Assembly (NCBI GenBank): GCA_019637395.1
Contig: JAHBVR010000007.1
Span: 186,001 to 250,000 of the forward strand
Reading direction: 5' to 3'
Length of the DNA stretch: 64,000 bases
Source of the DNA: Vulcanimicrobiota bacterium
Lineage (GTDB): Bacteria; Vulcanimicrobiota; Xenobia; Xenobiales; JADMJV01
The notes under the pieces were generated by a model, which made no database searches, was not told where the DNA came from, and saw nothing but the letters and a program-made list of their open reading frames with translations. Shown one piece after another: positions 1-64,000 of this stretch. Position 1 is the stretch's first letter. Each line of letters starts with the position of its first letter. The position numbers and the translations under genes are program-made.

Positions 1-1
1 C

Positions 2-1663
2 ATCAGCGACCGTTTCAAGGACGCTCCCTTCCTGGTGCGCGAGCACTATTGCCAGGCGCTCTGGTATCTCGGACCTCGGGCCCGCGGTTGCCAGACCTGG
101 CTCAAGTCGCAGCACACCGAGTGGGCCGAAGCCGTACTCTACCGCCTGGAGGCGTTGGGCTCTCTGCCGCTCATCGAACGGCGGCGCGTGCCCATCTGGC
201 TGGACGACCAAAGTCTGGAACGATTGGCCGAGCTGGCCTTTTCCCAAGAACCCGGCGACCGGCTCTATGCTTTGCGCGCTCTGGACGGCTGGGGTCCAGC
301 CCGCCCGCAGGCGGTGCGTCTGGTCCAGGCCACTCTGGCCGACCCGGACGACGAAGTGAAACTACAGGCCTGGCGCACACTGCTCAGCCTGGGGGAATTG
401 CCCGCGCCGTCCGACGTCTCGCGGGCTCTGCGCAGCCAGCATTCTCAGTTGGTCCAACTGGCCACCGACCACTGCGACCTGCTGTTGGGACCCAAGCCAC
501 CGCTCGATTCCCTGGAGGAATCACTGCAGGCGCAGGACGAGCTGCGCGTGGATCTCTCGCTGGCCAGGTTGCTGGCCAGGCCCTTTCCCGGCGACCGCCT
601 GCGCCGCTTTTTAGCGCTGCTCAATCGCCTGAGCGCGCAGCAACAACAACTGGCCTCCGAATGGTTGGTCAAAGCCGACTGGTGGGCCGAGGACTGGGCG
701 CGCATGGTCGAGTTGGAGCCCCCCAATCCTCACCTTCTGCAAGCCATTGCCAACCGGCCTAACGCCACCGTGCAGCTTTATCTGCAGCCGGCTTTGCGCC
801 AACGCCTGCTGGCCCGGCTCGAAGGCACGGAAGGCGGCGCGGAACTGCGCGCGCAGTTGCAAGGCGCCTGCCTCACCTGGGAACGGCTCGAGGCGCTCAG
901 TTCGGAGCGGCGCAACCAGGCTTTGGAAGCGATCCTCAAGTCGGGCGAGTTGCCCGAATCACTCCTCCAGCCACTCTATTCAGGCGTATCCATCCGCCCC
1001 GAGAGCCTCGATCTAGTGGTCAAACTCACACCGATAGATGAGCTGGCCACACGCCTGACCGATATTTTTACCGTCGCGCTCCCGGAAGAACGAGCCTGCT
1101 TCGTGGAAATTCTACCACTGCTGCCCGGCCAGGGTTGGCCCTTACTCCAGTCCTGGCTGGAAAAGCCGGCCCTGGCCGAGGCTGCGCTCGACTTGCTGGA
1201 AGTGCGCTTGCAGAACTTCGCCGAGGCCGCCCAATGGCTCGAGCAAGAAGGCTGGTCGGTGTTGCTGCCTGACTCCTCCCCCGCCACTCGCAGCCGCTGG
1301 CAGTGGTTGGTAGCCCAGGTTGTGTGTCGACTGGATTTTCCTGACCATTTCAACTGGGCACGCGAATTGTGTGAAGCGGACTCTCGGGCCGCCCTGCACG
1401 CTTTGGAGTTCCTCCATGAACACTACTCGGTTCGAGAGCGGCCGTCGGTTCTGGAACTCACCGTGCAAGCCCTCAGTCATCCAGAGCGAGCCGTCCGGGT
1501 CGATGCTATTCGTCACCTCAGGCTGAATGCTCCCCTTCCCGAAGCGGTAATCGAGCAACTGGCGGCCCTGCCCGCCGACCCGGACCCACTGGTAGAGAGC
1601 GCCCGACTGAACTTGCTGGAGGAAATGCGTCGAAGTCCCAACCGACTAAGGGGCCTCGACTAA
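2..1663 (+). CDS. HEAT-repeat-like protein, 5' end outside the window
   Basis: The frame is open from base 2 to a TAA stop at 1661-1663, so the gene begins upstream of the window; the first internal start (GTG at 35) is probably not the real one. The roughly 550 visible residues are almost entirely Leu/Ala-rich paired helices, with units such as RLYALRALDGWG and RAVRVDAIRHLRLN near both ends, which is the look of HEAT or PBS-lyase-like alpha-solenoid repeats. No signal peptide or catalytic motif is visible. Such solenoids usually scaffold protein-protein contacts; no partner can be named. The 3' end overlaps the convergent small gene by 18 bp. Confidence 0.7.
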   Translation: MSDRFKDAPFLVREHYCQALWYLGPRARGCQTWLKSQHTEWAEAVLYRLEALGSLPLIERRRVPIWLDDQSLERLAELAFSQEPGDRLYALRALDGWGPARPQAVRLVQATLADPDDEVKLQAWRTLLSLGELPAPSDVSRALRSQHSQLVQLATDHCDLLLGPKPPLDSLEESLQAQDELRVDLSLARLLARPFPGDRLRRFLALLNRLSAQQQQLASEWLVKADWWAEDWARMVELEPPNPHLLQAIANRPNATVQLYLQPALRQRLLARLEGTEGGAELRAQLQGACLTWERLEALSSERRNQALEAILKSGELPESLLQPLYSGVSIRPESLDLVVKLTPIDELATRLTDIFTVALPEERACFVEILPLLPGQGWPLLQSWLEKPALAEAALDLLEVRLQNFAEAAQWLEQEGWSVLLPDSSPATRSRWQWLVAQVVCRLDFPDHFNWARELCEADSRAALHALEFLHEHYSVRERPSVLELTVQALSHPERAVRVDAIRHLRLNAPLPEAVIEQLAALPADPDPLVESARLNLLEEMRRSPNRLRGLD

Positions 1664-2053
1664 CTCCGCCCGCCAGTAATTCTCGATCTCCGGGCCAAAA
1701 ACGTCGAACTGCAGCTTCTTATCCTGATAGTCGAGGATGGCGCGGCTTTCCCGGCCGACCACCAGCGGCCACTGTTCCACCTCGACATACTTACGGCTGT
1801 GGCCGTCCTCCCGAATGGAAGTGGGCTTGAAGGAGACGTGGGGCTGGCCTTTGGTGGCGGTGACCCGGTATTCGCCGCGCACCACCCAGTGCTCCCCGTA
1901 TTTCAACTCGAAATCGTGCACCCGGCTGCCGGTGTAGAGCTGCAGGCGTTGGCCGGCGGGGCTTTTGCCTACCCAGGTGCCTTCGAAGAGATCGAACATG
2001 CCCTGAGCCAGCGCCAGGCCGGTCAAGGCGAAAAGAACCATCAGTATCCTCAT
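1646..2053 (-). CDS. Small secreted protein of unknown function
   Basis: This 135-residue protein starts with a clear signal peptide (MRILMVLFALTGLALAQG, predicted cleavage after ALA). The mature part is a beta-rich polar domain containing GTWVGKSPAGQRLQLYTG and WVVRGEYRVTATKGQPHVSF, which suggests a small lipocalin-like or beta-sandwich periplasmic domain. I recognise no family. It is convergent with the HEAT-like gene (18 bp overlap) and is preceded on the same strand by the small gene at 2070-2396, 16 bp away, so the two may be co-transcribed. Confidence 0.65.
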   Translation of the reverse strand: MRILMVLFALTGLALAQGMFDLFEGTWVGKSPAGQRLQLYTGSRVHDFELKYGEHWVVRGEYRVTATKGQPHVSFKPTSIREDGHSRKYVEVEQWPLVVGRESRAILDYQDKKLQFDVFGPEIENYWRAELVEAP

Positions 2054-2069
2054 AGGAGAAGGTTACCCT

Positions 2070-2396
2070 CTACAGAGGAGGTCCAAAATCGATCATCTGA
2101 GATTCGAAAAGCTTCTGCACCCGGGCCGCCTGAGGATTGTAATCGTAGCGCCCCTGGTTCATTCCGTACATGGGGGCCAGCGGAGCCTGCAGGCCGTCCA
2201 GGTCGTTACCCGATCCCAGATGGGACGCGTTCACAGGCCGCGGACCCATCGATTCGTTCATTTCGTCGGACAAGTTGACGTTATCGCGAATGCGCGACGG
2301 AGGGGTTTTCTCCGCTGGGGACTGGCCGGTGAGTGCCTTCAGACTCTGACCAAGGATCTTGCCGGGGAGTTCCAAAAGACCGCCAAGTAAACTCAT
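2070..2396 (-). CDS. Small hypothetical protein with amphipathic N-terminus
   Basis: The frame stays open further upstream, but the start chosen here (ATG at 2396) has a strong ribosome binding site, GGAGG, about 8 bases ahead of it; the extension runs into decayed sequence. The product has 108 residues, beginning MSLLGGLLELPGKILGQSL, an amphipathic segment that could touch a membrane. The rest is polar, rich in Asn, Pro and Met, and probably disordered (around PMYGMNQGRYDYNPQ). No family is recognised. It probably lies in one transcription unit with the secreted protein downstream. Confidence 0.55.
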   Translation of the reverse strand: MSLLGGLLELPGKILGQSLKALTGQSPAEKTPPSRIRDNVNLSDEMNESMGPRPVNASHLGSGNDLDGLQAPLAPMYGMNQGRYDYNPQAARVQKLFESQMIDFGPPL

Positions 2397-2529
2397 GCGT
2401 CGCACCTCCACGTGTGTCTGTGTATAGAAACCAGCATAGCAATCAGACGGAAAGCCTCCGGGAAAAAGGCGAGGCCGAAATGAACGCCATGTAAACTCTT
2501 GAACAGGCCGGTTCCGCCTGCTTTTCAGT

Positions 2530-3065
2530 TGTCTAATAAACGCCTTAGATGCCAGCCACACCAGTCGGCCAGCAGCATGTCCCGGGCGGGGTGAAAAAGC
2601 TGTGGCCCGGCCCGAGCCTTGCTCGCCGCTGCCGTCCACCCGCCCGTGCAGGCCGACCTCGATGTGCTTCTGGGCCAGCACTTCCTCGACCAGAGCCTGG
2701 CATTCGCCGGCCGAGAGCAAATCTTCCAGCGGCAGGCAACTGGCTTTCAAAATCCGCCAGAGACTTCACCGCACCTTGCCAAACGGCAACTTGGGTTGGG
2801 TCTGGAGTTCAAACTCTCCCGCCAGCTTGCCGCTGCCGCGCGAGTCGGCGGGAGGCCCCCAGGGCGTATAGACTTCGCTGCGCTGGAGGGGGCTGTTGGG
2901 CTGAGCCGCGGCGCGCACCAACAAGGCCAGGACCAGCGCCGAATCGAGCCCTCCACCGACTCCCACCACCGCCGCTCCGATGCCGTACTACCGGCAGTAG
3001 TCGTTGATTAAAATGAAGGCGGAGCGAAAATTACGCCGGCGGCGACAAATCGCCAACAGCTCCTG
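2530..3065 (-). pseudogene. Decayed ATP-pyrophosphatase-type gene (NAD synthetase-like)
   Basis: Minus-strand reading gives ILINDYCR, then an in-frame TAG, then YGIGAAVVGVGGGLDSALVL. The second part matches the pyrophosphate loop of N-type ATP pyrophosphatases such as NAD synthetase (normally SGGxDS), here with the serine replaced by glycine. The frame continues to a TGA at about 2766, resumes, and a frame change is needed near 2600 to read the plausible end LFHPARDMLLADWCGWHLRR. Two stops, a frameshift and a mutated loop mean it is not expressed as an enzyme. NAD synthetase is the best guess; a related amidotransferase-type ligase is possible. Confidence 0.5.
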
Positions 3066-3148
3066 GAGCTGGCTGTGCCTGGACGGTGCTTGGCGATCTG
3101 AATAAAAACTTCATCCTTTTTCCTGATGGATTGGCTTAAAATATCTGG

Positions 3149-4621
3149 ATGTTTCCTACCTATCCGGCTCTCCCCCCGACCCCGCCGGTTTTTCTAGCTC
3201 AGACCACAACTCGGCCAAGGAATCCCTGGGTGGAGCTGCTGGTCGGCTCCAGCCGGCCGCTCCCTTCCTGTCACTTTTACGTTTTCGGAGCCACCGGCGA
3301 TCTGGTCAGCAAACGAGCCGTGCGCGACGCCATGGTCCAGTTGGCGGAAACGCATACTCTGGAGGGCAGCCGAGACCCCCTGGTGTTGCTGGGCCAGCAA
3401 ACCGTGCCGGCCGGCCCCTATCTTGAGGCCTTCCGCACCGGCGACGCCGAGTCCAAGCCGATCAGCCAGACCGGCTTCGAGGCCTTTAAAAAGCTGGCCC
3501 GGCTGGACGACCCCGAGGCTCAGATCCTCGGCGTCAGCGTCAAGGACGCCTCCGACTATCAAAAACTAGCCCCCGAGTTAGGTGACGACAACGCCGTCTT
3601 CTATGGGGCTCTTCCCCCCAAACTTTACGGCGTTTTCCTGGACAACCTGCGCCTCTCCGGGCTGAGCCGGCAGTCCCGGGGCGGCTTCCGCCGCATCCTG
3701 CTGGAAAAACCTTTCGGCAACGAATCCTCCGAGGCACGCGCTCTCAACGAAAAGCTGGTCCACGACTTTCAACCCGGTCAGGTGCTGCTGGTCGATCATT
3801 TTCTGGCCTACCCCGGTATGACCAATATGCTGAGCTTCCGCAGCGACCCGGTCGTCGACGAAGCCCTGTCCTCCAAATACGTCGAGAAATTCGACGTGAA
3901 AGTGCTGGAAAGCATCAAGAGCAACGACCGTCCTTACTTTCGCGACACCGGCCTGGTCAAGGACATGGTGCAGAACCACGCCATTCAGGTGTTTTCCACC
4001 ATGGCCTGCGATCTGCCCGCCGAGGAAAACGGCGACGCCATTCGGGCCCAGCGCCAGCAGGTAGTCCAAAACATCGAGGTGGACGAAGCCAGTTGCCGGC
4101 GCGGGCAATTCGAAGGATTCAACGACCCCGCCCAGGGTTCTCCGCCCGGAGCCGCTCCCTCCCAGGCGGAAACCTACGTCTCCTTCCGCTTCAAAGTCAA
4201 AAGCCCCCGCTGGGGCGCGGTGCCCTTCCGCCTGGTCAACGCCAAAGGCGTCGATCACAAACGTTCCGGAGTGGATATCTACCTGCGCGCCTTACCCGAA
4301 AAGCTGGCCAGCCGTTGGTCCGTACCGGCCGGCCAGCCGGCCGTGATTCACACCACCATGAATCCCATCGCGCGCATCTGGGTGGACTTTCCCACCACCC
4401 AAAAAAGCTTGGAAATCCCCTACGACGCGCGCGTTCCTGACCGGCCGCCTTACGCCACCCTGTTTTGTCAGGCCATTCGGGGCGAAACGGCCATCTTCGC
4501 CACTCCGGCGGAATCGTTGGCGGCCTGGCGGGTGGCCGATCAACTGACGGCCGTGCTGCAGAAGCGTCCCTTGATCTCTTACCGAGCAGGCATTAGCATC
4601 GAACAGATTGACGACCGCTGA
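3149..4621 (+). CDS. zwf: Divergent glucose-6-phosphate dehydrogenase
   Basis: This would catalyse NADP-dependent oxidation of glucose 6-phosphate at the entry of the pentose phosphate pathway. Visible are the dinucleotide-binding motif GATGDLVSKR (residues 47-56), the strand RILLEKPFG, the DH pair in LVDHFLAYPGM, and the substrate/catalytic helix KDMVQNHAIQ, all in family order. At 490 residues the length is normal. The usual DHYLGKE signature is changed to DHFLAYP, so the substrate-binding lysine is missing. The first ~40 residues are Pro-rich and atypical, so translation may begin later than the ATG used here. No gnd or pgl neighbour is present. Family is confident; substrate is less so. 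Confidence 0.75.
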   Translation: MFPTYPALPPTPPVFLAQTTTRPRNPWVELLVGSSRPLPSCHFYVFGATGDLVSKRAVRDAMVQLAETHTLEGSRDPLVLLGQQTVPAGPYLEAFRTGDAESKPISQTGFEAFKKLARLDDPEAQILGVSVKDASDYQKLAPELGDDNAVFYGALPPKLYGVFLDNLRLSGLSRQSRGGFRRILLEKPFGNESSEARALNEKLVHDFQPGQVLLVDHFLAYPGMTNMLSFRSDPVVDEALSSKYVEKFDVKVLESIKSNDRPYFRDTGLVKDMVQNHAIQVFSTMACDLPAEENGDAIRAQRQQVVQNIEVDEASCRRGQFEGFNDPAQGSPPGAAPSQAETYVSFRFKVKSPRWGAVPFRLVNAKGVDHKRSGVDIYLRALPEKLASRWSVPAGQPAVIHTTMNPIARIWVDFPTTQKSLEIPYDARVPDRPPYATLFCQAIRGETAIFATPAESLAAWRVADQLTAVLQKRPLISYRAGISIEQIDDR

Positions 4622-4639
4622 ACGAATCCTGACCCGCTG

Positions 4640-5096
4640 CGAGCAGGCTTTTTGCCTGTTCATTCTGTTCTTCCGGCTGCTCGAAGGCCTGGCTCATGCC
4701 TGGTGGCCGGTAGCCATCCTGATCTGCCTTGCCCCACCTGCCGGCCGGGCTCCCTCTGCCGCTCCTGGCCTACGCGCGCTTGCGGCTGGGCTGGCTGCTC
4801 TGGCTGGCGGGCAGCGGGTTCTGTCTGAACTGGCCAACCCGCAGCCCGCACAATCTGGAGGGCTGCCCCCCACGGCGCGGTCAAATCGCCAACCTTTTGC
4901 CGCTGATCCAGGGCCGTTGCCTGGTGGCCGGCGACTCCAACTCGCAAGCGCGTGACAATTGCCTGCGCGAGGAGTGGGCTGGGGATTTTCTTTTGAGTCC
5001 ACTCTGCCGGCCTTGCGCATCGACTACATCTGGCACAGTCCCCAATGGCACTGCAGCGACCACCTGCCGCTTTATGCCGTTTTCGACCTGAGATAG
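4640..5096 (+). pseudogene. Remnant of a membrane-anchored endonuclease/exonuclease/phosphatase-family gene
   Basis: Just after zwf, the plus strand encodes in changing frames two hydrophobic segments (around LFILFFRLLEGLAHAWW and LRLGWLLWLAGSGFCLNW), then GRCLVAGDSNSQ, resembling the GDFN motif of the EEP phosphatase fold, and finally RIDYIWHSPQW followed by CSDHLPLYAVFDL and a stop, which is the classic SDH-containing C-terminus. The parts lie in different frames and the central catalytic region between the membrane part and the GDxN motif is missing. This indicates an internal deletion plus frameshifts. The intact ancestor probably resembled YafD-type membrane EEP proteins. Confidence 0.6.
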
Positions 5097-5129
5097 AACT
5101 TTTTCAGGCCGATGGTTTAAGCTCGACGG

Positions 5130-6401
5130 GTGAAGGTCCAACAAATCAACTCGGTCTTACAACCCCGCCTGAAGCGCCCGCTGGATTGGAAGCAGGGCGC
5201 CGCCGACGCGGTCACTGTCGGCGTGGGCAGCGCGGCGGGCGCCTTTTTTGGCACGGTCGCGGGCGCCGGGGCCGGGGTCGTGGGGGGAGCGGGCGCCGAG
5301 AGCATGGTCGCCTCCGAGATGGTTCTGCAAAGAAAAGACCAGTTGATCGCTCGCCAGGCCGCCGTGGGCGCGGTGGCGGGGTTGAGCGCCGGTCTGACGA
5401 CCACTCTTATACACCAAACGCTGGGCTCTCTGGAGCCGTTGGTGGGAATGGGAGTCGGCCTGGCCCTGGGCGGGGCGGCCGCCTGGCTCTTTCCCAACCG
5501 AGGGAAAACGGCGTTGGATAGCCACTGGGACAATCTGGAAAGCATACAGGCGCCGGAACTCTGGAAGCAAGACATCACCGGCCAGGACGTGGGCGTGGCC
5601 GTGCTCGACACCGGCCTCTCCAGCCACGCCACTCTGAAAGGCAATATCGTCGCCTACCGGAGCTTCGTGGACGACAAGCAGGACGTGCACGACGACCACT
5701 TTCACGGCACGGCCATGGCCGGCATCATCAGCGGCCTGGGCAAAGAGCAGAATTACCCGGCGGTGGCGCCCAACGCCAGGCTCATCGGCCTCAAGGTAGC
5801 CGACGACAAAGGCGCGCTCCAGCCCGGCAAGGTGGCCGAAGCCATTCGTTGGGCGGTGGAAAATCGAGAGCGCTACAACATCCAGGTGCTCAACATGTCC
5901 TTCACCGGCGAGGAAAAGGACGACCCGGCGCAAACCGCCGAGCTGGTCAAGGCCGTCGAAGAAGCCAGCGCCAGGGGCATCATTGTGGTAGCTTCAGCCG
6001 GTAACGACGGGCCGGCGCCAAGCAAAATGCAAGCTCCGGCTTCCGCTCCCAGCGCCATCGCGGTGGCCAGTATGGAAAGCCACACCTGGACCCTTTCCGA
6101 CTTTTCCCACCGCTCGCCCGCCGGAGAAGCCCATGCCACCGTGGCCGCACCCGGTTCGGGCTGGCTGGAGCCCGTCACTGGCGGCGGATACCGGGTGGAA
6201 GGCGGCACTTCCCACGCCGCCGCCGCCCTCTCCGGCGTCATCGCCCTGTGGAAACAAGCGAAGCCGGAACTCACTCCCGCTCAGGCCCGCCAGGCCATCG
6301 AACAAACCTCGGTCAAACTCAACAACGAACACCCCGAAGCCCAGGGCGCCGGCGCGGTGCGCGCCCAGGCCGCCTGGGCCTGGCTCCAGGCCAACCGTTA
6401 G
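5130..6401 (+). CDS. Subtilisin-family (S8) serine protease with glycine-zipper N-terminus
   Basis: The catalytic triad is complete: Asp160 in VAVLDTG, His192 in HFHGTAMAG, Ser361 in GGTSHAAAA; the oxyanion asparagine is in SAGND at about 291. Instead of a normal signal peptide and propeptide, residues 25-60 and 76-121 are Gly/Ala-rich hydrophobic stretches with GxxxG spacing, suggesting membrane insertion before the protease domain (about 135-420). The start is a GTG at 5130 without a strong ribosome binding site. It is convergent with the hydrolase gene downstream (4 bp overlap). The substrate is unknown; a membrane-tethered or exported protease is the likely role. Confidence 0.85.
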   Translation: MKVQQINSVLQPRLKRPLDWKQGAADAVTVGVGSAAGAFFGTVAGAGAGVVGGAGAESMVASEMVLQRKDQLIARQAAVGAVAGLSAGLTTTLIHQTLGSLEPLVGMGVGLALGGAAAWLFPNRGKTALDSHWDNLESIQAPELWKQDITGQDVGVAVLDTGLSSHATLKGNIVAYRSFVDDKQDVHDDHFHGTAMAGIISGLGKEQNYPAVAPNARLIGLKVADDKGALQPGKVAEAIRWAVENRERYNIQVLNMSFTGEEKDDPAQTAELVKAVEEASARGIIVVASAGNDGPAPSKMQAPASAPSAIAVASMESHTWTLSDFSHRSPAGEAHATVAAPGSGWLEPVTGGGYRVEGGTSHAAAALSGVIALWKQAKPELTPAQARQAIEQTSVKLNNEHPEAQGAGAVRAQAAWAWLQANR

Positions 6402-7195
6402 CGGACGTCCGCCACCCAGGAGGCGACAGCCCGGGCGAGCACGTCCTCGGGCAAGTCGTGCCGGCCACCTTCGACCGCCACCCAAGTTTTGGGCTCCCTG
6501 GCGGCGGCGAAGAGAGCCTGACCGTGATGAAAACCGATGACTTCATCGCGGTTACCGTGAATGACCAGCACCGGGCAGTTCAAACGAGCCAGTCGCGCGC
6601 GGGTATCCAATTGAAAGCGGGACAAGAGAGAGAGGGGGAGAAAAGGGTAGTTCTCACCGGCCCGTTCCAGAAAACTGGTGAAGGTCGATTGCAAAACCAA
6701 TCCTTGGCAAGCATTCTTCTCGGCCAGCCAGGAGGCCACGCCGCCTCCCAATGACTCACCATAGATGTAGATGGGTTGGCGCAGTTGAGCCAGGCGATCA
6801 TAAACGGCCTGGGCATCCTGGACGAGCTCGCTCTCGCGGCTGATCACTCCGGTGCTGCGACCATAGCCGCGATAATCGAAGAGCACCACTCCGAGGCCGC
6901 GCTGGCAAAGTTCCCTGGCCAACTCTAAACGCCCATCGATGTTTCCGCCGTTACCATGGCAGTGCAATATCCATTGGTTGGCGCCGGCCGCCGGAGCGAT
7001 TTGCCAGGCGACCACCTGAGAATTACCGGAAGGCACCTGCCACTCCTCAAAGGTCAGCCCTACATCCCGGGGGGTGCGAACCAAACCCACCCTGGGGAAG
7101 AGCATAAAGCGGGTCTGCCAGTACCACATGGCCCCACACAGCGAAAGATAGCCCAGCAATACCAGGCAAGTCGTGCCGATCAACATCTTTCTCAT
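6398..7195 (-). CDS. Alpha/beta hydrolase with N-terminal membrane anchor
   Basis: The 265-residue protein has one N-terminal hydrophobic helix (about 4-24), then an alpha/beta hydrolase domain of the YfhR/BEM46 type. Visible are the oxyanion-side HGNGGN (80-85), FDYRGYGRS, nucleophile Ser148 in GESLGG, acid Asp217 in HGNRDEVI, and base His246 in GGRHD. These give a complete Ser-Asp-His triad. The substrate cannot be read from sequence; esterase or peptidase activity are both possible. The anchor implies the catalytic domain faces the outside of the cytoplasmic membrane. Confidence 0.8.
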   Translation of the reverse strand: MRKMLIGTTCLVLLGYLSLCGAMWYWQTRFMLFPRVGLVRTPRDVGLTFEEWQVPSGNSQVVAWQIAPAAGANQWILHCHGNGGNIDGRLELARELCQRGLGVVLFDYRGYGRSTGVISRESELVQDAQAVYDRLAQLRQPIYIYGESLGGGVASWLAEKNACQGLVLQSTFTSFLERAGENYPFLPLSLLSRFQLDTRARLARLNCPVLVIHGNRDEVIGFHHGQALFAAAREPKTWVAVEGGRHDLPEDVLARAVASWVADVR

Positions 7196-7307
7196 CTCCC
7201 GATGATCTTCCCAAAGTTAACACGCTTGTAACACTTTAGTCTTTACCCGTTCACATAAAACGCCCTGGTTAGGCCTGGCGCTTATCCCAATTGATTAGAA
7301 TTTATCT

Positions 7308-7712
7308 ATGAACGCTGACCGCCTTGGACGCTTCGAACTGATGCTGACCTGGAGCAGAAAACTCCAGGAACTAAGCAAAGTCGGTGAATGCACCCGGCAG
7401 TTGGAGCGATTCCTCAAGCTGGTGGAAGCCCTGCCCGGCGACGAAGTCGGGGAAATCGGCATCGAATGGCGCCGCCGCCGGCGCGAACAGCGTCCCTGCC
7501 TGGCCATGGCCTACCTGGTCCTGACGATCGTGCTGGTGCTGGTCAGCGGACATTTCCTGGGAGCGCTCTTCTCCGCTCTGGCCGCCACCGCCGTCAGCCT
7601 GGTTGCCGCCCAGGCTCTTCACCATCACTGGAAGCTCGAAGAGGAATTTGACAGCGAACTCTACGCGCGAGCCGCCTACGTGGTCAACACGCCCACCTGG
7701 GCCCGCCAATGA
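7308..7712 (+). CDS. Small membrane protein of unknown function
   Basis: The 134 residues comprise a charged N-terminal helical part (1-65, ending in a run of arginines, EWRRRRREQR), a hydrophobic hairpin of two helices (about 66-105, LAMAYLVLTIVLVLVSGHF and onward) and a short polar tail. The positively charged segment before the first membrane helix suggests that the N-terminus is cytoplasmic. No family is recognised. It lies 47 bp upstream of the App1-like phosphatase on the same strand and may belong to the same transcript. Confidence 0.6.
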   Translation: MNADRLGRFELMLTWSRKLQELSKVGECTRQLERFLKLVEALPGDEVGEIGIEWRRRRREQRPCLAMAYLVLTIVLVLVSGHFLGALFSALAATAVSLVAAQALHHHWKLEEEFDSELYARAAYVVNTPTWARQ

Positions 7713-7759
7713 TCATCCCCCCTTCCAGGAGGAAGGCCGACTAGCGCAAAGCCCATAGC

Positions 7760-8830
7760 ATGCTTAGCCAATTACGCGAGATGAACGGGGCGGCGCTCAA
7801 TGAATGGATCGCCTCGCCCGACTTCGCCAAGACTTTTCATGACCTGAGCAGTTCCGCGGAAAAGGTCTTTCTCAAAGAGATCGTCCGGGGACGACTGGCC
7901 GAGATCAACCTGCACAGCCGGGGGATTCTCATCAAGGCCATGCAGGTAGGGCCCACCTACTATCAGCGCGAGAAAGCCATCCGCGACCTCATGCTGGCCA
8001 CCCACGGCCACGACCTGACCGTGCTCAAGCGCCAGATCGATCGCTGCGATGACCACCGCGACCTGGCCCAACTCCTCTTTCACGATATCGATCGCAGCGA
8101 CTATCGCAAGCAAATCCTCGATCACATCCACCGTGAGGGGCGCCTTCATCCGTGCCAGGAAGTTCGCATCGTCACCGATCTGGACGACACCATCTACTGT
8201 AACTGGGCGGACAAACGCTTCCCGCCCAAAACCGTCTACCCGGGTGTGCTGCAACTGCACCAGGAACTCCGGGGAGATCTGGTCGTGCTGACCGGACGTG
8301 TGGGCGACCGCAGCGGAATCTTAGAACGGCGCTACCGCAAACGCCTGGGGGTTCTGGGAGTCAAAGAACTCACTCTCCTGACAGGTACTCTGGTTCATCA
8401 GTTCGTGCATCCCTGGATCTTCTCGAAGAAATGGGCCAACCTGGAACGCCACTACCGCCTGTTTCCGGAAATGCGCATCGTCATGTTTGGCGATACCGGC
8501 CAGGCGGATCCGGAATTTCTCAGCAAAGCGGCCCGCCACTACGGGGTTCAGGTCGCCAAAGCCTTGCTCCACAACGTGAAAGAGTTACCCGCTCCCCGCA
8601 GGGCCGTGTGCGATCAGAGCGGCGTAGCCGTTTTCGACACCTATGTGGGAGCAGCCCTACTGCTCTACAAAGCCCAACTGTTGACCGCCGAAAAGCTCGA
8701 ACGCGTTATGCAGGCGGCCCTCCACGACCTGGACAAAATCGTCTTTCCCGCCCCCCACCTGCGCCAGGCTCGCCAAAAAGAGTTGCACAAGGATTTACAG
8801 AGCGCCGAGGAGGCTCTGAAGGGAGGTTGA
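7760..8830 (+). CDS. App1-like phosphatidate phosphatase domain protein (DUF2183)
   Basis: The C-terminal two thirds carry the HAD-type phosphatase motifs of the App1/DUF2183 family: TDLDDTIY (139-146, nucleophile Asp in DxDDT), VVLTGR (175-180) and FGDTGQADPEF (243-253). The first 130 residues are helical and lack a known domain. App1 homologues dephosphorylate phosphatidate to diacylglycerol, so a role in lipid metabolism or signalling is possible, but the bacterial substrate is not established. The stop overlaps the start of the following sensor kinase gene (TTGA), so the two are coupled. Confidence 0.75.
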   Translation: MLSQLREMNGAALNEWIASPDFAKTFHDLSSSAEKVFLKEIVRGRLAEINLHSRGILIKAMQVGPTYYQREKAIRDLMLATHGHDLTVLKRQIDRCDDHRDLAQLLFHDIDRSDYRKQILDHIHREGRLHPCQEVRIVTDLDDTIYCNWADKRFPPKTVYPGVLQLHQELRGDLVVLTGRVGDRSGILERRYRKRLGVLGVKELTLLTGTLVHQFVHPWIFSKKWANLERHYRLFPEMRIVMFGDTGQADPEFLSKAARHYGVQVAKALLHNVKELPAPRRAVCDQSGVAVFDTYVGAALLLYKAQLLTAEKLERVMQAALHDLDKIVFPAPHLRQARQKELHKDLQSAEEALKGG

Positions 8831-10875
8831 TTCGTAAAATTGCTCTGGCCGGCGGGCTCGCTTTGATATTGTGGCTGCTGCTGGCAGCCTGCCTGGCCCT
8901 CTATCAGTCCCCGCGTCTACCCTACACTTTTGCCTGGGATGGCCAGGCCTGGATTGCCCAGACAGGGGAACGCCTGGAATCTCTGGCCGGGCAACCGGTA
9001 ACTCGATATACCTTCATGGTCGACAACTCGGCCCTGCAGTCGCGAGCGGAAATGCTGCAGTGGCTGGCGGAGAAGGCTCGCCTCTATGAGCAACTGCGGG
9101 GCGACCAGGTCGAGTTGCAGATCGGCTCCCGCCGCTTGTCGGTGCCGGTGCGACGCCATTGCTGGGATTTTCTGCACAACTCCGCCTTGCTGCATTTGCC
9201 GGTGGGGGTGGCCTTTTTTGTGGTCGGTTGGGCCACTTACCTGCGACCTAGCGCCGGGCGTCAAGCCTTCTGGTTTTACCTGATGTGTCTGGCCATGAGT
9301 CTGGTCTACATCACCAACGTAGCTTCTTTACTGGCCCAGACGGTATTCTGGCCGCCCCTCTGGAAGCTGGTCAATCTGATCAACGTGAGCACCTTCGTGC
9401 TGGGGCCTTGTCTGCTGTTCCACTTCTCCTTGCTCATCCCGCGTGACCGCACCCGCCCCTGGCTACTGGCCTTTATTTATTCCATCAGCGCTTTCGTCAT
9501 CTTTACCATGAGCATACCGCTTCACCCTGTGGTGGTGCCCGGTCTCTTTTTCGGCTCTTTGCTGGCCATTCTGCAAGCCAGCCTGAGCTATCGTTCCACT
9601 ATCGAGCGCCAGCAGATGAAGTGGATCGGCGCCGGGTTCGCGCTGGGGGTGGCGCCCTGGCTCTTGATCAATGGTTTTCCCATGCTGCTGCTGGGCCACC
9701 GCCTGATGACCGACACCTTGCCCGGCGCCTTCCTGATCTTCATTCCCCTGGGCATGGCCGTAGCCGTGCACCGCTATCGTCTCTTCGACATCGGCACCTT
9801 TCTGGAAGGCACCCTGGCCTACGCTCTCACGCTGGTGCTGCTACTCTTCTGTGAATGGGCCGTGCTGGCGGCGCTGGGACTAAGCTTTTCCTTCGATTCC
9901 AGCCAGGTCTTTCTGCTGGCGGTCTTAGCCAGCGGCTACGGAATGGTGCGCTGGAAGTTGGCTGGAGTTCTGGCCGGATGGTTTCGCCGCCGGCCGCTTT
10001 CCAGTGAACAAGCGCTGGAGTTGCTCCGCAGCCGGACGGCCGGCCGCCCCGCCGCCGAGGTTTGCGCGGCCCTGCAGAGCACCGTCGAGCAACTGCTGGC
10101 CCCCCAGTGGATCCGCCTGGAATCTGGGGACGGCCAACCCGGGGCCCGCCTGGAGCTGGAAGGAGAACCTACGGTTCTGCTCAGCCTCGGGGCGCACGAC
10201 AGCGTACGCTGTGGCCCACTACCCCGGGGACGCGCCTACTCTTCCGAGACCATGCGCTGCCTGGATCAGTTGGCTCGCCAGGCCTCGCTCTATCTGGAAA
10301 ACGCACTACTTTTCGAAAAGGCCAACCGCGAACAAGCCCAGCGGTTAGAGGAGCGCGAACGCTTGCTGGGAGACCTGCACGACGGAGTAGGCGCCGCTCT
10401 GGCGGGCATTCGCCTGCTCAGCCAGGAGCCGGAAGTGATCACCCTGGCCGGCGAAGCCCTGCATGAATTGCAAAGCTTCCTATACGACAGCCCCGACTAC
10501 CAGATGGAGCGCACTCGCTTTGTGGCCGAACTGCGCGGTTACGGAAACCGTCTCTTCGCCGACCGCGAGTTCCATTTCCGCGCCGGCGGCGATTTGAGCG
10601 GCTGTTTGCCACGAGCGCTGGCGCTTTCCCTCTTCCGTCTCCTGCGTGAGGCTTTTAACAACGCCCAGAAGCACTCTCAGGCCGATAGGGTATCACTGTC
10701 TCTGGACTTCGCCGAACAAATCGAAATAAAACTTGAAGACAACGGGCGGGGATTTGCTCAAGTCACGCGAGGCCGAGGTCTGAACAGCATCGAAAAACGC
10801 GTGGCCGATCTGGGCGGAACCCTGACCTGGAGCACGCAGACCGGCGTGCGATTGGAGATCCATCTACCCCTGTGA
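8827..10875 (+). CDS. Membrane sensor histidine kinase (NarL-partner type)
   Basis: The frame is open far upstream into the App1-like gene, so the start is placed at TTG 8827, which overlaps that gene's stop; the GGGAGG before it is too close, so a start a few codons later is possible. The 682-residue product has a membrane helix (about 5-25), an extracytoplasmic segment, about seven hydrophobic helices (120-400), then a GAF-like linker. The dimerisation helix has GDLHDGVGAALAG (His518), and the ATP-binding domain shows the N box REAFNNAQKHS (about 607-617) and G box DNGRGF (638-643). It should autophosphorylate and pass phosphate to the adjacent regulator. The signal is unknown. Confidence 0.85.
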   Translation: MIRKIALAGGLALILWLLLAACLALYQSPRLPYTFAWDGQAWIAQTGERLESLAGQPVTRYTFMVDNSALQSRAEMLQWLAEKARLYEQLRGDQVELQIGSRRLSVPVRRHCWDFLHNSALLHLPVGVAFFVVGWATYLRPSAGRQAFWFYLMCLAMSLVYITNVASLLAQTVFWPPLWKLVNLINVSTFVLGPCLLFHFSLLIPRDRTRPWLLAFIYSISAFVIFTMSIPLHPVVVPGLFFGSLLAILQASLSYRSTIERQQMKWIGAGFALGVAPWLLINGFPMLLLGHRLMTDTLPGAFLIFIPLGMAVAVHRYRLFDIGTFLEGTLAYALTLVLLLFCEWAVLAALGLSFSFDSSQVFLLAVLASGYGMVRWKLAGVLAGWFRRRPLSSEQALELLRSRTAGRPAAEVCAALQSTVEQLLAPQWIRLESGDGQPGARLELEGEPTVLLSLGAHDSVRCGPLPRGRAYSSETMRCLDQLARQASLYLENALLFEKANREQAQRLEERERLLGDLHDGVGAALAGIRLLSQEPEVITLAGEALHELQSFLYDSPDYQMERTRFVAELRGYGNRLFADREFHFRAGGDLSGCLPRALALSLFRLLREAFNNAQKHSQADRVSLSLDFAEQIEIKLEDNGRGFAQVTRGRGLNSIEKRVADLGGTLTWSTQTGVRLEIHLPL

Positions 10876-11492
10876 GTAGAATCAAGATTGCCCTGGTGGA
10901 TGACGATGAACGCTGCCGCCGCAGCCTTTGTCAGACTCTCGCCGGACAAGAAGACTTCGAGTTGACGGCCGCCTGCGGCAGCGCCGAAGAACTGCTCGAA
11001 CAAATCGAGGCCGACCTCCCCCAGGTGATTCTGGTCGACCTGGGTCTGCCCGGCATGGGCGGTCAGGAATTGATCCGACGCCTGAACCAGAGCCACCCCG
11101 AAATCGACTGCATCGCCCACACCATCTTTGAGGAACCCGCCACCGTGCTGGCCGCCTTACGAGCCGGGGCGGCCGGGTATTTGCTCAAGGGCTGCACCCC
11201 TGCCGAGTTGCTGCGCAGTCTGCGCACTCTCTCCGAAGGAGGCGCTCCCCTGACCGCCAGGATCGCCCGCCTGCTGATCCGCGAAGTTCAGCCCAGCCAT
11301 GATCCCTTGAGCGACCGCGAGCACGAAGTCCTGAAGGCCCTCTCGGATGGCTTCTCCTACAAGGAAGTTGCTTCCCAACTGGTGGTCAGCTCGCACACCG
11401 TGCACACACACGTCAAGAACATTTACGAAAAGCTCCAGGTCAGCGGGCGCCGGCAGGCCTTGGACAAGGCCCGCCAGCAAGGCTGGCTCTAA
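10872..11492 (+). CDS. NarL/FixJ-family response regulator
   Basis: The 206-residue protein has a receiver domain with the acidic pocket VDDDE at residues 9-13, phospho-acceptor Asp56 in VILVDLGLPG, a switch threonine in AHT and a conserved lysine in YLLKG. A LuxR-type helix-turn-helix follows (about 142-200, LSDREHEVLKALSDGFSYKEVA region). The GTG start overlaps the kinase stop by four bases, so the pair is co-translated. A terminator follows about 120 bp later. The targets are unknown; no inverted repeat typical of a NarL box was obvious in front of this operon. Confidence 0.9.
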   Translation: MSRIKIALVDDDERCRRSLCQTLAGQEDFELTAACGSAEELLEQIEADLPQVILVDLGLPGMGGQELIRRLNQSHPEIDCIAHTIFEEPATVLAALRAGAAGYLLKGCTPAELLRSLRTLSEGGAPLTARIARLLIREVQPSHDPLSDREHEVLKALSDGFSYKEVASQLVVSSHTVHTHVKNIYEKLQVSGRRQALDKARQQGWL

Positions 11493-11611
11493 CCCACCGC
11501 TAGAACTCCGGCCGAAAACCCCAGCTCCGTCGCGGCCAAGCCGCTCCTCCCGCTAGACGTTGTATAGACGGCCGGATTCTAGCACAACCTGTGGAACGTC
11601 ACCCGGCCTGC

Positions 11612-11643
11612 AACCCCTACTTGACTACGTCAAGGGGGTTTTT
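11612..11643 (+). terminator. Rho-independent terminator after the two-component operon
   Basis: AACCCC (11612-11617) pairs with GGGGTT (11635-11640), and inside it CTTGAC (11620-11625) pairs with GTCAAG (11629-11634) around a TAC loop, giving an almost continuous 12-bp stem with a two-base bulge. A run of five T ends at 11643. It is about 120 bp downstream of the response regulator stop and 12 bp from the stop of the convergent lipoprotein gene, so it may stop transcripts from both sides. Confidence 0.75.
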
Positions 11644-11654
11644 CGGCCGCACTC

Positions 11655-12641
11655 CTAAGGAAGATTCAAGAAGTTAGCCACAATGTGGCCCGAAGTATTG
11701 AACGTGCCTTGAGCCGTGCCCGGGGTTTCCGCGTTGGGCCCGACCAGGCTCACGTCGAAGTCGGCCTCTACCTGACTATCGGTCAACGAAGTAATGGTGA
11801 AGGTTCCGCTCGTCTCGGCGGTCTCCGCCCAGGCCGCGTTGACGGTGTTGCCGGAGGTGTCGCTGAGGCTCACCCCAAAGCCGCTATCGGTACCATTCTG
11901 AAGAATGTTATAGGTGCCGGTGGTAAGGGGGTTGCCACGAGTCACCACCAGGAAAGTCAGCGTGCGGAAGTCCCCCAGCGCAACGCCGGGCTGCGCCAGG
12001 CCGATAACCAGATGATTGTTATCGCTGCTACCCGTAGTCAACTCTCCGGTCACCGAAGGACTGGTCAGAGGCGGATTCACGCCATTGAAGCCATTGCCGG
12101 AAAACAAGAAGTTGCTCAGGGTGCCGCCCAAGATCGGCTTGGTGTTCTCGCCTGAGGGATTGCTATTGTTGTTGGGTGGGGTAGTGCCGGACTGAATCGA
12201 GCCGCTGAAAGTCTGACCATTAAGGGTTACCAGATAGGTTCCCAGCCCACCGTTCCGGGGCAACACACCGGTGATGGAGAAAGTGCCGAAGTCCGGCACG
12301 GTACCGGTCACGGTGAAAGCTCCCGTATTGGGGTCAACCGAGCCACTGATGCTATAACTACCGGTGGCCACGCTAAAAGTAGCCAGAGCGGCCACCACAG
12401 GGTTCGCCACCTGGAAGGTCCCACTGACCTTCCCATCGGCTGCCACCAGCATATTCAAGGTGCCTGTCTGACCGTTGCTCAAAACTCCACGACCGGCAAA
12501 GTTTCCGAGGAACTGGTTCACCTGAGCCTGAGAAAAGCCGCCATAATTGTTGCTGTCGCTTCCGCCGCAAGCAGCCGTGAAGAAGGCCAGGGAACTGAGC
12601 AGTACGGCCGTCCAGACGCGGCCGAGAGAGGAAGATTGCAT
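11655..12641 (-). CDS. Putative lipoprotein with beta-rich repeats
   Basis: The N-terminus has a lipoprotein signal peptide (hydrophobic stretch, then FFTAAC with lipidated Cys25 followed by GGSDS). The mature 300 residues are Gly/Thr/Ser/Asn-rich and beta-like, with repeating patterns such as GSYSISGSVDPNTGAFTVTG, a shape common in cell-surface lipoproteins. A low-complexity NNNSNPSGEN linker divides two similar halves (about 45-150 and 165-328). The start is supported by AGGAG 7 bases upstream of ATG at 12641. No enzymatic motif is seen and no function is assigned. Confidence 0.7.
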   Translation of the reverse strand: MQSSSLGRVWTAVLLSSLAFFTAACGGSDSNNYGGFSQAQVNQFLGNFAGRGVLSNGQTGTLNMLVAADGKVSGTFQVANPVVAALATFSVATGSYSISGSVDPNTGAFTVTGTVPDFGTFSITGVLPRNGGLGTYLVTLNGQTFSGSIQSGTTPPNNNSNPSGENTKPILGGTLSNFLFSGNGFNGVNPPLTSPSVTGELTTGSSDNNHLVIGLAQPGVALGDFRTLTFLVVTRGNPLTTGTYNILQNGTDSGFGVSLSDTSGNTVNAAWAETAETSGTFTITSLTDSQVEADFDVSLVGPNAETPGTAQGTFNTSGHIVANFLNLP

Positions 12642-12681
12642 AAAGACTCCTGCTGAATTGGTAATTCGAGGAGTCTATGAC

Positions 12682-13137
12682 TTAGACCGGGGTGGGTAAA
12701 GAGATTTTCAGGGTATCTTCGGGGGATTGCCGGCGCCACCACTCCTTCAGACCATAACGCAGGCTCAACAGATGCCGTTGCCAGGCAGGCCGGGGGACCA
12801 CGCTCTGGCGATAAGGGCGGCATTCGCAGACGGTGCGAATGGCCACGGCCACACCTCGTCGCGCCAGCCACAGGTTGAATTGATAGCCGTCCAGCAGAGG
12901 CGAGCCGCCGGCCGGGCGCTGATGCGTGGCCGCATACAGATCAAACCAGGGCTCGACCTGGCCTGCCAGCCGGGCCAGACCGGGCCAACTCGAAAGGGCC
13001 TCCCGGCGGCGTTTGCAGGCCAACCCCCGGCTGACGATACGCAAGCGCCGCGCCGGCATTCCCTCGGGATCCGGTCCGGCGGCTACCAGACAGCTCAAGA
13101 GTTGATACTGGCGCTCCAGAAGTTGCTCGCGATTCAT
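12682..13137 (-). CDS. Small MNIO-partner protein (SCO6045-like / possible leader-binding protein)
   Basis: This 151-residue cytoplasmic protein is helical and Arg-rich, with MNREQLLERQYQLLSCLVAAGP at the N-terminus, then RRLRIVSRGLACKRRREALSSWPGLARL and DLYAATHQRPAGGSPLLDGYQF. This layout resembles the small proteins encoded beside DUF692 enzymes in actinobacteria (the Streptomyces SCO6045 type), recalled from memory and not tested. Its ATG overlaps the MNIO stop by four bases (ATGA), so it should be made in proportion to the enzyme. In characterised MNIO pathways the partner protein binds the precursor leader; the same job is inferred here. Confidence 0.6.
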   Translation of the reverse strand: MNREQLLERQYQLLSCLVAAGPDPEGMPARRLRIVSRGLACKRRREALSSWPGLARLAGQVEPWFDLYAATHQRPAGGSPLLDGYQFNLWLARRGVAVAIRTVCECRPYRQSVVPRPAWQRHLLSLRYGLKEWWRRQSPEDTLKISLPTPV

Positions 13138-13970
13138 ACCGTCGCCTCCACCCGCCGGCGCTGTCCGCGCCGCACAGCTCCTTCAATTTTGGCCATTTCC
13201 TCAAGAAATTCTTGCTCGCCCGGGAAGTCGTCATCGCGCTCCAGCAACACCCCGGGTGGATCACAAAGCGCGCACAGCTCTTCCAGTAAATCGATCACCT
13301 CAGAGGGCAGGGGAGCGGCGTGGGTGTCGTGATAGATTCCGTCGTGCTCCACCCCTCCCCCGACGTGCACATAGCCGATCCGCTCCAGCGGAATTCGGCT
13401 TAGGAACTCCAGCGGGTCGCCGCCGTGGTTGCGGCTGTTGGCGTAAAGATTGGAGACATCCAGCAAAAGCCCGCAGCCCGAACGCTCGACCAGCAGCCGC
13501 AAAAACTCGGCCTCCTCCCAAGTCGGCTGCGGCCAGTCGACGATGGTGGCGATATTTTCCAGGTAAAGCGGGCGCGACAAAGCCTGCTGGGCCTGACGCA
13601 GGTTGTCCAGCACAATCTCCAGACTCTCGGGAGTGCGCTCCACCGGCAGCAGGTGGCCGCTTTCCAGTTCACGAGCACGCACGAAGGCCAGATGCTCCGA
13701 CACCAGCGGAGCATGGCAGCGGCGCGCCAGTGCTTCCATTTCGCGAAGGCGCTCGCGCGCCGGCGGCTCGGCTCCACCCAAGGATAAGGATAGCCCGTGG
13801 GGAACCGCCTGCACGCCGCGCTCCAGCAGATTGAGCACGGCTTGCGGCAGAGGTTTATGGCTGGGGAAATGCTCCACCATCAATTCCACAAAGCCCAGTT
13901 GCGGGTAGCGCTCGATCGAGAGCGCCAGTTGAGCGCGCCAGCTGACGCCAAGGCCCAGCCTCAAACTCAT
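13134..13970 (-). CDS. DUF692 / MNIO-family multinuclear iron oxidative enzyme
   Basis: A 278-residue TIM-barrel enzyme of the family that includes MbnB, TglH and BufB, which use two or three iron ions to oxidise peptide cysteines or other residues. All expected metal-site positions are visible: His58 (VPHGLSLSLGG), His93 (SEHLAF), Glu138 (LENIAT), Asp171 and Asn174 (LLLDVSNLYANS), His182, His202 (YVHVGGG), Asp215 and His217 (YHDTHA), Glu244 (LLERDDDFP). The frame extends upstream, but the ATG at 13970 overlaps the stop of the membrane protein gene (ATGA) and gives the family's usual N-terminus. The likely substrate is the Cys-rich tail of the preceding gene product. Confidence 0.9.
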   Translation of the reverse strand: MSLRLGLGVSWRAQLALSIERYPQLGFVELMVEHFPSHKPLPQAVLNLLERGVQAVPHGLSLSLGGAEPPARERLREMEALARRCHAPLVSEHLAFVRARELESGHLLPVERTPESLEIVLDNLRQAQQALSRPLYLENIATIVDWPQPTWEEAEFLRLLVERSGCGLLLDVSNLYANSRNHGGDPLEFLSRIPLERIGYVHVGGGVEHDGIYHDTHAAPLPSEVIDLLEELCALCDPPGVLLERDDDFPGEQEFLEEMAKIEGAVRRGQRRRVEATV

Positions 13971-14905
13971 CCGCCGCAACTCGAGAAGGAACTGCAACTG
14001 CTACCGCAACTGCTGGAAGAACTGCAACTGCTCGAGGAACTGCAACTACTGGAGGAACTGCAACTGGAAGACGAGCTGCTGCAGCTGAAGGAAGAACCGT
14101 GATCAACAGAACTGGAATAGGTCGGAGCCGGCAGCAGCGACAGCATCAGCGGCGCAGTGCCGAAAAGAGCCAACGCCAGGGCGGCGTCTTCGCTCTTGAG
14201 GGCGTCCGGGTTGGCCCGGGCCGTAGCGGCCAGAGCCGAGCGTTCGCGCACCATCTTTTCGAGATAGTCATCCGATTCGGCCGGGCGCTTGGGCAAGATG
14301 GAGAAAAAGTGCCAGAAGGCCAGGAACATGAACACTACTTCGGCCAGCAAGTACATGGCGGGTCGATTGTGAAGCAGGCCGATCCAGAAACGCGTCAATC
14401 CCATCACCGCCAGACAAAAGAGGGCCAGGGACGCACGCTTGCTGACCCGGCGAATCCGCTCCGGGGCAATGAGCCAGTTGCGGGCCTGCAGGTCGGCTTG
14501 CAGGGCGGCAATTTGACCTTGAACCGAGGGCGAGCACATCAGTTCAGGCAAGGTGACGCTCGGTTTGGCCTGACTGAGAATGACCTGCTCCAACGGATCC
14601 TCACTCTGGTAGCCGGCGATGGCGGTTAGAGGAGCGGGCCGAGTCTCATGATCGACCTGCAGGCCTCCTTTAGCCTCCAGTTGCAACACGGCGGTAGCCA
14701 GAGCGCGCCGGCCGCCGTCGCGGAGGTAGGCCAGTTCGTAGGGATTAAGTTCGCGGCGGGGGATTTCTTGGATGCCGCTCCGGCGTAACCCCTGGCGCAG
14801 GCCGTTGAGGTAGATTCCACAGGCGAGCATCAGGCCGGCGTAGACGAAGAGAAAAGTTGGACCTTGAATAAATTGGAGACTGATGAGATCGAAGAGAAAG
14901 CTCAA
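13967..14905 (-). CDS. TIGR04222-like membrane protein with Cys/Ser-repeat C-terminal tail
   Basis: The 312-residue protein begins with a membrane helix (about 13-34), has a cytoplasmic domain containing the ELNPYELAYLRDGGRRAL motif (51-69) typical of TIGR04222 membrane proteins, then two more membrane helices (about 158-178, 184-204). Residues 271-312 form a low-complexity tail of serines with seven cysteines at 275, 282, 288, 294, 300, 304 and 310, mostly spaced C-S5-C. Start is TTG at 14905 with GGAGG 8 bases upstream. It is the first gene of the MNIO operon; the tail is the probable substrate, making this a membrane-tethered modified peptide. The TIGR04222 match is from memory of the family pattern. 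Confidence 0.75.
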   Translation of the reverse strand: MSFLFDLISLQFIQGPTFLFVYAGLMLACGIYLNGLRQGLRRSGIQEIPRRELNPYELAYLRDGGRRALATAVLQLEAKGGLQVDHETRPAPLTAIAGYQSEDPLEQVILSQAKPSVTLPELMCSPSVQGQIAALQADLQARNWLIAPERIRRVSKRASLALFCLAVMGLTRFWIGLLHNRPAMYLLAEVVFMFLAFWHFFSILPKRPAESDDYLEKMVRERSALAATARANPDALKSEDAALALALFGTAPLMLSLLPAPTYSSSVDHGSSFSCSSSSSSCSSSSSCSSSSSCSSSSSCGSSCSSFSSCGG

Positions 14906-14918
14906 GAGGTATACCTCC
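14906..14918 (-). promoter_or_regulatory. Ribosome binding site inside a perfect 12-bp palindrome
   Basis: The Shine-Dalgarno sequence (GGAGG, complement of 14914-14918) lies in GAGGTATACCTC, a perfect palindrome at 14906-14917 directly before the TTG start of the TIGR04222-like gene. In RNA, GAGG could pair with CCUC around a UAUA loop and hide the ribosome binding site. The stem is only four pairs, so the effect may be weak. Confidence 0.45.
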
Positions 14919-14960
14919 GATGATCGAGTTTACGGGGGCGGTTGGAGAGCTCTGGAAAGA

Positions 14961-14978
14961 TTTTGCGTATTTGCAAAA
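14961..14978. promoter_or_regulatory. Inverted repeat TTTTGC-N6-GCAAAA at the predicted transcription start
   Basis: TTTTGC (14961-14966) and GCAAAA (14973-14978) form a 6-bp perfect inverted repeat with a 6-base spacer covering the predicted transcription start of the MNIO operon. The same spacing as the CRP-like palindrome 30 bp away suggests a second operator for another dimeric regulator. It could also be chance in an AT-rich leader. Confidence 0.35.
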
Positions 14979-14980
14979 AA

Positions 14981-15009
14981 AGCATAGCAACTTGTGACCT
15001 TTTTCACAA
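14981..15009 (-). promoter_or_regulatory. Sigma-70-type promoter of the MNIO operon
   Basis: On the minus strand TTGTGA (complement of 15004-15009) and TATGCT (complement of 14981-14986) are separated by exactly 17 bases. A TG lies one base before the -10, making it an extended -10 promoter. Transcription would begin near 14974, leaving a leader of about 70 bases. The -35 half overlaps the CRP-like palindrome. Confidence 0.55.
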
Positions 15010-15010
15010 G
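14991..15010. promoter_or_regulatory. CRP-like palindrome TGTGA-N6-TCACA
   Basis: CTTGTGA (14991-14997) and TCACAAG (15004-15010) form a perfect 7-bp inverted repeat with a 6-base spacer, containing the exact CRP-family half-sites TGTGA and TCACA. It lies between two divergent genes and overlaps the -35 region of the MNIO operon promoter, so binding there would more likely repress that operon. The cognate regulator is not in the window. Confidence 0.55.
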
Positions 15011-15046
15011 AGGTCGAACAACTACTCCAGTGCGAAGGCCAGGGAA

Positions 15047-15817
15047 GTGCCGTCCTTGACCCCCACCGTAAAACTACGTTTTTTCCCGTGGGGCGAATGC
15101 GCCGCTCCCGGCCTTTTCCTGATGCGGGGAGGCGGCTGGAAGGTGATTCGCCAGCCGGTGCTGGTCGGCGTGCTCGAACATCCGCGGGCCGGCTGCTGGT
15201 TATTGGACACCGGGCTGCACCCGTACCTCGAAAAGGTGGACTGGAGCCTGCGTCTTTTTGTCCGCCTGTCTCGCATGCGAGTGCCCTCCGGCCTGCCTCC
15301 CACGCCCCGCCTGGACGGGGTCTTTCTCTCCCACTTTCACCTCGACCACGGCGCCGGCCTGACCGCGCTACGCCCGGAAATCCTGCTGACGTCGCGCGAA
15401 GGCTATGAATCCTCCCGCCTGGGCGGTCCTCTACACCTGGGCTGGAACCCGGCTCTCTGGCCCGCAGGCCAGTTGGAGCGAACCAGCTGGCTAGAGAATC
15501 TGCCGCGCCGCACCCAGGGGCCGGTGACCGGTTTTGACCTGTTTGACGACGGTTCGGTGCTGGCCGTCCCCCTGCCGGGGCACTGCCACGGGCAATACGG
15601 GCTGCTCTGCCAGACCGAGGCCGGACGGGTCTTTTTCGTAGCCGACGCGGTGGGTCACAGCTACGTGCTGACGCGGGGCTTGAAACAGCGGCTGCCCTCC
15701 CTGATCGCGGCCGACCGGGTGGCCGAAGCGCGCACGCAGAACTGGCTGCGCAACCTGATCCACTGGTGCTGGATGGTCCCCTCCCACTGCCCCCACGCCT
15801 ATCTGGCTCTGGGCTGA
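15047..15817 (+). CDS. Metallo-beta-lactamase-fold hydrolase
   Basis: The protein shows the metal-binding set of the MBL superfamily: SHFHLDHGAG (HxHxDH), the third-site histidine in LPGHCHGQYG, the bridging Asp in FVADAVG, and a late histidine in VPSHCPHAYL. This pattern fits the AHL-lactonase/Zn-hydrolase branch. The frame is open from 14942, but that would put the start inside the regulatory region, so GTG 15047 is chosen; TTG 15056 is equally possible. About 256 residues is normal. It is divergent from the MNIO operon and shares its control region. The substrate is unknown. Confidence 0.75.
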   Translation: MPSLTPTVKLRFFPWGECAAPGLFLMRGGGWKVIRQPVLVGVLEHPRAGCWLLDTGLHPYLEKVDWSLRLFVRLSRMRVPSGLPPTPRLDGVFLSHFHLDHGAGLTALRPEILLTSREGYESSRLGGPLHLGWNPALWPAGQLERTSWLENLPRRTQGPVTGFDLFDDGSVLAVPLPGHCHGQYGLLCQTEAGRVFFVADAVGHSYVLTRGLKQRLPSLIAADRVAEARTQNWLRNLIHWCWMVPSHCPHAYLALG

Positions 15818-15884
15818 GTGGCCTTCCTGCAACTCATGGCAGTTAGCAGGAACGGCAGTTGCCTCCAGGAATTTTTGCAGCCCG

Positions 15885-16592
15885 ATGAGTCTGGCCCTCG
15901 CACTGCACATCCCGGACGGCTTTTTAGCGCCAAACTTCTGTGCGGCCGGATGGCTGCTGGCCGCGCCCGCTCTGGCCTGGGCCGCGCATGCCGGCGCGCA
16001 ATCTCCCGACCTGGAGCGCCGGGTCCCCACTATGGGAATGCTGGCCGCCTTCACTTTCGTGGCCCAATCCTTGCAGTTTCCCGTGCCCGGCGGCACCAGC
16101 GCCCACCTGCAAGGGTCCGCCCTGGTGGCTCTGGCCCTGGGTCCAGCCGCTTCGCTGCTGGTGCTGACGGTGGTCATCGCCATGCAGGCCCTGCTCTTTG
16201 GTGACGGCGGCCTGCTGGCCATGGGTTGGAACGTGGTGAACATGGCGCTGGTGGGCGCCATGGGCGCCTGCAGCCTGGGCTGGCTGGGACAAAAATTGCG
16301 TCTCCCCGCCTTTGCCTGGGCCTTCGTGGCGGCCTGGATCAGCATCGAGTTAAGCACCCTGGCCACCTGCCTGGAACTGGCCGCGGCCGGGGCCTCGCCG
16401 CTCAAGATTTCTCTGGCCGGCATGTTGCCCGCTCAAGGCCTGGTCGGCCTGGGCGAAGGCCTGGCTACGGCCGCGGCGCTGGGCATCTTGCGCCAACGCC
16501 GCCAGTGCAGCCCGCTGAGTTGGCGCGAAGCAGCTCCCGGCTGGCTGGTCATCGGCCTGCTGCTGGTGCTGTTGGCGGGCGGGCTGGTTTGA
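15885..16592 (+). CDS. Nickel/cobalt ECF transporter substrate-binding component (CbiM/NikM)
   Basis: A six- to seven-helix membrane protein with the N-terminal signature HIPDGFLAPN. In CbiM/NikM the N-terminal amine and His2 bind the metal. Here the first ATG gives seven extra residues (MSLALAL) before the histidine, while an in-frame CTG at 15903 would give exactly MHIPDGFL. MHIPDG is more like NikM than the MHIMEG of cobalt-type CbiM. Other family features are GMLAAFTFVAQSLQFPVPGGTSAHLQG and GDGGLLAMGWNVVNMA. It overlaps the next gene by four bases. A metal-uptake role is confident; Ni versus Co is not. Confidence 0.85.
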   Translation: MSLALALHIPDGFLAPNFCAAGWLLAAPALAWAAHAGAQSPDLERRVPTMGMLAAFTFVAQSLQFPVPGGTSAHLQGSALVALALGPAASLLVLTVVIAMQALLFGDGGLLAMGWNVVNMALVGAMGACSLGWLGQKLRLPAFAWAFVAAWISIELSTLATCLELAAAGASPLKISLAGMLPAQGLVGLGEGLATAAALGILRQRRQCSPLSWREAAPGWLVIGLLLVLLAGGLV

Positions 16593-17302
16593 AGCACCCC
16601 GGCCTGACTCTGGCCTTGACTTTCACCTATCTAATCTGGCTCGGCTGCTTGCCGGTAGGCCAGTGGGAGCGGTTGGCCGGCTTCGCGCTGTTGCTCTGGA
16701 TCGGCATGCTGGCGGCCGCACGCAACCCTCTACGCCTGGCCGCCCGGGCCCTGGGAGTGACGCCTTTTTCCGTGGCCGCGCTGCCGTTGATTTTCACCGT
16801 GCCGGGTCCGGCCTGGACCTATCTGGCCGGACATCCCCTCAGCCAGCCCGGTTGCGAGCGCTTCCTCACCATCCTGCTGCGCGCCTGGCTGGGCGCCCAG
16901 GCCGCCTGGCTGGCCGTCTCGCTGCTGGGGCGCCCGCGCCTGCTGCTGGCTTTGAGCCAATTGGGTCTGCCCCCTTTGCTGCTTTCCATCGTCACCCTGA
17001 TGATGCGCTACCTGGACGTGCTCCACGCGGAACTCATCCGCATGAACCGGGCCCGGCTGGCGCGTAGCGCCGGCGACCGTCCGCCCTCCTGGTGGTGGAG
17101 GGCCGTCAAAATCGGCCAGACGGCCGGCTGCCTGCTGGTGCGTTCCCTGGATCGAGGCGACCGCGTCTATCTGGCCATGAAAAGCCGCGGCTACGATGGC
17201 CGCGAACGCAGACTGAGCGCCCCGGCCCGCCCGAGTGCCCGGGAATGGCTGCTGCTGATGCTGGCGCAACTGGCCATGGCGATGCTGTGCCGGCCATGGT
17301 AA
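16589..17302 (+). CDS. ECF transporter membrane coupling component (CbiQ/NikQ)
   Basis: The frame is open from 16226, but those residues are a shadow of the preceding gene; TTG at 16589 overlaps its stop (TTGA) and begins a 237-residue protein with four or five membrane helices. The cytoplasmic coupling region has RMNRARLARS and YLAMKSRGYDGRERR, the AMxxRG(Y/F) signature of CbiQ-type T components that contact the ATPase. It transmits ATP-driven movement to the substrate-binding subunit. Its last codons overlap the ATPase start. Confidence 0.85.
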   Translation: MKHPGLTLALTFTYLIWLGCLPVGQWERLAGFALLLWIGMLAAARNPLRLAARALGVTPFSVAALPLIFTVPGPAWTYLAGHPLSQPGCERFLTILLRAWLGAQAAWLAVSLLGRPRLLLALSQLGLPPLLLSIVTLMMRYLDVLHAELIRMNRARLARSAGDRPPSWWWRAVKIGQTAGCLLVRSLDRGDRVYLAMKSRGYDGRERRLSAPARPSAREWLLLMLAQLAMAMLCRPW

Positions 17303-17991
17303 CCATCGAAGAGCTGTGTTTCTCCTATGGAAGCCGCGAAGTTCTGCGCCGGGTCGGCTTCACTGTGCAGCCCGGAGCCAAAGTGGGCCTGCTGGGGCCG
17401 AACGGCGCCGGAAAATCCAGTCTGCTGCTCCATCTCAACGGAATTCTGCAGGGGCGGGGCAACATCGTCATCGACGGTCTGGTCTTGAACGCGGCCAACC
17501 TGGGGCGAATCCGTCAAAAAGTCGGCCTGGTCTTTCAAGATCCGGACGATCAGCTATTTTGTCCCACCGTTTTTGAGGACGTGGCCTACGGACCGCTCTA
17601 CGCAGGGTTACCGGCGGTCGAGGTGGAGCAACGAGTGGAACGGGCGCTGGCGGCGGTGGGAATGCAGCAAGCCCGGGAGCGTTCCCCGCACCAGTTGAGC
17701 GGCGGAGAGAAAAGGCGGGTGGCTCTGGCCACCGTTCTCTCCATGCAACCCTCCCTGTTAGCCCTGGACGAGCCCACCAACGGGCTGGATCCGCGCGCCC
17801 GGCGCTCGCTCATCGAATTGCTGCGCCTATTACCCAATACCATGCTGGTGGCCACTCACGATCTGGCCATGCTGGAGGAACTGCTGCCGGAAGCCATCGT
17901 GATGAACGAGGGACGGATCGTCTACCAGGGAACCACGGCAGCTCTCCTGGCAGACAAAGAACTATTGGAACGTCACGGATTAACGGCCTGA
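17296..17991 (+). CDS. ECF transporter ATPase (CbiO/NikO)
   Basis: The frame extends upstream into the membrane component; the ATG at 17296, which overlaps its stop, is the natural start. The 231-residue ATPase has Walker A GPNGAGKSS, Q-loop VFQDPDDQLF (typical of ECF ATPases), signature LSGGEKRR, Walker B LLALDEPT, and H-loop ATHD. It drives metal uptake as a homodimer or with a second ATPase encoded elsewhere. Its 3' end overlaps the convergent NikL-like gene by 19 bp. Confidence 0.9.
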   Translation: MVTIEELCFSYGSREVLRRVGFTVQPGAKVGLLGPNGAGKSSLLLHLNGILQGRGNIVIDGLVLNAANLGRIRQKVGLVFQDPDDQLFCPTVFEDVAYGPLYAGLPAVEVEQRVERALAAVGMQQARERSPHQLSGGEKRRVALATVLSMQPSLLALDEPTNGLDPRARRSLIELLRLLPNTMLVATHDLAMLEELLPEAIVMNEGRIVYQGTTAALLADKELLERHGLTA

Positions 17992-18410
17992 TTCTTGCGA
18001 AACAACGAAAGCAGCCCAAAAAATCCGATCAATAGAGCCACCCCCACCACCAACTTGGTATGAGTCGCCACCAGGGGCCGCTTGTAGGTGACGACGACCG
18101 CATCCTGTCCGATCTCTATGGGCACGGAAATACCGTGCAGTCCGTGAGTGGATTCGGCCTGCACCTTAACCAACCAGGTGCCGGGTCTATCCGGGGCAAA
18201 AACCACCCGGCCCAACTGGTCGGTACGGCCGGTCTGAAAGGCGATTTTCTCCTGCGGCCGGAACACCTCAAAGGGCGAATAGCTGGCCGCATCCTCATCG
18301 GAGAAGCGGGCGGTGACCACGATCGCTCGGGCGGAGTCCACCTGATAGTCGACGGAATGGGCGTATCCTAAAGCGGTCAGGAGCAGGAGCCAGGCGAGAA
18401 TCTTACGCAT
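17973..18410 (-). CDS. NikL-like auxiliary component of a nickel/cobalt ECF transporter
   Basis: This 145-residue protein has a signal peptide (MRKILAWLLLLTALGYAHS), an extracytoplasmic beta-sandwich and a C-terminal membrane helix (about 115-137) followed by a basic tail. Segments AIVVTARFSDEDAASYSPFEVFRP, FQTGRTDQLGRVVFAPDRPGTWLVKV and the His-containing STHGLHG follow the pattern of NikL/NikK proteins, which assist NikMQO transporters. The ATG at 18410 is chosen over an upstream start because it begins the signal peptide. It is on the opposite strand to the transporter and lies 25 bp after the acyl-CoA synthetase gene, so it is expressed separately from its likely partners. Confidence 0.65.
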   Translation of the reverse strand: MRKILAWLLLLTALGYAHSVDYQVDSARAIVVTARFSDEDAASYSPFEVFRPQEKIAFQTGRTDQLGRVVFAPDRPGTWLVKVQAESTHGLHGISVPIEIGQDAVVVTYKRPLVATHTKLVVGVALLIGFFGLLSLFRKNQAVNP

Positions 18411-18435
18411 GGCACTTCTTTCCCCGCGGCGATTT

Positions 18436-19992
18436 TCAGCCCTGCGCCCCAGCATGGTGGGAAGCCCGCAGCCTGAACTTTTGAATCTTGCCGGAGGCGG
18501 TCAAGGGAAACTCCTCCACGAAACGCCAGCTGGTGGGGATCTTGAAGTAGCTCAAGTGTTCTTTACAGTGCTCTTTCAGCTCCTGTTCACCGGCTTGCCG
18601 GCCGGGGCGCAGGCGGATGGCCGCGGCCACCTCTTCGCCGTATTTCTCATGCGGCAGCGCGTACACGGCAGCATCCAGAACCGACGGGTGGGATCGTAAG
18701 TGGTCTTCGACCTCGCGAGGCGAGACGTTTTCCCCACCGCGAATGATGATGTCCTTGATGCGGCCGGTAATGCGCACATAGCCCCGGGGGCAGATCGCGG
18801 CCTGGTCGCCGGTGGCCAACCAGCCCTGCTCATCCACCGCTCTGGCCGTGGCCTCGGGATCATCGTGGTAGCCTTCCATCACGTTATAGCCACGCACGCA
18901 CAGTTCACCCAATTCATTCGCTCCCAGGGCCCGCCCGCTGGCGGGGTCGCGAATCTCCACTTCCAGCTCGGGCAGCACCCGGCCCACCGTCTGCGTGCGC
19001 AGCTCCAACGGATCATCCGGTAAGGTTTGCGTGATTGCCGGGGAAGCTTCAGTCAGTCCGTAAGCGATGGTCATTTCCTTTAAATTCATGCGCTCGATAA
19101 CACGGCCCATGAGCGCTTCCGGGCACAGCGAGCCGGCCATGACGCCGGTGCGCAAACTTGAGAAATCAAAGCGCTCGAACTCCGGGTGCTCCAATTGAGC
19201 CAGGAACATGGTGGGCACGCCGTAGAGAGCCGTGCAGCGGTCGCGCTCCACCGTTTCCATGACGGCCAGCGGCTCAAAGCTCGGCACCAAATGTAAACTG
19301 GCGCCGTGGGTATAGGCTCCGAGCACGCCGATAACGCAGCCGAAACAGTGAAAGAGCGGCACGCACAGGCAGAGCCGGTCTTCCGGAGTGTAGCTCAGGC
19401 CTCTGCCCAGCCAGTAACCGTTGTTGACGATATTGCGGCTGGTCAGGCGCACTCCCTTGGGGAAGCCGGTGGTGCCGGAGGTGTATTGCATATTGAGGCA
19501 CTCGTCCAGGCCGATGTCCGGCCAGGCCACCGGACCCGAGGGCAGGCTGTGGTAGTCGATGGCTTCCGGGGGCACCGGCTGGTCCACGAAAATCTTGAAG
19601 TCCGGCCGGTAGTTCAATCCGGCCACTTCCTCGACGAAATTCAGACCATGCGTCCCCTGCATGTAGATCAGCGCGCGCGCCCGGCACTGGCGCAGTAAAT
19701 AATCCAGCTCCTGGCTGCGCAAGGCCGTGTTGACAGTGACCAGGATGGCTCCCAGGCGGGCCAGCGCGAACTGCAGCTCGATCCACTCCTGGCGGTTGTT
19801 GAGCCAGACGGCCACCCGGTCACCACGCTCGATCCCCAGCCGGTGCAAGGCTCCGGCCACGAACTCGACGCGCGCTTGCAGTTGTCCAAAGTTGAGGGAG
19901 CGTTCCCCCGCCACCAGCGCCAACTTGTCGGGACAGCGCCGGCTCCATTCCTCCAGCAACTGCCCCACGGTCACATCGCGAACCCCACCCAT
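18436..19992 (-). CDS. Acyl-CoA synthetase (AMP-forming)
   Basis: A 518-residue member of the ANL superfamily that activates a carboxylic acid through an acyl-adenylate. Visible are the phosphate loop [11 protein letters not shown], the A5 motif YGLTEASP, the A7/A8 region WLATGDQA ... [16 protein letters not shown], and the catalytic lysine in [13 protein letters not shown]. The overall resemblance is to medium/long-chain fatty-acyl-CoA ligases. Length and motif order are complete. It precedes the NikL-like gene on the same strand; a shared transcript is plausible though no functional link is evident. Confidence 0.9.
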
Positions 19993-20054
19993 AAAAGCGG
20001 CGTTTCCACAATCGGCGGGGGGGCCCTCTGAGATCGCGGCGAAATGGCCGGACT

Positions 20055-21023
20055 ATGGCCATCACTCTTGCTCAGGCCTTCGCTGAGTTACCCGGACTGC
20101 AAAATTTTTGCCAGGAGCTGTGGGGCAATTTTGTGCCGGTCTTCGCCAACAAGAAGCTGCATGCACGGGCCTCCCGGTTGTTGGAAGCACTGCCTGAAGA
20201 TGTGGTCCGTCAGGAATTGGCCGAGTGGCGGCGGCTCGAGCTGACTCCCTCGCCCGACCCGGCCAATCAGGAACTGGTGGGAGTGCTCTGGCAAAGCCCC
20301 CTGTTCATCTGCTTTATGGACGCCATCGGCTTCTTTCCCCCGGACGATATCGATCTGCGAGCGCACATGGCCCCGCTCTATGCAGATCTGCCGGAAATGG
20401 CCCGGGCCCGTCTGGAATTGGTGCGCAAATGCGAGCGCGGAGCGGTGGGGCGGGGCGACTTGCCTTACTGGCGGATCGTCCTCAAAATGCAGGCCCCGCA
20501 CCTCTATCTAGAGCCCTTCTTGCCGGCGGGCGAGGAGCTGCAGGGCTGCGACCTGGCCTGTGGCTGGGGACGCATCTGCCTGACCTTGAGTGACTACAGC
20601 CATCGCCGTATCCACGCCTGCGACCTGGCGGAATCCTCGCTGGTGACTCTGAAAAAGCTGGCGGAACTCCGAGAACTTCCTGGAACCATCGAAACCCACC
20701 GGGTGGATATACTGAACCTACCTTTTCCGGACAATTTCTTTGACTTCTACCTGGCCTTCGATATTTTTGAACACCTGGTCAATGATGTGCTCAGCCGCTG
20801 CCTGCGCGAAATGCTGCGTTGCGGCAAGGTCGGCGCGCCCCTTTACACCGAGACTCCGCTCATGTGCTACTGTCCACCGCTGACCCATCTGCAAAACTGG
20901 ACGGAAGCCGAATTGACCCGAGCCTTCGAGCAGGAATGCGTGGATGGCAAGCGCTGGAGGCGGAAGCTGTGGGATGAGCAAATCCCGGACCATTTCACCT
21001 TCGTGATCGAGCAGGCCGAGTAA
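20055..21023 (+). CDS. SAM-dependent class I methyltransferase with helical N-terminal domain
   Basis: Residues 1-155 form a helical domain of unknown type. The second half has the Rossmann methyltransferase core: motif I GCDLACGWGRICLTL, an acidic strand end HACDLAESS, and the post-I motif RVDILNLPFPDNFFDFYLAFDIFEHL, typical of Methyltransf_11-type enzymes. The substrate is unknown. The next gene, a zinc peptidase, starts one base after the stop, so the two form an operon. Confidence 0.75.
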   Translation: MAITLAQAFAELPGLQNFCQELWGNFVPVFANKKLHARASRLLEALPEDVVRQELAEWRRLELTPSPDPANQELVGVLWQSPLFICFMDAIGFFPPDDIDLRAHMAPLYADLPEMARARLELVRKCERGAVGRGDLPYWRIVLKMQAPHLYLEPFLPAGEELQGCDLACGWGRICLTLSDYSHRRIHACDLAESSLVTLKKLAELRELPGTIETHRVDILNLPFPDNFFDFYLAFDIFEHLVNDVLSRCLREMLRCGKVGAPLYTETPLMCYCPPLTHLQNWTEAELTRAFEQECVDGKRWRRKLWDEQIPDHFTFVIEQAE

Positions 21024-21024
21024 A

Positions 21025-21633
21025 GTGGCGGTGGCGCAGTGGCTGGCCCATGTCTTCACCGAAGTGAGCCGCGCCATCGAGCGCGCCTTTTTTGGCCAGA
21101 GCCAGTTTCGCCTCACCACCAGCGAGTTCAGCAGTGCTTCCACCATCGACAACGGGGTCCAGGCCAAGCTGGCTCTGGCCGAGGTGCGCACGCAGTTGAG
21201 CCGCGACTTCACTATCGAGCTGAGCTGGCCCATTCTGCTGGAACTCAAAGCGCCTCCCGCCCAAGGTTGGAAAGCCATGGTCTACAATCCCGACGGCAAT
21301 CTGGCTCGCCATCAGATGGTGGATTTCAAAGGCAACTCCGCCCATCAAATCTGGGTCAAACCGGGGCTGACACGAGCCCGCTTCAAGTCGCTGGTGGCCC
21401 ACGAGCTGGTGCACGCCTTCCAGCGCGAAGCCAATTTTCTCACCCAGAACCTGAGTCTGCGCGAGGGCATGGCCCGTTGGGTGGAATTTCATTTCCTGAA
21501 GGGCAGCTCCGAAGCCGACCGGCTGCTCAAGCTCAAGCACTATACCTTCGGCCGATCGATCGAATCCATCTTGGAGTTTGAATCCAAATCGGGGCGCCAG
21601 GCCACCCTTCAGTGGCTGCGTTCCCAAGGCTGA
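21025..21633 (+). CDS. DA1-like zinc metallopeptidase
   Basis: The 202-residue protein has an HExxH site at 126-130 in LVAHELVHAFQRE, followed by REGMARWVEFHFL (147-158), where a glutamate twenty residues on is the likely third ligand. The spacing and the ...EG(M/I)A..xE pattern resemble the C-terminal peptidase domain of DA1-type proteins. No signal peptide is seen, so it is probably cytoplasmic. Start is GTG one base after the methyltransferase stop. The 3' end overlaps the convergent PTS gene by 25 bp. The substrate is unknown. Confidence 0.65.
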   Translation: MAVAQWLAHVFTEVSRAIERAFFGQSQFRLTTSEFSSASTIDNGVQAKLALAEVRTQLSRDFTIELSWPILLELKAPPAQGWKAMVYNPDGNLARHQMVDFKGNSAHQIWVKPGLTRARFKSLVAHELVHAFQREANFLTQNLSLREGMARWVEFHFLKGSSEADRLLKLKHYTFGRSIESILEFESKSGRQATLQWLRSQG

Positions 21634-22982
21634 CGGTCAAACTCCGGAGCCAGCAGTAGATGGACAATCTTATCGGGTAACTCCTGCACGGCCCGGACGC
21701 CCACCAGAGCATCCGCTCTGATCAGACCGGGGTCTTTCACCTGCAGCCGCAGGCGCTCGCCACAAAGCCGCCAGTGACGAAGATTGTCACGTCCGCCCAG
21801 GGCCCCCAGCAAGCCGGCCGCCTCGCGACCCGGAGTGACCAGCCCGAAACGCAGAATGGCCCCACGAAAAATCAGGTAGTAAGCCAGGCCGAAGAACGGC
21901 CCCAAGGCCCACACCAGCCAGGGGCGCGTGTGCAGGGGAAAGAGCACGATATAGTCGATCAATCCGAAGGAGAAGGTGATGCCCAGGTGCCCCCCAAGGG
22001 TTACCATCAGCCAGCAGGCCAGGCCGGCCAGCAAAGCATGCAACACGTAGAGCAAGGGAGCGGCAAACAGAAAAGAAAACTCAATGGGTTCGGTAATGCC
22101 GGTCAGGATTGAGGTCAAGGCGCCGGAGAAAAGCAGTCCCCCCACTTCGCCGCGCCGCTCGGGCGGAGCACAGTGGTACATGGCCAGAGCGGCGGCCGGC
22201 AGCCCCCAGAGGGAGAACAAGTAACCCCCACCTAACAGTCCGGCGCCGGGATCGTGGCTGAGGAAGCGGTTGATATCGCCATGAATGACGGCGCAGGTAG
22301 AGGGGTCCGTGAAGGAGCCGATGATAAAGAAAAACGGATTGTTCCAGATGTGGTGCAGCCCGAAAGGAATCAGAGCTCGATTCACCACGGCCCAGATACC
22401 GGCCGCAACAGCCGGGTTGTCGTTGGCCACCTGGTCAGCGGCTCGCTCGATGATCACCTGGGCGGGCGGCCAGAGAACGCTGAGGAGTGCTCCCAGGCAC
22501 AGGCAAACCACGCCGGTCACGATGGGTACCGCTCGCTTGCCGGCGAAAAAGCCCAGGTAGGCGGGCAGTTCCAGGCGATAGAAGCGGCGATAGACGGCGG
22601 CCGCCAGCAGCCCCACCAGGATCCCGCCAAAAACCCCCGTCTGTAAGGTTTGGATGCCTAGAACCGGCTCCAATTTGTGCCCCTGCGCGGCGGCCAGTGA
22701 GCCCAGACTGGCCAGCATCACAAAGTATCCCACCGCCGCCGCCACCGCCGCCACCCCCTCGTATTCGGCCAGGCCGAGGGCCACGCCCAGGGCGAAAAGC
22801 AAGGGCAGGTTGCCTAAAATGGAGCCGCCCGCTTGATTCATCACTCGGGTCACGATACCAGGTAGAAACGGTAACTTTTGACTTCCCAGACCGCACAGCA
22901 GGCCGGCCACGGGCAATACCGAGACCGGCAGCATAAGCGAGCGACCTATCCTTTGCAACAGTCCGAAGAGACGGGCAAGCAC
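21609..22982 (-). CDS. PTS sugar transporter EIICB, glucose/N-acetylglucosamine type
   Basis: The N-terminus MLARLFGLLQRIGRSLMLPVSVLPVAGLL matches the start of PtsG/NagE permeases, supporting GTG 22982. About ten membrane helices follow, with the family motifs NRALIPFGLHHIWNNPFFF and LTGITEPIEFSFLF, where His and Glu contact the sugar. A C-terminal EIIB-like domain (about 385-450) keeps the phospho-cysteine (Cys407) but reads CGERLRL instead of CITRLR. No EIIA, HPr or EI gene is nearby. It probably imports and phosphorylates glucose or GlcNAc using general PTS proteins encoded elsewhere, provided the altered EIIB still works. Confidence 0.8.
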   Translation of the reverse strand: MLARLFGLLQRIGRSLMLPVSVLPVAGLLCGLGSQKLPFLPGIVTRVMNQAGGSILGNLPLLFALGVALGLAEYEGVAAVAAAVGYFVMLASLGSLAAAQGHKLEPVLGIQTLQTGVFGGILVGLLAAAVYRRFYRLELPAYLGFFAGKRAVPIVTGVVCLCLGALLSVLWPPAQVIIERAADQVANDNPAVAAGIWAVVNRALIPFGLHHIWNNPFFFIIGSFTDPSTCAVIHGDINRFLSHDPGAGLLGGGYLFSLWGLPAAALAMYHCAPPERRGEVGGLLFSGALTSILTGITEPIEFSFLFAAPLLYVLHALLAGLACWLMVTLGGHLGITFSFGLIDYIVLFPLHTRPWLVWALGPFFGLAYYLIFRGAILRFGLVTPGREAAGLLGALGGRDNLRHWRLCGERLRLQVKDPGLIRADALVGVRAVQELPDKIVHLLLAPEFDRQPWERSH

Positions 22983-23024
22983 GCCCCGGATTTCGTGCTC
23001 GCGGCGAGCGGTCCTCGAAGCCGA

Positions 23025-23050
23025 AATTTCCTGTCCGAGAGCAGGAAATT
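23025..23050. repeat. 9-bp inverted repeat between divergent PTS and ftsQ genes
   Basis: AATTTCCTG (23025-23033) and CAGGAAATT (23042-23050) are a perfect inverted repeat with an 8-base spacer, placed between the start codons of the divergent EIICB gene and ftsQ. No T-run follows on either side, so an operator is more likely than a terminator. The regulator is unknown. Confidence 0.5.
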
Positions 23051-23083
23051 GAATTTAATTCACCAACATCTTCAGGCTTCGCC

Positions 23084-23947
23084 ATGCTACGACCCGCTGT
23101 GCAATCCAATACACGAATGACCTCAGCCCGACCGCTGCCACGGCCGCGGCGCCAGCGCGCCCATCGCAACAAAGCCAATAGCTTCCAGTTGCCCGCCTGG
23201 TCGGTGAGTTCCCGCCACTGTTTCCTGGTCCTGATCTTTCTGCTCGCCCAGGTCATCCTCTTCACCAGCAGCCTGTTTCAGGTCCAGCGCATCTACGTGG
23301 CCGGCACGGAAACGCTGACCAGCGAACAAGTGCTGCGCCAATGCGGACTCAAGAACGGCCAGTACCTGTGGCGCCAACAGCCCGGCGAGGTGGCCGGGCG
23401 GGTGGCTCAACTGCAAAACGTGGCCGGTGCCCATGTCAGCTACATTCTGCCGGGCCAGGTCAACATCACGGTGCACGAGCGCCAACCTGTTTACCAGGTA
23501 GCCAGCAACACCCCCAACCCCACCTGGTACGCCGTCGACGAACAGGGCCTGGTGCTGCGCAAGCTCAAAGGCACCAGTAACCAGTATCCTCGCCTGAAAC
23601 TGGAGGAGAGCATCCAGGTCGGCAAGCGCCTGCACCCGGCCCTGATCGCCACCTGTAGCCAGGCCTGCGGCTTGATCGAACAGGAATTTCCCGCCTCGAT
23701 TTGGTACTACACGATGGATCAGCGCGGCAACCTGTCTTTTCGCACTTTTTCGCGCCAATACCCGGTGGACGTACAACTGGGCAGCCTGGACAACTTGAAT
23801 TACAAGTTGAAAGTGCTGCGCGCATTAATGAATTCGGTGATGCAGCATCAGCAGGTGGCCGGAATTGATTTACGCTTCTCAACTCCCGTGGTGCGTTTGC
23901 TCCATCCTCCGAAACCGCCGGAGACTCCGGAACCACATCCCACCTGA
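23084..23947 (+). CDS. ftsQ: Cell division protein FtsQ/DivIB (POTRA domain)
   Basis: The layout is that of FtsQ: a basic cytoplasmic tail (1-44), one membrane helix (about 45-63), a POTRA domain starting FQVQRIYVAGTETLTSEQVL (65-135), then a beta domain (to about 265) and a short Pro-rich tail. FtsQ connects early and late divisome proteins and recruits FtsL/FtsB. The ATG at 23084 is used; ATG 23117 is an alternative that only shortens the tail. It precedes DUF881 and the small basic protein, as in Gram-positive division clusters, but is separated from the murC/murG and ftsW blocks. Confidence 0.8.
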   Translation: MLRPAVQSNTRMTSARPLPRPRRQRAHRNKANSFQLPAWSVSSRHCFLVLIFLLAQVILFTSSLFQVQRIYVAGTETLTSEQVLRQCGLKNGQYLWRQQPGEVAGRVAQLQNVAGAHVSYILPGQVNITVHERQPVYQVASNTPNPTWYAVDEQGLVLRKLKGTSNQYPRLKLEESIQVGKRLHPALIATCSQACGLIEQEFPASIWYYTMDQRGNLSFRTFSRQYPVDVQLGSLDNLNYKLKVLRALMNSVMQHQQVAGIDLRFSTPVVRLLHPPKPPETPEPHPT

Positions 23948-23952
23948 ACCGC

Positions 23953-23981
23953 TTTACGACCCTATGCGCCTGTGCTATGCT
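23953..23981 (+). promoter_or_regulatory. Possible sigma-70 promoter for DUF881-sbp
   Basis: TTTACG (23953-23958) and TATGCT (23976-23981) are separated by 17 bases, in the 71-bp gap after ftsQ. It would give a leader of about 30 bases before the GTG of the DUF881 gene. Four of six bases match at each element, so this is a moderate prediction. Confidence 0.35.
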
Positions 23982-24018
23982 CGGGCGGTCACTGGTCTGA
24001 AATTCTGAAAGGTCCATT

Positions 24019-24786
24019 GTGGATAAATCTTCTCCCGCCCAAAACTGGCAAATCCCCGTCGCCATGGCCAGTATCTTGATGGGTATCCTGGTCTCGCTTC
24101 AATTTCGCAACCAGACCACCGCCAATAAGTCGACCTCCAAGCAACCTGAATTGATTGCGATGATCAAGAATCTCGAAGAAGAGCGCGATAAAATTACCCA
24201 AGAACTGCAGGCCACGCGCGCTCGTCTGAGCGAAATTGAAGCCAAATTGGTCCAGGAGGGGACTGGCTTCGGAGAACTGGCCAAGCAGATGGCCGAGGCC
24301 CGCATGCAGGCCGGCCTGATGGCCATGAAAGGCCCCGGCGTGACCGTTACGCTGGCTGACTCCAAGCGCCGCCCCGGACCGGACGAAGATGCTTATTTCT
24401 TTATTATTCACGACGCCGATCTGCAGACGCTCACCAACGAACTTTTCGCGGCCGGGGCCGAAGCCGTCTCCATTAACGACCAGCGCATCATCACGCGCAG
24501 CTCGATCCGCTGCGTCGGCCCCTCGGTCCTGGTCAATACCGTGCAGTTGGCCTCACCCTTCGTAGTCAAGGCCATCGGCCCGGCCAAAGAGATTGAGGGC
24601 GGACTGCGCATGCCCAACGGATTTTTCGACAGTATGGCCATGCTGATTCGCTCCGGCGGCGAGGTGAAGATCAACAGTAGCGAAGAAATCGTCACGCCCG
24701 CCTTCGGCGGCAGCATGTCCTTCCGTCTGGCCCAGCCGGTGCCGGAAAATACCAAGACGGGCGCCGTCAGCGCGGCCCACTCCTAG
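24019..24786 (+). CDS. DUF881 family membrane protein (YlxW/YlxX-like)
   Basis: A 255-residue protein with one N-terminal membrane helix (about 12-30), a coiled coil (about 42-85, with LEEERDKITQELQATRARLSEIEAKL-type heptads), and the DUF881 extracytoplasmic domain containing GPGVTVTLADS, HDADLQTLTNELFAAGAEAVSINDQRI and GAEAVSINDQRIITRSSIRCVG. These proteins accompany ftsQ and small basic protein in many bacteria and are thought to act in division or envelope assembly, without an assigned mechanism. GTG 24019 is the start; it lies 8 bp before the next gene's ATG in the same operon. Confidence 0.8.
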   Translation: MDKSSPAQNWQIPVAMASILMGILVSLQFRNQTTANKSTSKQPELIAMIKNLEEERDKITQELQATRARLSEIEAKLVQEGTGFGELAKQMAEARMQAGLMAMKGPGVTVTLADSKRRPGPDEDAYFFIIHDADLQTLTNELFAAGAEAVSINDQRIITRSSIRCVGPSVLVNTVQLASPFVVKAIGPAKEIEGGLRMPNGFFDSMAMLIRSGGEVKINSSEEIVTPAFGGSMSFRLAQPVPENTKTGAVSAAHS

Positions 24787-24794
24787 GGGGCTAA

Positions 24795-25154
24795 ATGATC
24801 TGGGTGATGGCGGCCATGGTTCTGGGGGTCTGGATCGGCGCATACATGCCGTTCGCGTTGCCTCCCAACCTGGCCAAATACGTCTCCGTGTCCTTCCTGG
24901 CCGGATTGGACTCGGTGCTGGGCGGCACTCGCGCCGGTATCGAGAACCGCTTTAATCTATCCGTCTTCGTTTCCGGCTTCACCACCAACCTGATCCTGGC
25001 CGGCCTCATGACCTACGTAGGCGATCTGTTGGGAGTGGAAATGTATCTGGCCGCGGTAGTGACCTTCGGCCGGCGCATCTTCGAAAACCTGGCCATCATT
25101 CGCCGCGATCTGATCGGTGTGCCGCCCAAGATTCCGTCGACCCTACAAGGGTAG
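24795..25154 (+). CDS. sbp: Small basic protein Sbp (DUF1290)
   Basis: A 119-residue hydrophobic protein with three membrane segments and the family sequence LPPNLAKYVSVSFLAGLDSVLGGTRAGIE followed by FNLSVFVSGFTTNLILAGLMTYVGDLLGVEMYLAAVVTFGRRIF. This is characteristic of the DUF1290 small basic protein found next to ftsQ/ylxW in Gram-positive division clusters. The function is not established. It is preceded by DUF881 (8 bp) and followed by the dehydrogenase (10 bp). Confidence 0.85.
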   Translation: MIWVMAAMVLGVWIGAYMPFALPPNLAKYVSVSFLAGLDSVLGGTRAGIENRFNLSVFVSGFTTNLILAGLMTYVGDLLGVEMYLAAVVTFGRRIFENLAIIRRDLIGVPPKIPSTLQG

Positions 25155-25164
25155 AAAGGTCCCC

Positions 25165-26082
25165 ATGAGAGCTTGGGGTTTGACCCATTTGCCGGATTTG
25201 TCGGGCAAGAAGGCGGTCGTTACGGGGGCGACTTCGGGCATCGGCTTTGAGACCGCCAAGGTGCTGGCCCAGCGGGGAGCGGAGGTCTGGCTGGCCTGTC
25301 GCGATCCAATCAAAGCCCGGCTGGCCGCCGAGCGCCTGGAAACCCAGGGAGCCGCGCTGCCCATCCGGGTGGTTGCACTCGATCTCGCTTCACTCCAATC
25401 CGTGCGGGAGTGCGCCGAGAGCCTGCGCCGGCAACTGCCCCGGTTGGACCTGTTGATCAACAACGCGGGAGTCATGGTTCCACCCTATTCCCTGACCCGG
25501 GAAGGCTTCGAACTGCAGTTCGGCACCAATCATCTCGGCCACTTCGCCCTGACCGGCCAGCTCATCAGTTTGCTGCGCACCACCCGCAACGCCCGCATCG
25601 TAACCGTCAGCAGCGTTGTGCATCACTTCGGCACCATGAACTTTGACGATCTGCACTGGCAGCGCGGCTATCATCCGGTGCGGGCCTACGCTCAGTCCAA
25701 ACTGGCCAATCTGCTTTTCACCTACGAACTGCAGCGCCGCCTGCAGACGGCCGGCAGCGAGACGCTGGCCGTGGCCGCCCATCCGGGCTGGGCGCGCACC
25801 GAACTGCTGCGCCATGTGCAAAGCAACGTCCTGGTGGGCTGGCTTTTCAAACTGGCCCAGCGCTTCCTCAGCCAGGACGCCCGTGGCGGGGCCTTACCCG
25901 GCCTGCGCGCCGCCGCCGACCCCCGCGTCGCCCCCGGCGACTTCTATGGTCCGGACGGCTTCCTCCAGAGCAAAGGGGCCCCGGTGCGCGTCAACTCCAG
26001 CACCGCCTCCCGCAATCGGGCCTGGCAACAACGCCTCTGGCAAATCTCCGAAGAACTGACCGGCGTCCGCTACCTTGATTGA
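25165..26082 (+). CDS. Short-chain dehydrogenase/reductase (retinol dehydrogenase-like)
   Basis: A 305-residue classical SDR with the cofactor loop VVTGATSGIGFETA, LLINNAGVM, catalytic Ser in TVSSVVHHFG, and active-site YAQSKLAN (Tyr-x3-Lys). The order and the long C-terminal part (ending with GPDGFLQSKG) fit the retinol-dehydrogenase-like subgroup; the natural substrate in bacteria is unknown. The frame is open from 25117 but ATG 25165, with AAAGG upstream and lying after the sbp stop, is the better start. It is convergent with murC, only 5 bp away. Confidence 0.85.
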   Translation: MRAWGLTHLPDLSGKKAVVTGATSGIGFETAKVLAQRGAEVWLACRDPIKARLAAERLETQGAALPIRVVALDLASLQSVRECAESLRRQLPRLDLLINNAGVMVPPYSLTREGFELQFGTNHLGHFALTGQLISLLRTTRNARIVTVSSVVHHFGTMNFDDLHWQRGYHPVRAYAQSKLANLLFTYELQRRLQTAGSETLAVAAHPGWARTELLRHVQSNVLVGWLFKLAQRFLSQDARGGALPGLRAAADPRVAPGDFYGPDGFLQSKGAPVRVNSSTASRNRAWQQRLWQISEELTGVRYLD

Positions 26083-26087
26083 TGTTT

Positions 26088-27521
26088 CTAAAGTGCGGCG
26101 GCCCGGCTAGAGAGGGGTTGGGTCAAAAAATCGAGGATAGCCGGGCCCCAACTGCCGACATCACCGGCGCCTAAGAGCATGACCACATCGCCGGCGACGG
26201 CTTCGCGGCGCAGGAATTCGACCACTTCTTTCTGGCCGGGAGTGTGCACCACGCGGGACTTGGAGCCGCCGGCGCGCACTTTCTCGATCAACATCTCGCT
26301 GCGTACCCCGACAATGGGCACTTCGCCGGCCGAGTAAATATCGGTCATCAGCAGAATATCGGCATCGCCGAAAGCATCGGCGAACTCGTGGGCGAGAAAC
26401 TTGGTACGCGTGTAACGGTGGGGCTGAAAGACGCCGATGACGCGACCCTGCGCGCAGCAGCGGGCGGCGTGGAGAGCGGCCATCACCTTGGCGGGATTGT
26501 GAGCGTAGTCGTCGACTACGGTGACGCCGCCCTGGGTGCCCAGAATCTGGAAGCGGCGTTTGACGCCCTGAAAGGCTTCCAGACCTTCTTTGATTTGCTC
26601 GAAGGTGAGACCCAATTCCAGGCCTACGGCGACCGCCGCCAACGCGTTCTGAATATTGTGCTTGCCGGGAATCTGCAGGGTCATAGTGCCGGCCCGGCGG
26701 CCAGCGATGACCACCGTGCATTTACAGGCAAAGCCCTTGAGATGCAGGTCCACGGCCGTGATATCGGACTCGGGGTTGAGACCGTAGGTCACCACCGGGG
26801 CGGTGACTTTGGCCCGCTGTTCCATCACCAGCGGGGCGTCGGCACAAAGAATCAGCCTGCCGTCCTGGGGCACGCGCCGCATGAAGTCGACAAACATGCG
26901 CTCAATCATGGCCATGGTCTTGTCGTAGTCAAAATTATGCCCCTCGAAATGAGGCGCCGAGAGGTTCACGTCGCTGTCGATATTGGTGATGATGGCGATC
27001 TTGGGTTCCAGCTCCAGGAAGGAGGCGTCCGACTCGTCGGCTTCGGCCACCAGGTGGGGCCCGACGCCCAACTGAGCATTGGAACCCAGACCATAGACCT
27101 CACCGCCGATCACCGAGGTGGGGCGTAAACCGCTATATTCCAGCAAGTGCGCAATCATGGAAGAGGTGGTGGTCTTACCGTGGGTGCCCGCGATGGCAAT
27201 GCCAAAACGGGTGCGCATCAAGAAGCCCAGCATCTGACTGCGAATCATAATTTGCAGGCCGCGCTCGAGGGCGGCTTTGACTTCCGGGTTCTTCTCGTTG
27301 ATGGCGGTGGAGAGCACGACCGTTTCCACATCGGCGGCCACATTCTCGGCCTGGTGGCCGAGGTAGACGATGGCGCCCAACTCCCGCAGGTTCTCGGTGA
27401 TGGCTGAAGCTTTCAGATCCGAACCAGAAACCTGGTAACCCAGCTGCAGCAATACTCGGGCTATGCCGCTCATACCGATGCCGCCAATCCCAACAAAGTG
27501 GATTTTCTGTCCTGGTTTCAT
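26088..27521 (-). CDS. murC: UDP-N-acetylmuramate--L-alanine ligase
   Basis: MurC adds L-alanine to UDP-MurNAc, the first peptide step of peptidoglycan synthesis. At 477 residues it has the N-terminal nucleotide fold HFVGIGGIGMSGIARVL, the ATP loop AGTHGKTTTSSMIAHLL, the central motif EADESDASFL and the C-terminal VVDDYAHNPAKV plus GVFQPHRYTRT. The sequence is complete and canonical. It lies 15 bp downstream of murG on the same strand and forms a two-gene unit separated from the main cell wall operon by about 6 kb. Confidence 0.95.
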   Translation of the reverse strand: MKPGQKIHFVGIGGIGMSGIARVLLQLGYQVSGSDLKASAITENLRELGAIVYLGHQAENVAADVETVVLSTAINEKNPEVKAALERGLQIMIRSQMLGFLMRTRFGIAIAGTHGKTTTSSMIAHLLEYSGLRPTSVIGGEVYGLGSNAQLGVGPHLVAEADESDASFLELEPKIAIITNIDSDVNLSAPHFEGHNFDYDKTMAMIERMFVDFMRRVPQDGRLILCADAPLVMEQRAKVTAPVVTYGLNPESDITAVDLHLKGFACKCTVVIAGRRAGTMTLQIPGKHNIQNALAAVAVGLELGLTFEQIKEGLEAFQGVKRRFQILGTQGGVTVVDDYAHNPAKVMAALHAARCCAQGRVIGVFQPHRYTRTKFLAHEFADAFGDADILLMTDIYSAGEVPIVGVRSEMLIEKVRAGGSKSRVVHTPGQKEVVEFLRREAVAGDVVMLLGAGDVGSWGPAILDFLTQPLSSRAAAL

Positions 27522-27536
27522 TTGAATTACCTCTCC

Positions 27537-28631
27537 TCAGCCCCACGGCTCTTTTTCGATAAGCTCAACGATCTGGTCAAGCGCCTGGGGACGACCACCG
27601 GCCAAACTGGCCTCAGCCATTTTTCCTAGACGCTGGGAGTCCTCCATGAGACTGGCCACCGTATCAGCCAGCAACTCGACCACCGCGGAGTCGTCCAATT
27701 TCAAGGCGGCGCCGCGGTTGACCAAAGTGTCCGCGTTGTAATCCTGATGCTTTTCCGCCGCGAAGGGGTAAGGCACCAGGATGGACGGCAGTCCGACCGC
27801 CGTGAACTCCGCCAGCGTACTGGCCCCGGCCCGCGCCACCGCCAGGTCGGCGGCGGCCAGCGCCAGGTGCATCTCGGCCATATATCCGATCGGCCGATAG
27901 TCTAACAGCGTATCGGCCAGTAGAGGGCGGGACTTTTCTTCTACTTCGGCCAGATGATTGGGCCCGGTCAGATGCATAATGGTCCAGGCTTTGTCTTTCC
28001 AGAGCGGCAGCGCGCGCAGCACCGCCTGGTTGAGACTGGCAGCTCCCTGACTGGCGCCCGTCACCAGCAATACCCGGCGTTCTTCTGCGATGCCAAAGTG
28101 CTGCCGGCCCTCGGCCCGGGTGGCCTGCAAGATCTCCTGGCGCACGGGATTACCGGTGGTGACACAGCGGTCGGCCGGGAAAAACCTGCGGGATTCCTCG
28201 AAACTCAGACAGATGCGGCGGGCCAAAGAAGCCAGCTTGCGGTTGACCTTGCCGGGTAAAGCGTTCTGTTCCAGCATCAAAATCGGCAGTTTGCGCAACC
28301 TGGCCGCCAGTAAAACGGGAGCGCACACGTAGCCGCCGGTGGTAATCAGGAGTTGGGGGCGATGCCGGGAGATGAGGCCCAGACAATCATACACGCCCCA
28401 CATCGTGTGCAACACGGCCCAAAGCTTGTGCCAGGGTCGGCCCGCCAGGCCGCGGGCGTGGATCAAATGCAGCGGGTATCCGCGTTGCGGCACGACGCGA
28501 GCTTCGAGGCCACGGCTGGTGCCCACGAAGCGACAAGCAACGCCGCTCTCGCGGAGCCGGTCGGCTACGGCCAGACCCGGGTACAGGTGCCCTCCGGTTC
28601 CTCCTCCAGCTAACATGACGCGGGACAACAA
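27537..28631 (-). CDS. murG: UDP-GlcNAc--lipid I N-acetylglucosaminyltransferase
   Basis: MurG transfers GlcNAc to lipid I to make lipid II on the inner face of the membrane. The 364-residue GT28 protein has the N-terminal GGGTGGHLYPGLAVAD loop, ITTGGYVCAPVLLAA, the membrane-association region, VTGASQGAASLNQAV, and the UDP-GlcNAc site RAGASTLAEFTAVGLPSILVPYP with AEKHQDYNA. All are canonical. A strong ribosome binding site is not evident, and the gene starts divergently from dusA with a 176-bp control region between them. Confidence 0.95.
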   Translation of the reverse strand: MLSRVMLAGGGTGGHLYPGLAVADRLRESGVACRFVGTSRGLEARVVPQRGYPLHLIHARGLAGRPWHKLWAVLHTMWGVYDCLGLISRHRPQLLITTGGYVCAPVLLAARLRKLPILMLEQNALPGKVNRKLASLARRICLSFEESRRFFPADRCVTTGNPVRQEILQATRAEGRQHFGIAEERRVLLVTGASQGAASLNQAVLRALPLWKDKAWTIMHLTGPNHLAEVEEKSRPLLADTLLDYRPIGYMAEMHLALAAADLAVARAGASTLAEFTAVGLPSILVPYPFAAEKHQDYNADTLVNRGAALKLDDSAVVELLADTVASLMEDSQRLGKMAEASLAGGRPQALDQIVELIEKEPWG

Positions 28632-28760
28632 TGCCGGGGCGCTCTCCTGACGTGAATTACTTTCAAGGGATTAGGCGGGAGACCCATTCTCCCTCTACTT
28701 CAGTTACAATTTTGTGCCGGCGCGAAAACTGCCGACCTCCCCTTAGAACTTTAAGTAAAC

Positions 28761-28788
28761 AGGTGAGTGTGTCATTTCGGTGTCACCT
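28761..28788. repeat. Inverted repeat AGGTGA-N16-TCACCT before dusA
   Basis: AGGTGA (28761-28766) and TCACCT (28783-28788) can form a hairpin 20 bases ahead of the dusA start, in the murG-dusA divergent region. A second small inverted repeat, GGGAGA-N5-TCTCCC, lies at 28677-28693. Either could be an operator or an RNA hairpin; I match neither to a known riboswitch. Confidence 0.35.
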
Positions 28789-28807
28789 TTGCCAAAGTGG
28801 GTAACCG

Positions 28808-29830
28808 TTGGAAGTGAGTCACCCGTTAGATCTGAACCGGCGCATCTGCATCGCTCCCATGATGGGCTGGACCAATCGCCACAATCGCTATTTTCACCGC
28901 CAACTGACGCGTCATGCCATGACCTACGCGGAGATGCTGGCGCCCGAAGCCATCGTGCGCGGTAACAAACAACGCTGGCTGCGCTATTCCGAAGGGGAGC
29001 ATCCGGTCGCTTTTCAATTGGGGGGAAACGACCCCAAGATGTTGGCCGCGGCGGCGCGGGAGCTGGAGCGAGTGGGCTTTGACGAGATCAACTTCAATGT
29101 CGGCTGTCCCAGCAAAAAAGGCAAAAGCAACCCGTTCGGAGCACACTTGATACGCCACCCCCAGGTGGTCAAAGCCTGCATGCAGGCCATGATTGAAGCG
29201 GTGGAGATCCCGGTGACCATCAAAACCCGCCTGGGAGTTGACGAACAAGAAAGCTACGACCATCTGGCGGAGTTCGTGGGCCTGGTCAAGGAAAGCGGCT
29301 GCCGCGTCTTTATCGTGCACGCGCGCAAAGCCTGGCTCGACGGGCTCTCCACCCGCCAAAACCGGGAAGTGCCGCCCCTGCGCTACGACTACGTCTATCG
29401 CCTGAAGCGCGAGTTTCCGGAACTGTCGGTCGTCCTCAACGGGGGGGTAACCGAGTGGGATCAGGCGCAAGCCCACCTCGAACACGTCGACGGAGTGATG
29501 GTCGGCCGGCGGGCCTACAAAGAGCCTTTCTGGTTGGCCGAGGTGGATCGTCTTTTCTTCCAGGCCACGGAACCGGATCCGAGCCCACCCGAAGTGATGC
29601 GCCGTTGCCTGCCTTACGTGGAAGCGGAACTGGCGGGCGGGACCCCTCTGCGTGAAATCGTCCGCCACATGGTGGGTCTGTACCGGGCCGCCCCGGCGGC
29701 CAGCGCCTTTCGCCGCCACCTGGCTATCGAGGGACACGCCAAAGGGGCCGGAACCAACGTCTACCTGGAAGCAATCCGCATTGCCGAGCGACTTTCGCGC
29801 CCCGGCCGAGCGATTATCGGAAGGCTTTAG
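28808..29830 (+). CDS. dusA: tRNA-dihydrouridine(20/20a) synthase DusA
   Basis: A 340-residue FMN-dependent enzyme that reduces uridine 20/20a in tRNA D-loops. The DusA signatures are present: CIAPMMGWTNRHNRYFHRQL, YAEMLAPEAI, FQLGGNDP, catalytic cysteine in NFNVGCPSKKGKSNPFGA, KTRLGVDEQESYDHL, and the DusA-specific VHARKAWLDGLSTRQNREVPPLRYDYVY. Start is TTG 28808; GTG 28814 is possible. The 3' end overlaps the convergent glycosyltransferase by four bases. It has no functional tie to the surrounding cell-wall genes. Confidence 0.93.
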   Translation: MEVSHPLDLNRRICIAPMMGWTNRHNRYFHRQLTRHAMTYAEMLAPEAIVRGNKQRWLRYSEGEHPVAFQLGGNDPKMLAAAARELERVGFDEINFNVGCPSKKGKSNPFGAHLIRHPQVVKACMQAMIEAVEIPVTIKTRLGVDEQESYDHLAEFVGLVKESGCRVFIVHARKAWLDGLSTRQNREVPPLRYDYVYRLKREFPELSVVLNGGVTEWDQAQAHLEHVDGVMVGRRAYKEPFWLAEVDRLFFQATEPDPSPPEVMRRCLPYVEAELAGGTPLREIVRHMVGLYRAAPAASAFRRHLAIEGHAKGAGTNVYLEAIRIAERLSRPGRAIIGRL

Positions 29831-30600
29831 TCATCCCATTGTCCCAGGCGGCGGCGGGCCACCAGGCGCAGAGTTTGGCGGATGGTGGGCCCGACGCGCA
29901 GCTTGCTGGCCCCCTTTTTCCAGTCGTAGCGCAGCAAGATAGGGATCTCCACAAAGGCCAGGTGAGGATCATGCCGGTACATTTTGAGCAGAATATCGAG
30001 CATCACCGAGAACCCGCTCTCCGATACAAAGGTAGGATTCTCCCGGACCACCCGCTTCAAGCAACTGGCACGATAGGCGCGAAATCCGCAGGTGTAGTCG
30101 CGAATTCCCGGGATCGGCATCAAGCTGCGCAGCAAGATGGAAGCCCCCCAACTGAGGAGCTGGCGAAACAGAGTCAAGCCGATAATACGGCTGCCGTTCC
30201 GGTAGCGGGAGGCCACCGCCACGTCGTAGCCTTCGAAAATCTTGCGGGTCAAATGGACGAGCAGGCCGGGGGTGTGGCTGTTGTCGCAGTCCATGGTGGT
30301 AATAATATCGCGATCATCGGCAATATCGCAGGCGTAAAGGAGCCCGGTCTTGATGGCTTCGGCCAACCCTCGATTCTTCTCGTGACGCAGCAAAACACAG
30401 CGGAAAAGCGGCTGATTCGCTTCCAGGCGAAGCCGGGTCTGCTCGGCGACTTCAAAGGTGCTATCGGCCGAGCCGTCATCGACCAGCGCAATGGTGACCC
30501 GAGAATTAGGCATCAATTGGCCCAACCCATCGGCCAGGTCTTCGAGCAACCGGCCCACATTGGCCTCTTCGTTGTAGGCGGGCACAACCACAATGATCAC
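29827..30600 (-). CDS. GT2 family glycosyltransferase (polyprenyl-phosphate type)
   Basis: A GT-A fold enzyme resembling dolichol-phosphate mannosyltransferase: IIVVVPAYNEEANVGRLLEDL at the start, ALVDDGSADST (nucleotide-sugar site), GLAEAIKTGLLYA, and the metal-binding TTMDCDNSHTP, with C-terminal helix regions lacking clear membrane segments. The upstream reading frame (to 30708) overlaps the neighbouring gene; GTG 30600 with AAAGG 7 bases upstream is the likelier start. It is divergent from two GT-C-like membrane proteins, which often use the polyprenyl-phosphate sugars such an enzyme makes. Confidence 0.8.
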   Translation of the reverse strand: MIIVVVPAYNEEANVGRLLEDLADGLGQLMPNSRVTIALVDDGSADSTFEVAEQTRLRLEANQPLFRCVLLRHEKNRGLAEAIKTGLLYACDIADDRDIITTMDCDNSHTPGLLVHLTRKIFEGYDVAVASRYRNGSRIIGLTLFRQLLSWGASILLRSLMPIPGIRDYTCGFRAYRASCLKRVVRENPTFVSESGFSVMLDILLKMYRHDPHLAFVEIPILLRYDWKKGASKLRVGPTIRQTLRLVARRRLGQWDD

Positions 30601-30673
30601 AGTCCGTACCTTTGTCCTGCCTTCAGCACATTCCTGGGAAGGATTCCGTCTGAACCAACGATAACCGTCGATT

Positions 30674-32194
30674 GTGCGCTCGCTCCTCCGCGGCCTGGCC
30701 GTCTTCACCTTCGCCTTCCTTTTCAGTCTTGAATTTTGGAGCCTGTATATGGCTCAAGACGACGAAGCGGTGGTGGTGGTGGGCGCGCGGCGCATTCTCG
30801 ATGGTGAGGCGATTTACCGAGACTGGGACACCCATTTGAGCCCGGGCTCCTTTCTGCTGGGGGCCCTCTGGTTCGGCCTTTTGGGATTCCAGGCGCCCAC
30901 TACACGCCTGGCTTTTGCCTGTGTCTTCGGACTGACGGCAGTAATTATCGACCTGGCCGCGCAGCGCTGCTTCAAGGGCCGGTGGCAATGGCTTCCTACC
31001 CTCTTGTGGGGAACCTGCGGAATCCTGGAATTCCCCATCCTGAGCTATCACTGGCTGGCCAGCGGCATGGCCGTGTGCACGCTCTGGAGGGGTCTGGTCT
31101 GGGTCGACGAGCCGAGTCGCCGAAATGCTCTCCTGCTGGGAGCAGCTGTGGCCGGAGCGGGCTGGTGCCTCCAATCCGAAGGACTGGTGGCCGTCCTGAT
31201 GGTGATCCTGTGGACCGTACGCTTTCGACTACGCAGCGTCATTTGGGTCGTGTTGGGCTGCCTGCTCGCATCTCTGTTACTGTGGTTGCCGGTCTGCCGG
31301 GAATGGGCCCTGATCGTGGAGCAGAACGCGGCGTTGGGGAAACACCTGCGCTTCAATCACAAGCCATACTCGCTGGCCAATTTGACCTTTTTTCTCAGCC
31401 ACTACGAGGGTTTGTCCCTGTCCCAGGGAGTGGTCGCCTTTGGCGCCGGGGCCAGCCATATCTTCATCAACGTCTTGCGCTACGTCGGGTTCCCCGTCTT
31501 GTTATTATGGACTGGCTGGAGCTGCGAGCGCAGTCGAGACCGGACGGGAGCCGCACTGGTCTACGGAATGCTGGGCTGGGTTCTGGGCACCGCCAATCGC
31601 CAGACCCTTCTCTACGTGTCCTTTCTGAATCCCGGCTGGGTGCTGCTGATCACTCTGGGTTTGCGCCGGCTGCCCGGCGGGCGCTATTGGGCGCTAGTCC
31701 TGGCCGGACTGGAAGTCCTCGGCTGGACAGCGCGGTTCGCCTTAAAGCAGCAGATTTACAGCTATCCACTGAGCACGCGCTCGGGAGTTTACTATCTGGC
31801 CGACCCCCAACGGGCACAGGCTCTCACCACCATTTACTCGTGGCTCCGCGAGTTGCCACCCCAAACTCCGATCCTGGCGTTTCCCTACGCCGTCAGTTTC
31901 TATTCTTTGGAAAACCTGAAAAATCCGATCCGGCGCCAGACCCTCATACCCTTTTTAGATCCGCCGGCCGCCTTCGAGTCCGCTCGTGCTGAACTGCAGG
32001 CCAAAAAAGTTCCCTGGATCCTTTACCTGGCTCCTGGTGCAGCCGAAATCGAGGGAGAAACGGGCATCCCGGCCGAAATGCTCAACCAGGCTTGGGAAGA
32101 GGCCCGTCGCCAACTCACCCAGGGATACCGACTGCGCCGCGACCTGGGCGGAGCCAGCCTGTACGAGCGCGATCCTGGAGCCGACAGTCAATGA
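30674..32194 (+). CDS. GT-C-fold membrane glycosyltransferase-like protein, first paralogue
   Basis: A 506-residue protein with about ten hydrophobic helices in the first 400 residues and a soluble C-terminal part. The first external loop holds YMAQDDEAVVVVGARRILDG followed by YRDWDTHLSPGSF, the acidic pair placement typical of GT-C enzymes (PMT/ArnT class) that use polyprenyl-phosphate sugars. The C-terminal half has YYLADPQRAQALTTIYSWL and SLENLKNPIRRQTLIPFL, which recur in its downstream paralogue. Start is GTG 30674. The stop overlaps the next ATG (ATGA). The sugar and acceptor are unknown. Confidence 0.65.
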   Translation: MRSLLRGLAVFTFAFLFSLEFWSLYMAQDDEAVVVVGARRILDGEAIYRDWDTHLSPGSFLLGALWFGLLGFQAPTTRLAFACVFGLTAVIIDLAAQRCFKGRWQWLPTLLWGTCGILEFPILSYHWLASGMAVCTLWRGLVWVDEPSRRNALLLGAAVAGAGWCLQSEGLVAVLMVILWTVRFRLRSVIWVVLGCLLASLLLWLPVCREWALIVEQNAALGKHLRFNHKPYSLANLTFFLSHYEGLSLSQGVVAFGAGASHIFINVLRYVGFPVLLLWTGWSCERSRDRTGAALVYGMLGWVLGTANRQTLLYVSFLNPGWVLLITLGLRRLPGGRYWALVLAGLEVLGWTARFALKQQIYSYPLSTRSGVYYLADPQRAQALTTIYSWLRELPPQTPILAFPYAVSFYSLENLKNPIRRQTLIPFLDPPAAFESARAELQAKKVPWILYLAPGAAEIEGETGIPAEMLNQAWEEARRQLTQGYRLRRDLGGASLYERDPGADSQ

Positions 32195-33705
32195 AGCACC
32201 ACCTCAACAGGGAAACCTTGCTCTTGTTCGTTCTGGGCCTGCTGGCCACGGTGCCTTACTGGACCCTTTATCAAGATATGGATGACGAGGCGGCGGTGGC
32301 GGCGTTGGGGGCCGTCCGCCTGCTGAAGGGCGAGTTACCTTATCGCGATTGGATGACCCGCCATACGCCCGGCACCTACTTTGTCACCGCCGCCTACTAT
32401 TTTGTTTTCGGCAGCGGCCAGTGGGGCACACGCTCGCTCATGGGCCTGGTCAGCTCCCTTTCCGGACTGCTGATTCACAGTTGTAGCAAACAGGTCACCA
32501 GCAGCAAGTTGCGCTATCTGCCCTGGGTGCTCTGGACCTGCGGTAGCGTGGCCGAAAAGCCAGAACTCAACCACCATTGGTTCGGAGCCTGCAGCACGCT
32601 GTTCACTTTCTACTGGGTGCTGCGCTGGTCCCTGAATCCCGGTCCACGCACACCAATTTGGGTAGGCTTCAGCGCCGCCCTGTCGAGCTGGTTCCTACAA
32701 TCCAACGGACTCTCTTCGTTGTTGATGGTCATCCTGGTCTGGCTGCGCTTCCGACCGGCCGGACTGGGCAAGACCATCCTGGCTTATCTACTGACCGACC
32801 TGGTCTTATGGCTGCCCTGGCTGGGCTACGCTCACGAGGTCTGGCTGAATCACCTGCGCATTCTGACCCGCCACATCACCTTCAATCGACAGGCCTACAG
32901 CTGGCAACGACTGAGCGACCTGAGCGCTTTTTATCGCCACCTCGATATCCGCTTCCAAACCATTCACTTCCTGGCCGCCTGGAGCCAGTTCGGCCGGGTT
33001 TGCCTGCAGTACGGACTCTATTACATCGCGATTCCGCTAGCCTGGGTGATAGCCGAAAAGCGCCGGAAGCGAGCGCAAATAGCCCTGGCCTACGGGTGCG
33101 TTGCCTGGGCTTTGACGACCGGCTACTGCCAGACGATTGATTACTTGAGTTACGCCGCCCCTGCTTTTCAACTGGCCATGCTGTGTCTGCTCGACGGCCA
33201 GCAACGCCTGGCTGCCGGTTGGGGCCTCCTGGAAATCGCCGGGTGGTTTTTTCGCGCCTGCTCCGTAAGTGTAGCCTTCTGCTATCCCATCGCCACTCGA
33301 GCGGGAACCTACTGGGCGGCAGATCCTCAAAATGCCTATTCACTCAATCAGCTGCACGCCTGGATCGAAAACCACTGTCCGGAGAACAGCCCGGTCCTGG
33401 CCTATCCCTATTTTTCCAGAGTCTACACCTTGGAAAAATTAAATAACCCGATCCAACAGGCAGTTTTACTCCCCTGGCTGTATGAGGACAAGGAGTTCAT
33501 CGACTGTGCGGCCGTTATGGATCGAGAAAAAACGCCCTTCATTCTTCACCGGGTGCTGAACCCCGACGTCATCCTGACGGAATACCGCAACACTCCCGCT
33601 GAGGAATTTCGCCAGGAGTATGCACTTCAAGGGGCTCGAATTTTCAACCACTACCAAAAAGTCTGGGAAGTTCCCGGCTATGAAGTGTGGGCGCGCAAGC
33701 CCTGA
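32191..33705 (+). CDS. GT-C-fold membrane glycosyltransferase-like protein, second paralogue
   Basis: The frame is open from 32092, but ATG 32191 overlaps the stop of the first paralogue and begins a natural membrane helix (LLLFVLGLLATVPYWTLY). The protein of 504 residues repeats the paralogue's landmarks: QDMDDEAAVAALGAVRLLKG, YRDWMTRHTPGTYF, the helix with SNGLSSLLMVIL, and in the C-terminal part YWAADPQNAYSLNQLHAW and TLEKLNNPIQQAVLLPWL. This indicates tandem duplication with substantial divergence. The two may form a heterodimer or act in successive steps on one glycan. The end overlaps the convergent methyltransferase by 28 bp. Confidence 0.65.
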   Translation: MKHHLNRETLLLFVLGLLATVPYWTLYQDMDDEAAVAALGAVRLLKGELPYRDWMTRHTPGTYFVTAAYYFVFGSGQWGTRSLMGLVSSLSGLLIHSCSKQVTSSKLRYLPWVLWTCGSVAEKPELNHHWFGACSTLFTFYWVLRWSLNPGPRTPIWVGFSAALSSWFLQSNGLSSLLMVILVWLRFRPAGLGKTILAYLLTDLVLWLPWLGYAHEVWLNHLRILTRHITFNRQAYSWQRLSDLSAFYRHLDIRFQTIHFLAAWSQFGRVCLQYGLYYIAIPLAWVIAEKRRKRAQIALAYGCVAWALTTGYCQTIDYLSYAAPAFQLAMLCLLDGQQRLAAGWGLLEIAGWFFRACSVSVAFCYPIATRAGTYWAADPQNAYSLNQLHAWIENHCPENSPVLAYPYFSRVYTLEKLNNPIQQAVLLPWLYEDKEFIDCAAVMDREKTPFILHRVLNPDVILTEYRNTPAEEFRQEYALQGARIFNHYQKVWEVPGYEVWARKP

Positions 33706-34481
33706 CGTTCGACCACGGTGGTCATGAACATTCCTAACCAGGCACTGAAGGGTTGTAGAGCCTCCTCCAGAGCACGCACCAGCCTGTACGAAGCCGCCGG
33801 TAGCAGACAGCGAAAGGAGACCCCCCCGCTGAGCAAATAGCGAAAAGGCGTGTGGAAAAAAAGCTCGACTCGGCGCAGGCCGGGAAACTCCGCCTGGAAG
33901 GTCTCCGCGTCGCGTACAAACAAGATCCAGGGCAAGGCGGAATTGCTGTGCGAAAGCGGGCCGTCGCTTCTCTCCAGCGACCGGCCTGCTGTCAGGTCGC
34001 ACGGCTCGTGGTGGAGCCAACGGTAAACAAACCGGCCAAACAGAGTGGGGGCCGGCTCCAGGCAAACGAGCCGGCCTCCCGGCATCAGGCAGCGCTCGGC
34101 TTCGCGCAACAGGCTGGCGGGCTCGGGCACATGGTGCAGGGTGTTGACCATATAAATCGCGGCCAAAGAACTGGAGTCAAACGGCAGCTTTTCTCCAGAA
34201 ATTTGATAATCCAGGTAAGGCAGAGGCAGGACGTCCGAAGTCAGAGTACCCGGGATCACCTCGGGCAAGAACCCCCCTCCAGAGCCGATTTCCAACCGTG
34301 GACCGCTCAATCCGCCGTCCAGGCGCGCCAGCGAGCGATACCAATCGACGTAGATTGCTTCCAAGAAAGGCTTGCTGCGGATCAAGCGGCGATGGACCAG
34401 GGTGGTGGACGGATTGTCCAGATCCAGTCCGACCGTTTCCGGAATGCGCAAAGGTCGCAGCAAGGCCCTGAGCAGACTCAT
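33678..34481 (-). CDS. SAM-dependent methyltransferase
   Basis: A 267-residue class I methyltransferase with motif I LEIGSGGGFLPEV, acidic LTSDVLPLPYLD, and the Methyltransf_11 region LPFDSSSLAAIYMVNTLHHVPEPASLLREAERCLMPGGRLVCLEP. The C-terminal half has hydrophobic stretches around LSGGVSFRCLLPAASYRL that may contact a membrane or lipid-linked substrate. Given the neighbouring glycosyltransferases, a role in glycan modification is a reasonable guess only. It is on the minus strand downstream of the terminator of the cell-wall operon. Confidence 0.75.
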   Translation of the reverse strand: MSLLRALLRPLRIPETVGLDLDNPSTTLVHRRLIRSKPFLEAIYVDWYRSLARLDGGLSGPRLEIGSGGGFLPEVIPGTLTSDVLPLPYLDYQISGEKLPFDSSSLAAIYMVNTLHHVPEPASLLREAERCLMPGGRLVCLEPAPTLFGRFVYRWLHHEPCDLTAGRSLERSDGPLSHSNSALPWILFVRDAETFQAEFPGLRRVELFFHTPFRYLLSGGVSFRCLLPAASYRLVRALEEALQPFSAWLGMFMTTVVERQGLRAHTS

Positions 34482-34568
34482 GGGCCTGCGTTCTTGGCCC
34501 CCTGACGATGTCCTCCGCCCTCGAGGGCGTAAGCCCGGGACGCCTTGGCCCCACGGGGCTGGTGGCCG

Positions 34569-34588
34569 AAAAAGCCTGCTCTACAGGC
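34569..34588 (-). terminator. Rho-independent terminator at the end of the dcw operon
   Basis: Reading the minus strand, GCCTG (complement of 34584-34588) pairs with CAGGC (complement of 34574-34578) around a five-base loop and is followed by five T (34573-34569). The stop codon of the kinase-like gene is inside the loop. The stem is short, so strength is uncertain, but the position at the end of an eleven-gene unit fits. Confidence 0.5.
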
Positions 34589-35807
34589 CGCGATGCTTGA
34601 GGCCCAAGCCCAGGGCCAGCGATTCATCCACCGTAAAGATCTTTTTGGCCAGTTGCATCCAGGCGTAAAAACAGTCGGGCAGCAACTCGATTTTGGCCTG
34701 CCCGTTTTCCCCTCGGCGGGTCAGAGCGTTGCTCAACTGCAGAGAGACCAGGTTGATATCCTTGCCTTTGTCAGGCCCGTAACCGGGCACGTTCTCGAGG
34801 GCCAGACGGGCGATTTCTGCGCTGCTGCGATTGGGGTCGTCGCCATATTTTTCACGGATACGGTCAAGGAAAGCAGCGGCGATCTTCTCGGGCATGGCGT
34901 AGCTGTCGGTCTGAGCGGGTCCGATCAAGTCCAGCCCCCAACTTTTGTCCTGGCGCAACTGGTCGCGGTTTTTGATCAGGGTGGCCGTCATCTCCTGGAG
35001 CACCTCTCTGGTAACGGTGGGAATGAGGCGCGCGCCCTGGCGCACCATGTCATGAATCGCTCGATTGCTCAGGCCGCGAATCTTTTCCAAAGCGGCGGCG
35101 ACGTTCTCGGGGGTGGCGGCACTGGCGAAAAGCTTGCGGTTGACCTTGGGCATCACCCCGAAGGCGTTGATTTGCTCGAGTCCCGCGCAACCATAATCGC
35201 CGTAGATGACCTCTTTGTTTTTATCAAACCAGATGTTTTCGTTCTTGATGGACCGGTCAAAGTCGCCCATCCAGGCGCACACCACCGTGCCCAAAATGGC
35301 CCGGTCCGGATCCTGCAAGCCCTGCAGCAGGTTCTCGTTGCCAGCCAGTTCCTGCATTTCCTCGACCAGTTCGCAGGCGGTACCGCGCAAAACCTCACCG
35401 TTATAGTTGGCGTGAGCTTCCCGGTAGTGCACGCTGTGACAACCGAGCCGATCCATAATATCCGAGGAAATCACCTGGTGAGCCCACCAGGCCTCGAGCT
35501 GCTTGAGTTCGCACATCGACTTGGGCCGCTCCAGCTTGAGCACTCCCGGCCTGCCGTCGGCCAGAGTACAGAACACCGGCGAGGAATCGCCGAAGTCGTC
35601 GCCGGTTACGGTCTTGGGCTTGCCCGTCTCGTCCAATTTCAAGGTCACCGTCTCGGCGCACAGCTCAGCCGTGGACAGCTTGTTCAGCGGCGTGGCCTCA
35701 CCCGGCGAATAGGCATCGCAAATGCTCTTGGGAACAGACTCCACCACCGGCCGCGGCGGAACTATCGGGCCGGCTACTCGAAATTGCGAAAGGACAGGGT
35801 TCACCAC
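34581..35807 (-). CDS. Protein-kinase-fold (HipA/PI-kinase-like) protein at the end of the dcw operon
   Basis: A 408-residue soluble protein of no family I can name. Its centre has kinase-like landmarks: a nucleotide-side lysine in GRPGVLKLERP (Lys91), a catalytic-loop-like WMGDFDRSIKNENIWFD (179-195, Asp and Asn spaced as in PI-kinase and HipA folds), and a metal-binding IYGDYG (201-206) in place of DFG. The C-terminal half is helical. The start is a GTG 34 bp after the ftsW stop, so it is probably co-transcribed with the division genes and terminated by the hairpin at its stop codon. A kinase acting on protein or lipid targets linked to cell-wall growth is inference. Confidence 0.55.
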   Translation of the reverse strand: MVNPVLSQFRVAGPIVPPRPVVESVPKSICDAYSPGEATPLNKLSTAELCAETVTLKLDETGKPKTVTGDDFGDSSPVFCTLADGRPGVLKLERPKSMCELKQLEAWWAHQVISSDIMDRLGCHSVHYREAHANYNGEVLRGTACELVEEMQELAGNENLLQGLQDPDRAILGTVVCAWMGDFDRSIKNENIWFDKNKEVIYGDYGCAGLEQINAFGVMPKVNRKLFASAATPENVAAALEKIRGLSNRAIHDMVRQGARLIPTVTREVLQEMTATLIKNRDQLRQDKSWGLDLIGPAQTDSYAMPEKIAAAFLDRIREKYGDDPNRSSAEIARLALENVPGYGPDKGKDINLVSLQLSNALTRRGENGQAKIELLPDCFYAWMQLAKKIFTVDESLALGLGLKHRGL

Positions 35808-35841
35808 CCCAGCAGCTTAACGGGCCATCCTCAAAAATCTT

Positions 35842-37200
35842 CTAAAGAATGGCTTCGGCTTTCTCGCGTTTGTTGCGTTTACGCCGAGTTTCACGGGCGG
35901 TGACGAAACTTCGCTCGCTCAGGGTAGGTTCGATAACGGGGCGCGGGAGACGGGCTTCGGTGCGGCGCAAGCGTTGGCCGGCGGCACGCTGTTCCCAGGT
36001 GCCGTTGGAGATAGGGGCGACCCGCTCATCGCTGGAACTGACCAGGGTGGAGCCCAGCCTGGTGCGGCGTTCGCGACGCTTGGGTCTGCCTTCGCCTTCG
36101 ACGTTGCGGGCATTGAAGTCGGCCACGTTGAGCAGCACGCCCACGTTCACCAGGCTGAAGAGGATGGAACTGCCGCCGTAGCTGATGAAAGGCAGCGGCA
36201 CGCCGGTGGAGGGGAGGCAGCCGCTGGCCACAGCCATATTCATCAAGGCCTGCAGAGCGATCTGGAAGGTGACCCCGGCAGCCAGCAGGCGCAGGTAGGG
36301 ACGGCGGCACTGCACGGCCACCTTGAAGCCCTTATAGAGTAGGGCTACGTAGAGTGTGCACAGGGCCGAAGTCCCCATAAAACCAAGTTCCTCGCCGAGA
36401 ATCGCGAAGATGAAGTCGGTATGCATTTCGGGCAGGTAATTGTACTTCTGGTGGCTGTTACCGATGCCCTGACCCACCAGACCACCGGAGGCCAGCGCCA
36501 GCAGACTGTTATAGAGCTGGTAACCGGCGCCCTGGACATCGCCCATGGGGTCGACGAACGTGGCCAGACGCTTCATGCGGAAGGGCTTGGCGATGATCAT
36601 GGTGACCACCGCCATCACGCCGGCCGCCGCCATAGCCCCGAGGTGTTCGAGCTTGGCGCCGGCCACAAAGAGCATGGCCATGAAGACGCCGGCCAGCACC
36701 AGGGCCGTTCCCAAATCGGGCTCTTGCTCGACCAGCAGCAGCATGATACCGAAGATGCCCAGGGCTGGAATGATGCGCCACCATTGAGCCACTTTCTCCC
36801 GCCGCCGGTCGAGACAGTCGGCCAGATAAAAAATCAAGGCCAGTTTGGCCATTTCGGCCACCTGAAACTGGAAGGGGCCCATGGGAATCCAGCGCCTGGC
36901 ACCGTTGATTTCCGGACCAATCAGCATCACCAAAGCCAGCAGTCCGATGGTGGCGATAGCGAAGGGCACGCTGCTGAGCGCGCGCAGGCGGGTCAGATCC
37001 AGTTTGCGCACAAAGAACAGCGCCACCACTCCAATCCCGGCGGCCATCCCCTGCCTCTTGAGAAAGAAGAACGGGTCGTAGCGAAAGTCACCCGAGGAGG
37101 CGGTCATCACCGTGGACGACGAGAACACCATCAACAGGCCTAGTAGTGTGAGACAAGCAGTTATGGTGATCAGCCAAGGATCAGCCTGACGTAACCTCAT
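35842..37200 (-). CDS. ftsW: Lipid II polymerase FtsW with long basic C-terminal tail
   Basis: A SEDS-family glycosyltransferase that polymerises lipid II at the septum with its partner PBP (ftsI in this operon). About ten membrane helices are seen, with NGARRWIPMGPFQFQVAEMAKLALI, EQEPDLGTALVL, YQLYNSLLALASGGLVGQGIGNSHQKYNYLPEMHTDFIFAILGEELGF and LPFISYGGSSI, all typical. Instead of a short end, residues from about 375 to 452 form an Arg/Lys-rich, probably disordered cytoplasmic tail. The ATG overlaps the murD stop by four bases. A septal role is inferred from the ftsI-containing operon. Confidence 0.93.
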   Translation of the reverse strand: MRLRQADPWLITITACLTLLGLLMVFSSSTVMTASSGDFRYDPFFFLKRQGMAAGIGVVALFFVRKLDLTRLRALSSVPFAIATIGLLALVMLIGPEINGARRWIPMGPFQFQVAEMAKLALIFYLADCLDRRREKVAQWWRIIPALGIFGIMLLLVEQEPDLGTALVLAGVFMAMLFVAGAKLEHLGAMAAAGVMAVVTMIIAKPFRMKRLATFVDPMGDVQGAGYQLYNSLLALASGGLVGQGIGNSHQKYNYLPEMHTDFIFAILGEELGFMGTSALCTLYVALLYKGFKVAVQCRRPYLRLLAAGVTFQIALQALMNMAVASGCLPSTGVPLPFISYGGSSILFSLVNVGVLLNVADFNARNVEGEGRPKRRERRTRLGSTLVSSSDERVAPISNGTWEQRAAGQRLRRTEARLPRPVIEPTLSERSFVTARETRRKRNKREKAEAIL

Positions 37201-38630
37201 CGTTCCTCCATCTTTTCCATCAAGCGAGAAGCGCTGGCGGCGAAAACTTCGCCCCTATGTTCCGCATTTAAAAACATGTCAAAGCTGGTGCAGGCGGGCG
37301 AAAGCAGCACCACGCCGGGCCGGGGAGCCAGCGAATGCGCCAGTTCCACCGCCTCTTCCATACTGGACGCGCGCTGATGGGCTTTGAGCCCGTACTTGAG
37401 CGCGTGCTCGGCAATTTGCGGGCCGGCCTCGCCGATGCTCACCAACGCGTGGCAATGCCTGGCGATGACCCGGCCTAAGTCATCCAGATTCAGACCTTTG
37501 TCGCGCCCGCCCGCGATCAGGACCACCGGTTCTTCGTAAGTCAGCAGCGCCGACTCCACCGACGAGACGTTGGTCGCCTTGGAATCATCGATGAAGCGCA
37601 CTCCTTCCAGGGCTCCCACTTCTTCCAGGCGATGGTGCATCCGATGGTAGCTGGCAAAGGCGTGCTCGATCTGCTCGGAACTGGCGCCCACACAGAGCGC
37701 CGCCAGGCAGGCAGCCAGCGCGTTGGAAAGGTTGTGAGGGCCCGGAAGGTTGGGAAAATGCCAGCGCAACACCTTGCGCGCCTCGTCCCCCGGCAGGCGC
37801 AACCAGAACCAGCCGTCCTGCAGCCAGGCTCCATGCTCCACTTCATGCTGGACCGAGTATTGCAAAAGTTTGGCGTGGCTGCGCCGAGGCGGCGGATAGT
37901 GGGGCCAGAGCGGCAACTTGCCCTGGGCCACCCATTCGCCCACCCGGCGCGCCTCGGCGTCGTCAGCGTTGAAAAGGGCCCAGTCGTCGCCCGTCTGATA
38001 GGCAAACAAGCGCGCCTTCGACTCGACGTATTCTTCCATGGTGCGGTGCCGGTCCAAATGATCGGCCGTCACGTTGGTGAGCAGAGCCAGGTGAGGCCGG
38101 AAACTGTGCACCGTCTCCAATTGGAAACTGCTGATCTCGGCCACCACGAAGTCGATTCCGGTCAAATCGCCACTGACTTCGCTGACCAGGGGAATGCCGA
38201 TGTTGCCGGCCAACCGCGAACGGGACCCCAGCGCTTGCTGCAGCAAGGAACAACTGGTGCTTTTGCCGTTGGTGCCGGTCACCGCCAGCAAAGGCTTGGG
38301 ACAGAGCCGGTAGGCGACTTCCACTTCCCCGGCCACCGCCACCCCGCGCTCCAGCGCCTGCTGCACCACCGGCGCGTAGATGGAAACACCAGGACTGATG
38401 AGCAACACGTCGCCCTCCAGCAAACGGTCGCTGTGGCCACCCATCTCCACTTCGGCTCCCAAAGCCCGGGCCTGTTCCGGCATGTCTCCCAACTGCTCGG
38501 GAGCGCGCTGATCGCTCAAGAGAACGCGCGCTCCTTTGGCCGTCAAAACGCGGGCCAGGGCCAGCCCGCTGCGGGCCAGCCCCAAAATGGAAACGCGCTG
38601 TCCTTCCCAGGATTGGGGAATCGAGTTCAC
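37197..38630 (-). CDS. murD: UDP-N-acetylmuramoylalanine--D-glutamate ligase
   Basis: MurD adds D-glutamate to UDP-MurNAc-L-Ala. The open frame reaches 39215, but that extension is a shadow of mraY; GTG 38630 overlaps the mraY stop (GTGA) and gives a normal 477-residue enzyme. Motifs: SILGLARSGLALARVL (N-terminal fold), VTGTNGKSTSCSLLQQ (ATP loop), VAEISSFQLE, LTNVTADHLDRH, FIDDSKATNVSSV and LIAGGRDKGLNLDDL. The ATG of ftsW overlaps its stop. Confidence 0.95.
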   Translation of the reverse strand: MNSIPQSWEGQRVSILGLARSGLALARVLTAKGARVLLSDQRAPEQLGDMPEQARALGAEVEMGGHSDRLLEGDVLLISPGVSIYAPVVQQALERGVAVAGEVEVAYRLCPKPLLAVTGTNGKSTSCSLLQQALGSRSRLAGNIGIPLVSEVSGDLTGIDFVVAEISSFQLETVHSFRPHLALLTNVTADHLDRHRTMEEYVESKARLFAYQTGDDWALFNADDAEARRVGEWVAQGKLPLWPHYPPPRRSHAKLLQYSVQHEVEHGAWLQDGWFWLRLPGDEARKVLRWHFPNLPGPHNLSNALAACLAALCVGASSEQIEHAFASYHRMHHRLEEVGALEGVRFIDDSKATNVSSVESALLTYEEPVVLIAGGRDKGLNLDDLGRVIARHCHALVSIGEAGPQIAEHALKYGLKAHQRASSMEEAVELAHSLAPRPGVVLLSPACTSFDMFLNAEHRGEVFAASASRLMEKMEER

Positions 38631-39601
38631 AATTTCCCCCCCAGGTGCAGATAAAGACCGAGCAAGGCCAGCACCAGAGAAACCAGCCACATGCGCTGGG
38701 TCACCTGGACTTCGTGCATCCCGCCCAGGCAAAAGTGGTGGTGAATGGGGCTCATGCGAAAGATGCGCTTGCCTTTGGTCAGCTTGAAGTAGGTAACTTG
38801 CATGATGACCGAGACCGCTTCCATCACGTAGACCCCCCCGATGATAACCAGCAAAAAGGGAGTTCGGGTGATCAGGGCCAGGCCGGCCAGCAGTCCGCCC
38901 AAACCCATGGAACCGGTGTCCCCCATAAAGATACGCGCCGGGAAGCTGTTGAACCAGAGAAAGCCCAGCGTGGCGCCGGCCATCCCGATGGCCGCGGTGG
39001 CCAGGTCGGCGTGGCCGCCGGACAGACAAATCACGCCGTAGACCAGCAGCGAAGAAAACACTGCCCCCCCGGCCAGTCCATCCAGGCCGTCGGTCAGGTT
39101 GACGGCGTTGGTGGTGCCGGCCACCACCAGCCAACTGAGGATCAGCACCCAGTGCATGCCGGCCAGGAAGCCGAAATAAGGAATTTCCACGCCCGGTCGC
39201 TCCATAGTGCAGCACAGGTAAATTCCCATGGCCAGACTGAGCGCGGTCTGAATCACAATTTTATGGCGAGCTTTCAAGCCCAGGTTGCGGTTGCGCATGA
39301 CCTTGGTCAGGTCGTCGGTCATCCCCAGCAGCCAGCTGCCCAGGGTCAGAATCCAAACCGCCAGAAGATCGGCGCTCCAATGATAAGCCCAAAAGCTGGC
39401 CAGCAAGCCGACGGGAACAAAGAGTCCGCCGCCCATGGTGGGCGTGCCCGCCTTGGATTGATGATCCTTGGGACCTTCCTCGCGGATCTTTTGACCCCAG
39501 CCCAGACGCCGCATGCCCGCCAGAAAGACGGGCATCCCCAGGAAGGTCAGCCCGGCCCCCATCGCGCCGGCGAACCATAAGGATTGTATTTCAGGCGTCA
39601 T
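38627..39601 (-). CDS. mraY: Phospho-N-acetylmuramoyl-pentapeptide-transferase
   Basis: MraY moves phospho-MurNAc-pentapeptide onto undecaprenyl phosphate to make lipid I. The 324-residue protein has ten membrane helices and the catalytic loops KAGTPTMGGG, GMTDDLTKV (Mg-binding aspartates), TNAVNLTDGLDGLAGG, FPARIFMGDTGSMGLGG, and the histidine motif SPIHHHFCLGGMHEVQV. All are canonical. It overlaps murF by 11 bp and murD by four, indicating tight translational coupling within the operon. Confidence 0.95.
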   Translation of the reverse strand: MTPEIQSLWFAGAMGAGLTFLGMPVFLAGMRRLGWGQKIREEGPKDHQSKAGTPTMGGGLFVPVGLLASFWAYHWSADLLAVWILTLGSWLLGMTDDLTKVMRNRNLGLKARHKIVIQTALSLAMGIYLCCTMERPGVEIPYFGFLAGMHWVLILSWLVVAGTTNAVNLTDGLDGLAGGAVFSSLLVYGVICLSGGHADLATAAIGMAGATLGFLWFNSFPARIFMGDTGSMGLGGLLAGLALITRTPFLLVIIGGVYVMEAVSVIMQVTYFKLTKGKRIFRMSPIHHHFCLGGMHEVQVTQRMWLVSLVLALLGLYLHLGGKL

Positions 39602-40970
39602 CTTGCCACTTCTCCAATTCGGGAACTAAACGGTCCAGGCCGACTCCGCGTGAGGCTTTGAGAAGCAAAGTATCGCCATTACTCAATTGAGGCGTCAGCA
39701 TAGCGGCGGCGGCATCGGTGTCAGGCGCCCAGAGCACGGGGGCCAATCCGGCCTGCTTGGCGCTACGAGCCAGGATCTGGCTACGTCGGCCCACGGCCAG
39801 CAGCAAATCGACGCCCATCTCGGCCACCCACTGGCCTAACTCGTGATGGGCCTGCTCTTCATAGGCTCCCAGTTCCAGCATGTCGCCCAACACGGCCAAC
39901 TTGCGACCCGGAGCATAGTCCAGCACCTTGAGCGCGGAGCGCATGGAGTCGGGGGCGGCGTTGTAGGCATCGTTGAGTAAGCACAGACCATTGGGCAACA
40001 TGTGGCGCTCCATGCGCAGATGACTCAGGCGAACCTGGCGCAGGGCTTCGCCGGCCCGAGCCGGGTCGATGTGAAAATGTTTGGCCACCGCCCAGGCGGC
40101 CGCCAGGTCCTCGACATGGTGTTCGCCAGGCAAGGGGAAATCCCACAGATGGCCGGCCTCGAACTCGAGTTGCCAGCCTTCCAAACCGCGCTGCTTGCGT
40201 TGTAGCGGCTTGACCGCGGCGGAGCTATCAGGATCTCCCGAAAAGCTGGTCACCGGGCCGTGATGAAGGCCCTTGAGATAAGCAAAGAAGTCGCTGTCGG
40301 CGGGCAACACGGCCACCGCTTCGGAATCCAGAGCCTCGATCAGCTCTCCTTTGGCCTGAGCAATCTTCTCGCGGCTCCCCAGCAACTCGATGTGCGAGAC
40401 GCCCACGTTGGTGATCAGGCCCATTTCCGGCTTGAGCAGCAGGGCCAGCCGGCGAATTTGCTCCAGACCGCGCATGGCGATCTCCATGACCGCCACCTGT
40501 GTACCCATTTCAAGCTGCAGCAGAGTCAGGGGCACGCCCACGTCGTTGTTGTAGTTGCCCGGTGTTTTGTGAATCTTATAGGCGGTCGAAAGCAGGCAGG
40601 CCACCAGGTCTTTGGTGGTGGTTTTTCCGGTCGAACCGGTGATGGCTACCACTCGCGCCTTGACCCGCCGGTGCAGGTGATAGGCTCCCAGGCCCTGGAG
40701 GGCCTGGAGAGTATCCCCCACACGAATAACTCCGGCCGGTGCCTCTCCGCTCCGGCTCCAAAGAGCGGCCGCCGCTCCCTGTTGCAACGCCGAAGCCACA
40801 TGATCGTGGCCATCGTGCTGCGCCCCGACCAGGGGCACAAAGAGACTACCCTGAGTCATCTGGCGCGAGTCGGTTGAAATATCTTCAAACACATGTTCGT
40901 CCGAAAAAGACAAAGAAGTGCTCTGACCGGCCGTCGCCGCGAGCACTTCTTCCAGGGACCAGCCCAGCAT
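39591..40970 (-). CDS. murF: UDP-MurNAc-tripeptide--D-alanyl-D-alanine ligase
   Basis: MurF adds D-Ala-D-Ala to the UDP-MurNAc tripeptide. The 459 residues include FEDISTDSRQMTQGSLFVPLVG (N-terminal domain), ITGSTGKTTTKDLVACLL (ATP loop), NYNNDVGVPLTLL, TNVGVSHIELLGSREKIAQAKGEL, and LLNDAYNAAPDSM plus VLGDMLELG at the C-terminal domain. The sequence is complete. It starts 6 bp after the murE stop and overlaps mraY. Confidence 0.95.
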   Translation of the reverse strand: MLGWSLEEVLAATAGQSTSLSFSDEHVFEDISTDSRQMTQGSLFVPLVGAQHDGHDHVASALQQGAAAALWSRSGEAPAGVIRVGDTLQALQGLGAYHLHRRVKARVVAITGSTGKTTTKDLVACLLSTAYKIHKTPGNYNNDVGVPLTLLQLEMGTQVAVMEIAMRGLEQIRRLALLLKPEMGLITNVGVSHIELLGSREKIAQAKGELIEALDSEAVAVLPADSDFFAYLKGLHHGPVTSFSGDPDSSAAVKPLQRKQRGLEGWQLEFEAGHLWDFPLPGEHHVEDLAAAWAVAKHFHIDPARAGEALRQVRLSHLRMERHMLPNGLCLLNDAYNAAPDSMRSALKVLDYAPGRKLAVLGDMLELGAYEEQAHHELGQWVAEMGVDLLLAVGRRSQILARSAKQAGLAPVLWAPDTDAAAAMLTPQLSNGDTLLLKASRGVGLDRLVPELEKWQDDA

Positions 40971-40976
40971 GGGCTT

Positions 40977-42545
40977 TCAGTGATCTCCGGCCGTGGCCAC
41001 GGCGCCGTCATAAAAAGGACGCCGCTTCTCGGTCCAGGTCAGGGCATGCGTCTTCAACTGTCCTTTGCCTCGAAACATGCGGCCCCGAAGGGCGATGCGG
41101 GCGACCTCCCGGTCGTCGAAGTCGATGGTGCGGTCACCCAGGATCTGATAGGTTTCGTGACCTTTGCCGGCAATCACGACGGTATCGCCGGTTTCCGCCA
41201 GAGCGATGGCGCGGGCGATGGCCTGAGCCCGGTCGGCTTCGGTCTCCACCAGCGCGGTGGAAGCCGTCATGCCCGCCTCGATCTGGCGCAGAATCTCCTG
41301 CGGAGACTCGCTGCGAGGATTGTCCGAAGTCAGGATCACCCGATCACTGAGACGGCCGGCAATTTCTCCCATCACCGGCCGCTTGTTGGCGTCGCGGTCA
41401 CCACCGCAGCCAAACACCGTCAGCAATCTGCCCCTGGTCACCTGGCGCGCCGAAACCAGCAGCTTTTCCAAACCGTCCGGGGTATGGGCGTAATCGACCA
41501 GCACCGCAAAGTCCTGGCCTTCGCGCACCGGTTCAAAGCGACCCGAAACGCTGCCCACCGACTCCACCGCCAGCAGGATTTGTTCCAGGTCGGCTTTGAC
41601 GGCCAGGCCCACGCCGATGGCGGCCAGCGCGTTGTAGACGGTGAAGAGGCCGGACATCGAGAGGTCGACGCGCCGTCCGCCGATGGGCGTTTCCACATTA
41701 AAGGAAACGCCGTTGGAGTCGATGTTCAGCTCGGTGGCCCGAATGTGGCAATGGCGCCCCTGCCCGTAGCTGATGTAGGGGACTTTCAAGTCTTTCAGCA
41801 GCCGGGCTCCATAGGCATCGTCGCCGTTGATCACCGCATAGGGAGCCGTGCGGCCTTTGATGTAGCGCAGTCCCGAGAACAACTTTCGCTTGGCTTGAAA
41901 ATACCTCTCCATGTCTCCATGAAAGTCAAGATGGTCATGACTCAAATTCGTAAAAACAGCCACGTCGAAGGGCACGCCGTGGACGCGTTCCAGTTCCAAC
42001 GCGTGCGAAGAGACCTCCATCACCACCGAGTCACAGCCCGCTTCTTTCATATCGGCTAAGAGGCGCTGCAGCACCAGCGATTCAGGGGTGGTGTGCGTGG
42101 TGGGTAAAGGCCGGCCGGCGATCTTGGTGTGAATCGTGCCGAGCACCCCGGGCACTCGGCCCGCTCCGGCCAGTACCGATTCGCAGAAGTGAGCCGTGGA
42201 GGTCTTCCCGTTGGTTCCGGTGATGCCCACCAGGCGTAGCGACTGCACCGGATAACCCGAGGCCAGCGCGGCCACCTGGGCCAGAGCTCGCCGGGCGTTG
42301 GAGACCACCAGTTGGGGCACCTTCAAGTGAGCTATCGGGCACTCCACCACCAGTGCGACCGCGCCTTGCTCAACCGCCCGGGCGGCAAAGTCGTGCCCAT
42401 CCACCTTGAAGCCGGGGACGCATACGAACAGGTCCCCTTGAGCCACTCTTCTTGAATCAAATTCAACCTTAAAAACCGGAATATCCCCCCAATGGGAGGC
42501 TCCCGTGACACCGAGCAGGTCGGCAACAACCTTGAGATTCAACAC
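40977..42545 (-). CDS. murE: UDP-MurNAc-L-Ala-D-Glu--meso-diaminopimelate ligase
   Basis: MurE adds the third amino acid of the stem peptide. Motifs: VEFDSRRVAQGDLFVCVPG, ITGTNGKTSTAHFCESVL, EVSSHALELERVHG, FTNLSHDHLDFHGDMERYFQAKRKLF, and near the C-terminus LTSDNPRSESP, where DNPR marks meso-diaminopimelate rather than lysine specificity. The frame extends to 42632, but GTG 42545 with GGAGG 9 bases upstream gives the usual start and a 522-residue product. This implies an A1-gamma-type, DAP-containing peptidoglycan. Confidence 0.93.
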   Translation of the reverse strand: MLNLKVVADLLGVTGASHWGDIPVFKVEFDSRRVAQGDLFVCVPGFKVDGHDFAARAVEQGAVALVVECPIAHLKVPQLVVSNARRALAQVAALASGYPVQSLRLVGITGTNGKTSTAHFCESVLAGAGRVPGVLGTIHTKIAGRPLPTTHTTPESLVLQRLLADMKEAGCDSVVMEVSSHALELERVHGVPFDVAVFTNLSHDHLDFHGDMERYFQAKRKLFSGLRYIKGRTAPYAVINGDDAYGARLLKDLKVPYISYGQGRHCHIRATELNIDSNGVSFNVETPIGGRRVDLSMSGLFTVYNALAAIGVGLAVKADLEQILLAVESVGSVSGRFEPVREGQDFAVLVDYAHTPDGLEKLLVSARQVTRGRLLTVFGCGGDRDANKRPVMGEIAGRLSDRVILTSDNPRSESPQEILRQIEAGMTASTALVETEADRAQAIARAIALAETGDTVVIAGKGHETYQILGDRTIDFDDREVARIALRGRMFRGKGQLKTHALTWTEKRRPFYDGAVATAGDH

Positions 42546-42565
42546 GCTTAGGTTCCTCCGCTTAT

Positions 42566-42787
42566 TTACACCATGGGGTATCGGTTGGGCACCGACTTCA
42601 GATCGGCTTTCCGATCCAGGCGGGTCACCCACCGTTTCCGACCGTTACGCCCTATATCCAGGCGTGGTCCCACAAACGGCTGCATGCCGGAGATCATGAT
42701 CTCCTGAGCCGGTTTACGCGAACGCGGCGCCGCCTGGACGTTGATGTAACGACGAAGGAACTCTTCTAAGTCCTTATCTCGGTTCAC
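42566..42787 (-). CDS. 73-residue hypothetical protein between ftsI and murE
   Basis: The GTG at 42787 lies inside the last codons of ftsI and has GGGAGG 8 bases upstream, so this short gene is likely translated. The product is very basic: MNRDKDLEEFLRRYINVQ, then a Pro/Arg linker with SRKPAQEIM, GMQPFVGPRLDIG and a C-terminal RWVTRLDRKADLKSV. There is no membrane helix. It ends 20 bp before the murE start. No family is recognised. The position suggests a small divisome or cell-wall accessory factor, but this is only inference. Confidence 0.55.
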   Translation of the reverse strand: MNRDKDLEEFLRRYINVQAAPRSRKPAQEIMISGMQPFVGPRLDIGRNGRKRWVTRLDRKADLKSVPNRYPMV

Positions 42788-44528
42788 TATTCTGGCCTCC
42801 CTGAGCAGCACTACTGATTTCCTCCGGATGCGACGGGTTGACACCCAATTTCCACATCGCTTCCTGCGCAACGCGCGCAAACACCGGACCCGCCACCGTT
42901 CCACCCCAATAGATCGGAGTCGGCTCCTCGATTTTCACCAAGACCACTACCTTGGGGTCTTCCACGGGACACACCCCAAGGAATGACCCGATATAAGTAT
43001 CACCGTAAGCACCGTTGTGAACCACCTGAGCGGTTCCCGACTTGCCGGCGGTGCGATAGCCCGGAATATTTGCCGTATGTTTTCCGGTTCCGTGGTCGCA
43101 CACTCCCCGCAACATGCCCAGGGTGTCCTGGGCGGCTGCCGGCGAGATAGGGCGACTCAATTCCTTGATGGGAATCTTCTTATACACCGTGTTGTCTGGA
43201 TTGAGCACTTCCGACACGACGTGAGGCTTAAGGCGCACTCCACGGTTGGCCACAGCCTGCATGGCCGAGACCAACTGCATCGGAGTGACGGCCACGCCCT
43301 GGCCGAAAGAAATGGTCAGCAGGTTGATTCGCTCCCAGTCTTTGACGGGGGCGAGAATGCCCTCGCTTTCGCCGGTGAGGTCCACTCCGGTACGAGAACC
43401 GAATCCAAAATCCTCCAGACCTTTCGCGAGAACTTTCTTACCCAGCCGTTCGGCCACATGGGCGGTGCCGACGTTGAACGAGAAGGCCAGAATCTCGGAG
43501 ACGGGTTCCATCACTTGCGCGCCCAGACCGTCGTTGGCGTTATTGATGGTCCAGCCGCCGATACTGATGACGCCGGCGGCCGGAAAGAGGTCGGTGGGCT
43601 TGATGCCATTGTTCATGGCGGTGGCCATCGTAAAGGTCTTGAAGGTCGAGCCGGGCTCGTAGGGATCGGTGATGGCGCGATTGCGGCGGACTTCGGGGGG
43701 GACTTCGCCAAATTTATCGGCCGGGAAGTCGGGCATCACGGCCAGCGCCAGAATACCGGCCGTCTTGACGTCCATGACGATGCAAATGCCGCCTTTGGCG
43801 TTGCGCAACTTGACGGCCGCGGCCAGTTCCCGTTCGGCCACATACTGAATGGTTTCATCAATGGTAAGTACCAGATGGCGGCCGGGCACGGCCTTCTTCA
43901 AGAGACGGGCGCTTTCCACCGGAATCATCCAGCCGTCACGGTCCATAAAGGTACGCAGCACGCCGGGAGAACCGCCCAGGTACTCGTCGTAGGTGGCTTC
44001 CAGACCGTCCAGGCCCTGTTCGTCCGTTCCGGTGGCGCCCAACAGGGTGGAGAGCAAACGTCCTTTGGGATAGTAGCGGCGGCCGGGGGTGGGCTCGCGT
44101 AACAAGAAGACGCCGTCGATGGGCTGCTCTTTGAGAGATTTGGCCACCTTGTCGGGCACTTTGCGGGCCAACCATTGGAAGGTTCCCTTACCGGTCAAGG
44201 CCTCGCGGACCCGTTTCTCAGGCATGTGAATCAGGCTGGCCAATCGCCTGGTGGCCTCTTTGACGTCCTTAACTTCCTTGGGATTCACCGCCAGCGAGGA
44301 AAGCGAGATGCTGTTGGCCAGAACCACGCCGTTGCGGTCGCGGATATCGCCGCGCAGGGCGGGCACTTCGATGTCGCCTTCTTGTTGATAGCGAGCCAGT
44401 TGTTGCAAGCGCTCGTTCTTCAGCCATTGCAGGCTGGCCAAACGTCCGATGAGGCAGACGTAGAAAAACGTGAAGAGCCAGTAAAGAAAAATCAGCCGAT
44501 TGCGAGTCTTACCGGACCATCCACCCAC
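42774..44528 (-). CDS. ftsI: Septal penicillin-binding protein FtsI (PBP3/PBP2B-like transpeptidase)
   Basis: A class B penicillin-binding protein that cross-links septal peptidoglycan as partner of FtsW. The 584 residues hold one N-terminal membrane helix (about 12-30), the pedestal domain with LRGDIRDRNGVVLANS, and the transpeptidase with Ser294 in STFK (294-297), SFN (350-352) and KSGT (496-499). No PASTA domains follow. GTG 44528 is preceded by GGAGG 9 bases upstream. It overlaps the small orf73 by 14 bp at its end. Confidence 0.93.
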   Translation of the reverse strand: MGGWSGKTRNRLIFLYWLFTFFYVCLIGRLASLQWLKNERLQQLARYQQEGDIEVPALRGDIRDRNGVVLANSISLSSLAVNPKEVKDVKEATRRLASLIHMPEKRVREALTGKGTFQWLARKVPDKVAKSLKEQPIDGVFLLREPTPGRRYYPKGRLLSTLLGATGTDEQGLDGLEATYDEYLGGSPGVLRTFMDRDGWMIPVESARLLKKAVPGRHLVLTIDETIQYVAERELAAAVKLRNAKGGICIVMDVKTAGILALAVMPDFPADKFGEVPPEVRRNRAITDPYEPGSTFKTFTMATAMNNGIKPTDLFPAAGVISIGGWTINNANDGLGAQVMEPVSEILAFSFNVGTAHVAERLGKKVLAKGLEDFGFGSRTGVDLTGESEGILAPVKDWERINLLTISFGQGVAVTPMQLVSAMQAVANRGVRLKPHVVSEVLNPDNTVYKKIPIKELSRPISPAAAQDTLGMLRGVCDHGTGKHTANIPGYRTAGKSGTAQVVHNGAYGDTYIGSFLGVCPVEDPKVVVLVKIEEPTPIYWGGTVAGPVFARVAQEAMWKLGVNPSHPEEISSAAQGGQNSEPR

Positions 44529-44600
44529 CTCAAACCACCTCCTCTCCGCTACCTTGCGATCACTATACCGAGACCAAAGCCTGTGGAATTTAATTCAATA

Positions 44601-45014
44601 TTAATTTTTAACCGTGGAGCCTATCGCCACCTGCCCCTTAACTTGAATTTTCCTCAAATCCAATACCTGACGGTGGGCGGGAGGCACCATCTTGAGCCGG
44701 CTGGTCACCACTCCCTCGACACGCTCCAGGCTGCTCAGAGACTGGAGTTCTAGCTGCATCAGGTCTTTCTCGCGTTCCAATACCTTCTGGCGATCGCGCA
44801 GGGCCACCACTCGATAGTGATTCTGAACCAGGATGGCATACTGGCAGAGAAAGACCATGGTCAACAGGAAGACAGCCGCAAAGCTCCCCAGAGCCAGCGA
44901 CCAGGTGATCCAATCTTTGGGCTCCTCCCTGGGACCCCCCTGCTTTGGCTCCAGGGGGGACTGCCGTCTCCCCCTGGACCCCCCCTGCTCTTTTGGTTCT
45001 TGCATACCGCCCAT
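44601..45014 (-). CDS. ftsL: FtsL-like cell division protein
   Basis: A 137-residue bitopic protein with an N-terminal cytoplasmic tail (1-38), one membrane helix (about 40-62, SLALGSFAAVFLLTMVFLC), then a coiled-coil-like segment (YRVVALRDRQKVLEREKDLMQLELQSLSS) and a short end. This matches FtsL in topology and in position between rsmH and ftsI, though FtsL sequences are poorly conserved. The frame extends into rsmH; ATG 45014 right after the rsmH stop, or ATG 45005, is the real start. The tail is unusual, containing a repeated EPK-QGG unit encoded by a GC-rich hairpin. Confidence 0.7.
   Translation of the reverse strand: MGGMQEPKEQGGSRGRRQSPLEPKQGGPREEPKDWITWSLALGSFAAVFLLTMVFLCQYAILVQNHYRVVALRDRQKVLEREKDLMQLELQSLSSLERVEGVVTSRLKMVPPAHRQVLDLRKIQVKGQVAIGSTVKN
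44923..45001. repeat. GC-rich hairpin repeat inside the 5' part of ftsL
   Basis: The segment contains two near-identical blocks, CAGGGGGGGTCCAGGG and CAGGGGGGTCCCAGGG (minus strand), and an inverted repeat TCCAGGGGG ... CCCCCCTGGA with an eight- to nine-base loop. It stays in frame and encodes the EPK/QGG repeats of the FtsL tail. G-run/C-run hairpins of this form resemble extragenic palindromic repeats known from several bacterial phyla, here inserted in a coding region. Confidence 0.55.
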
Positions 45015-45019
45015 ACCTT

Positions 45020-45955
45020 CTATAGTTTTTGCGCCACCCTCAGGCGCACCGAGCGCGCTCTCGGATTGGCCTCGATCTCGGCCGGACTGGCTTGAATCGC
45101 TTTGCCGCGAGCCCGGAGCAACGGCTTTGCTCCGCAGATACAAATGGGCGTCCCCCGGGGACACCGGCAGCGACCGAGCCTTTCGTTAATAAATTGCTTG
45201 ACACAGCGGTCTTCCAGGGAGTGATAGGACATCACCAAAAGGCGACCGCCAGGCACAAGAATTTCAAAAACCGCCTCCAGGCCCGACTGCAGACGTTCTA
45301 GCTCGGCGTTCACCTCCATTCGTAATGCTTGAAAAATTTTCGTAGCCGGATGAACCTTTCCCGGCCGCGGCCTACCCAGTACCGACTCACCAATTTCCAC
45401 CAGTTGCCCGGTGGTCACGACAGGCCGCCGGGTGCGCTCCTGTACGAGGCGGCGGGCCACCTTACCTGCTTGCTTTTCTTCCCCATACTCGAAAAAAATT
45501 CTACGCAAGTCGGCCTCGGAATAATCACGCACCACATCGGCCGCACTCAAATCCAGACGCCGATCCATTCGCATATCCAGGGGACCGTCGCGACGGATAC
45601 TGAAGCCGCGCTCCCCTCGATCTAATTGCGGCGAAGACACTCCCAAATCCATGAGCGCCCCGTCCTGCGGGCCGATGCGCTCCATCCAGTCGCCCTCAGC
45701 AATTTCGCCAAAATTGACTTGAAAAGCTCGAAAGCCAGCAAAGCCCCCGAGCCGGGCCGAAGCCGCCTCGAGGGCCATTTCATCCACATCCAAACCGGTC
45801 ACGCGCGCGCCTCGCTCCAAGAGAGCCAGAGAATGCCCACCTCCACCCAGCGTGCAATCCAAAACGCGCATACCCGGAAACAAACGAAGCTCCTCCAGAG
45901 CCTCTTTGAGGAGTACGGGAACGTGGTGAAAACCCACGCCCTCGGACTCAGTCAA
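45020..45955 (-). CDS. rsmH: 16S rRNA (cytosine(1402)-N4)-methyltransferase RsmH
   Basis: RsmH (MraW) methylates N4 of C1402 in 16S rRNA. The 311-residue protein begins FHHVPVLLKEALEELRL and has motif I DCTLGGGGHSLALLERGARVTGLD, the family block LMDLGVSSPQLDRGERGFSIRRDGPLDMRMD, and LVPGGRLLVMSYHSLEDRCVKQFI. The TTG at 45955 is the start used; GTG at 45937 just before FHHVPVL is plausible. It follows mraZ after 152 bp and precedes ftsL, as in standard dcw clusters. Confidence 0.95.
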   Translation of the reverse strand: MTESEGVGFHHVPVLLKEALEELRLFPGMRVLDCTLGGGGHSLALLERGARVTGLDVDEMALEAASARLGGFAGFRAFQVNFGEIAEGDWMERIGPQDGALMDLGVSSPQLDRGERGFSIRRDGPLDMRMDRRLDLSAADVVRDYSEADLRRIFFEYGEEKQAGKVARRLVQERTRRPVVTTGQLVEIGESVLGRPRPGKVHPATKIFQALRMEVNAELERLQSGLEAVFEILVPGGRLLVMSYHSLEDRCVKQFINERLGRCRCPRGTPICICGAKPLLRARGKAIQASPAEIEANPRARSVRLRVAQKL

Positions 45956-46107
45956 GCCCGGCTGAGCCGTCCGCTTCCCTCACCAACCGCAGTTCTACCC
46001 GGACATTCTCAGGCCGGCCCCGACTCGGGTCCGGAGTCGGAGGGCGGCGGCGCCATTTGGGAGCGGGCGGCAGGGCCAGACGCAGAGGGTAATGGGAATC
46101 TTGAGGC

Positions 46108-46539
46108 TTAGATTGAGTACGTTTCATAGATGTAGCCCTCCAGGTCCTCTTCTTCCGTTTCTTTCTGCATTTCAGCCCAACGAGTTGAATTCCAAACTTT
46201 GAGTCGATCCAGAGCTCCCGTCACCACCACCGGTCCACACTGCAGATCAGCGTGAGCTTTCTGGTCGCCGCTCAGCACGACTCGCCCCTGCTTGTCCAAT
46301 TCCGTCAACACGGCCGCGGCCAATTGCTGGGTCATCCAGCGCTGGGCCCGTTGGTCGGTGCGGGGAATCGACTGCAACTTGGCCAGGAACTGATTCCAGG
46401 CGTCGCGCGGCAGAATCTCCACACAACCTTCGCGATCCTTACGCAGGACCGCGCCGTCCGCAAAGTCTTTGCGAAAAACAGAGGGTATCGTCAGACGACT
46501 CTTGTCGTCTAACGAGTGTTCGTAGGTGCCTGAGAACAA
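46108..46539 (-). CDS. mraZ: Transcriptional regulator MraZ
   Basis: A 143-residue protein with two SpoVT/AbrB-like domains, beginning FSGTYEHSLDDKSRLTIPSVFRKDF, with a second repeat starting near TELDKQGRVVLSGDQK. MraZ represses its own dcw operon by binding GTG-containing direct repeats. The frame is open to 46560, but TTG 46539 gives the family start (M-FSGTYEH) and has GGAG 5 bases upstream, leaving the operator entirely upstream. It is the first gene of the operon. Confidence 0.92.
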   Translation of the reverse strand: MFSGTYEHSLDDKSRLTIPSVFRKDFADGAVLRKDREGCVEILPRDAWNQFLAKLQSIPRTDQRAQRWMTQQLAAAVLTELDKQGRVVLSGDQKAHADLQCGPVVVTGALDRLKVWNSTRWAEMQKETEEEDLEGYIYETYSI

Positions 46540-46555
46540 TGTTGCTCCAGAACCT

Positions 46556-46590
46556 TCCAACTTACTCCACTATCCTCCACTTTGACCCAC
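46556..46590 (-). promoter_or_regulatory. MraZ operator: four GTGG-type direct repeats at 10-bp intervals
   Basis: On the minus strand GTGGG (46590-46586), GTGGA (46580-46576), GTGGA (46570-46566) and TTGGA (46560-46556) are spaced exactly ten bases apart. This is the arrangement of the MraZ binding boxes known from other bacteria. They begin about four bases after the predicted transcription start, so bound MraZ would block initiation. Confidence 0.8.
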
Positions 46591-46600
46591 TTACCCCCCG

Positions 46601-46630
46601 ATTATAGGATTGCCTGGAAAGGCCTGTCAA
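46601..46630 (-). promoter_or_regulatory. Near-consensus sigma-70 promoter of the dcw operon
   Basis: TTGACA (minus strand, 46630-46625) and TATAAT (46606-46601) are perfect consensus hexamers separated by 18 bases. Transcription would begin around 46594, just before the MraZ repeats, and run through the whole operon to the terminator near 34570. Confidence 0.8.
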
Positions 46631-46635
46631 CCCGA

Positions 46636-46658
46636 CGATCCTTATGCAAAAAGGATCG
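46636..46658. repeat. 8-bp inverted repeat upstream of the mraZ promoter
   Basis: CGATCCTT (46636-46643) and AAGGATCG (46651-46658) are a perfect inverted repeat with a 7-base spacer, located just upstream of the mraZ -35 element and in the clpS leader. It may be an operator or part of the clpS 5' region. The rest of the 46540-46805 gap is AT-rich with nothing else recognised. Confidence 0.4.
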
Positions 46659-46805
46659 CACCGGGAGACAAACGCAAAATATGGACCAATATTCAACCCC
46701 GACCACCACATATAGGCATAAGGACATCCTTGTGACCGGAATCAGGATTGAGAAAAATTTTTTTCGGGAATACGGGAGCATCAGTTTCTCGAGGGAGTGC
46801 CTAAA

Positions 46806-47111
46806 GTGGCTGCCACAATCGACCTACCCAAAATCGACTTTGACTTCGAACAAAAGCTCCAGGAGTGGACCCAGGAGCTACGCGGCTGGAACGTCATCCT
46901 CTACAACGACAACTACAACAAGATGGGCGAAGTCGTTCTCTGGCTACAGAAAGCCACCGGCTGCAGTCTGGAAGTGGCCGAACATGTAACTCACACCGCC
47001 CATCACAAGGGCCGGGCCATTTGCTTTTCCGGCGCCAAGGAGAAATGCCGGGAAGTGGCCGGCTACCTGCGCGGCAAGGGGCTGCAAGTCGAAGTCGACA
47101 CCGTCCAGTAA
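46806..47111 (+). CDS. clpS: ATP-dependent Clp protease adaptor ClpS
   Basis: ClpS delivers N-degron proteins to ClpAP/ClpCP. The 101-residue protein has the family core WNVILYNDNYNKMGEVVLWLQKATG, helix SLEVAEHVTHTAHHKGRAICFSG, and a last strand ending LQVEVDTV. N34 and D35 in YNDN and H66 correspond to the residues that bind the substrate amino terminus; the usual third acidic residue (D36) is Asn here. GTG 46806 has GAGGGAG 8 bases upstream; GTG 46797 is too close to it. ClpA/ClpC is not in the window. Confidence 0.85.
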   Translation: MAATIDLPKIDFDFEQKLQEWTQELRGWNVILYNDNYNKMGEVVLWLQKATGCSLEVAEHVTHTAHHKGRAICFSGAKEKCREVAGYLRGKGLQVEVDTVQ

Positions 47112-47128
47112 CCTATAACGCCGGGTGT

Positions 47129-48355
47129 TTAGCCCGGGCGGCGCAAGACCACGATGCGGTTGGTATTGGTGCCTTTGCTGCCGTTGGCGATGCCCCAGCA
47201 GTTGGCGGTTTTAGTGAACTTCTGCTGGTTGACCAGCACGCACATGGGTTCAAAGCCGGCGGTGCGGGCGGCGGGCACGACCAGGCGCTCCAGCTCCAGG
47301 CTGGCCTTGCGCACCTCGCCCACTTCGAAGGCCACCACGCCCTCGGGGCGCAGCATGCGGTAGCAATTGCAGAGCACGTTGGTAATGTGGTTCTGCCATT
47401 CACTTTCACGGCGTGTCACGGTGGGGCTGACCTGGCCGGGATTGAGGCCCAGGAACCAGCAGCGCAGCCAGTTGTCCAGGGCGTAGTCGACCACATCCAG
47501 GAAAGGCGGGGAGGTCACCACCAGGGCCAACTTTTGCGAAGGAATGGCCAGCGGTTGCTCGCTGGAAGCCGTGAACAGGCGAGCCTGATGGGCCTGGGCG
47601 TGCAGTCCCTCCCTTTCTTCCGCGGTCAAATCCAACAATAGCGAACGGCTCTTGCGCAGGATGATCTGGGCCACGTCGCGCGGGGGCGGTACCTGCTTGC
47701 GTTTCTCGTTGATGCGCCGTTGCGATTCCAGGGAGACGGCCTGGTTGGGGGGTAGCGTATAGACGGAGAAGAAACCGGCCGAATGCCCGGCCAGGCGCGT
47801 CAAGGCCACCATCTGAATCCAACGGTCGACGTGATCCAGGGCTCCGCGCAACAGGTGCTGGCGCAGGCTGCACAGATGCTGGAGGGTGGTGCGATGGTAG
47901 AAAACCAGCAGATCCTCCGGTAATTCCAGATTTTGTTCCCAAGAGACCTGACTCAAGCGCAATTCGATCTCCGCCAGGCTGGGTGGGGCCAGGCGCGGCG
48001 CCAGCAGGGCTTGGGAAAGCGGGTTGATATCGCAACCGACCGGCACGCGGCCCAGAAAAGCGGCTTCCAGCAGGGTGGTGCCGCGGCCCATGTAGGGGTC
48101 GAAAACCCAATCGCCGGGCACGGTGAAGCGCTCGATGAAGAAGCGCGGCAGTTGCGGTTTGAAGCAGGCCCGGTAGGAAACCTCGTGCAGACTGTGAGCG
48201 GCCCTCTGCCTGGAGGTCCAGAACTCGTTGGCGATGCGCGGCACGCCCAATACTTCATCGGTCTCGCTTCGGCGGCCGAACTGCTGGAACTCGATAAACT
48301 CTCGCAGAGGTCCGGAGCTTGAATGAATTGATGAAAACATTTGAATTTTGTTCAA
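47129..48355 (-). CDS. DNA methyltransferase (N4-cytosine/N6-adenine type)
   Basis: A 408-residue site-specific DNA methylase of the N6_N4_Mtase class. The SAM-binding motif I is VFDPYMGRGTTLLEAAFLG, and the catalytic motif IV is VVTSPPFLDVVDY; SPP(Y/F) favours cytosine-N4 modification but does not prove it. Motif I precedes IV, and the region between them (about 110-300) is probably the DNA-recognition part. No restriction endonuclease lies nearby, so it may be an orphan regulatory methylase. It begins divergently from the next gene. Confidence 0.8.
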   Translation of the reverse strand: MNKIQMFSSIHSSSGPLREFIEFQQFGRRSETDEVLGVPRIANEFWTSRQRAAHSLHEVSYRACFKPQLPRFFIERFTVPGDWVFDPYMGRGTTLLEAAFLGRVPVGCDINPLSQALLAPRLAPPSLAEIELRLSQVSWEQNLELPEDLLVFYHRTTLQHLCSLRQHLLRGALDHVDRWIQMVALTRLAGHSAGFFSVYTLPPNQAVSLESQRRINEKRKQVPPPRDVAQIILRKSRSLLLDLTAEEREGLHAQAHQARLFTASSEQPLAIPSQKLALVVTSPPFLDVVDYALDNWLRCWFLGLNPGQVSPTVTRRESEWQNHITNVLCNCYRMLRPEGVVAFEVGEVRKASLELERLVVPAARTAGFEPMCVLVNQQKFTKTANCWGIANGSKGTNTNRIVVLRRPG

Positions 48356-48414
48356 GCATCAAGAACGTCCCCCTCTTGATAAATACAATACTTCTGAGGC
48401 ACAATAGCGAGGTT

Positions 48415-49254
48415 GTGAACGAGCCGTTCAGCTTCATCATGCCGGGACGAACCCTCACGCCGCAGCAGAGATTGCAGGCGCAGTTGCTCGATCAACTCTG
48501 GGAATCCGAACTGGAGGAGTTTTTTGATCGGCTGGAGCTGCGTCCGGGTGCGCGAGTTTTAGTCTATCAGTGCGGGCTGGGGAGCGACCTGCCGCGCCTG
48601 GCCCGGCGCGTCGGCGTTCAGGGTGAAGTGGTGGGAGTGCAGCCCGACCCGTTCCTGGCCCACGAAGTGCGGGCTAACTTGCGGGAATATCGAGGTCAGG
48701 GCATCCGGGTGGTGCTCGGAGACCCGGCTCACGACCCGATTCCCGAGGGGCTCTACGAAGTCATTTTCGTGGCCTGGCGGGACAACGAACTGCAACCTGT
48801 TCCCAAGCGGGCTCGCGAACTGCTGCAGCGCCTGCGGCCTCTGCTCAGCCCGCAAGGCCGCCTGGCCGTCTGGGAAGACCGCTCCACGGGGATGCGCCTC
48901 TACCCCAGCATTCCCATCTTGGAAAGAACCATGCGGCGCTGGCAGCGCAACCTTCCTCCGCGTCCTCCGCTGGCCGACACCCTGGCCGGCGAATTTACCT
49001 ACTGCAATATCCTGCTGGAGTCGGCTCGTCCCTTGCAGAAGGCGGAAATACCCGGATCGGTTACGGGCAAATGGATGGACCACTGGCTCTCGCGGGTCGG
49101 ACCCGAGTGGGTGGAGACGAATCTTTTGACACCGCGCCAATGGGTTCGCCTGCAGGCCCAGTGGGAGGGGCGGCGCGTCAACCCCGGGACGCTCTACTAT
49201 TCGCCGCAGGCCATTGGAGTGGTAGGCAAGGCCCTTTCCTCCTTCGTAGCCTAA
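48415..49254 (+). CDS. SAM-methyltransferase-like protein
   Basis: About 279 residues with a Rossmann methyltransferase core: ARVLVYQCGLGSDLPRLARRVG (motif I region, lacking the full GxGxG), VVGVQPDPFLAHEV, and RLRPLLSPQGRLAVWEDRS. The weak motif I leaves catalytic function uncertain. The C-terminal half (from about 165) is helical and unassigned. The frame is open from 48319; GTG 48415 with an AGG nearby is preferred, though ATG 48439 is possible. It ends in a 4-bp overlap with convergent selB. Confidence 0.6.
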   Translation: MNEPFSFIMPGRTLTPQQRLQAQLLDQLWESELEEFFDRLELRPGARVLVYQCGLGSDLPRLARRVGVQGEVVGVQPDPFLAHEVRANLREYRGQGIRVVLGDPAHDPIPEGLYEVIFVAWRDNELQPVPKRARELLQRLRPLLSPQGRLAVWEDRSTGMRLYPSIPILERTMRRWQRNLPPRPPLADTLAGEFTYCNILLESARPLQKAEIPGSVTGKWMDHWLSRVGPEWVETNLLTPRQWVRLQAQWEGRRVNPGTLYYSPQAIGVVGKALSSFVA

Positions 49255-51134
49255 AATCTGAGCTGACGAACTTCACCCTGGCGTTGAGTAAAACCCACCT
49301 GATCGAAGTATTCCAATAAAGGAATCACAAATTTTCGCGAAGTCTTCAGCGCATCCCGGGCCTGGGAGGCGGTGAAGGGAGATGGTAGCTCGGCCAGTTT
49401 CCGTTTCCCCTGCTCCAGGGTGGGCCGGAGCAGTCCCAGATCGGGAGCCAGTTTCTCGGCTCGACCGGTCTCCAGCAGGAAGGTCTCCAGCACCTTCCAC
49501 ATGGCCGGGTCGAGGTTTTGCAAAGCCGCCAGATCCGACCAGTTGGGCGGCGTGAAGGCATCCTGCAGCAATCGCTGCTCCAGGCCTTCCAAGGCCTGTT
49601 GCTGAGCCCGCGTCAACTGAGGACGATGCTCGGGCAGCGAAAGCAAACGCCCGTTGAGCTGTACTTGTCCATGCTCGAGCAGAAAGTTCAGGCATTCTTC
49701 GGCAAAACGAGGTTGGGGGTGGGCGAGTTGCTTGAGCAGCTCTTCTTTGCGCCAACCGGATTTCCAGGGCGATTTTTGCTGCAGGCCGGCCAGCAGGCCC
49801 AGCAGAGCCTCGCGCACCTCGTCCAGGCTGGCGGTCTGGGCCCAGGCCTTGCCCAGCCAGACCGCCTGGTCCAATTCTTGCAGTTGGACCAGCCCTTGCT
49901 CCACTTCGGCTACCGGCAACTGCAACGGACCGGCCAGTTGGAGGGCGGTGCGCGAAACACTCCCTTGCAATTCGGCCAGCAGGCGCTGGTGCAGGCCGCC
50001 CGCTTCCTTTTTTTGGAGTTGCAATAAAGCTTCTTCATCATGGCGGCGGTGCGCCTGGGCCAGCGGTTCCAGCACTTCCGCGCCCCCGATGGTGTAGGAG
50101 GAAGTGAAGTCGCGCAGGATCAGCCGATCGCCAGGCAGCATGACCAGCGCTTCGTCCAGCGCGAACTGCACCAGCCCGCTCTGTGAGGAGGTCAGCTCTT
50201 CCCCTTCGAGCAGCAGGGCTCGGCCAAAAACCTCGCTGGTGCCGTGGTAGACGCGCACGCGGCTGCGGTGCTTCAGAGCCCGTGGGGCCCGGGGTGAAAT
50301 CTGCAGGCGCACATCGCAGCGCCGGGTGGGATTGAGCCAGTCCGGCGAAGCCAGCAACATGCCGCGCTTGATCTCGTCAGAATCGACTCCGGACAGGTTG
50401 ACGGCCACCCGCTGGCCGGCGACCGCCTCCTCGACTTCCTGGCCGTGCACGTGCAGACCGCGCACGCGCACCTCGCGACCCGAGGGCCACAATTGCATGT
50501 GCGTGCCCTTTCCCAGGCTGCCGCTCCACAAAGAGCCGGTCACCACCGTGCCAAATCCCGGTTTCACAAAGACTCGATCGATCGGTAGGCGGAAACGAGC
50601 CTTACGATCGCGCACCGCTGATTTGCCCAGCAGGCGGCCCAACTGCTGGCGCAGCTCGTCCAACCCCTGGCCGGTCTTGGAAGAAACCGGCAGCATGGGA
50701 GCCTCTCCCCAGAGCGTGCCTTTCAAAAAGTCGCGCAGTTCTTCGCGGACCAGTTCCAGGAACTCGGCCTCCACCAGGTCGGCCTTGGTGATGGCCACCA
50801 TCCCCTGCGGCGTGCGCAACAACTCTAAAATCTCCACATGCTCCCTGGTCTGAGGCATCACCCCCTCCTGGGCGTCCACCACCAGCAGGCCCAGGTCGTA
50901 ACCTCCCACGCCCGCCAGCATATTTTTGAGAAAGCGCTCGTGACCGGGTACATCGACGATGCCTGCCACCACGTCGCCGGGCAGAGCCAGGTGAGCAAAC
51001 CCCAGCTCAATGGAGAGCCCGCGAGCTTTTTCTTCCGGCAGGCGATCGGTTTCGATGCCCGTCAGAGCGCGGATCAAGCTGCTTTTGCCGTGATCCACGT
51101 GACCGGCCGTGCCGACGATAAAGTGCTTCCTCAT
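49251..51134 (-). CDS. selB: Selenocysteine-specific translation factor SelB
   Basis: SelB is the EF-Tu-like factor that brings Sec-tRNA to UGA codons marked by a SECIS element. The 627 residues comprise the GTPase domain with GTAGHVDHGKSSLIRAL, the effector GLSIELGFAHL, DVPGHERFLKNML and TKADL, two beta-barrel domains, and a C-terminal winged-helix region (about 370-627) that binds the mRNA hairpin. It overlaps selA by four bases. Confidence 0.93.
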   Translation of the reverse strand: MRKHFIVGTAGHVDHGKSSLIRALTGIETDRLPEEKARGLSIELGFAHLALPGDVVAGIVDVPGHERFLKNMLAGVGGYDLGLLVVDAQEGVMPQTREHVEILELLRTPQGMVAITKADLVEAEFLELVREELRDFLKGTLWGEAPMLPVSSKTGQGLDELRQQLGRLLGKSAVRDRKARFRLPIDRVFVKPGFGTVVTGSLWSGSLGKGTHMQLWPSGREVRVRGLHVHGQEVEEAVAGQRVAVNLSGVDSDEIKRGMLLASPDWLNPTRRCDVRLQISPRAPRALKHRSRVRVYHGTSEVFGRALLLEGEELTSSQSGLVQFALDEALVMLPGDRLILRDFTSSYTIGGAEVLEPLAQAHRRHDEEALLQLQKKEAGGLHQRLLAELQGSVSRTALQLAGPLQLPVAEVEQGLVQLQELDQAVWLGKAWAQTASLDEVREALLGLLAGLQQKSPWKSGWRKEELLKQLAHPQPRFAEECLNFLLEHGQVQLNGRLLSLPEHRPQLTRAQQQALEGLEQRLLQDAFTPPNWSDLAALQNLDPAMWKVLETFLLETGRAEKLAPDLGLLRPTLEQGKRKLAELPSPFTASQARDALKTSRKFVIPLLEYFDQVGFTQRQGEVRQLRF

Positions 51135-52429
51135 AAAACGCTCAGCAACGCCTTTTCCTGTTCGGGCAGAATGGTGCGCACATCCAACCAGATTTTATTG
51201 TGCTGGATGCGCGTCAGCACGGCCGGGTCTCCCTGGCGCAGCTGCCGCGCTCTTTCTTCGGAACCGGGCAGACAGACGGCCCAACTTTCCAGTTCTTGAC
51301 CCGGCGTGCTGCCGCCCCCAATAGAGGAACGGCAGGCACGAACCTCCGCGCCGGGCAGCTTGCGAGCCAGCTTTTGGGCGCGTTTCTTGAGGTCCTCGGA
51401 CGATTGAGAAAGCATGGATCGGAGCGGTATATCCTGAGGGCTCAGCAAGTGATCCAGCAGACCCCCCTGCAGAGCCGCCAGGCGCAGTTTGTCCAGCCGC
51501 AGGGCTCGCATCCAGGGGTTACCGGACAAACGTTGGATCAAGTCGGCACGGCCCAATATGAATCCGGCCTGGGCACAGCCCAAGAGCTTGTCGCCCGAGA
51601 AGGCGATCAAGTCCCAGCCCTGGGCCAGCGAACCGCGAATATTCGGTTCCTCCATACGGTCTGGGAGTTCACGCTGATCCAATAGCCCGGAGCCGAGATC
51701 CAGCACACTGAGTATTTCGCGTTGGCGGGCCAGAGCCACCAGTTCGGCCGGCGCCGGCTGATGCACAAACCCCATCTGAGCAAAGTTGGAAAGATGAGTG
51801 GATAAAATCATGCCGCTCTCCGGGGTGAGCGCCCGCTCAAAGTCCCGGGTATAGGTGCGGTTGGTGGTGCCGACTTCGACCAGGCGGGCCCCACCGCGCT
51901 GCAACAGGTCAGGAATGCGGAAGGAACCGCCGATTTCCACCAGTTCTCCGCGCGAAACCAGAACTTCGCGGCCCCGGGCGAATTCGTCGACGATCAACAG
52001 CATGGCGGCGGCGCAGTTGTTGACAGCCAGGGAAGCCTGGCAGCCGGTGAGCAGATGCAGCAGCTTGTGCAGATGGCGGTCGCGTTGGCCGCGCAGACCG
52101 CTGTCAAGATCCAGCTCCAGGTTGCAGTAGCCGGCACCGAGCTCAGCCACATGTTGCAGAGCTCGGCGCGATAGAGGCGACCTGCCCAGGTTGGTGTGCA
52201 GCAGAACTCCGGTGGCGTTGATGACCGACACCAGCGAGGGGCGGGAAGCCTGCCGCAGCAGGGCCTCGGCGCGGTGCAGCAAGTCTTCCGCCTGGGAAGG
52301 GCGCCCGCCCTGGCGGGCTTCGTCCACGGCCAGACGCAGCTTGTCCACCACTTGCTGGCGGGGGAATTGCTCCAGCCAACCCTGGGCCTGGGGGCTGTGC
52401 AAAAGGCGGTCAATGCTGGGGTAGCGCAT
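51131..52429 (-). CDS. selA: L-seryl-tRNA(Sec) selenium transferase SelA
   Basis: SelA converts Ser-tRNA(Sec) to Sec-tRNA(Sec) using selenophosphate and PLP. The 432-residue protein has VINATGVLLHTNLGRSPLS, SLAVNNCAAAMLLIV, LVEVGTTNRTYTRDFE, and the PLP lysine in IAFSGDKLLGCAQAGFILG (usually SGDKLLGGPQ). It follows selD directly (start at the base after its stop) and overlaps selB. Confidence 0.93.
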   Translation of the reverse strand: MRYPSIDRLLHSPQAQGWLEQFPRQQVVDKLRLAVDEARQGGRPSQAEDLLHRAEALLRQASRPSLVSVINATGVLLHTNLGRSPLSRRALQHVAELGAGYCNLELDLDSGLRGQRDRHLHKLLHLLTGCQASLAVNNCAAAMLLIVDEFARGREVLVSRGELVEIGGSFRIPDLLQRGGARLVEVGTTNRTYTRDFERALTPESGMILSTHLSNFAQMGFVHQPAPAELVALARQREILSVLDLGSGLLDQRELPDRMEEPNIRGSLAQGWDLIAFSGDKLLGCAQAGFILGRADLIQRLSGNPWMRALRLDKLRLAALQGGLLDHLLSPQDIPLRSMLSQSSEDLKKRAQKLARKLPGAEVRACRSSIGGGSTPGQELESWAVCLPGSEERARQLRQGDPAVLTRIQHNKIWLDVRTILPEQEKALLSVL

Positions 52430-53476
52430 CTATGGACCAGCGACGACGCGGATCCCGGCTTTCCCCCCGTGCACCGAGCCGATACGCCAGGCGCTGCGAC
52501 CGGCGGCCCGCATGCGCTGCTCGAAGTCGTTACCCGGCTTCAGTCCCAGCAGCAAACCCCCGGAAGTCTGGGCATCACAGAACAGGTCGCGCAAATCGTC
52601 GGCCACCTCCGGCTCGAAGTGCAACTGGCCGGACTTTTCCAGCCAGGCCCGATTGGCGGCGCTGCCGCCGGGAAAGGCTCCCCGGGCGCGCAATTCCCGG
52701 ACTCGCGGCAGCAGGGGAACGGCGGAGGCCTCCAATTCCAGGCAAACCTCGCCGGCGCGGGCCATCTCCATGGCATGGCCGAGCAGGCTGTATCCGGTTA
52801 CATCGGTGGCCCCCCGGCAGCCCAGTTCCGACATCAACAGGCTCGGCTGGTCATTGAGCTGGGCCATCCACTCGATGGCCGTGTGCAGGTCATCCCCCTC
52901 GATCAGATCGCGTTTGTGAGCGGTGGTAATGACTCCAGTGCCGATGGGCTTCGTTAGATAGAGCTGGTCGCCCGCTTCCAGGCCGCCTTTGAAAGTGACT
53001 TTGTTCGGATCGACCAGCCCGGTCACGGCCAGGCCAAACTTGGGTTCCGCATCCTCGATGGTGTGGCCGCCGGCCAGGGCTGCGCCGGCCAGAGCCAGAG
53101 CTTCCTGGCCGCCGCGCAGAATTTCGGCCAGCAGTTGTGGGCCCAGGCTGCGGGTGGGAAAGCACACGATATTCATGGCTGTGATCGGCCGCCCCCCCAT
53201 GGCGTAGACGTCGGAGAGCGCGTTGGCGGCGGCGATGCGCCCATACCAATAAGGATCGTCGACAATCGGAGTGAAGAAATCCACGGTCTGGACCAGGGTG
53301 GTGGAATCGTTGACCTGGATCACCACGGCATCGTCATAGTGGTTTCCCTTGCCTAAAATGCGGGGATCACGGTTGGGAATCAGCTGAAGCAGAACCTGCT
53401 CCAGGTCCTCAGGACGGACCTTGGCAGCGCAACCGGCGCAGCTAGCTAGACTGGTCAATCTGACGGTGTTGGGCAT
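52430..53476 (-). CDS. selD: Selenide, water dikinase SelD
   Basis: SelD makes selenophosphate from selenide and ATP. The 348-residue protein begins MPNTVRLTSLASCAGCAAKV, with the reactive residue as Cys (CAGC), not selenocysteine. Further motifs are YDDAVVIQVNDSTTLVQTVDFFTPIVDDPYWYGRIAAANALSDVYAMGG and GGHTIEDAEPKFGLAVTG. ATG 53476 matches the family's N-terminal length; a TTG at 53503 behind a GGAGG is an alternative start. It is the first gene of the sel operon and divergent from ndh. Confidence 0.92.
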   Translation of the reverse strand: MPNTVRLTSLASCAGCAAKVRPEDLEQVLLQLIPNRDPRILGKGNHYDDAVVIQVNDSTTLVQTVDFFTPIVDDPYWYGRIAAANALSDVYAMGGRPITAMNIVCFPTRSLGPQLLAEILRGGQEALALAGAALAGGHTIEDAEPKFGLAVTGLVDPNKVTFKGGLEAGDQLYLTKPIGTGVITTAHKRDLIEGDDLHTAIEWMAQLNDQPSLLMSELGCRGATDVTGYSLLGHAMEMARAGEVCLELEASAVPLLPRVRELRARGAFPGGSAANRAWLEKSGQLHFEPEVADDLRDLFCDAQTSGGLLLGLKPGNDFEQRMRAAGRSAWRIGSVHGGKAGIRVVAGP

Positions 53477-53543
53477 GACCGTTCTTTCGAGGGCACGCGT
53501 CAAACTCACCTCCTATTCATTTCAGCTGACGGAAGGAAATCGA

Positions 53544-54923
53544 ATGCAGAAGCATCGAGTCGTCATCGTCGGCGGTGGATTCGCCGGCCTGGGAGTGGCC
53601 AAGGCCTTGCGCAAGGCTCCCGTGGAAATCACCCTGGTCGATCGCAGCAATCACCACTTGTTTCAGCCCCTGCTTTACCAGGTGGCCATGGGCGGCCTCA
53701 ATCCCGCCGAAATCGCCTCGCCCATCCGCGTGGTCCTGCGCAAGCAGAAGAACGCCACTTGCTGGATGGGTGAAGTGACCGCTATCGACACCGCCAACCA
53801 GACCATCAGCCTGGACAATGGCAAGCAAACCTTGCCCTATGACACGCTAGTATTGGCCGCCGGGGGGCGCACCAGTTATTTTGGCCATGACGAATGGGAG
53901 AAGGTGGCCCCGGGCCTCAAGACCATTGAAGATGCTCTCAAGATTCGCCAGCGCGTCTTACTGGCGCTGGAGCGGGCCGAACGCTGCCAGGATGAGAAAG
54001 AGCGCGAACGCCTCTCGACCATGGTGGTCATCGGCGGCGGTCCCACCGGCGTGGAAATGGCCGGCGGTCTATCCGAGTTGACCCATCATGTGCTGCGCTG
54101 GGATTTCCGGGCCGTCAAACCGAGTCAGGCCCGCATCGTGCTCCTGGAGGGCGGCCCCAACCTGCTGGCCGCCATGCCGGAAAAGTTCTCCAAATATACG
54201 GCGAAAAAGCTGCAGTCGATGGGGGTGGAAGTTCGCCTCGGTGAGCGGGTCCAGGCCATCGAACGCGGCCGGGTGGTCACCGACAAGGGAGAGATTCTGG
54301 CCGAAAACATCATCTGGGCGGCCGGTGTGGGTGGCAACCCGTTAGGCCGGTTACTGGGCGCGGAGCTGGATCGAGCCGGCCGGGTGGTGGTGGACGCGGA
54401 CATGCGCGTCAAGGGCATGGAGAATGTCTACTGCCTGGGCGACATGGCCAGTTATGTCCATCCCCATACTTTTAAGGGCAAGCCGCTTCCCGGCGTGGCC
54501 CCGGTGGCCATGCAGCAGGGGCAGCAGGCGGCCGCCAATATTCTGGCCCAGCTCAAGGGCAAGCCGACCAGGCCTTTCAAATACTTTGACAAGGGCACCA
54601 TGGCCACCATCGGGCGCAGCAGCGCCGTGGCCATGAGTCAGGGAATGGAGTTTACCGGGCTGCTGGCCTGGTTCGCCTGGCTCTTTATTCACGTGGCTTA
54701 TCTGGTGGATCTGCAAAACCAGGTGCTGGTGATTATGCGCTGGGTCTGGGCCTACTTCACCTGGAAGTGGAACGCCCGGTTGATTACCAACATCCCGAAA
54801 TTGCCACCTTCCCAAAGTGCTGACCCGAGGCCAGCCGCTCCCAAGCTTGAGGAGCCTGCGCATACGGCAGCCGCTGATCCAGCACCGGACGAATCCGAGT
54901 CTGCTCCAGCAACCGGTTCATAG
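53544..54923 (+). CDS. ndh: Type II NADH dehydrogenase with an antisense-derived C-terminal tail
   Basis: A single-subunit NADH:quinone oxidoreductase without proton pumping. FAD site: RVVIVGGGFAGLGVAKAL; NADH site: TMVVIGGGPTGVEMAGGLSEL; late FAD contact: NVYCLGDMASY; C-terminal membrane-association helices: GLLAWFAWLFIHVAYLVD and VLVIMRWVWAYFTWKWNARLI. ATG 53544 is preceded by GGAAGG and is preferred to an upstream start. The last 45 residues are Pro/Ala/Glu-rich and are encoded by DNA that is the antisense strand of the next gene (140-bp overlap), suggesting loss of an earlier stop. Confidence 0.9.
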   Translation: MQKHRVVIVGGGFAGLGVAKALRKAPVEITLVDRSNHHLFQPLLYQVAMGGLNPAEIASPIRVVLRKQKNATCWMGEVTAIDTANQTISLDNGKQTLPYDTLVLAAGGRTSYFGHDEWEKVAPGLKTIEDALKIRQRVLLALERAERCQDEKERERLSTMVVIGGGPTGVEMAGGLSELTHHVLRWDFRAVKPSQARIVLLEGGPNLLAAMPEKFSKYTAKKLQSMGVEVRLGERVQAIERGRVVTDKGEILAENIIWAAGVGGNPLGRLLGAELDRAGRVVVDADMRVKGMENVYCLGDMASYVHPHTFKGKPLPGVAPVAMQQGQQAAANILAQLKGKPTRPFKYFDKGTMATIGRSSAVAMSQGMEFTGLLAWFAWLFIHVAYLVDLQNQVLVIMRWVWAYFTWKWNARLITNIPKLPPSQSADPRPAAPKLEEPAHTAAADPAPDESESAPATGS

Positions 54924-55779
54924 CTTCGAAGTCGTCGCGATTGCCGACCAGCACCCCCTGGACCCGCAGTTGCTGCATGAGAATGGGCAGGACGTTCAGG
55001 GGTTTGGAGGCTCCGGCCAGGATGCCGATCATGGCGATTTTTCCGCCCGGCTTCAGGCACTTGAGGGATTGTTCCAGGGTGCCGGCGCCGCCGACTTCCA
55101 CCACGCAGTCGACGCCGTCCCTGGCCCAGGCTCGCACCCCTCGGCTCCATTCGGGGTTTTCCCGGTAATCGAGACAATGGTCCGCCCCCAGGGCGCCGGC
55201 TCGGGCCATCTTCTGCTGACTCGAAGAAGTCAGTAACACTTCCATTCCGGCCGCCTTGGCCAGCTGCAAGGCGAACAGGGAAACTCCGCCGGTGCCCTGG
55301 ACGACAATGCGCGAGCCGGCGGGTTGATCGCGGATGGCATTCCAGGCGGTAACGGCGGCGCAGGGAAGACAGGCCGCTTCCTCCCAGTCCAAATGAGCGG
55401 GGATCCTCACCAGCCCTTGTTCGTCTAAAACCATCTCGGGGCGCAGCGTGCCGTCCAGCGGGCCGCCCAGAGTCTGACTGATTCTTTCCCGGTTGGGTGG
55501 GCCGCCGATCCAGGACTGGCTGAAGATGGGGCAGACGCGGTCCCCGACTTGCCAGCGTTTTACAGCGGAGCCAACTTCTACCACCTCACCGGCCCCGTCG
55601 GAACAGGGCACCAGCGGCAGTGGTTGTCTGGGGTTGTATTGTCCTTGCAGCATCAGATGGTCTCGGTAGTTGAGCGAGACCGCGCGGATTTTTACGCGCA
55701 CCTGGGTGGCGGCCAGGGGAAGGCTGGAAAATTCGCCCGGGGCCAGCTTGCCCCACTCGAGGATTTGCCATTGTTTCAT
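54784..55779 (-). CDS. Zinc-independent alcohol dehydrogenase / quinone oxidoreductase (MDR family)
   Basis: A 331-residue medium-chain reductase. It has the N-terminal SLNYRDHLMLQGQYNP, PCSDGAGEVVEVGSAVKRWQVGDRVCP, the cofactor loop IVVQGTGGVSLFALQLAKAAG, SSSQQKMARAGALGADHCLDYRE, and the C-terminal LPYAQAPQAWERLASGQHFGKVAIS. The structural-zinc cysteines are absent, as in quinone oxidoreductase-like members. The frame extends to 55971, but ATG 55779 starts the domain properly. The substrate is unknown. The conserved 3' end overlaps ndh in antisense. Confidence 0.85.
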   Translation of the reverse strand: MKQWQILEWGKLAPGEFSSLPLAATQVRVKIRAVSLNYRDHLMLQGQYNPRQPLPLVPCSDGAGEVVEVGSAVKRWQVGDRVCPIFSQSWIGGPPNRERISQTLGGPLDGTLRPEMVLDEQGLVRIPAHLDWEEAACLPCAAVTAWNAIRDQPAGSRIVVQGTGGVSLFALQLAKAAGMEVLLTSSSQQKMARAGALGADHCLDYRENPEWSRGVRAWARDGVDCVVEVGGAGTLEQSLKCLKPGGKIAMIGILAGASKPLNVLPILMQQLRVQGVLVGNRDDFEAMNRLLEQTRIRPVLDQRLPYAQAPQAWERLASGQHFGKVAISGCW

Positions 55780-55837
55780 GGAGAGTCCTTGGCCGCGGCC
55801 CGAAGGGGACCCTCCTGCCCGAAACGAAGCGCCCGCC

Positions 55838-57262
55838 GTGGCATATGAATACGATGCGGTAGTGGTGGGCTCCGGGCCCAACGGGTTGGCCGCCGCCATT
55901 ACCTTGGCCAAGCAGGGTCTGAAAGTGATCGTCCTGGAGGGTGCCTCCGACCCCGGTGGTGGCATGCGCACCGAAGAACTGACTTTGCCCGGCTATCGGC
56001 ACGATGTTTGCTCGGCCATCCATCCCATGGCCCTGGCCAGCCCTTTCTTTCAGGGGCTACACCTCGAACGATTCGGGGTCGAGTGGATTCATCCCGAACG
56101 CCCTCTGGCCCATCCGCTCGACGGAGGGCAGGCCGCCTTCTTGCGCCGCTCGGTCGCTCAAACGGCGGAAACTTTAGGGTCGGATTCTTCTGCCTATTTT
56201 CGCCTGATGCAAAAACTGGTGGGCAAGTGGGAGTACATCGATCGCGAAGTATTGGGGCCTCTTTCGCTCCCCCGGCGCCCCTTCAGCCTGGCCTGGTTTG
56301 GGCTGCACGCACTCTGGCCGGCCAAAGCCTTTCTGCGCACCTGGTTCAAGGAAAGCTCCACGCGCGCGCTGTTGGCCGGTATCGCGGCTCACTCCACCCT
56401 GCCGCTGGAGTGGATGCCCAGTATGTCGGTGGCCCTGGTCATGGGAGCGGTGGCTCATCGCTATGGTTGGCCTCTGGCCCGGGGCGGTTCGGCCTCGATT
56501 GCCGAGGGCATGATTAAAGTTCTGGAGAGTCACGGTGGCCGCGTTCAGTGTGACACCTGGATCCGGCGCTGGGAAGACATTCCTTCGAGCCGATTGACGC
56601 TGCTCGACCTGCACGCCCATCAGTTTCTCAAGCTGGCCGGCCACAGGCTGCCCTGGGCTTATCGCAAGATGCTGGAAGGCTACCGCGGCGGCCCGTCTGT
56701 TTTTAAACTGGACTACGCCCTGAGTGGACCTGTGCCCTGGCGGAACGCCGAAGTGTCCACGGCCGCCACCGTTCACCTGGGCGGGACCCTGGAGGAAATG
56801 TGTGTTTCCGAGAGCCGGATCTGGCAGGGCCAGGTGCCCAGCCGTCCCTACGTGCTGGTGTCTCAGCCCAGTCTCTTCGATTCCAGCCGCGCGCCGGAAG
56901 GCAAACATGTACTCTGGGCCTACTGCCACGTGCCGCGCGGCTGTAGCCTGGATATGACGGAAATTATCGAAGCGCAAATCGAGCGCTTTGCTCCGGGCTT
57001 CCGGGAGTTGATTCTGGCTCGCTCGGTAATGGGCCCGGCTGCCATGGAGGCCCACAACCCAAGCTATATAGCCGGCGATATTACCGGAGGAGCCTTGTTG
57101 TTGCAGCAGTTGTTTACGCGCCCGGTGCCGCGCTGGAATCCTTATTCGACGCCGCTCCCCGGGGTGTACCTGTGCTCTTCCTCGACTCCTCCGGGCGGAG
57201 GAGTCCACGGAATGTGCGGCTACCATGCCGCTCTCTCGGCGTTCCGCGCCCGTTTTCTGTGA
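55838..57262 (+). CDS. Phytoene-desaturase-like FAD oxidoreductase
   Basis: A 474-residue flavoprotein of the amine-oxidase/CrtI superfamily. It begins with the FAD motif YDAVVVGSGPNGLAAAITLAKQGLKVIVLEG and ends with the typical second FAD contact, PLPGVYLCSSSTPPGGGVHGMCGYHAALSA. It also has GGSASIAEGMIKVLESHGGRV, the segment that binds FAD in CrtI relatives. GTG 55838 gives the correct N-terminus; the upstream open frame overlaps the divergent gene. The substrate is unknown; no other carotenoid genes are present. Confidence 0.8.
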   Translation: MAYEYDAVVVGSGPNGLAAAITLAKQGLKVIVLEGASDPGGGMRTEELTLPGYRHDVCSAIHPMALASPFFQGLHLERFGVEWIHPERPLAHPLDGGQAAFLRRSVAQTAETLGSDSSAYFRLMQKLVGKWEYIDREVLGPLSLPRRPFSLAWFGLHALWPAKAFLRTWFKESSTRALLAGIAAHSTLPLEWMPSMSVALVMGAVAHRYGWPLARGGSASIAEGMIKVLESHGGRVQCDTWIRRWEDIPSSRLTLLDLHAHQFLKLAGHRLPWAYRKMLEGYRGGPSVFKLDYALSGPVPWRNAEVSTAATVHLGGTLEEMCVSESRIWQGQVPSRPYVLVSQPSLFDSSRAPEGKHVLWAYCHVPRGCSLDMTEIIEAQIERFAPGFRELILARSVMGPAAMEAHNPSYIAGDITGGALLLQQLFTRPVPRWNPYSTPLPGVYLCSSSTPPGGGVHGMCGYHAALSAFRARFL

Positions 57263-57270
57263 TCCACCTG

Positions 57271-57387
57271 GCTCCCAATTTCCCCCCATTCATGCGGTCG
57301 CTCGCAGCAAGCTGCCGTGGGAGGGACCCCGTAGGGGAGGGCCCCGCATACGACTCCCGCGTGCTATTAGATGGGCCAATTGGGAGC
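57271..57387. repeat. 117-bp element with 10-bp terminal inverted repeats
   Basis: GCTCCCAATT (57271-57280) is matched in reverse complement by AATTGGGAGC (57378-57387). The DNA between is GC-rich, with direct repeats of GGGAGGG-CCCC (around 57319-57343), and has no coding signal. It fills the gap between the desaturase-like gene and the biotin ligase. This resembles a small non-autonomous element (MITE-like), but no target-site duplication is visible. Confidence 0.35.
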
Positions 57388-57395
57388 ATACCCTG

Positions 57396-58085
57396 ATGAG
57401 CGGCTATTCGCTGCGCGAACTAGCCGAGTGCGAGTCCACTCAGGATGTGGCCTGGGACTGTGAGCCCGGCACTTTCGTGGTGGCCGACCGTCAGACCGGC
57501 GGTCGCGGCCGGAGCGCGGGTCGGCACTGGTTCTCTCCCGAGGGGGGACTCTACATGAGCTGGCGTTTGGGGCCGGTCGAGCCGGCGGGGTTTTCCTTGC
57601 TGGGGGGGTTGGCGGTCGTGCGGGCGGTACGCCACTGGGGGGTGCCTGGCTGGCTCAAGTGGCCGAACGACTGCTGGGTGGGCCGCGCCAAGATTGCCGG
57701 CGTGCTGCCCGACTGCCGCTGGCGGGGTTCTCAGTGTGTGGGGCTGGTGCTGGGGATAGGCGTGAACGTGTGCGTCGAGGCCTTACCCGAGGGCGCGGTT
57801 TCTCTACACCGCCTGTGCGCGACCTCCCCCACGGTGGCGGAGTTCGGAGAGTGGTTGCGTGGCCAACTGTGCGAGCTGCTGGCCGTACATGAAAAAGTGG
57901 GAGTCTCGGGTTACCTTCCCGAGGTTCGCTCCCACTCTCTCCCACCGGGGAGTAAAATCGCTTATTGGATCGGCACGGAACGCTTCGAAGACGAAGTCGT
58001 CGACCTCGACGACCAGGGTTTTCTAGTCGTTCGCTCGGCCGGCCGCCTGACCGCCGTCGATCGCCTGATCCCTCTCAAGTTCTAA
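57396..58085 (+). CDS. birA: Biotin--[acetyl-CoA-carboxylase] ligase
   Basis: The enzyme attaches biotin to carboxylase carrier proteins through biotinyl-AMP. The 229 residues carry LAECESTQDVA, the biotin-binding QTGGRGRSAGRHWFSPEGGLYMSW, PGWLKWPNDCWVGRAKIAGVLPD, and VGLVLGIGVNVC, followed by a C-terminal SH3-like domain. No N-terminal DNA-binding helix-turn-helix is present, so it is the monofunctional type. ATG 57396 is chosen over the extended frame, which covers the repeat element. The end overlaps the convergent MntA gene by four bases. Confidence 0.9.
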   Translation: MSGYSLRELAECESTQDVAWDCEPGTFVVADRQTGGRGRSAGRHWFSPEGGLYMSWRLGPVEPAGFSLLGGLAVVRAVRHWGVPGWLKWPNDCWVGRAKIAGVLPDCRWRGSQCVGLVLGIGVNVCVEALPEGAVSLHRLCATSPTVAEFGEWLRGQLCELLAVHEKVGVSGYLPEVRSHSLPPGSKIAYWIGTERFEDEVVDLDDQGFLVVRSAGRLTAVDRLIPLKF

Positions 58086-58486
58086 CGCGTGTGCGGCCTT
58101 TCCCGCCACCAGCGTAGGCCTCGCCGCAGGCGGATCTGGTCGTCTTCGGCCAGTCTGCAGACACGTGAAACGAAGTGGGCGTGAGTCTCGGGGCGCCGTC
58201 GCAATAAGATCTGGCCGTCGATAACTTCGCGGCAAAGCAGTGTGTCGGCTTGATTCAGCACAGCCACACTGACCTCTCCCGCCACCGCATCTTCGGCGGC
58301 CTCGTGTAAGGCCTCGAGAGCCTGGGGAGGAGGCGAGTCGCTCAGCAGGATCCCGATGTCCCAATCCGAGTCGGGCCTGGCCTGGCCTCTGGCTCGCGAT
58401 CCATAGAGCCAGGCCGAATCCACCCAGGCCAGCGGCTCGAGGACGGACTTCAGGCGCTCAACGGCTGACAAAAACCAGCACCTCAT
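58082..58486 (-). CDS. mntA: MntA-type nucleotidyltransferase antitoxin
   Basis: A 134-residue minimal nucleotidyltransferase. The hallmark GS-x10-DxD is intact: Gly29-Ser30 in WLYGSRARGQARPDSDWDIG with Asp41 and Asp43. In HepT/MntA systems it adds AMP to a tyrosine of the HepT toxin and blocks its RNase activity. The ATG at 58486 overlaps the hepT stop region by 29 bp; a TTG a few codons later is possible. Position immediately downstream of hepT is the usual order. Confidence 0.8.
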   Translation of the reverse strand: MRCWFLSAVERLKSVLEPLAWVDSAWLYGSRARGQARPDSDWDIGILLSDSPPPQALEALHEAAEDAVAGEVSVAVLNQADTLLCREVIDGQILLRRRPETHAHFVSRVCRLAEDDQIRLRRGLRWWRERPHTR

Positions 58487-58877
58487 CGCGAAAGTCCGCC
58501 AGCACCCCCAGATGCGTATTGACGATCTCGGTCACGACTTCGAGGCGCAAATCATCATAATCGTGCACCAGGATGTTGCGAAACCCCACCAGCGGTCGAT
58601 ACTTCTCGGCCTTCTGAAGCATCCCGAGCTGTTCGCAGGCCACCAGAGCCGCCCGCGCCGTGGCTGCGGGCGGACTCCCGTGAATGGAAAGAACCCGCTG
58701 ACACACGTCGATCAGCACCTCAACGGCAATCTGCAAGTCACGCTCCACCGCCCGCCTTACCAGCCAGTCCTGCTCCAGTCGCTCCACCGTGAGCGGCCCC
58801 AAACTACGCAACTCGCGTAAGACCTGATCCAATTGCTGAAGCTTGGCGGTGACGACTCCGTTGATTGCCATAGACAA
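58458..58877 (-). CDS. hepT: HepT-type RNase toxin
   Basis: A 139-residue helical HEPN protein. The RX4HXY ribonuclease motif is present as Arg100, His105 and Tyr107 in GFRNILVHDYDDL. The first helices (LRELRSLGPLTVERLEQD, ERDLQIAVEVLIDVCQRVL) match the HepT/DUF86 family. It would cleave tRNA or mRNA unless AMPylated by MntA. It is encoded upstream of mntA with overlap, an unusual toxin-first order that is normal for this pair. Start is ATG 58877; ATG 58871 is an alternative. Confidence 0.8.
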   Translation of the reverse strand: MSMAINGVVTAKLQQLDQVLRELRSLGPLTVERLEQDWLVRRAVERDLQIAVEVLIDVCQRVLSIHGSPPAATARAALVACEQLGMLQKAEKYRPLVGFRNILVHDYDDLRLEVVTEIVNTHLGVLADFRDEVLVFVSR

Positions 58878-58899
58878 GCTTTCTGGACTCCCGAGAGTT

Positions 58900-60474
58900 C
58901 TACTCTTCCGGTTCGGGATGATTCTTCAAGTAATCATAGACCCAGCTACCGTACCAGACCAAAGCCAACGTCGTAGCCACGCCCACCGAGGCCATGATCC
59001 ACCAGAGCTTGTAAGGATGATGAAGATCCCAAAGCATTTGGGTGACCTGATCCGGCGATTGGCCCAGCAGCGCGACCAGCTTATCGAAAGCCTCACCAAC
59101 CGGAATCGCCTTGACGTCAGCAGCACTCAAACCTTTTTCGGCCAACATCTGACGGGCGAACTCTTCTTTAGACGCATAATGGCCGTAAAGCGTGAGCCCG
59201 AGTTTGCCTTCGATAGAAGCACCGATTCCAGGAGCCAACTGACACAGTCCCAGATAAGTCCCCTTCTTATCAGCCGGAGCCAGGTTGCCCACAAACTCCG
59301 AGAACTTGGGTGAAGAAAGCATTTCGCCCATCGAGAAACAGATAATACCGAAGAAACACATCCAGCCTGCGGTCGAGTGCCCGCAAATGAGCAAAGCCAG
59401 GGTGGCCAATCCGGTCCCAAACCAGATACTGGTAGTAATTCGCACCCTCGACGAAAGGTAGCCGAAGAAGAAGCAGGTCAGCATAATCATGCCAGCATTG
59501 ACGTTCATTAAGCCCTCGGCCTGAATTTTTTCGCCCTTCTTGTCCAGGACCATCACAAACCCGGCAGCCTTCTGTAGAGCAGTTGCCTGAGTTCCTGAAT
59601 CGGGAGCGTGCACCAGAGAGCCCGCGCTGACGACAATGTCGTGACTGTTCACCCAGTCGTCAATATAGTTGGGCAACACATCAAAAAGGCTGTAGAACAT
59701 AAAGTAAAAGCCCGAGAAAATCATGACGAACAGAAACAGGTGGGGCTTTCTCAGTTCACCCAAAGTATCATAAATCATCGGGCGCTGCGCTTTGCCGCTG
59801 TTTTTACGAGCTTCCTCGCGAGCCAGGCGCTCTTCGATGCCCGGCTCTTTGTAAGTCAGAAGCAACAGGAAATTTAAGCAGATGATACCGGCGCAAGCCA
59901 GAAAAACATAACGCCACTCCATCTTGCGCATGTAGCCTGCCAGCAGGGGTCCGATAAATGCGCCAATATTGACCGTCTGATAGAAAATACCCCAGGCCAT
60001 CGAGCTGTTCTGGCGGTTTGTGCATTTCACCAGAGTGCCTTGGATGCCTGGCTTGAAAATAGCAGTCCCCAAAGCCAACATGAGGGCGCCCGCGAAAAAA
60101 CCCCAGTAAGATGGGAAGGCTGCCATGATCAGATAGCCGACTATCTTGAGAACCGTTGAAAGAAATATCGCCTGTTTATAGCCATAGCGATCCGCGATGC
60201 CGCCGGTGAAAATCGGCACCCAGCTCTGAAATAGCATCCACCAGAAAAAGATAGTGCCCATTTCCAACGGAGTGATTCCCAAGCCGCCCTTGGAGACCGG
60301 GTCCTTGCCATAGAGAGTAGCCACCGAGCGCACCCCATAAAAGGCCAGGCGCTCCACCATTTCCATGGCGCCAACCACCCAGAATACGTAGCCCAGACTG
60401 GCGATAGAGGCGATCAGGCCAAGTTGTTTGACGTCCAGGGAGTTGCTTGTTTTGGAATCTGTATTTTCTGACAT
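58900..60474 (-). CDS. Proton-dependent oligopeptide transporter (POT/PTR-like MFS)
   Basis: A 524-residue major facilitator with at least twelve membrane helices. The first helix region has EMVERLAFYGVRSVATLY, matching the ExxER proton-coupling motif of POT transporters. GIADRYGYKQAIFLSTVLKIVGYLI is the loop 2-3 motif, and GTAIFKPGIQGTLVKCTNRQNSSMAWGIFYQTVNIGAFIGPLLAGYM is the PTR2 region. A long soluble insert lies about residues 275-310 and a helical stretch near 420-470. It probably imports di- or tripeptides by proton symport. The length is normal for the family. Confidence 0.8.
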   Translation of the reverse strand: MSENTDSKTSNSLDVKQLGLIASIASLGYVFWVVGAMEMVERLAFYGVRSVATLYGKDPVSKGGLGITPLEMGTIFFWWMLFQSWVPIFTGGIADRYGYKQAIFLSTVLKIVGYLIMAAFPSYWGFFAGALMLALGTAIFKPGIQGTLVKCTNRQNSSMAWGIFYQTVNIGAFIGPLLAGYMRKMEWRYVFLACAGIICLNFLLLLTYKEPGIEERLAREEARKNSGKAQRPMIYDTLGELRKPHLFLFVMIFSGFYFMFYSLFDVLPNYIDDWVNSHDIVVSAGSLVHAPDSGTQATALQKAAGFVMVLDKKGEKIQAEGLMNVNAGMIMLTCFFFGYLSSRVRITTSIWFGTGLATLALLICGHSTAGWMCFFGIICFSMGEMLSSPKFSEFVGNLAPADKKGTYLGLCQLAPGIGASIEGKLGLTLYGHYASKEEFARQMLAEKGLSAADVKAIPVGEAFDKLVALLGQSPDQVTQMLWDLHHPYKLWWIMASVGVATTLALVWYGSWVYDYLKNHPEPEE

Positions 60475-60562
60475 AGCCAGCCCAGTATACGGGGTGGCTG
60501 GCTTGGAACTGTTGCCAGCCTATGAACAGGGGTTCCATCCGGCGGACCGAAGCCGGCGTGCC

Positions 60563-60961
60563 ATGGCCACTCTCTTTACGCGTATCATCAATGGGGAATT
60601 GCCCGGGCGTTTCGTGCACCGCGACGATCGTTGCGTGGCTTTTCTCAGTATCCATCCACTTCAACCCGGTCACACTCTGGTGGTGCCCATCGAGGAGGTG
60701 GATCACTGGATCGATTTGAGCCCGGAACTGTTACAGCACTGTATGCAGGTGGCCCAGCGCATCGCCCGGGCCGCCCAGCAAGCCTTTCAGCCCGAGAAGG
60801 TGGGGCTGATGCTGGCCGGACTGGAAGTTCCCCACGTGCACTTTCACATCGTGCCCATCAACGGTGGCCACGACATGGACTTCAGCAATCAGAACCTGAA
60901 CGCCAGCGCGGCCGAACTGGACGCGGCCGCCGAGAAGCTGCGCCAGGCCCTAATAAGCTAG
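60563..60961 (+). CDS. HIT family hydrolase
   Basis: A 132-residue histidine triad protein acting on nucleoside phosphates or phosphoramidates. It has the N-terminal FTRIINGELPGRFVHRDDRCVAFL, PLQPGHTLVVPIEEVDHW, and the triad LEVPHVHFHIVPI (HxHxH). The C-terminus is slightly different from Hint proteins but the length is typical. ATG 60563 is preferred to a longer open frame. It is followed by mgtE after 6 bp, so the two are likely co-transcribed. Confidence 0.9.
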   Translation: MATLFTRIINGELPGRFVHRDDRCVAFLSIHPLQPGHTLVVPIEEVDHWIDLSPELLQHCMQVAQRIARAAQQAFQPEKVGLMLAGLEVPHVHFHIVPINGGHDMDFSNQNLNASAAELDAAAEKLRQALIS

Positions 60962-60967
60962 AGACCC

Positions 60968-62347
60968 ATGGCCTCTTCCGCCACCCGTTCCCTGCTGGAG
61001 AACGAAGAGCTTCTCTATCTCCTGCGGGACGAGCTGACCACCTTTGTCGAGCAAGACGAGATGGAGCTGGCGGCGGCGCGCATCGAGCTCTTTCACCCGG
61101 CCGACCAGGCCGACGCCCTGGAAGCCCTGCCCGAAGCGATCCGCGACCGGCTGCTCTCGCATCTGAGCGACGAAGACATCGCGGAAATCCTGGATTTCCT
61201 TGAAGACGAGCCGCGCAACCGCTTCGTCAGCCGGCTGGACAATGCCAAGCTGGCCCGCATTCTGGTATGCGTCGACGAGGTGGTGGCCGCCGACATCGTC
61301 GAGCAGTTGCCCGACGAGCGGGTCAACCCCGTCCTTTCCCAGCTGGCCAATCGCGAGGAAGTCTCGGAGCTGCTCAACCTGCCCGAAGACGTGGTGGGCC
61401 GCTGGATGTCCCCAGACGTGCTCTCGCTGCAGGCCGACTGGACGGTGGAAGAAGCCTTTACTTACCTGCGCCGCGAGAAACCTAATAGCGGTGAGCATTT
61501 CTATCTCTACACCGTGGACGAAAATAATATCCTCCAGGGTGTGGTCAGCATTCGCAACTTCATCACCGCCCAGCCTCAGGTGCCCTTGCGTGACATCATG
61601 GTCACCGACGTCATCCGCCTCAATATCACCACCGACCAGGAACAAGCCGCCGAACGCATCCGCCACTACGGCTTACTGGCCCTGCCGGTGGTGGATGAAA
61701 ACGGCGAGCTGGTGGGCTTGCTGCGCGCCGACGAAGTGCTCAACGTGCAGGTCGAGGAGGCCACCGAAGACATTTACCTTCAGGTGGGCTTGCAGAGCGA
61801 CGCCTCGCCTTTCAGCCCGGTGCTTCAGGCCGTCAAGGTGCGGGTACCCTGGTTGATCATCAACCTGGTCATCGGCTTTTTCTCCGCCTTCATCGTCAGC
61901 CTCTTCGAAAGCACTATCGCCCAGGCGGCTCTGCTGGCCAGCTTCATGCCGATTATCGCCGGCCACGGCGGCAATGCCGGCAGCCAGACCTCGACTCTGG
62001 TGGTGCGCGGCTTGGCGCTCAACGAAATCGGCCGGCGCGACGTGGTTACGGTGATGCGCAAAGAAGTCAGCTTCGGGCTTCTCTACGGTATACTGGCGGG
62101 CGCGCTCACGGCCGGCCTGGCTTTCTGGATGTCCCATGACTTCAATCTTTCCGGCATCGTCTTCCTGGCCATGAGCGGCAACGTGATATTAGCCACCCTG
62201 GGCGGCAGCATGATTCCCGTCCTGCTCAAGCGCATGAACGTCGACCCGGCCCTGGCGTCCACCGTCTGGCTGACCACTCTCACCGATTGGATCGGCTTCT
62301 TGTTACTTCTAGGTCTGGCTTCCATCTACCTGAAATCCGGTCTTTGA
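60968..62347 (+). CDS. mgtE: Magnesium transporter MgtE
   Basis: A 459-residue Mg2+ channel/transporter. The N-terminal superhelical domain (about 15-135, e.g. LFHPADQADALEALPEAIRDRLLSHL), two CBS domains (about 140-265, ending VDENGELVGLLRADEVL), and a five-helix membrane domain with PIIAGHGGNAGSQTSTLVVRGLALNE (pore signature) and GGSMIPVLLKRMNVDPALASTVWLTTLTDWIGF are all present. The CBS and N domains sense intracellular Mg2+ and gate the pore. Confidence 0.95.
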   Translation: MASSATRSLLENEELLYLLRDELTTFVEQDEMELAAARIELFHPADQADALEALPEAIRDRLLSHLSDEDIAEILDFLEDEPRNRFVSRLDNAKLARILVCVDEVVAADIVEQLPDERVNPVLSQLANREEVSELLNLPEDVVGRWMSPDVLSLQADWTVEEAFTYLRREKPNSGEHFYLYTVDENNILQGVVSIRNFITAQPQVPLRDIMVTDVIRLNITTDQEQAAERIRHYGLLALPVVDENGELVGLLRADEVLNVQVEEATEDIYLQVGLQSDASPFSPVLQAVKVRVPWLIINLVIGFFSAFIVSLFESTIAQAALLASFMPIIAGHGGNAGSQTSTLVVRGLALNEIGRRDVVTVMRKEVSFGLLYGILAGALTAGLAFWMSHDFNLSGIVFLAMSGNVILATLGGSMIPVLLKRMNVDPALASTVWLTTLTDWIGFLLLLGLASIYLKSGL

Positions 62348-62381
62348 AGGGCCCCCTCCCCCGACTGGAGAACCTGCGGGG

Positions 62382-62693
62382 ATGGGGACCACCACGACCA
62401 CTAGCAGTAAACGCACCACGAAGAAAGCTGCCTCTTCACCACTCGACGAGCTTCGCCAAGAAGCACTGGATCTTGAGAGCCAACTGGAAGAAGAACTCTG
62501 GCGGGACGCCATTCGCGCCGCCAAAGCCGCGGTCGAGTCCTTGAGCGAGAACGAGAGCTCGGGGCACCCGTTTGACCGCCGCCGCGGACTGCGCCTGCGC
62601 GAAAAAGCCACCAAGATCGACGCCGCCTTCAACCGGTTGCGCGCCTTGCGCCGCGGCGACATGCTGCCGCCGCGCGGCGAAGACGAATTCTAG
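62382..62693 (+). CDS. Small charged helical protein of unknown function
   Basis: The 103 residues have a Thr/Ser/Lys-rich N-terminus (MGTTTTTSSKRTTKKAASS), then a long charged helix (about 20-65, LDELRQEALDLESQLEEELWRDA and AIRAAKAAVESLSENE) that could form a coiled coil, and a basic C-terminus (RRRGLRLREKATKIDAAFNRL). No membrane helix or signal peptide. I do not recognise a family. It sits between mgtE and a STAS-like gene in the same orientation. Confidence 0.55.
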   Translation: MGTTTTTSSKRTTKKAASSPLDELRQEALDLESQLEEELWRDAIRAAKAAVESLSENESSGHPFDRRRGLRLREKATKIDAAFNRLRALRRGDMLPPRGEDEF

Positions 62694-62732
62694 ACAGGCG
62701 TGGCCCACTGGCAAAGGACGACCGAGGATTTT

Positions 62733-63044
62733 ATGGCGACCTTCCGCCTGGAAGGTTGTCCCGATCAAGGCGACCTCGAAAGCCTCAGCCGTGACCTGTT
62801 GGACGCGGCCGACGCGGGATTTCACCATCTCATCCTGGAGCTGAGAACGTCCTGCGAGCAGACCTTGCAACAATGGCGCTCTTTCCGCGGGGCCATCGAG
62901 AATATCACCCAACGCGGAGCCCGTCTCTCCGTCAAAGGGGCTCCGCCGGAACTCGAAGCGGGGCTGGAAAACGCCGCCGTGGAAGCCCAGTTGCGCATGC
63001 TGGACCGCAAATTCCCGGATTTTTTCCGCAAGCAACCCACGTGA
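62733..63044 (+). CDS. STAS-like domain protein of unknown function
   Basis: The 103-residue protein starting at ATG 62733 (GAGG 5 bases upstream) reads FRLEGCPDQGDLESLSRDLLDAADAGFHHLILELRTSC, resembling the strand-helix-strand core of anti-sigma-antagonist (STAS) domains, but no phosphorylatable serine is clearly placed. A longer start at GTG 62700 is possible. It has a four-base overlap with the following B3/4-domain gene, so the two are translationally coupled. The function is not assigned. Confidence 0.5.
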   Translation: MATFRLEGCPDQGDLESLSRDLLDAADAGFHHLILELRTSCEQTLQQWRSFRGAIENITQRGARLSVKGAPPELEAGLENAAVEAQLRMLDRKFPDFFRKQPT

Positions 63045-63661
63045 TCGAGGTCGCTCCCAACGAGCGCCTGTTAGCGCGCTATTTCACCTGCGCATTTCCG
63101 GCTCCACTGAAGGATTGTCCCGCTTCCGAGCGGGTTCTGCGCCTGCTGCGCAAGGAAGAAAACCCCGGCTTCGCGCCCGATGACCGGGTCAAGGCATCGG
63201 TGCGCAATCTGCTGCGCCTGGGAGGCTTCAAACCTACCGGCCGCAGCAAACCGGCCAGCGAGTATCTGGAAAAAGCCTTTCAAGACGGCTATCTCAACCC
63301 CATCAATGCGGCCGTCGACGTATGCAATGCGGTTTCCCTGCACAGCGGCCTACCCATCAGCGTCATCGACCTGGAACTGGCCCAGGAGCCCTATCACATC
63401 AAAATCGTGCCCGACAAAATGAGCTACGTCTTCAATCCCAGCGGCCAGGAACTGGACCTGCAGGGCCTGGTCTGCTTCTGGGACTCCCGGGGCCCCTGCG
63501 GTTCGCCGGTCAAGGACTCACAAAGGACCAAGACTCACGCCCAGACCCAGCGCACCCTGGTGCTCATCTGGGGCAGCCAGGACGTTCCGGAACGAGTCGA
63601 CGCCACCGAAAAGCTCTATCGCGAGCTGCTCCAGGACTGCGGAGCCAGCTTGACAAAGTAG
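63041..63661 (+). CDS. B3/4 domain protein (tRNA-editing-like)
   Basis: The 206-residue protein resembles the B3/4 domain of phenylalanyl-tRNA synthetase beta subunit, which edits mischarged tRNA: DDRVKASVRNLLRLGGFKPTGRSKPASEYL, NPINAAVDVCNAVSLHSGLPISVIDLE and LVCFWDSRGPCGSPVKDSQRTKTHAQTQRTLVLIWG. Stand-alone copies are widespread, with editing activity suspected. GTG 63041 overlaps the previous stop; the open frame further upstream is a shadow. Next is acetyl-CoA synthetase, 6 bp later. Confidence 0.75.
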   Translation: MIEVAPNERLLARYFTCAFPAPLKDCPASERVLRLLRKEENPGFAPDDRVKASVRNLLRLGGFKPTGRSKPASEYLEKAFQDGYLNPINAAVDVCNAVSLHSGLPISVIDLELAQEPYHIKIVPDKMSYVFNPSGQELDLQGLVCFWDSRGPCGSPVKDSQRTKTHAQTQRTLVLIWGSQDVPERVDATEKLYRELLQDCGASLTK

Positions 63662-63667
63662 GTCCCT

Positions 63668-64000
63668 ATGGAACAGGACCTCTATCCACCCTCAGCAGAA
63701 ACTCTCGAAGGCGCGCGCATCAAGAGTTACGATGAAGTTTCCAAGCGCGCCGCGGCGGACCCGGAAGACTACTGGGCAAGAGAAGCCTCCGAGCTGGAAT
63801 GGTTCGAGCCCTGGACTCAAGTGCTGGACTGGCAGCCACCCTTCGCCCAGTGGTTCCTGGGCGCCCGGTGCAACATTGTGCACAACTGCCTGGATCGCCA
63901 CCTCAAGACCTGGCGTCGCAATAAGCTGGCTCTGATCTGGGAAAGTGAAACCGGCGAGCACCGCAATTTCAGTTATTTTGCGCTGCACCGCGAAGTCACG
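63668..64000 (+). CDS. acs: Acetyl-CoA synthetase, N-terminal part cut by the window edge
   Basis: From ATG 63668 the frame is open to the end of the window. The 111 visible residues are the N-terminal domain typical of Acs: KSYDEVSKRAAADPEDYWAREASELEWFEPWTQVLDWQPPFAQWFLGARCNIVHNCLDRHL and KLALIWESETGEHRNFSYFALHREV. It would make acetyl-CoA from acetate, ATP and CoA. The catalytic domain lies outside the window, so propionyl-CoA synthetase cannot be excluded. Confidence 0.85.
   Translation, partial: MEQDLYPPSAETLEGARIKSYDEVSKRAAADPEDYWAREASELEWFEPWTQVLDWQPPFAQWFLGARCNIVHNCLDRHLKTWRRNKLALIWESETGEHRNFSYFALHREVT

Follow-up and report, generated by a model that had tools for sequence, protein, structure and literature searches.

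A three-gene MNIO cassette from Eremiobacterota with a Cys-tailed TIGR04222 membrane protein as the probable substrate

Three overlapping genes at positions 12682–14905 of the window, i.e. the whole 64,000-nucleotide stretch of DNA analysed here, probably constitute a substrate–enzyme–partner cassette. In this reading, to which we assign a probability of about 0.6, an MNIO iron enzyme would modify the cytosolic Ser/Cys tail of a TIGR04222 membrane protein in place, yielding a tethered metal-buffering or redox array. As judged from its sequence, the cassette appears real and functional, with the chemistry being a prediction. The arrangement and the substrate idea have already been published (Antoine et al., 2025; PMC12452194), and the locus in the window is a further case, in Eremiobacterota. 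A preliminary description of this DNA had reported three overlapping genes; all of them were found on the minus strand, with 4 bases shared at each junction. The features are as follows.

13967–14905, minus strand: TIGR04222 membrane protein, 312 aa (NCBIfam profile, AlphaFold2 model, hydropathy and charge)
13967–14104, minus strand: C-terminal Ser/Cys tail, the presumed modification target (sequence, tail comparison)
13134–13970, minus strand: MNIO (DUF692, PF05114) iron enzyme, 278 aa (PF05114 score of 265 bits, matches to solved MNIOs, ligand conservation)
12682–13137, minus strand: helical MNIO partner (PME-type 2-like), 151 aa (homologues, fusions, AlphaFold2 model)

The membrane protein scores 105 bits against the curated NCBIfam cut-off of 43, which bears out its earlier description as TIGR04222-like. 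Its last 45 residues, DHGSSFSCSSSSSSCSSSSSCSSSSSCSSSSSCGSSCSSFSSCGG, contain 7 Cys and 30 Ser, matching the seven-cysteine, serine-filled tail reported before, and the rest of the protein has only 3 Cys. Relative to the local composition, the P values are about 4e-5 for Cys and 1e-22 for Ser. The tail Cys are mostly 6 residues apart, and the end is CGG. Five Ser codons, drawn from the AGY as well as the TCN family, occur in the Ser runs, which hence are not a fresh product of slippage. The tail is retained in two same-genus copies (L066 and L068); the same-genus TIGR04222 proteins are 64–84% identical and keep the tail design. Comparison of 76 MNIO-linked tails shows that 61 end in CGG, that the commonest Cys–Cys spacing is 6 residues, and that nearly every Cys has S or G before it and G or S after it. 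The window tail is built to the same pattern, with Ser replacing Gly. An open reading frame antisense to the tail (13797–14102, plus strand), with a Leu/Glu/Gln repeat (LEELQLLEELQ), was rejected as a mirror of the Ser/Cys codons and not a gene.

The MNIO matches PF05114 (MbnB_TglH_ChrH) with 265 bits over profile positions 2–260 of 263, the cut-off being 25, and also matches the solved MNIOs 3bww, 8hci, and 7tcr. Translation most likely begins at ATG 13970, which gives the 4-base overlap with the TIGR04222 stop; the listed start at TTG 13997 was read as an upstream extension. The enzyme had been credited with all metal ligands, and each position is indeed intact. Specifically, at least 67 of the 68 MNIOs in the alignment share each of H58, H93, E138, D171, N174, H202, D215, H217, and E244, residues that include the equivalents of HvfB N175, D242, and H244 in the alignment to 3bww (ligand roles taken from PMC13419390). 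The nearest named records are Candidatus Eremiobacterota MAGs, with 90–95% identity in the MNIO. In the MNIO tree, the window enzyme groups with Actinomycetota MNIOs, not with those of other Eremiobacterota (fork 94/96, drawn open), and therefore its origin by transfer or by an old duplication is possible. The TIGR04222-linked MNIOs form a clade separate from the genome's own bufferin-type MNIO, which is encoded with a DUF2063-like partner on another contig (G000 contig C4, L064:8236-9946). At two loci in the set (L036 and L041), a repetitive upstream open reading frame may represent a repeat precursor read out of frame.

The 151-aa partner has no match in Pfam or NCBIfam. Its gene starts within the MNIO stop codon with a 4-base overlap, and 54 of 63 partner genes likewise start at the MNIO stop codon, a sign of translational coupling. 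Of the 70 MNIO loci in the set, 65 have a partner homologue, and the three loci of bufferin type are among those that lack one (five in all); in four loci (L197–L200) the partner is fused to the C-terminus of the MNIO. The AlphaFold2 model of the partner is all-helical (pLDDT 77). Weak similarity to DUF2063 was seen in 6 of 51 partner homologues (best E 5e-4), and hhalign against DUF2063 profiles gave E values of 0.03–0.07, with a sensible core alignment only for the larger partner profile. Foldseek found no significant match for the partner model in the PDB, where the MNIO partner MbnC came at rank 26 with an E of 6.5, and a profile search of the partners against PDB sequences returned no match. 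The helicity and the weak DUF2063 likeness fit PME-type 2, short of proof. A full DUF2063 domain together with an RRE would probably not fit into the 151 aa of the window partner. In HvfBC, the active, mixed-valent state of the iron requires the partner (PMC13419390). In another Eremiobacterota family (L069, L070, and L074), the N-terminus of the partners is different and extended. Weak matches to Os1348/NHLP RiPP and LigA profiles came from single partners in the set, possibly these.

A search across genomes for DUF692 neighbours with TIGR04222 and Cys-rich tails had been proposed in the preliminary description, and its outcome speaks for the link. TIGR04222 loci were collected from Eremiobacterota and Actinomycetota with about 5 kb read on either side, giving 128 genes, and a protein was counted as Cys-tailed when its final 60 residues held two or more Cys. 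Such a tail is present in 62 of the 64 TIGR04222 genes lying no more than 200 bases from an MNIO, and in 12 of the 40 without an MNIO in the stretch read (Fisher P about 1e-13, with kinship ignored and the value inflated by relatedness among the loci). All 12 orphan Cys tails occur in MNIO-positive genomes. At the genome level, among genomes with a readable TIGR04222 tail, a Cys tail is found in 61 of 67 MNIO-positive and 0 of 7 MNIO-negative ones; the MNIO-negative genome G186, whose TIGR04222 gene is cut at a contig end, was left out of this count, in which kinship is again ignored. Genes 201–3000 bases from an MNIO, which lie in mixed arrays, have a Cys tail in 14 of 24 cases, and Cys-tailed and Cys-less genes thus occur together in tandem TIGR04222 arrays. 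Such mixed arrays, with two to four genes each, were seen at L150, L153, L163, L164, and L172, and might give rise to hetero-oligomers. The genome carrying the window (G000, 7.66 Mb) encodes a second TIGR04222 protein on contig C10 (L063:9121-9984). It has a 6-Cys tail, SSGGCGSSSSCGSSCGGGCGGGCGGCGG, with no MNIO within about 9 kb, is found in G138 too (L067), and is a candidate for modification in trans.

Weaker relatives, which resemble DUF2207 membrane proteins, serve as a control. DUF2207_C matches 5 of 14 TIGR04222 proteins (best E 5.8e-4), reflecting a remote similarity in the membrane/cytosolic part. The two kinds of protein share this part and a Ser/Gly tail; the DUF2207 proteins differ in having a large exported N-terminal domain with a signal peptide, and their tails, such as SSGGGGGGGGGGSW, have zero Cys. 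No MNIO was found in those of their genomes that were read. Therefore, the wider family as a whole has the flexible tail, while Cys tracks the enzyme. The link is not absolute, as three loci (L198–L200, Streptomyces-like by our reading) have an MNIO–partner fusion beside a Cys-less TIGR04222 protein, which has a His/Asp-rich end. Two of these genomes encode other TIGR04222 copies with one tail Cys, and a single tail Cys is also seen at L014. The MNIO tree places this fused group within the TIGR04222-linked clade and beside L197, where the neighbouring TIGR04222 protein has 7 tail Cys, so that loss of the tail Cys is the simpler account and the three loci look like a derived exception. The preliminary description had held that an MNIO retained without a Cys tail would undo the substrate assignment; this situation does occur at the three Streptomyces-like loci.

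These three loci would be explained if the tail were an unmodified, metallothionein-like metal binder and the MNIO acted on another residue or protein, and so would the orphan Cys-tailed copies far from an MNIO; MNIO enzymes elsewhere do act on non-Cys residues (PMC12452194). We nevertheless regard this as improbable, given that tail Cys follows the MNIO both by gene and by genome, down to every orphan, that relatives from genomes lacking an MNIO have the tail but no Cys, and that the Cys context is near-invariant, with S/G before and G/S after. That the tail is functionless low-complexity drift, produced by repeat slippage, is hardly credible in spite of how common Ser/Gly tails are across the wider DUF2207/TIGR04222 family, as the five Ser codons are mixed within the runs, the hexad Cys period and CGG terminus recur (61/76), and same-genus relatives preserve the design. 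On the comparative evidence, the Cys tail is probably the MNIO substrate, and the earlier proposal of an anchored Cys tail as the probable substrate is well supported by co-occurrence, gene overlap, and the controls.

Which side of the membrane the tail faces is the point on which we depart from the published model. Antoine et al. (2025) placed the tail in the periplasm from model predictions: the substrate–enzyme pair would be the same, but with four membrane helices and a tail modified before or during export. In the AlphaFold2 model of the window protein (mean pLDDT 69; Foldseek gave no match), TM1 (residues ca. 15–42) is followed by a mixed helix/strand domain (ca. 55–141), TM2 (ca. 148–178), TM3 (184–202), a short helix (238–248), and the disordered tail. 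On a hydrophobicity scale, three segments score as membrane helices. These score below 1.5 in 83–96% of 105 homologues, whereas the fourth segment, located before the tail, does so in only 10%, with a median of +3.9. It comes nearly TM-like in the window lineage, at a borderline +0.4 to +0.9, which favours the four-helix model, but in the AlphaFold2 model it is a helix of only 11 residues. The positive charges lie after TM1, before TM2, and after TM3, a positive-inside pattern that fits N-out/tail-in in 99 of the 105 sequences. Two DUF2207 relatives have, by eye, a clear Sec signal peptide at the N-terminus, and TM1 therefore runs out-to-in. The charge pattern, the weak fourth segment, and these signal peptides together favour a cytosolic tail. 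A periplasmic tail would accord with the bufferins, which have Sec signal peptides and function outside the cytoplasm, but by eye the MNIO and the partner lack an export signal. Given the substrate assignment, we consider the cytosolic tail probable on sequence and model grounds, by odds of rather more than two to one against the periplasm, and the published four-helix model as a whole unlikely, though of some weight.

The cassette is either there or missing as a block, as seen from the same-genus comparison. The genomes G000, G135, and G138 have all three genes; G136 and G137 of the same genus and G139 of the same family lack TIGR04222 and have only the other MNIO. In G136, the MBL and lipoprotein genes that flank the cassette directly adjoin each other, with the cassette missing in between. 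The lipoprotein gene (11655–12641) was rejected as a fourth member, since it is missing in L068 and present in G136 without the cassette. The conserved cassette includes neither a transporter nor a protease gene, in agreement with the absence noted earlier. Past the MBL-fold gene (14942–15817) and divergent from the cassette are the cobalt/nickel uptake genes CbiM, CbiQ, and CbiO (15885–17991). They were rejected as part of the system: they are common to same-genus relatives but not beside the MBL gene in G136, and are not among the recurrent cassette neighbours in other phyla. A search of recurrent neighbours for a functional hint yielded nothing beyond lineage-level synteny. At about 12 loci (L197 to L200 and related ones), the cassette is near a chlorite-dismutase-family protein (HemQ-like) and an FAD amine-oxidase-family protein (HemG/HemY-like), and at about 11 loci MsrB is nearby; these neighbours might hint at a redox or heme role, or might simply reflect synteny.

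In the mechanism we propose, three helices would anchor the TIGR04222 protein in the inner membrane with its N-terminus out, and a cytosolic domain and the flexible Ser/Cys tail would lie on the cytosolic membrane face. The small helical partner would activate and hold the MNIO, which would oxidise the regularly spaced [S/G]-Cys-[G/S] sites of the tail in place. The most likely products would be Cys-derived heterocycles of the 5-thiooxazole type, as formed on K-C-G by the bufferin/captophorin MNIOs. Captophorin K-C-G sites are converted to 5-thiooxazoles by an MNIO (PMC13097082), and the C-G/S sites of the tail resemble them by analogy. The outcome would be a series of soft ligands that stays uncleaved and tethered to the membrane, where it would buffer copper or a similar metal or provide redox protection, in line with the permanently anchored metal-binding or redox surface suggested before. 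On this analogy, a thiooxazole-type product together with metal buffering is plausible, at somewhat less than even odds. A more tentative extension is that the cytosolic tail is modified with neither cleavage of a leader nor export, giving an anchored heterocycle array in the cytosol, that orphan copies such as that on contig C10 are modified in trans, and that the cytosolic domain replaces an RRE in recognition; we consider this combination somewhat unlikely. A literature search found no experiment on any TIGR04222-linked MNIO.

TIGR04222 proteins make up 40% of the signal-peptide-less MNIO-associated candidates of Antoine et al. (2025), who drew attention to Cys in C-terminal Ser/Gly regions, suggested subsets of these proteins as MNIO substrates, and gave the name PME-type 2 to the short DUF2063-like partners. 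They further reported that over a quarter of TIGR04222 proteins lack a C-proximal Cys and that one third of TIGR04222 genomes lack an MNIO. The window locus, in which a TIGR04222 protein with a C-terminal Cys-rich tail is encoded beside an MNIO, agrees with their cluster definition, sharing the protein kinds, the gene order, the Cys tail, and a short, putatively DUF2063-like partner. Different from the window locus, the published clusters are mainly from Actinomycetota, and their tails are mostly Gly-rich, not Ser-rich (SSSSSC), and predicted to be periplasmic, whereas our evidence favours the cytosol. With the bufferins and captophorins (BufB, HvfB, and FonB, with DUF2063 PME-type 1 partners), the cassette has in common the MNIO ligands, repeated Cys-Gly sites, and a helical partner. 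Their substrates, however, are Sec-signal peptides and their partner has an RRE domain, while the window cassette has an integral membrane protein without a signal peptide and a short partner. An assignment of the cassette to this group, defined by a Sec precursor (DUF2282, Buf_6/12Cys, or EGKCG) and a DUF2063-RRE partner, was rejected in view of the TIGR04222 precursor, the short partner, and the different MNIO clade.

Co-occurrence puts the substrate assignment on considerably firmer ground than adjacency of the genes alone. As a compact unit that has seven Cys at regular intervals and lacks tailoring genes, the window cassette is a convenient test system. The characterised MNIO products in the literature consulted are peptides, and a permanent membrane-protein substrate, if true, would widen the scope of the MNIO family.
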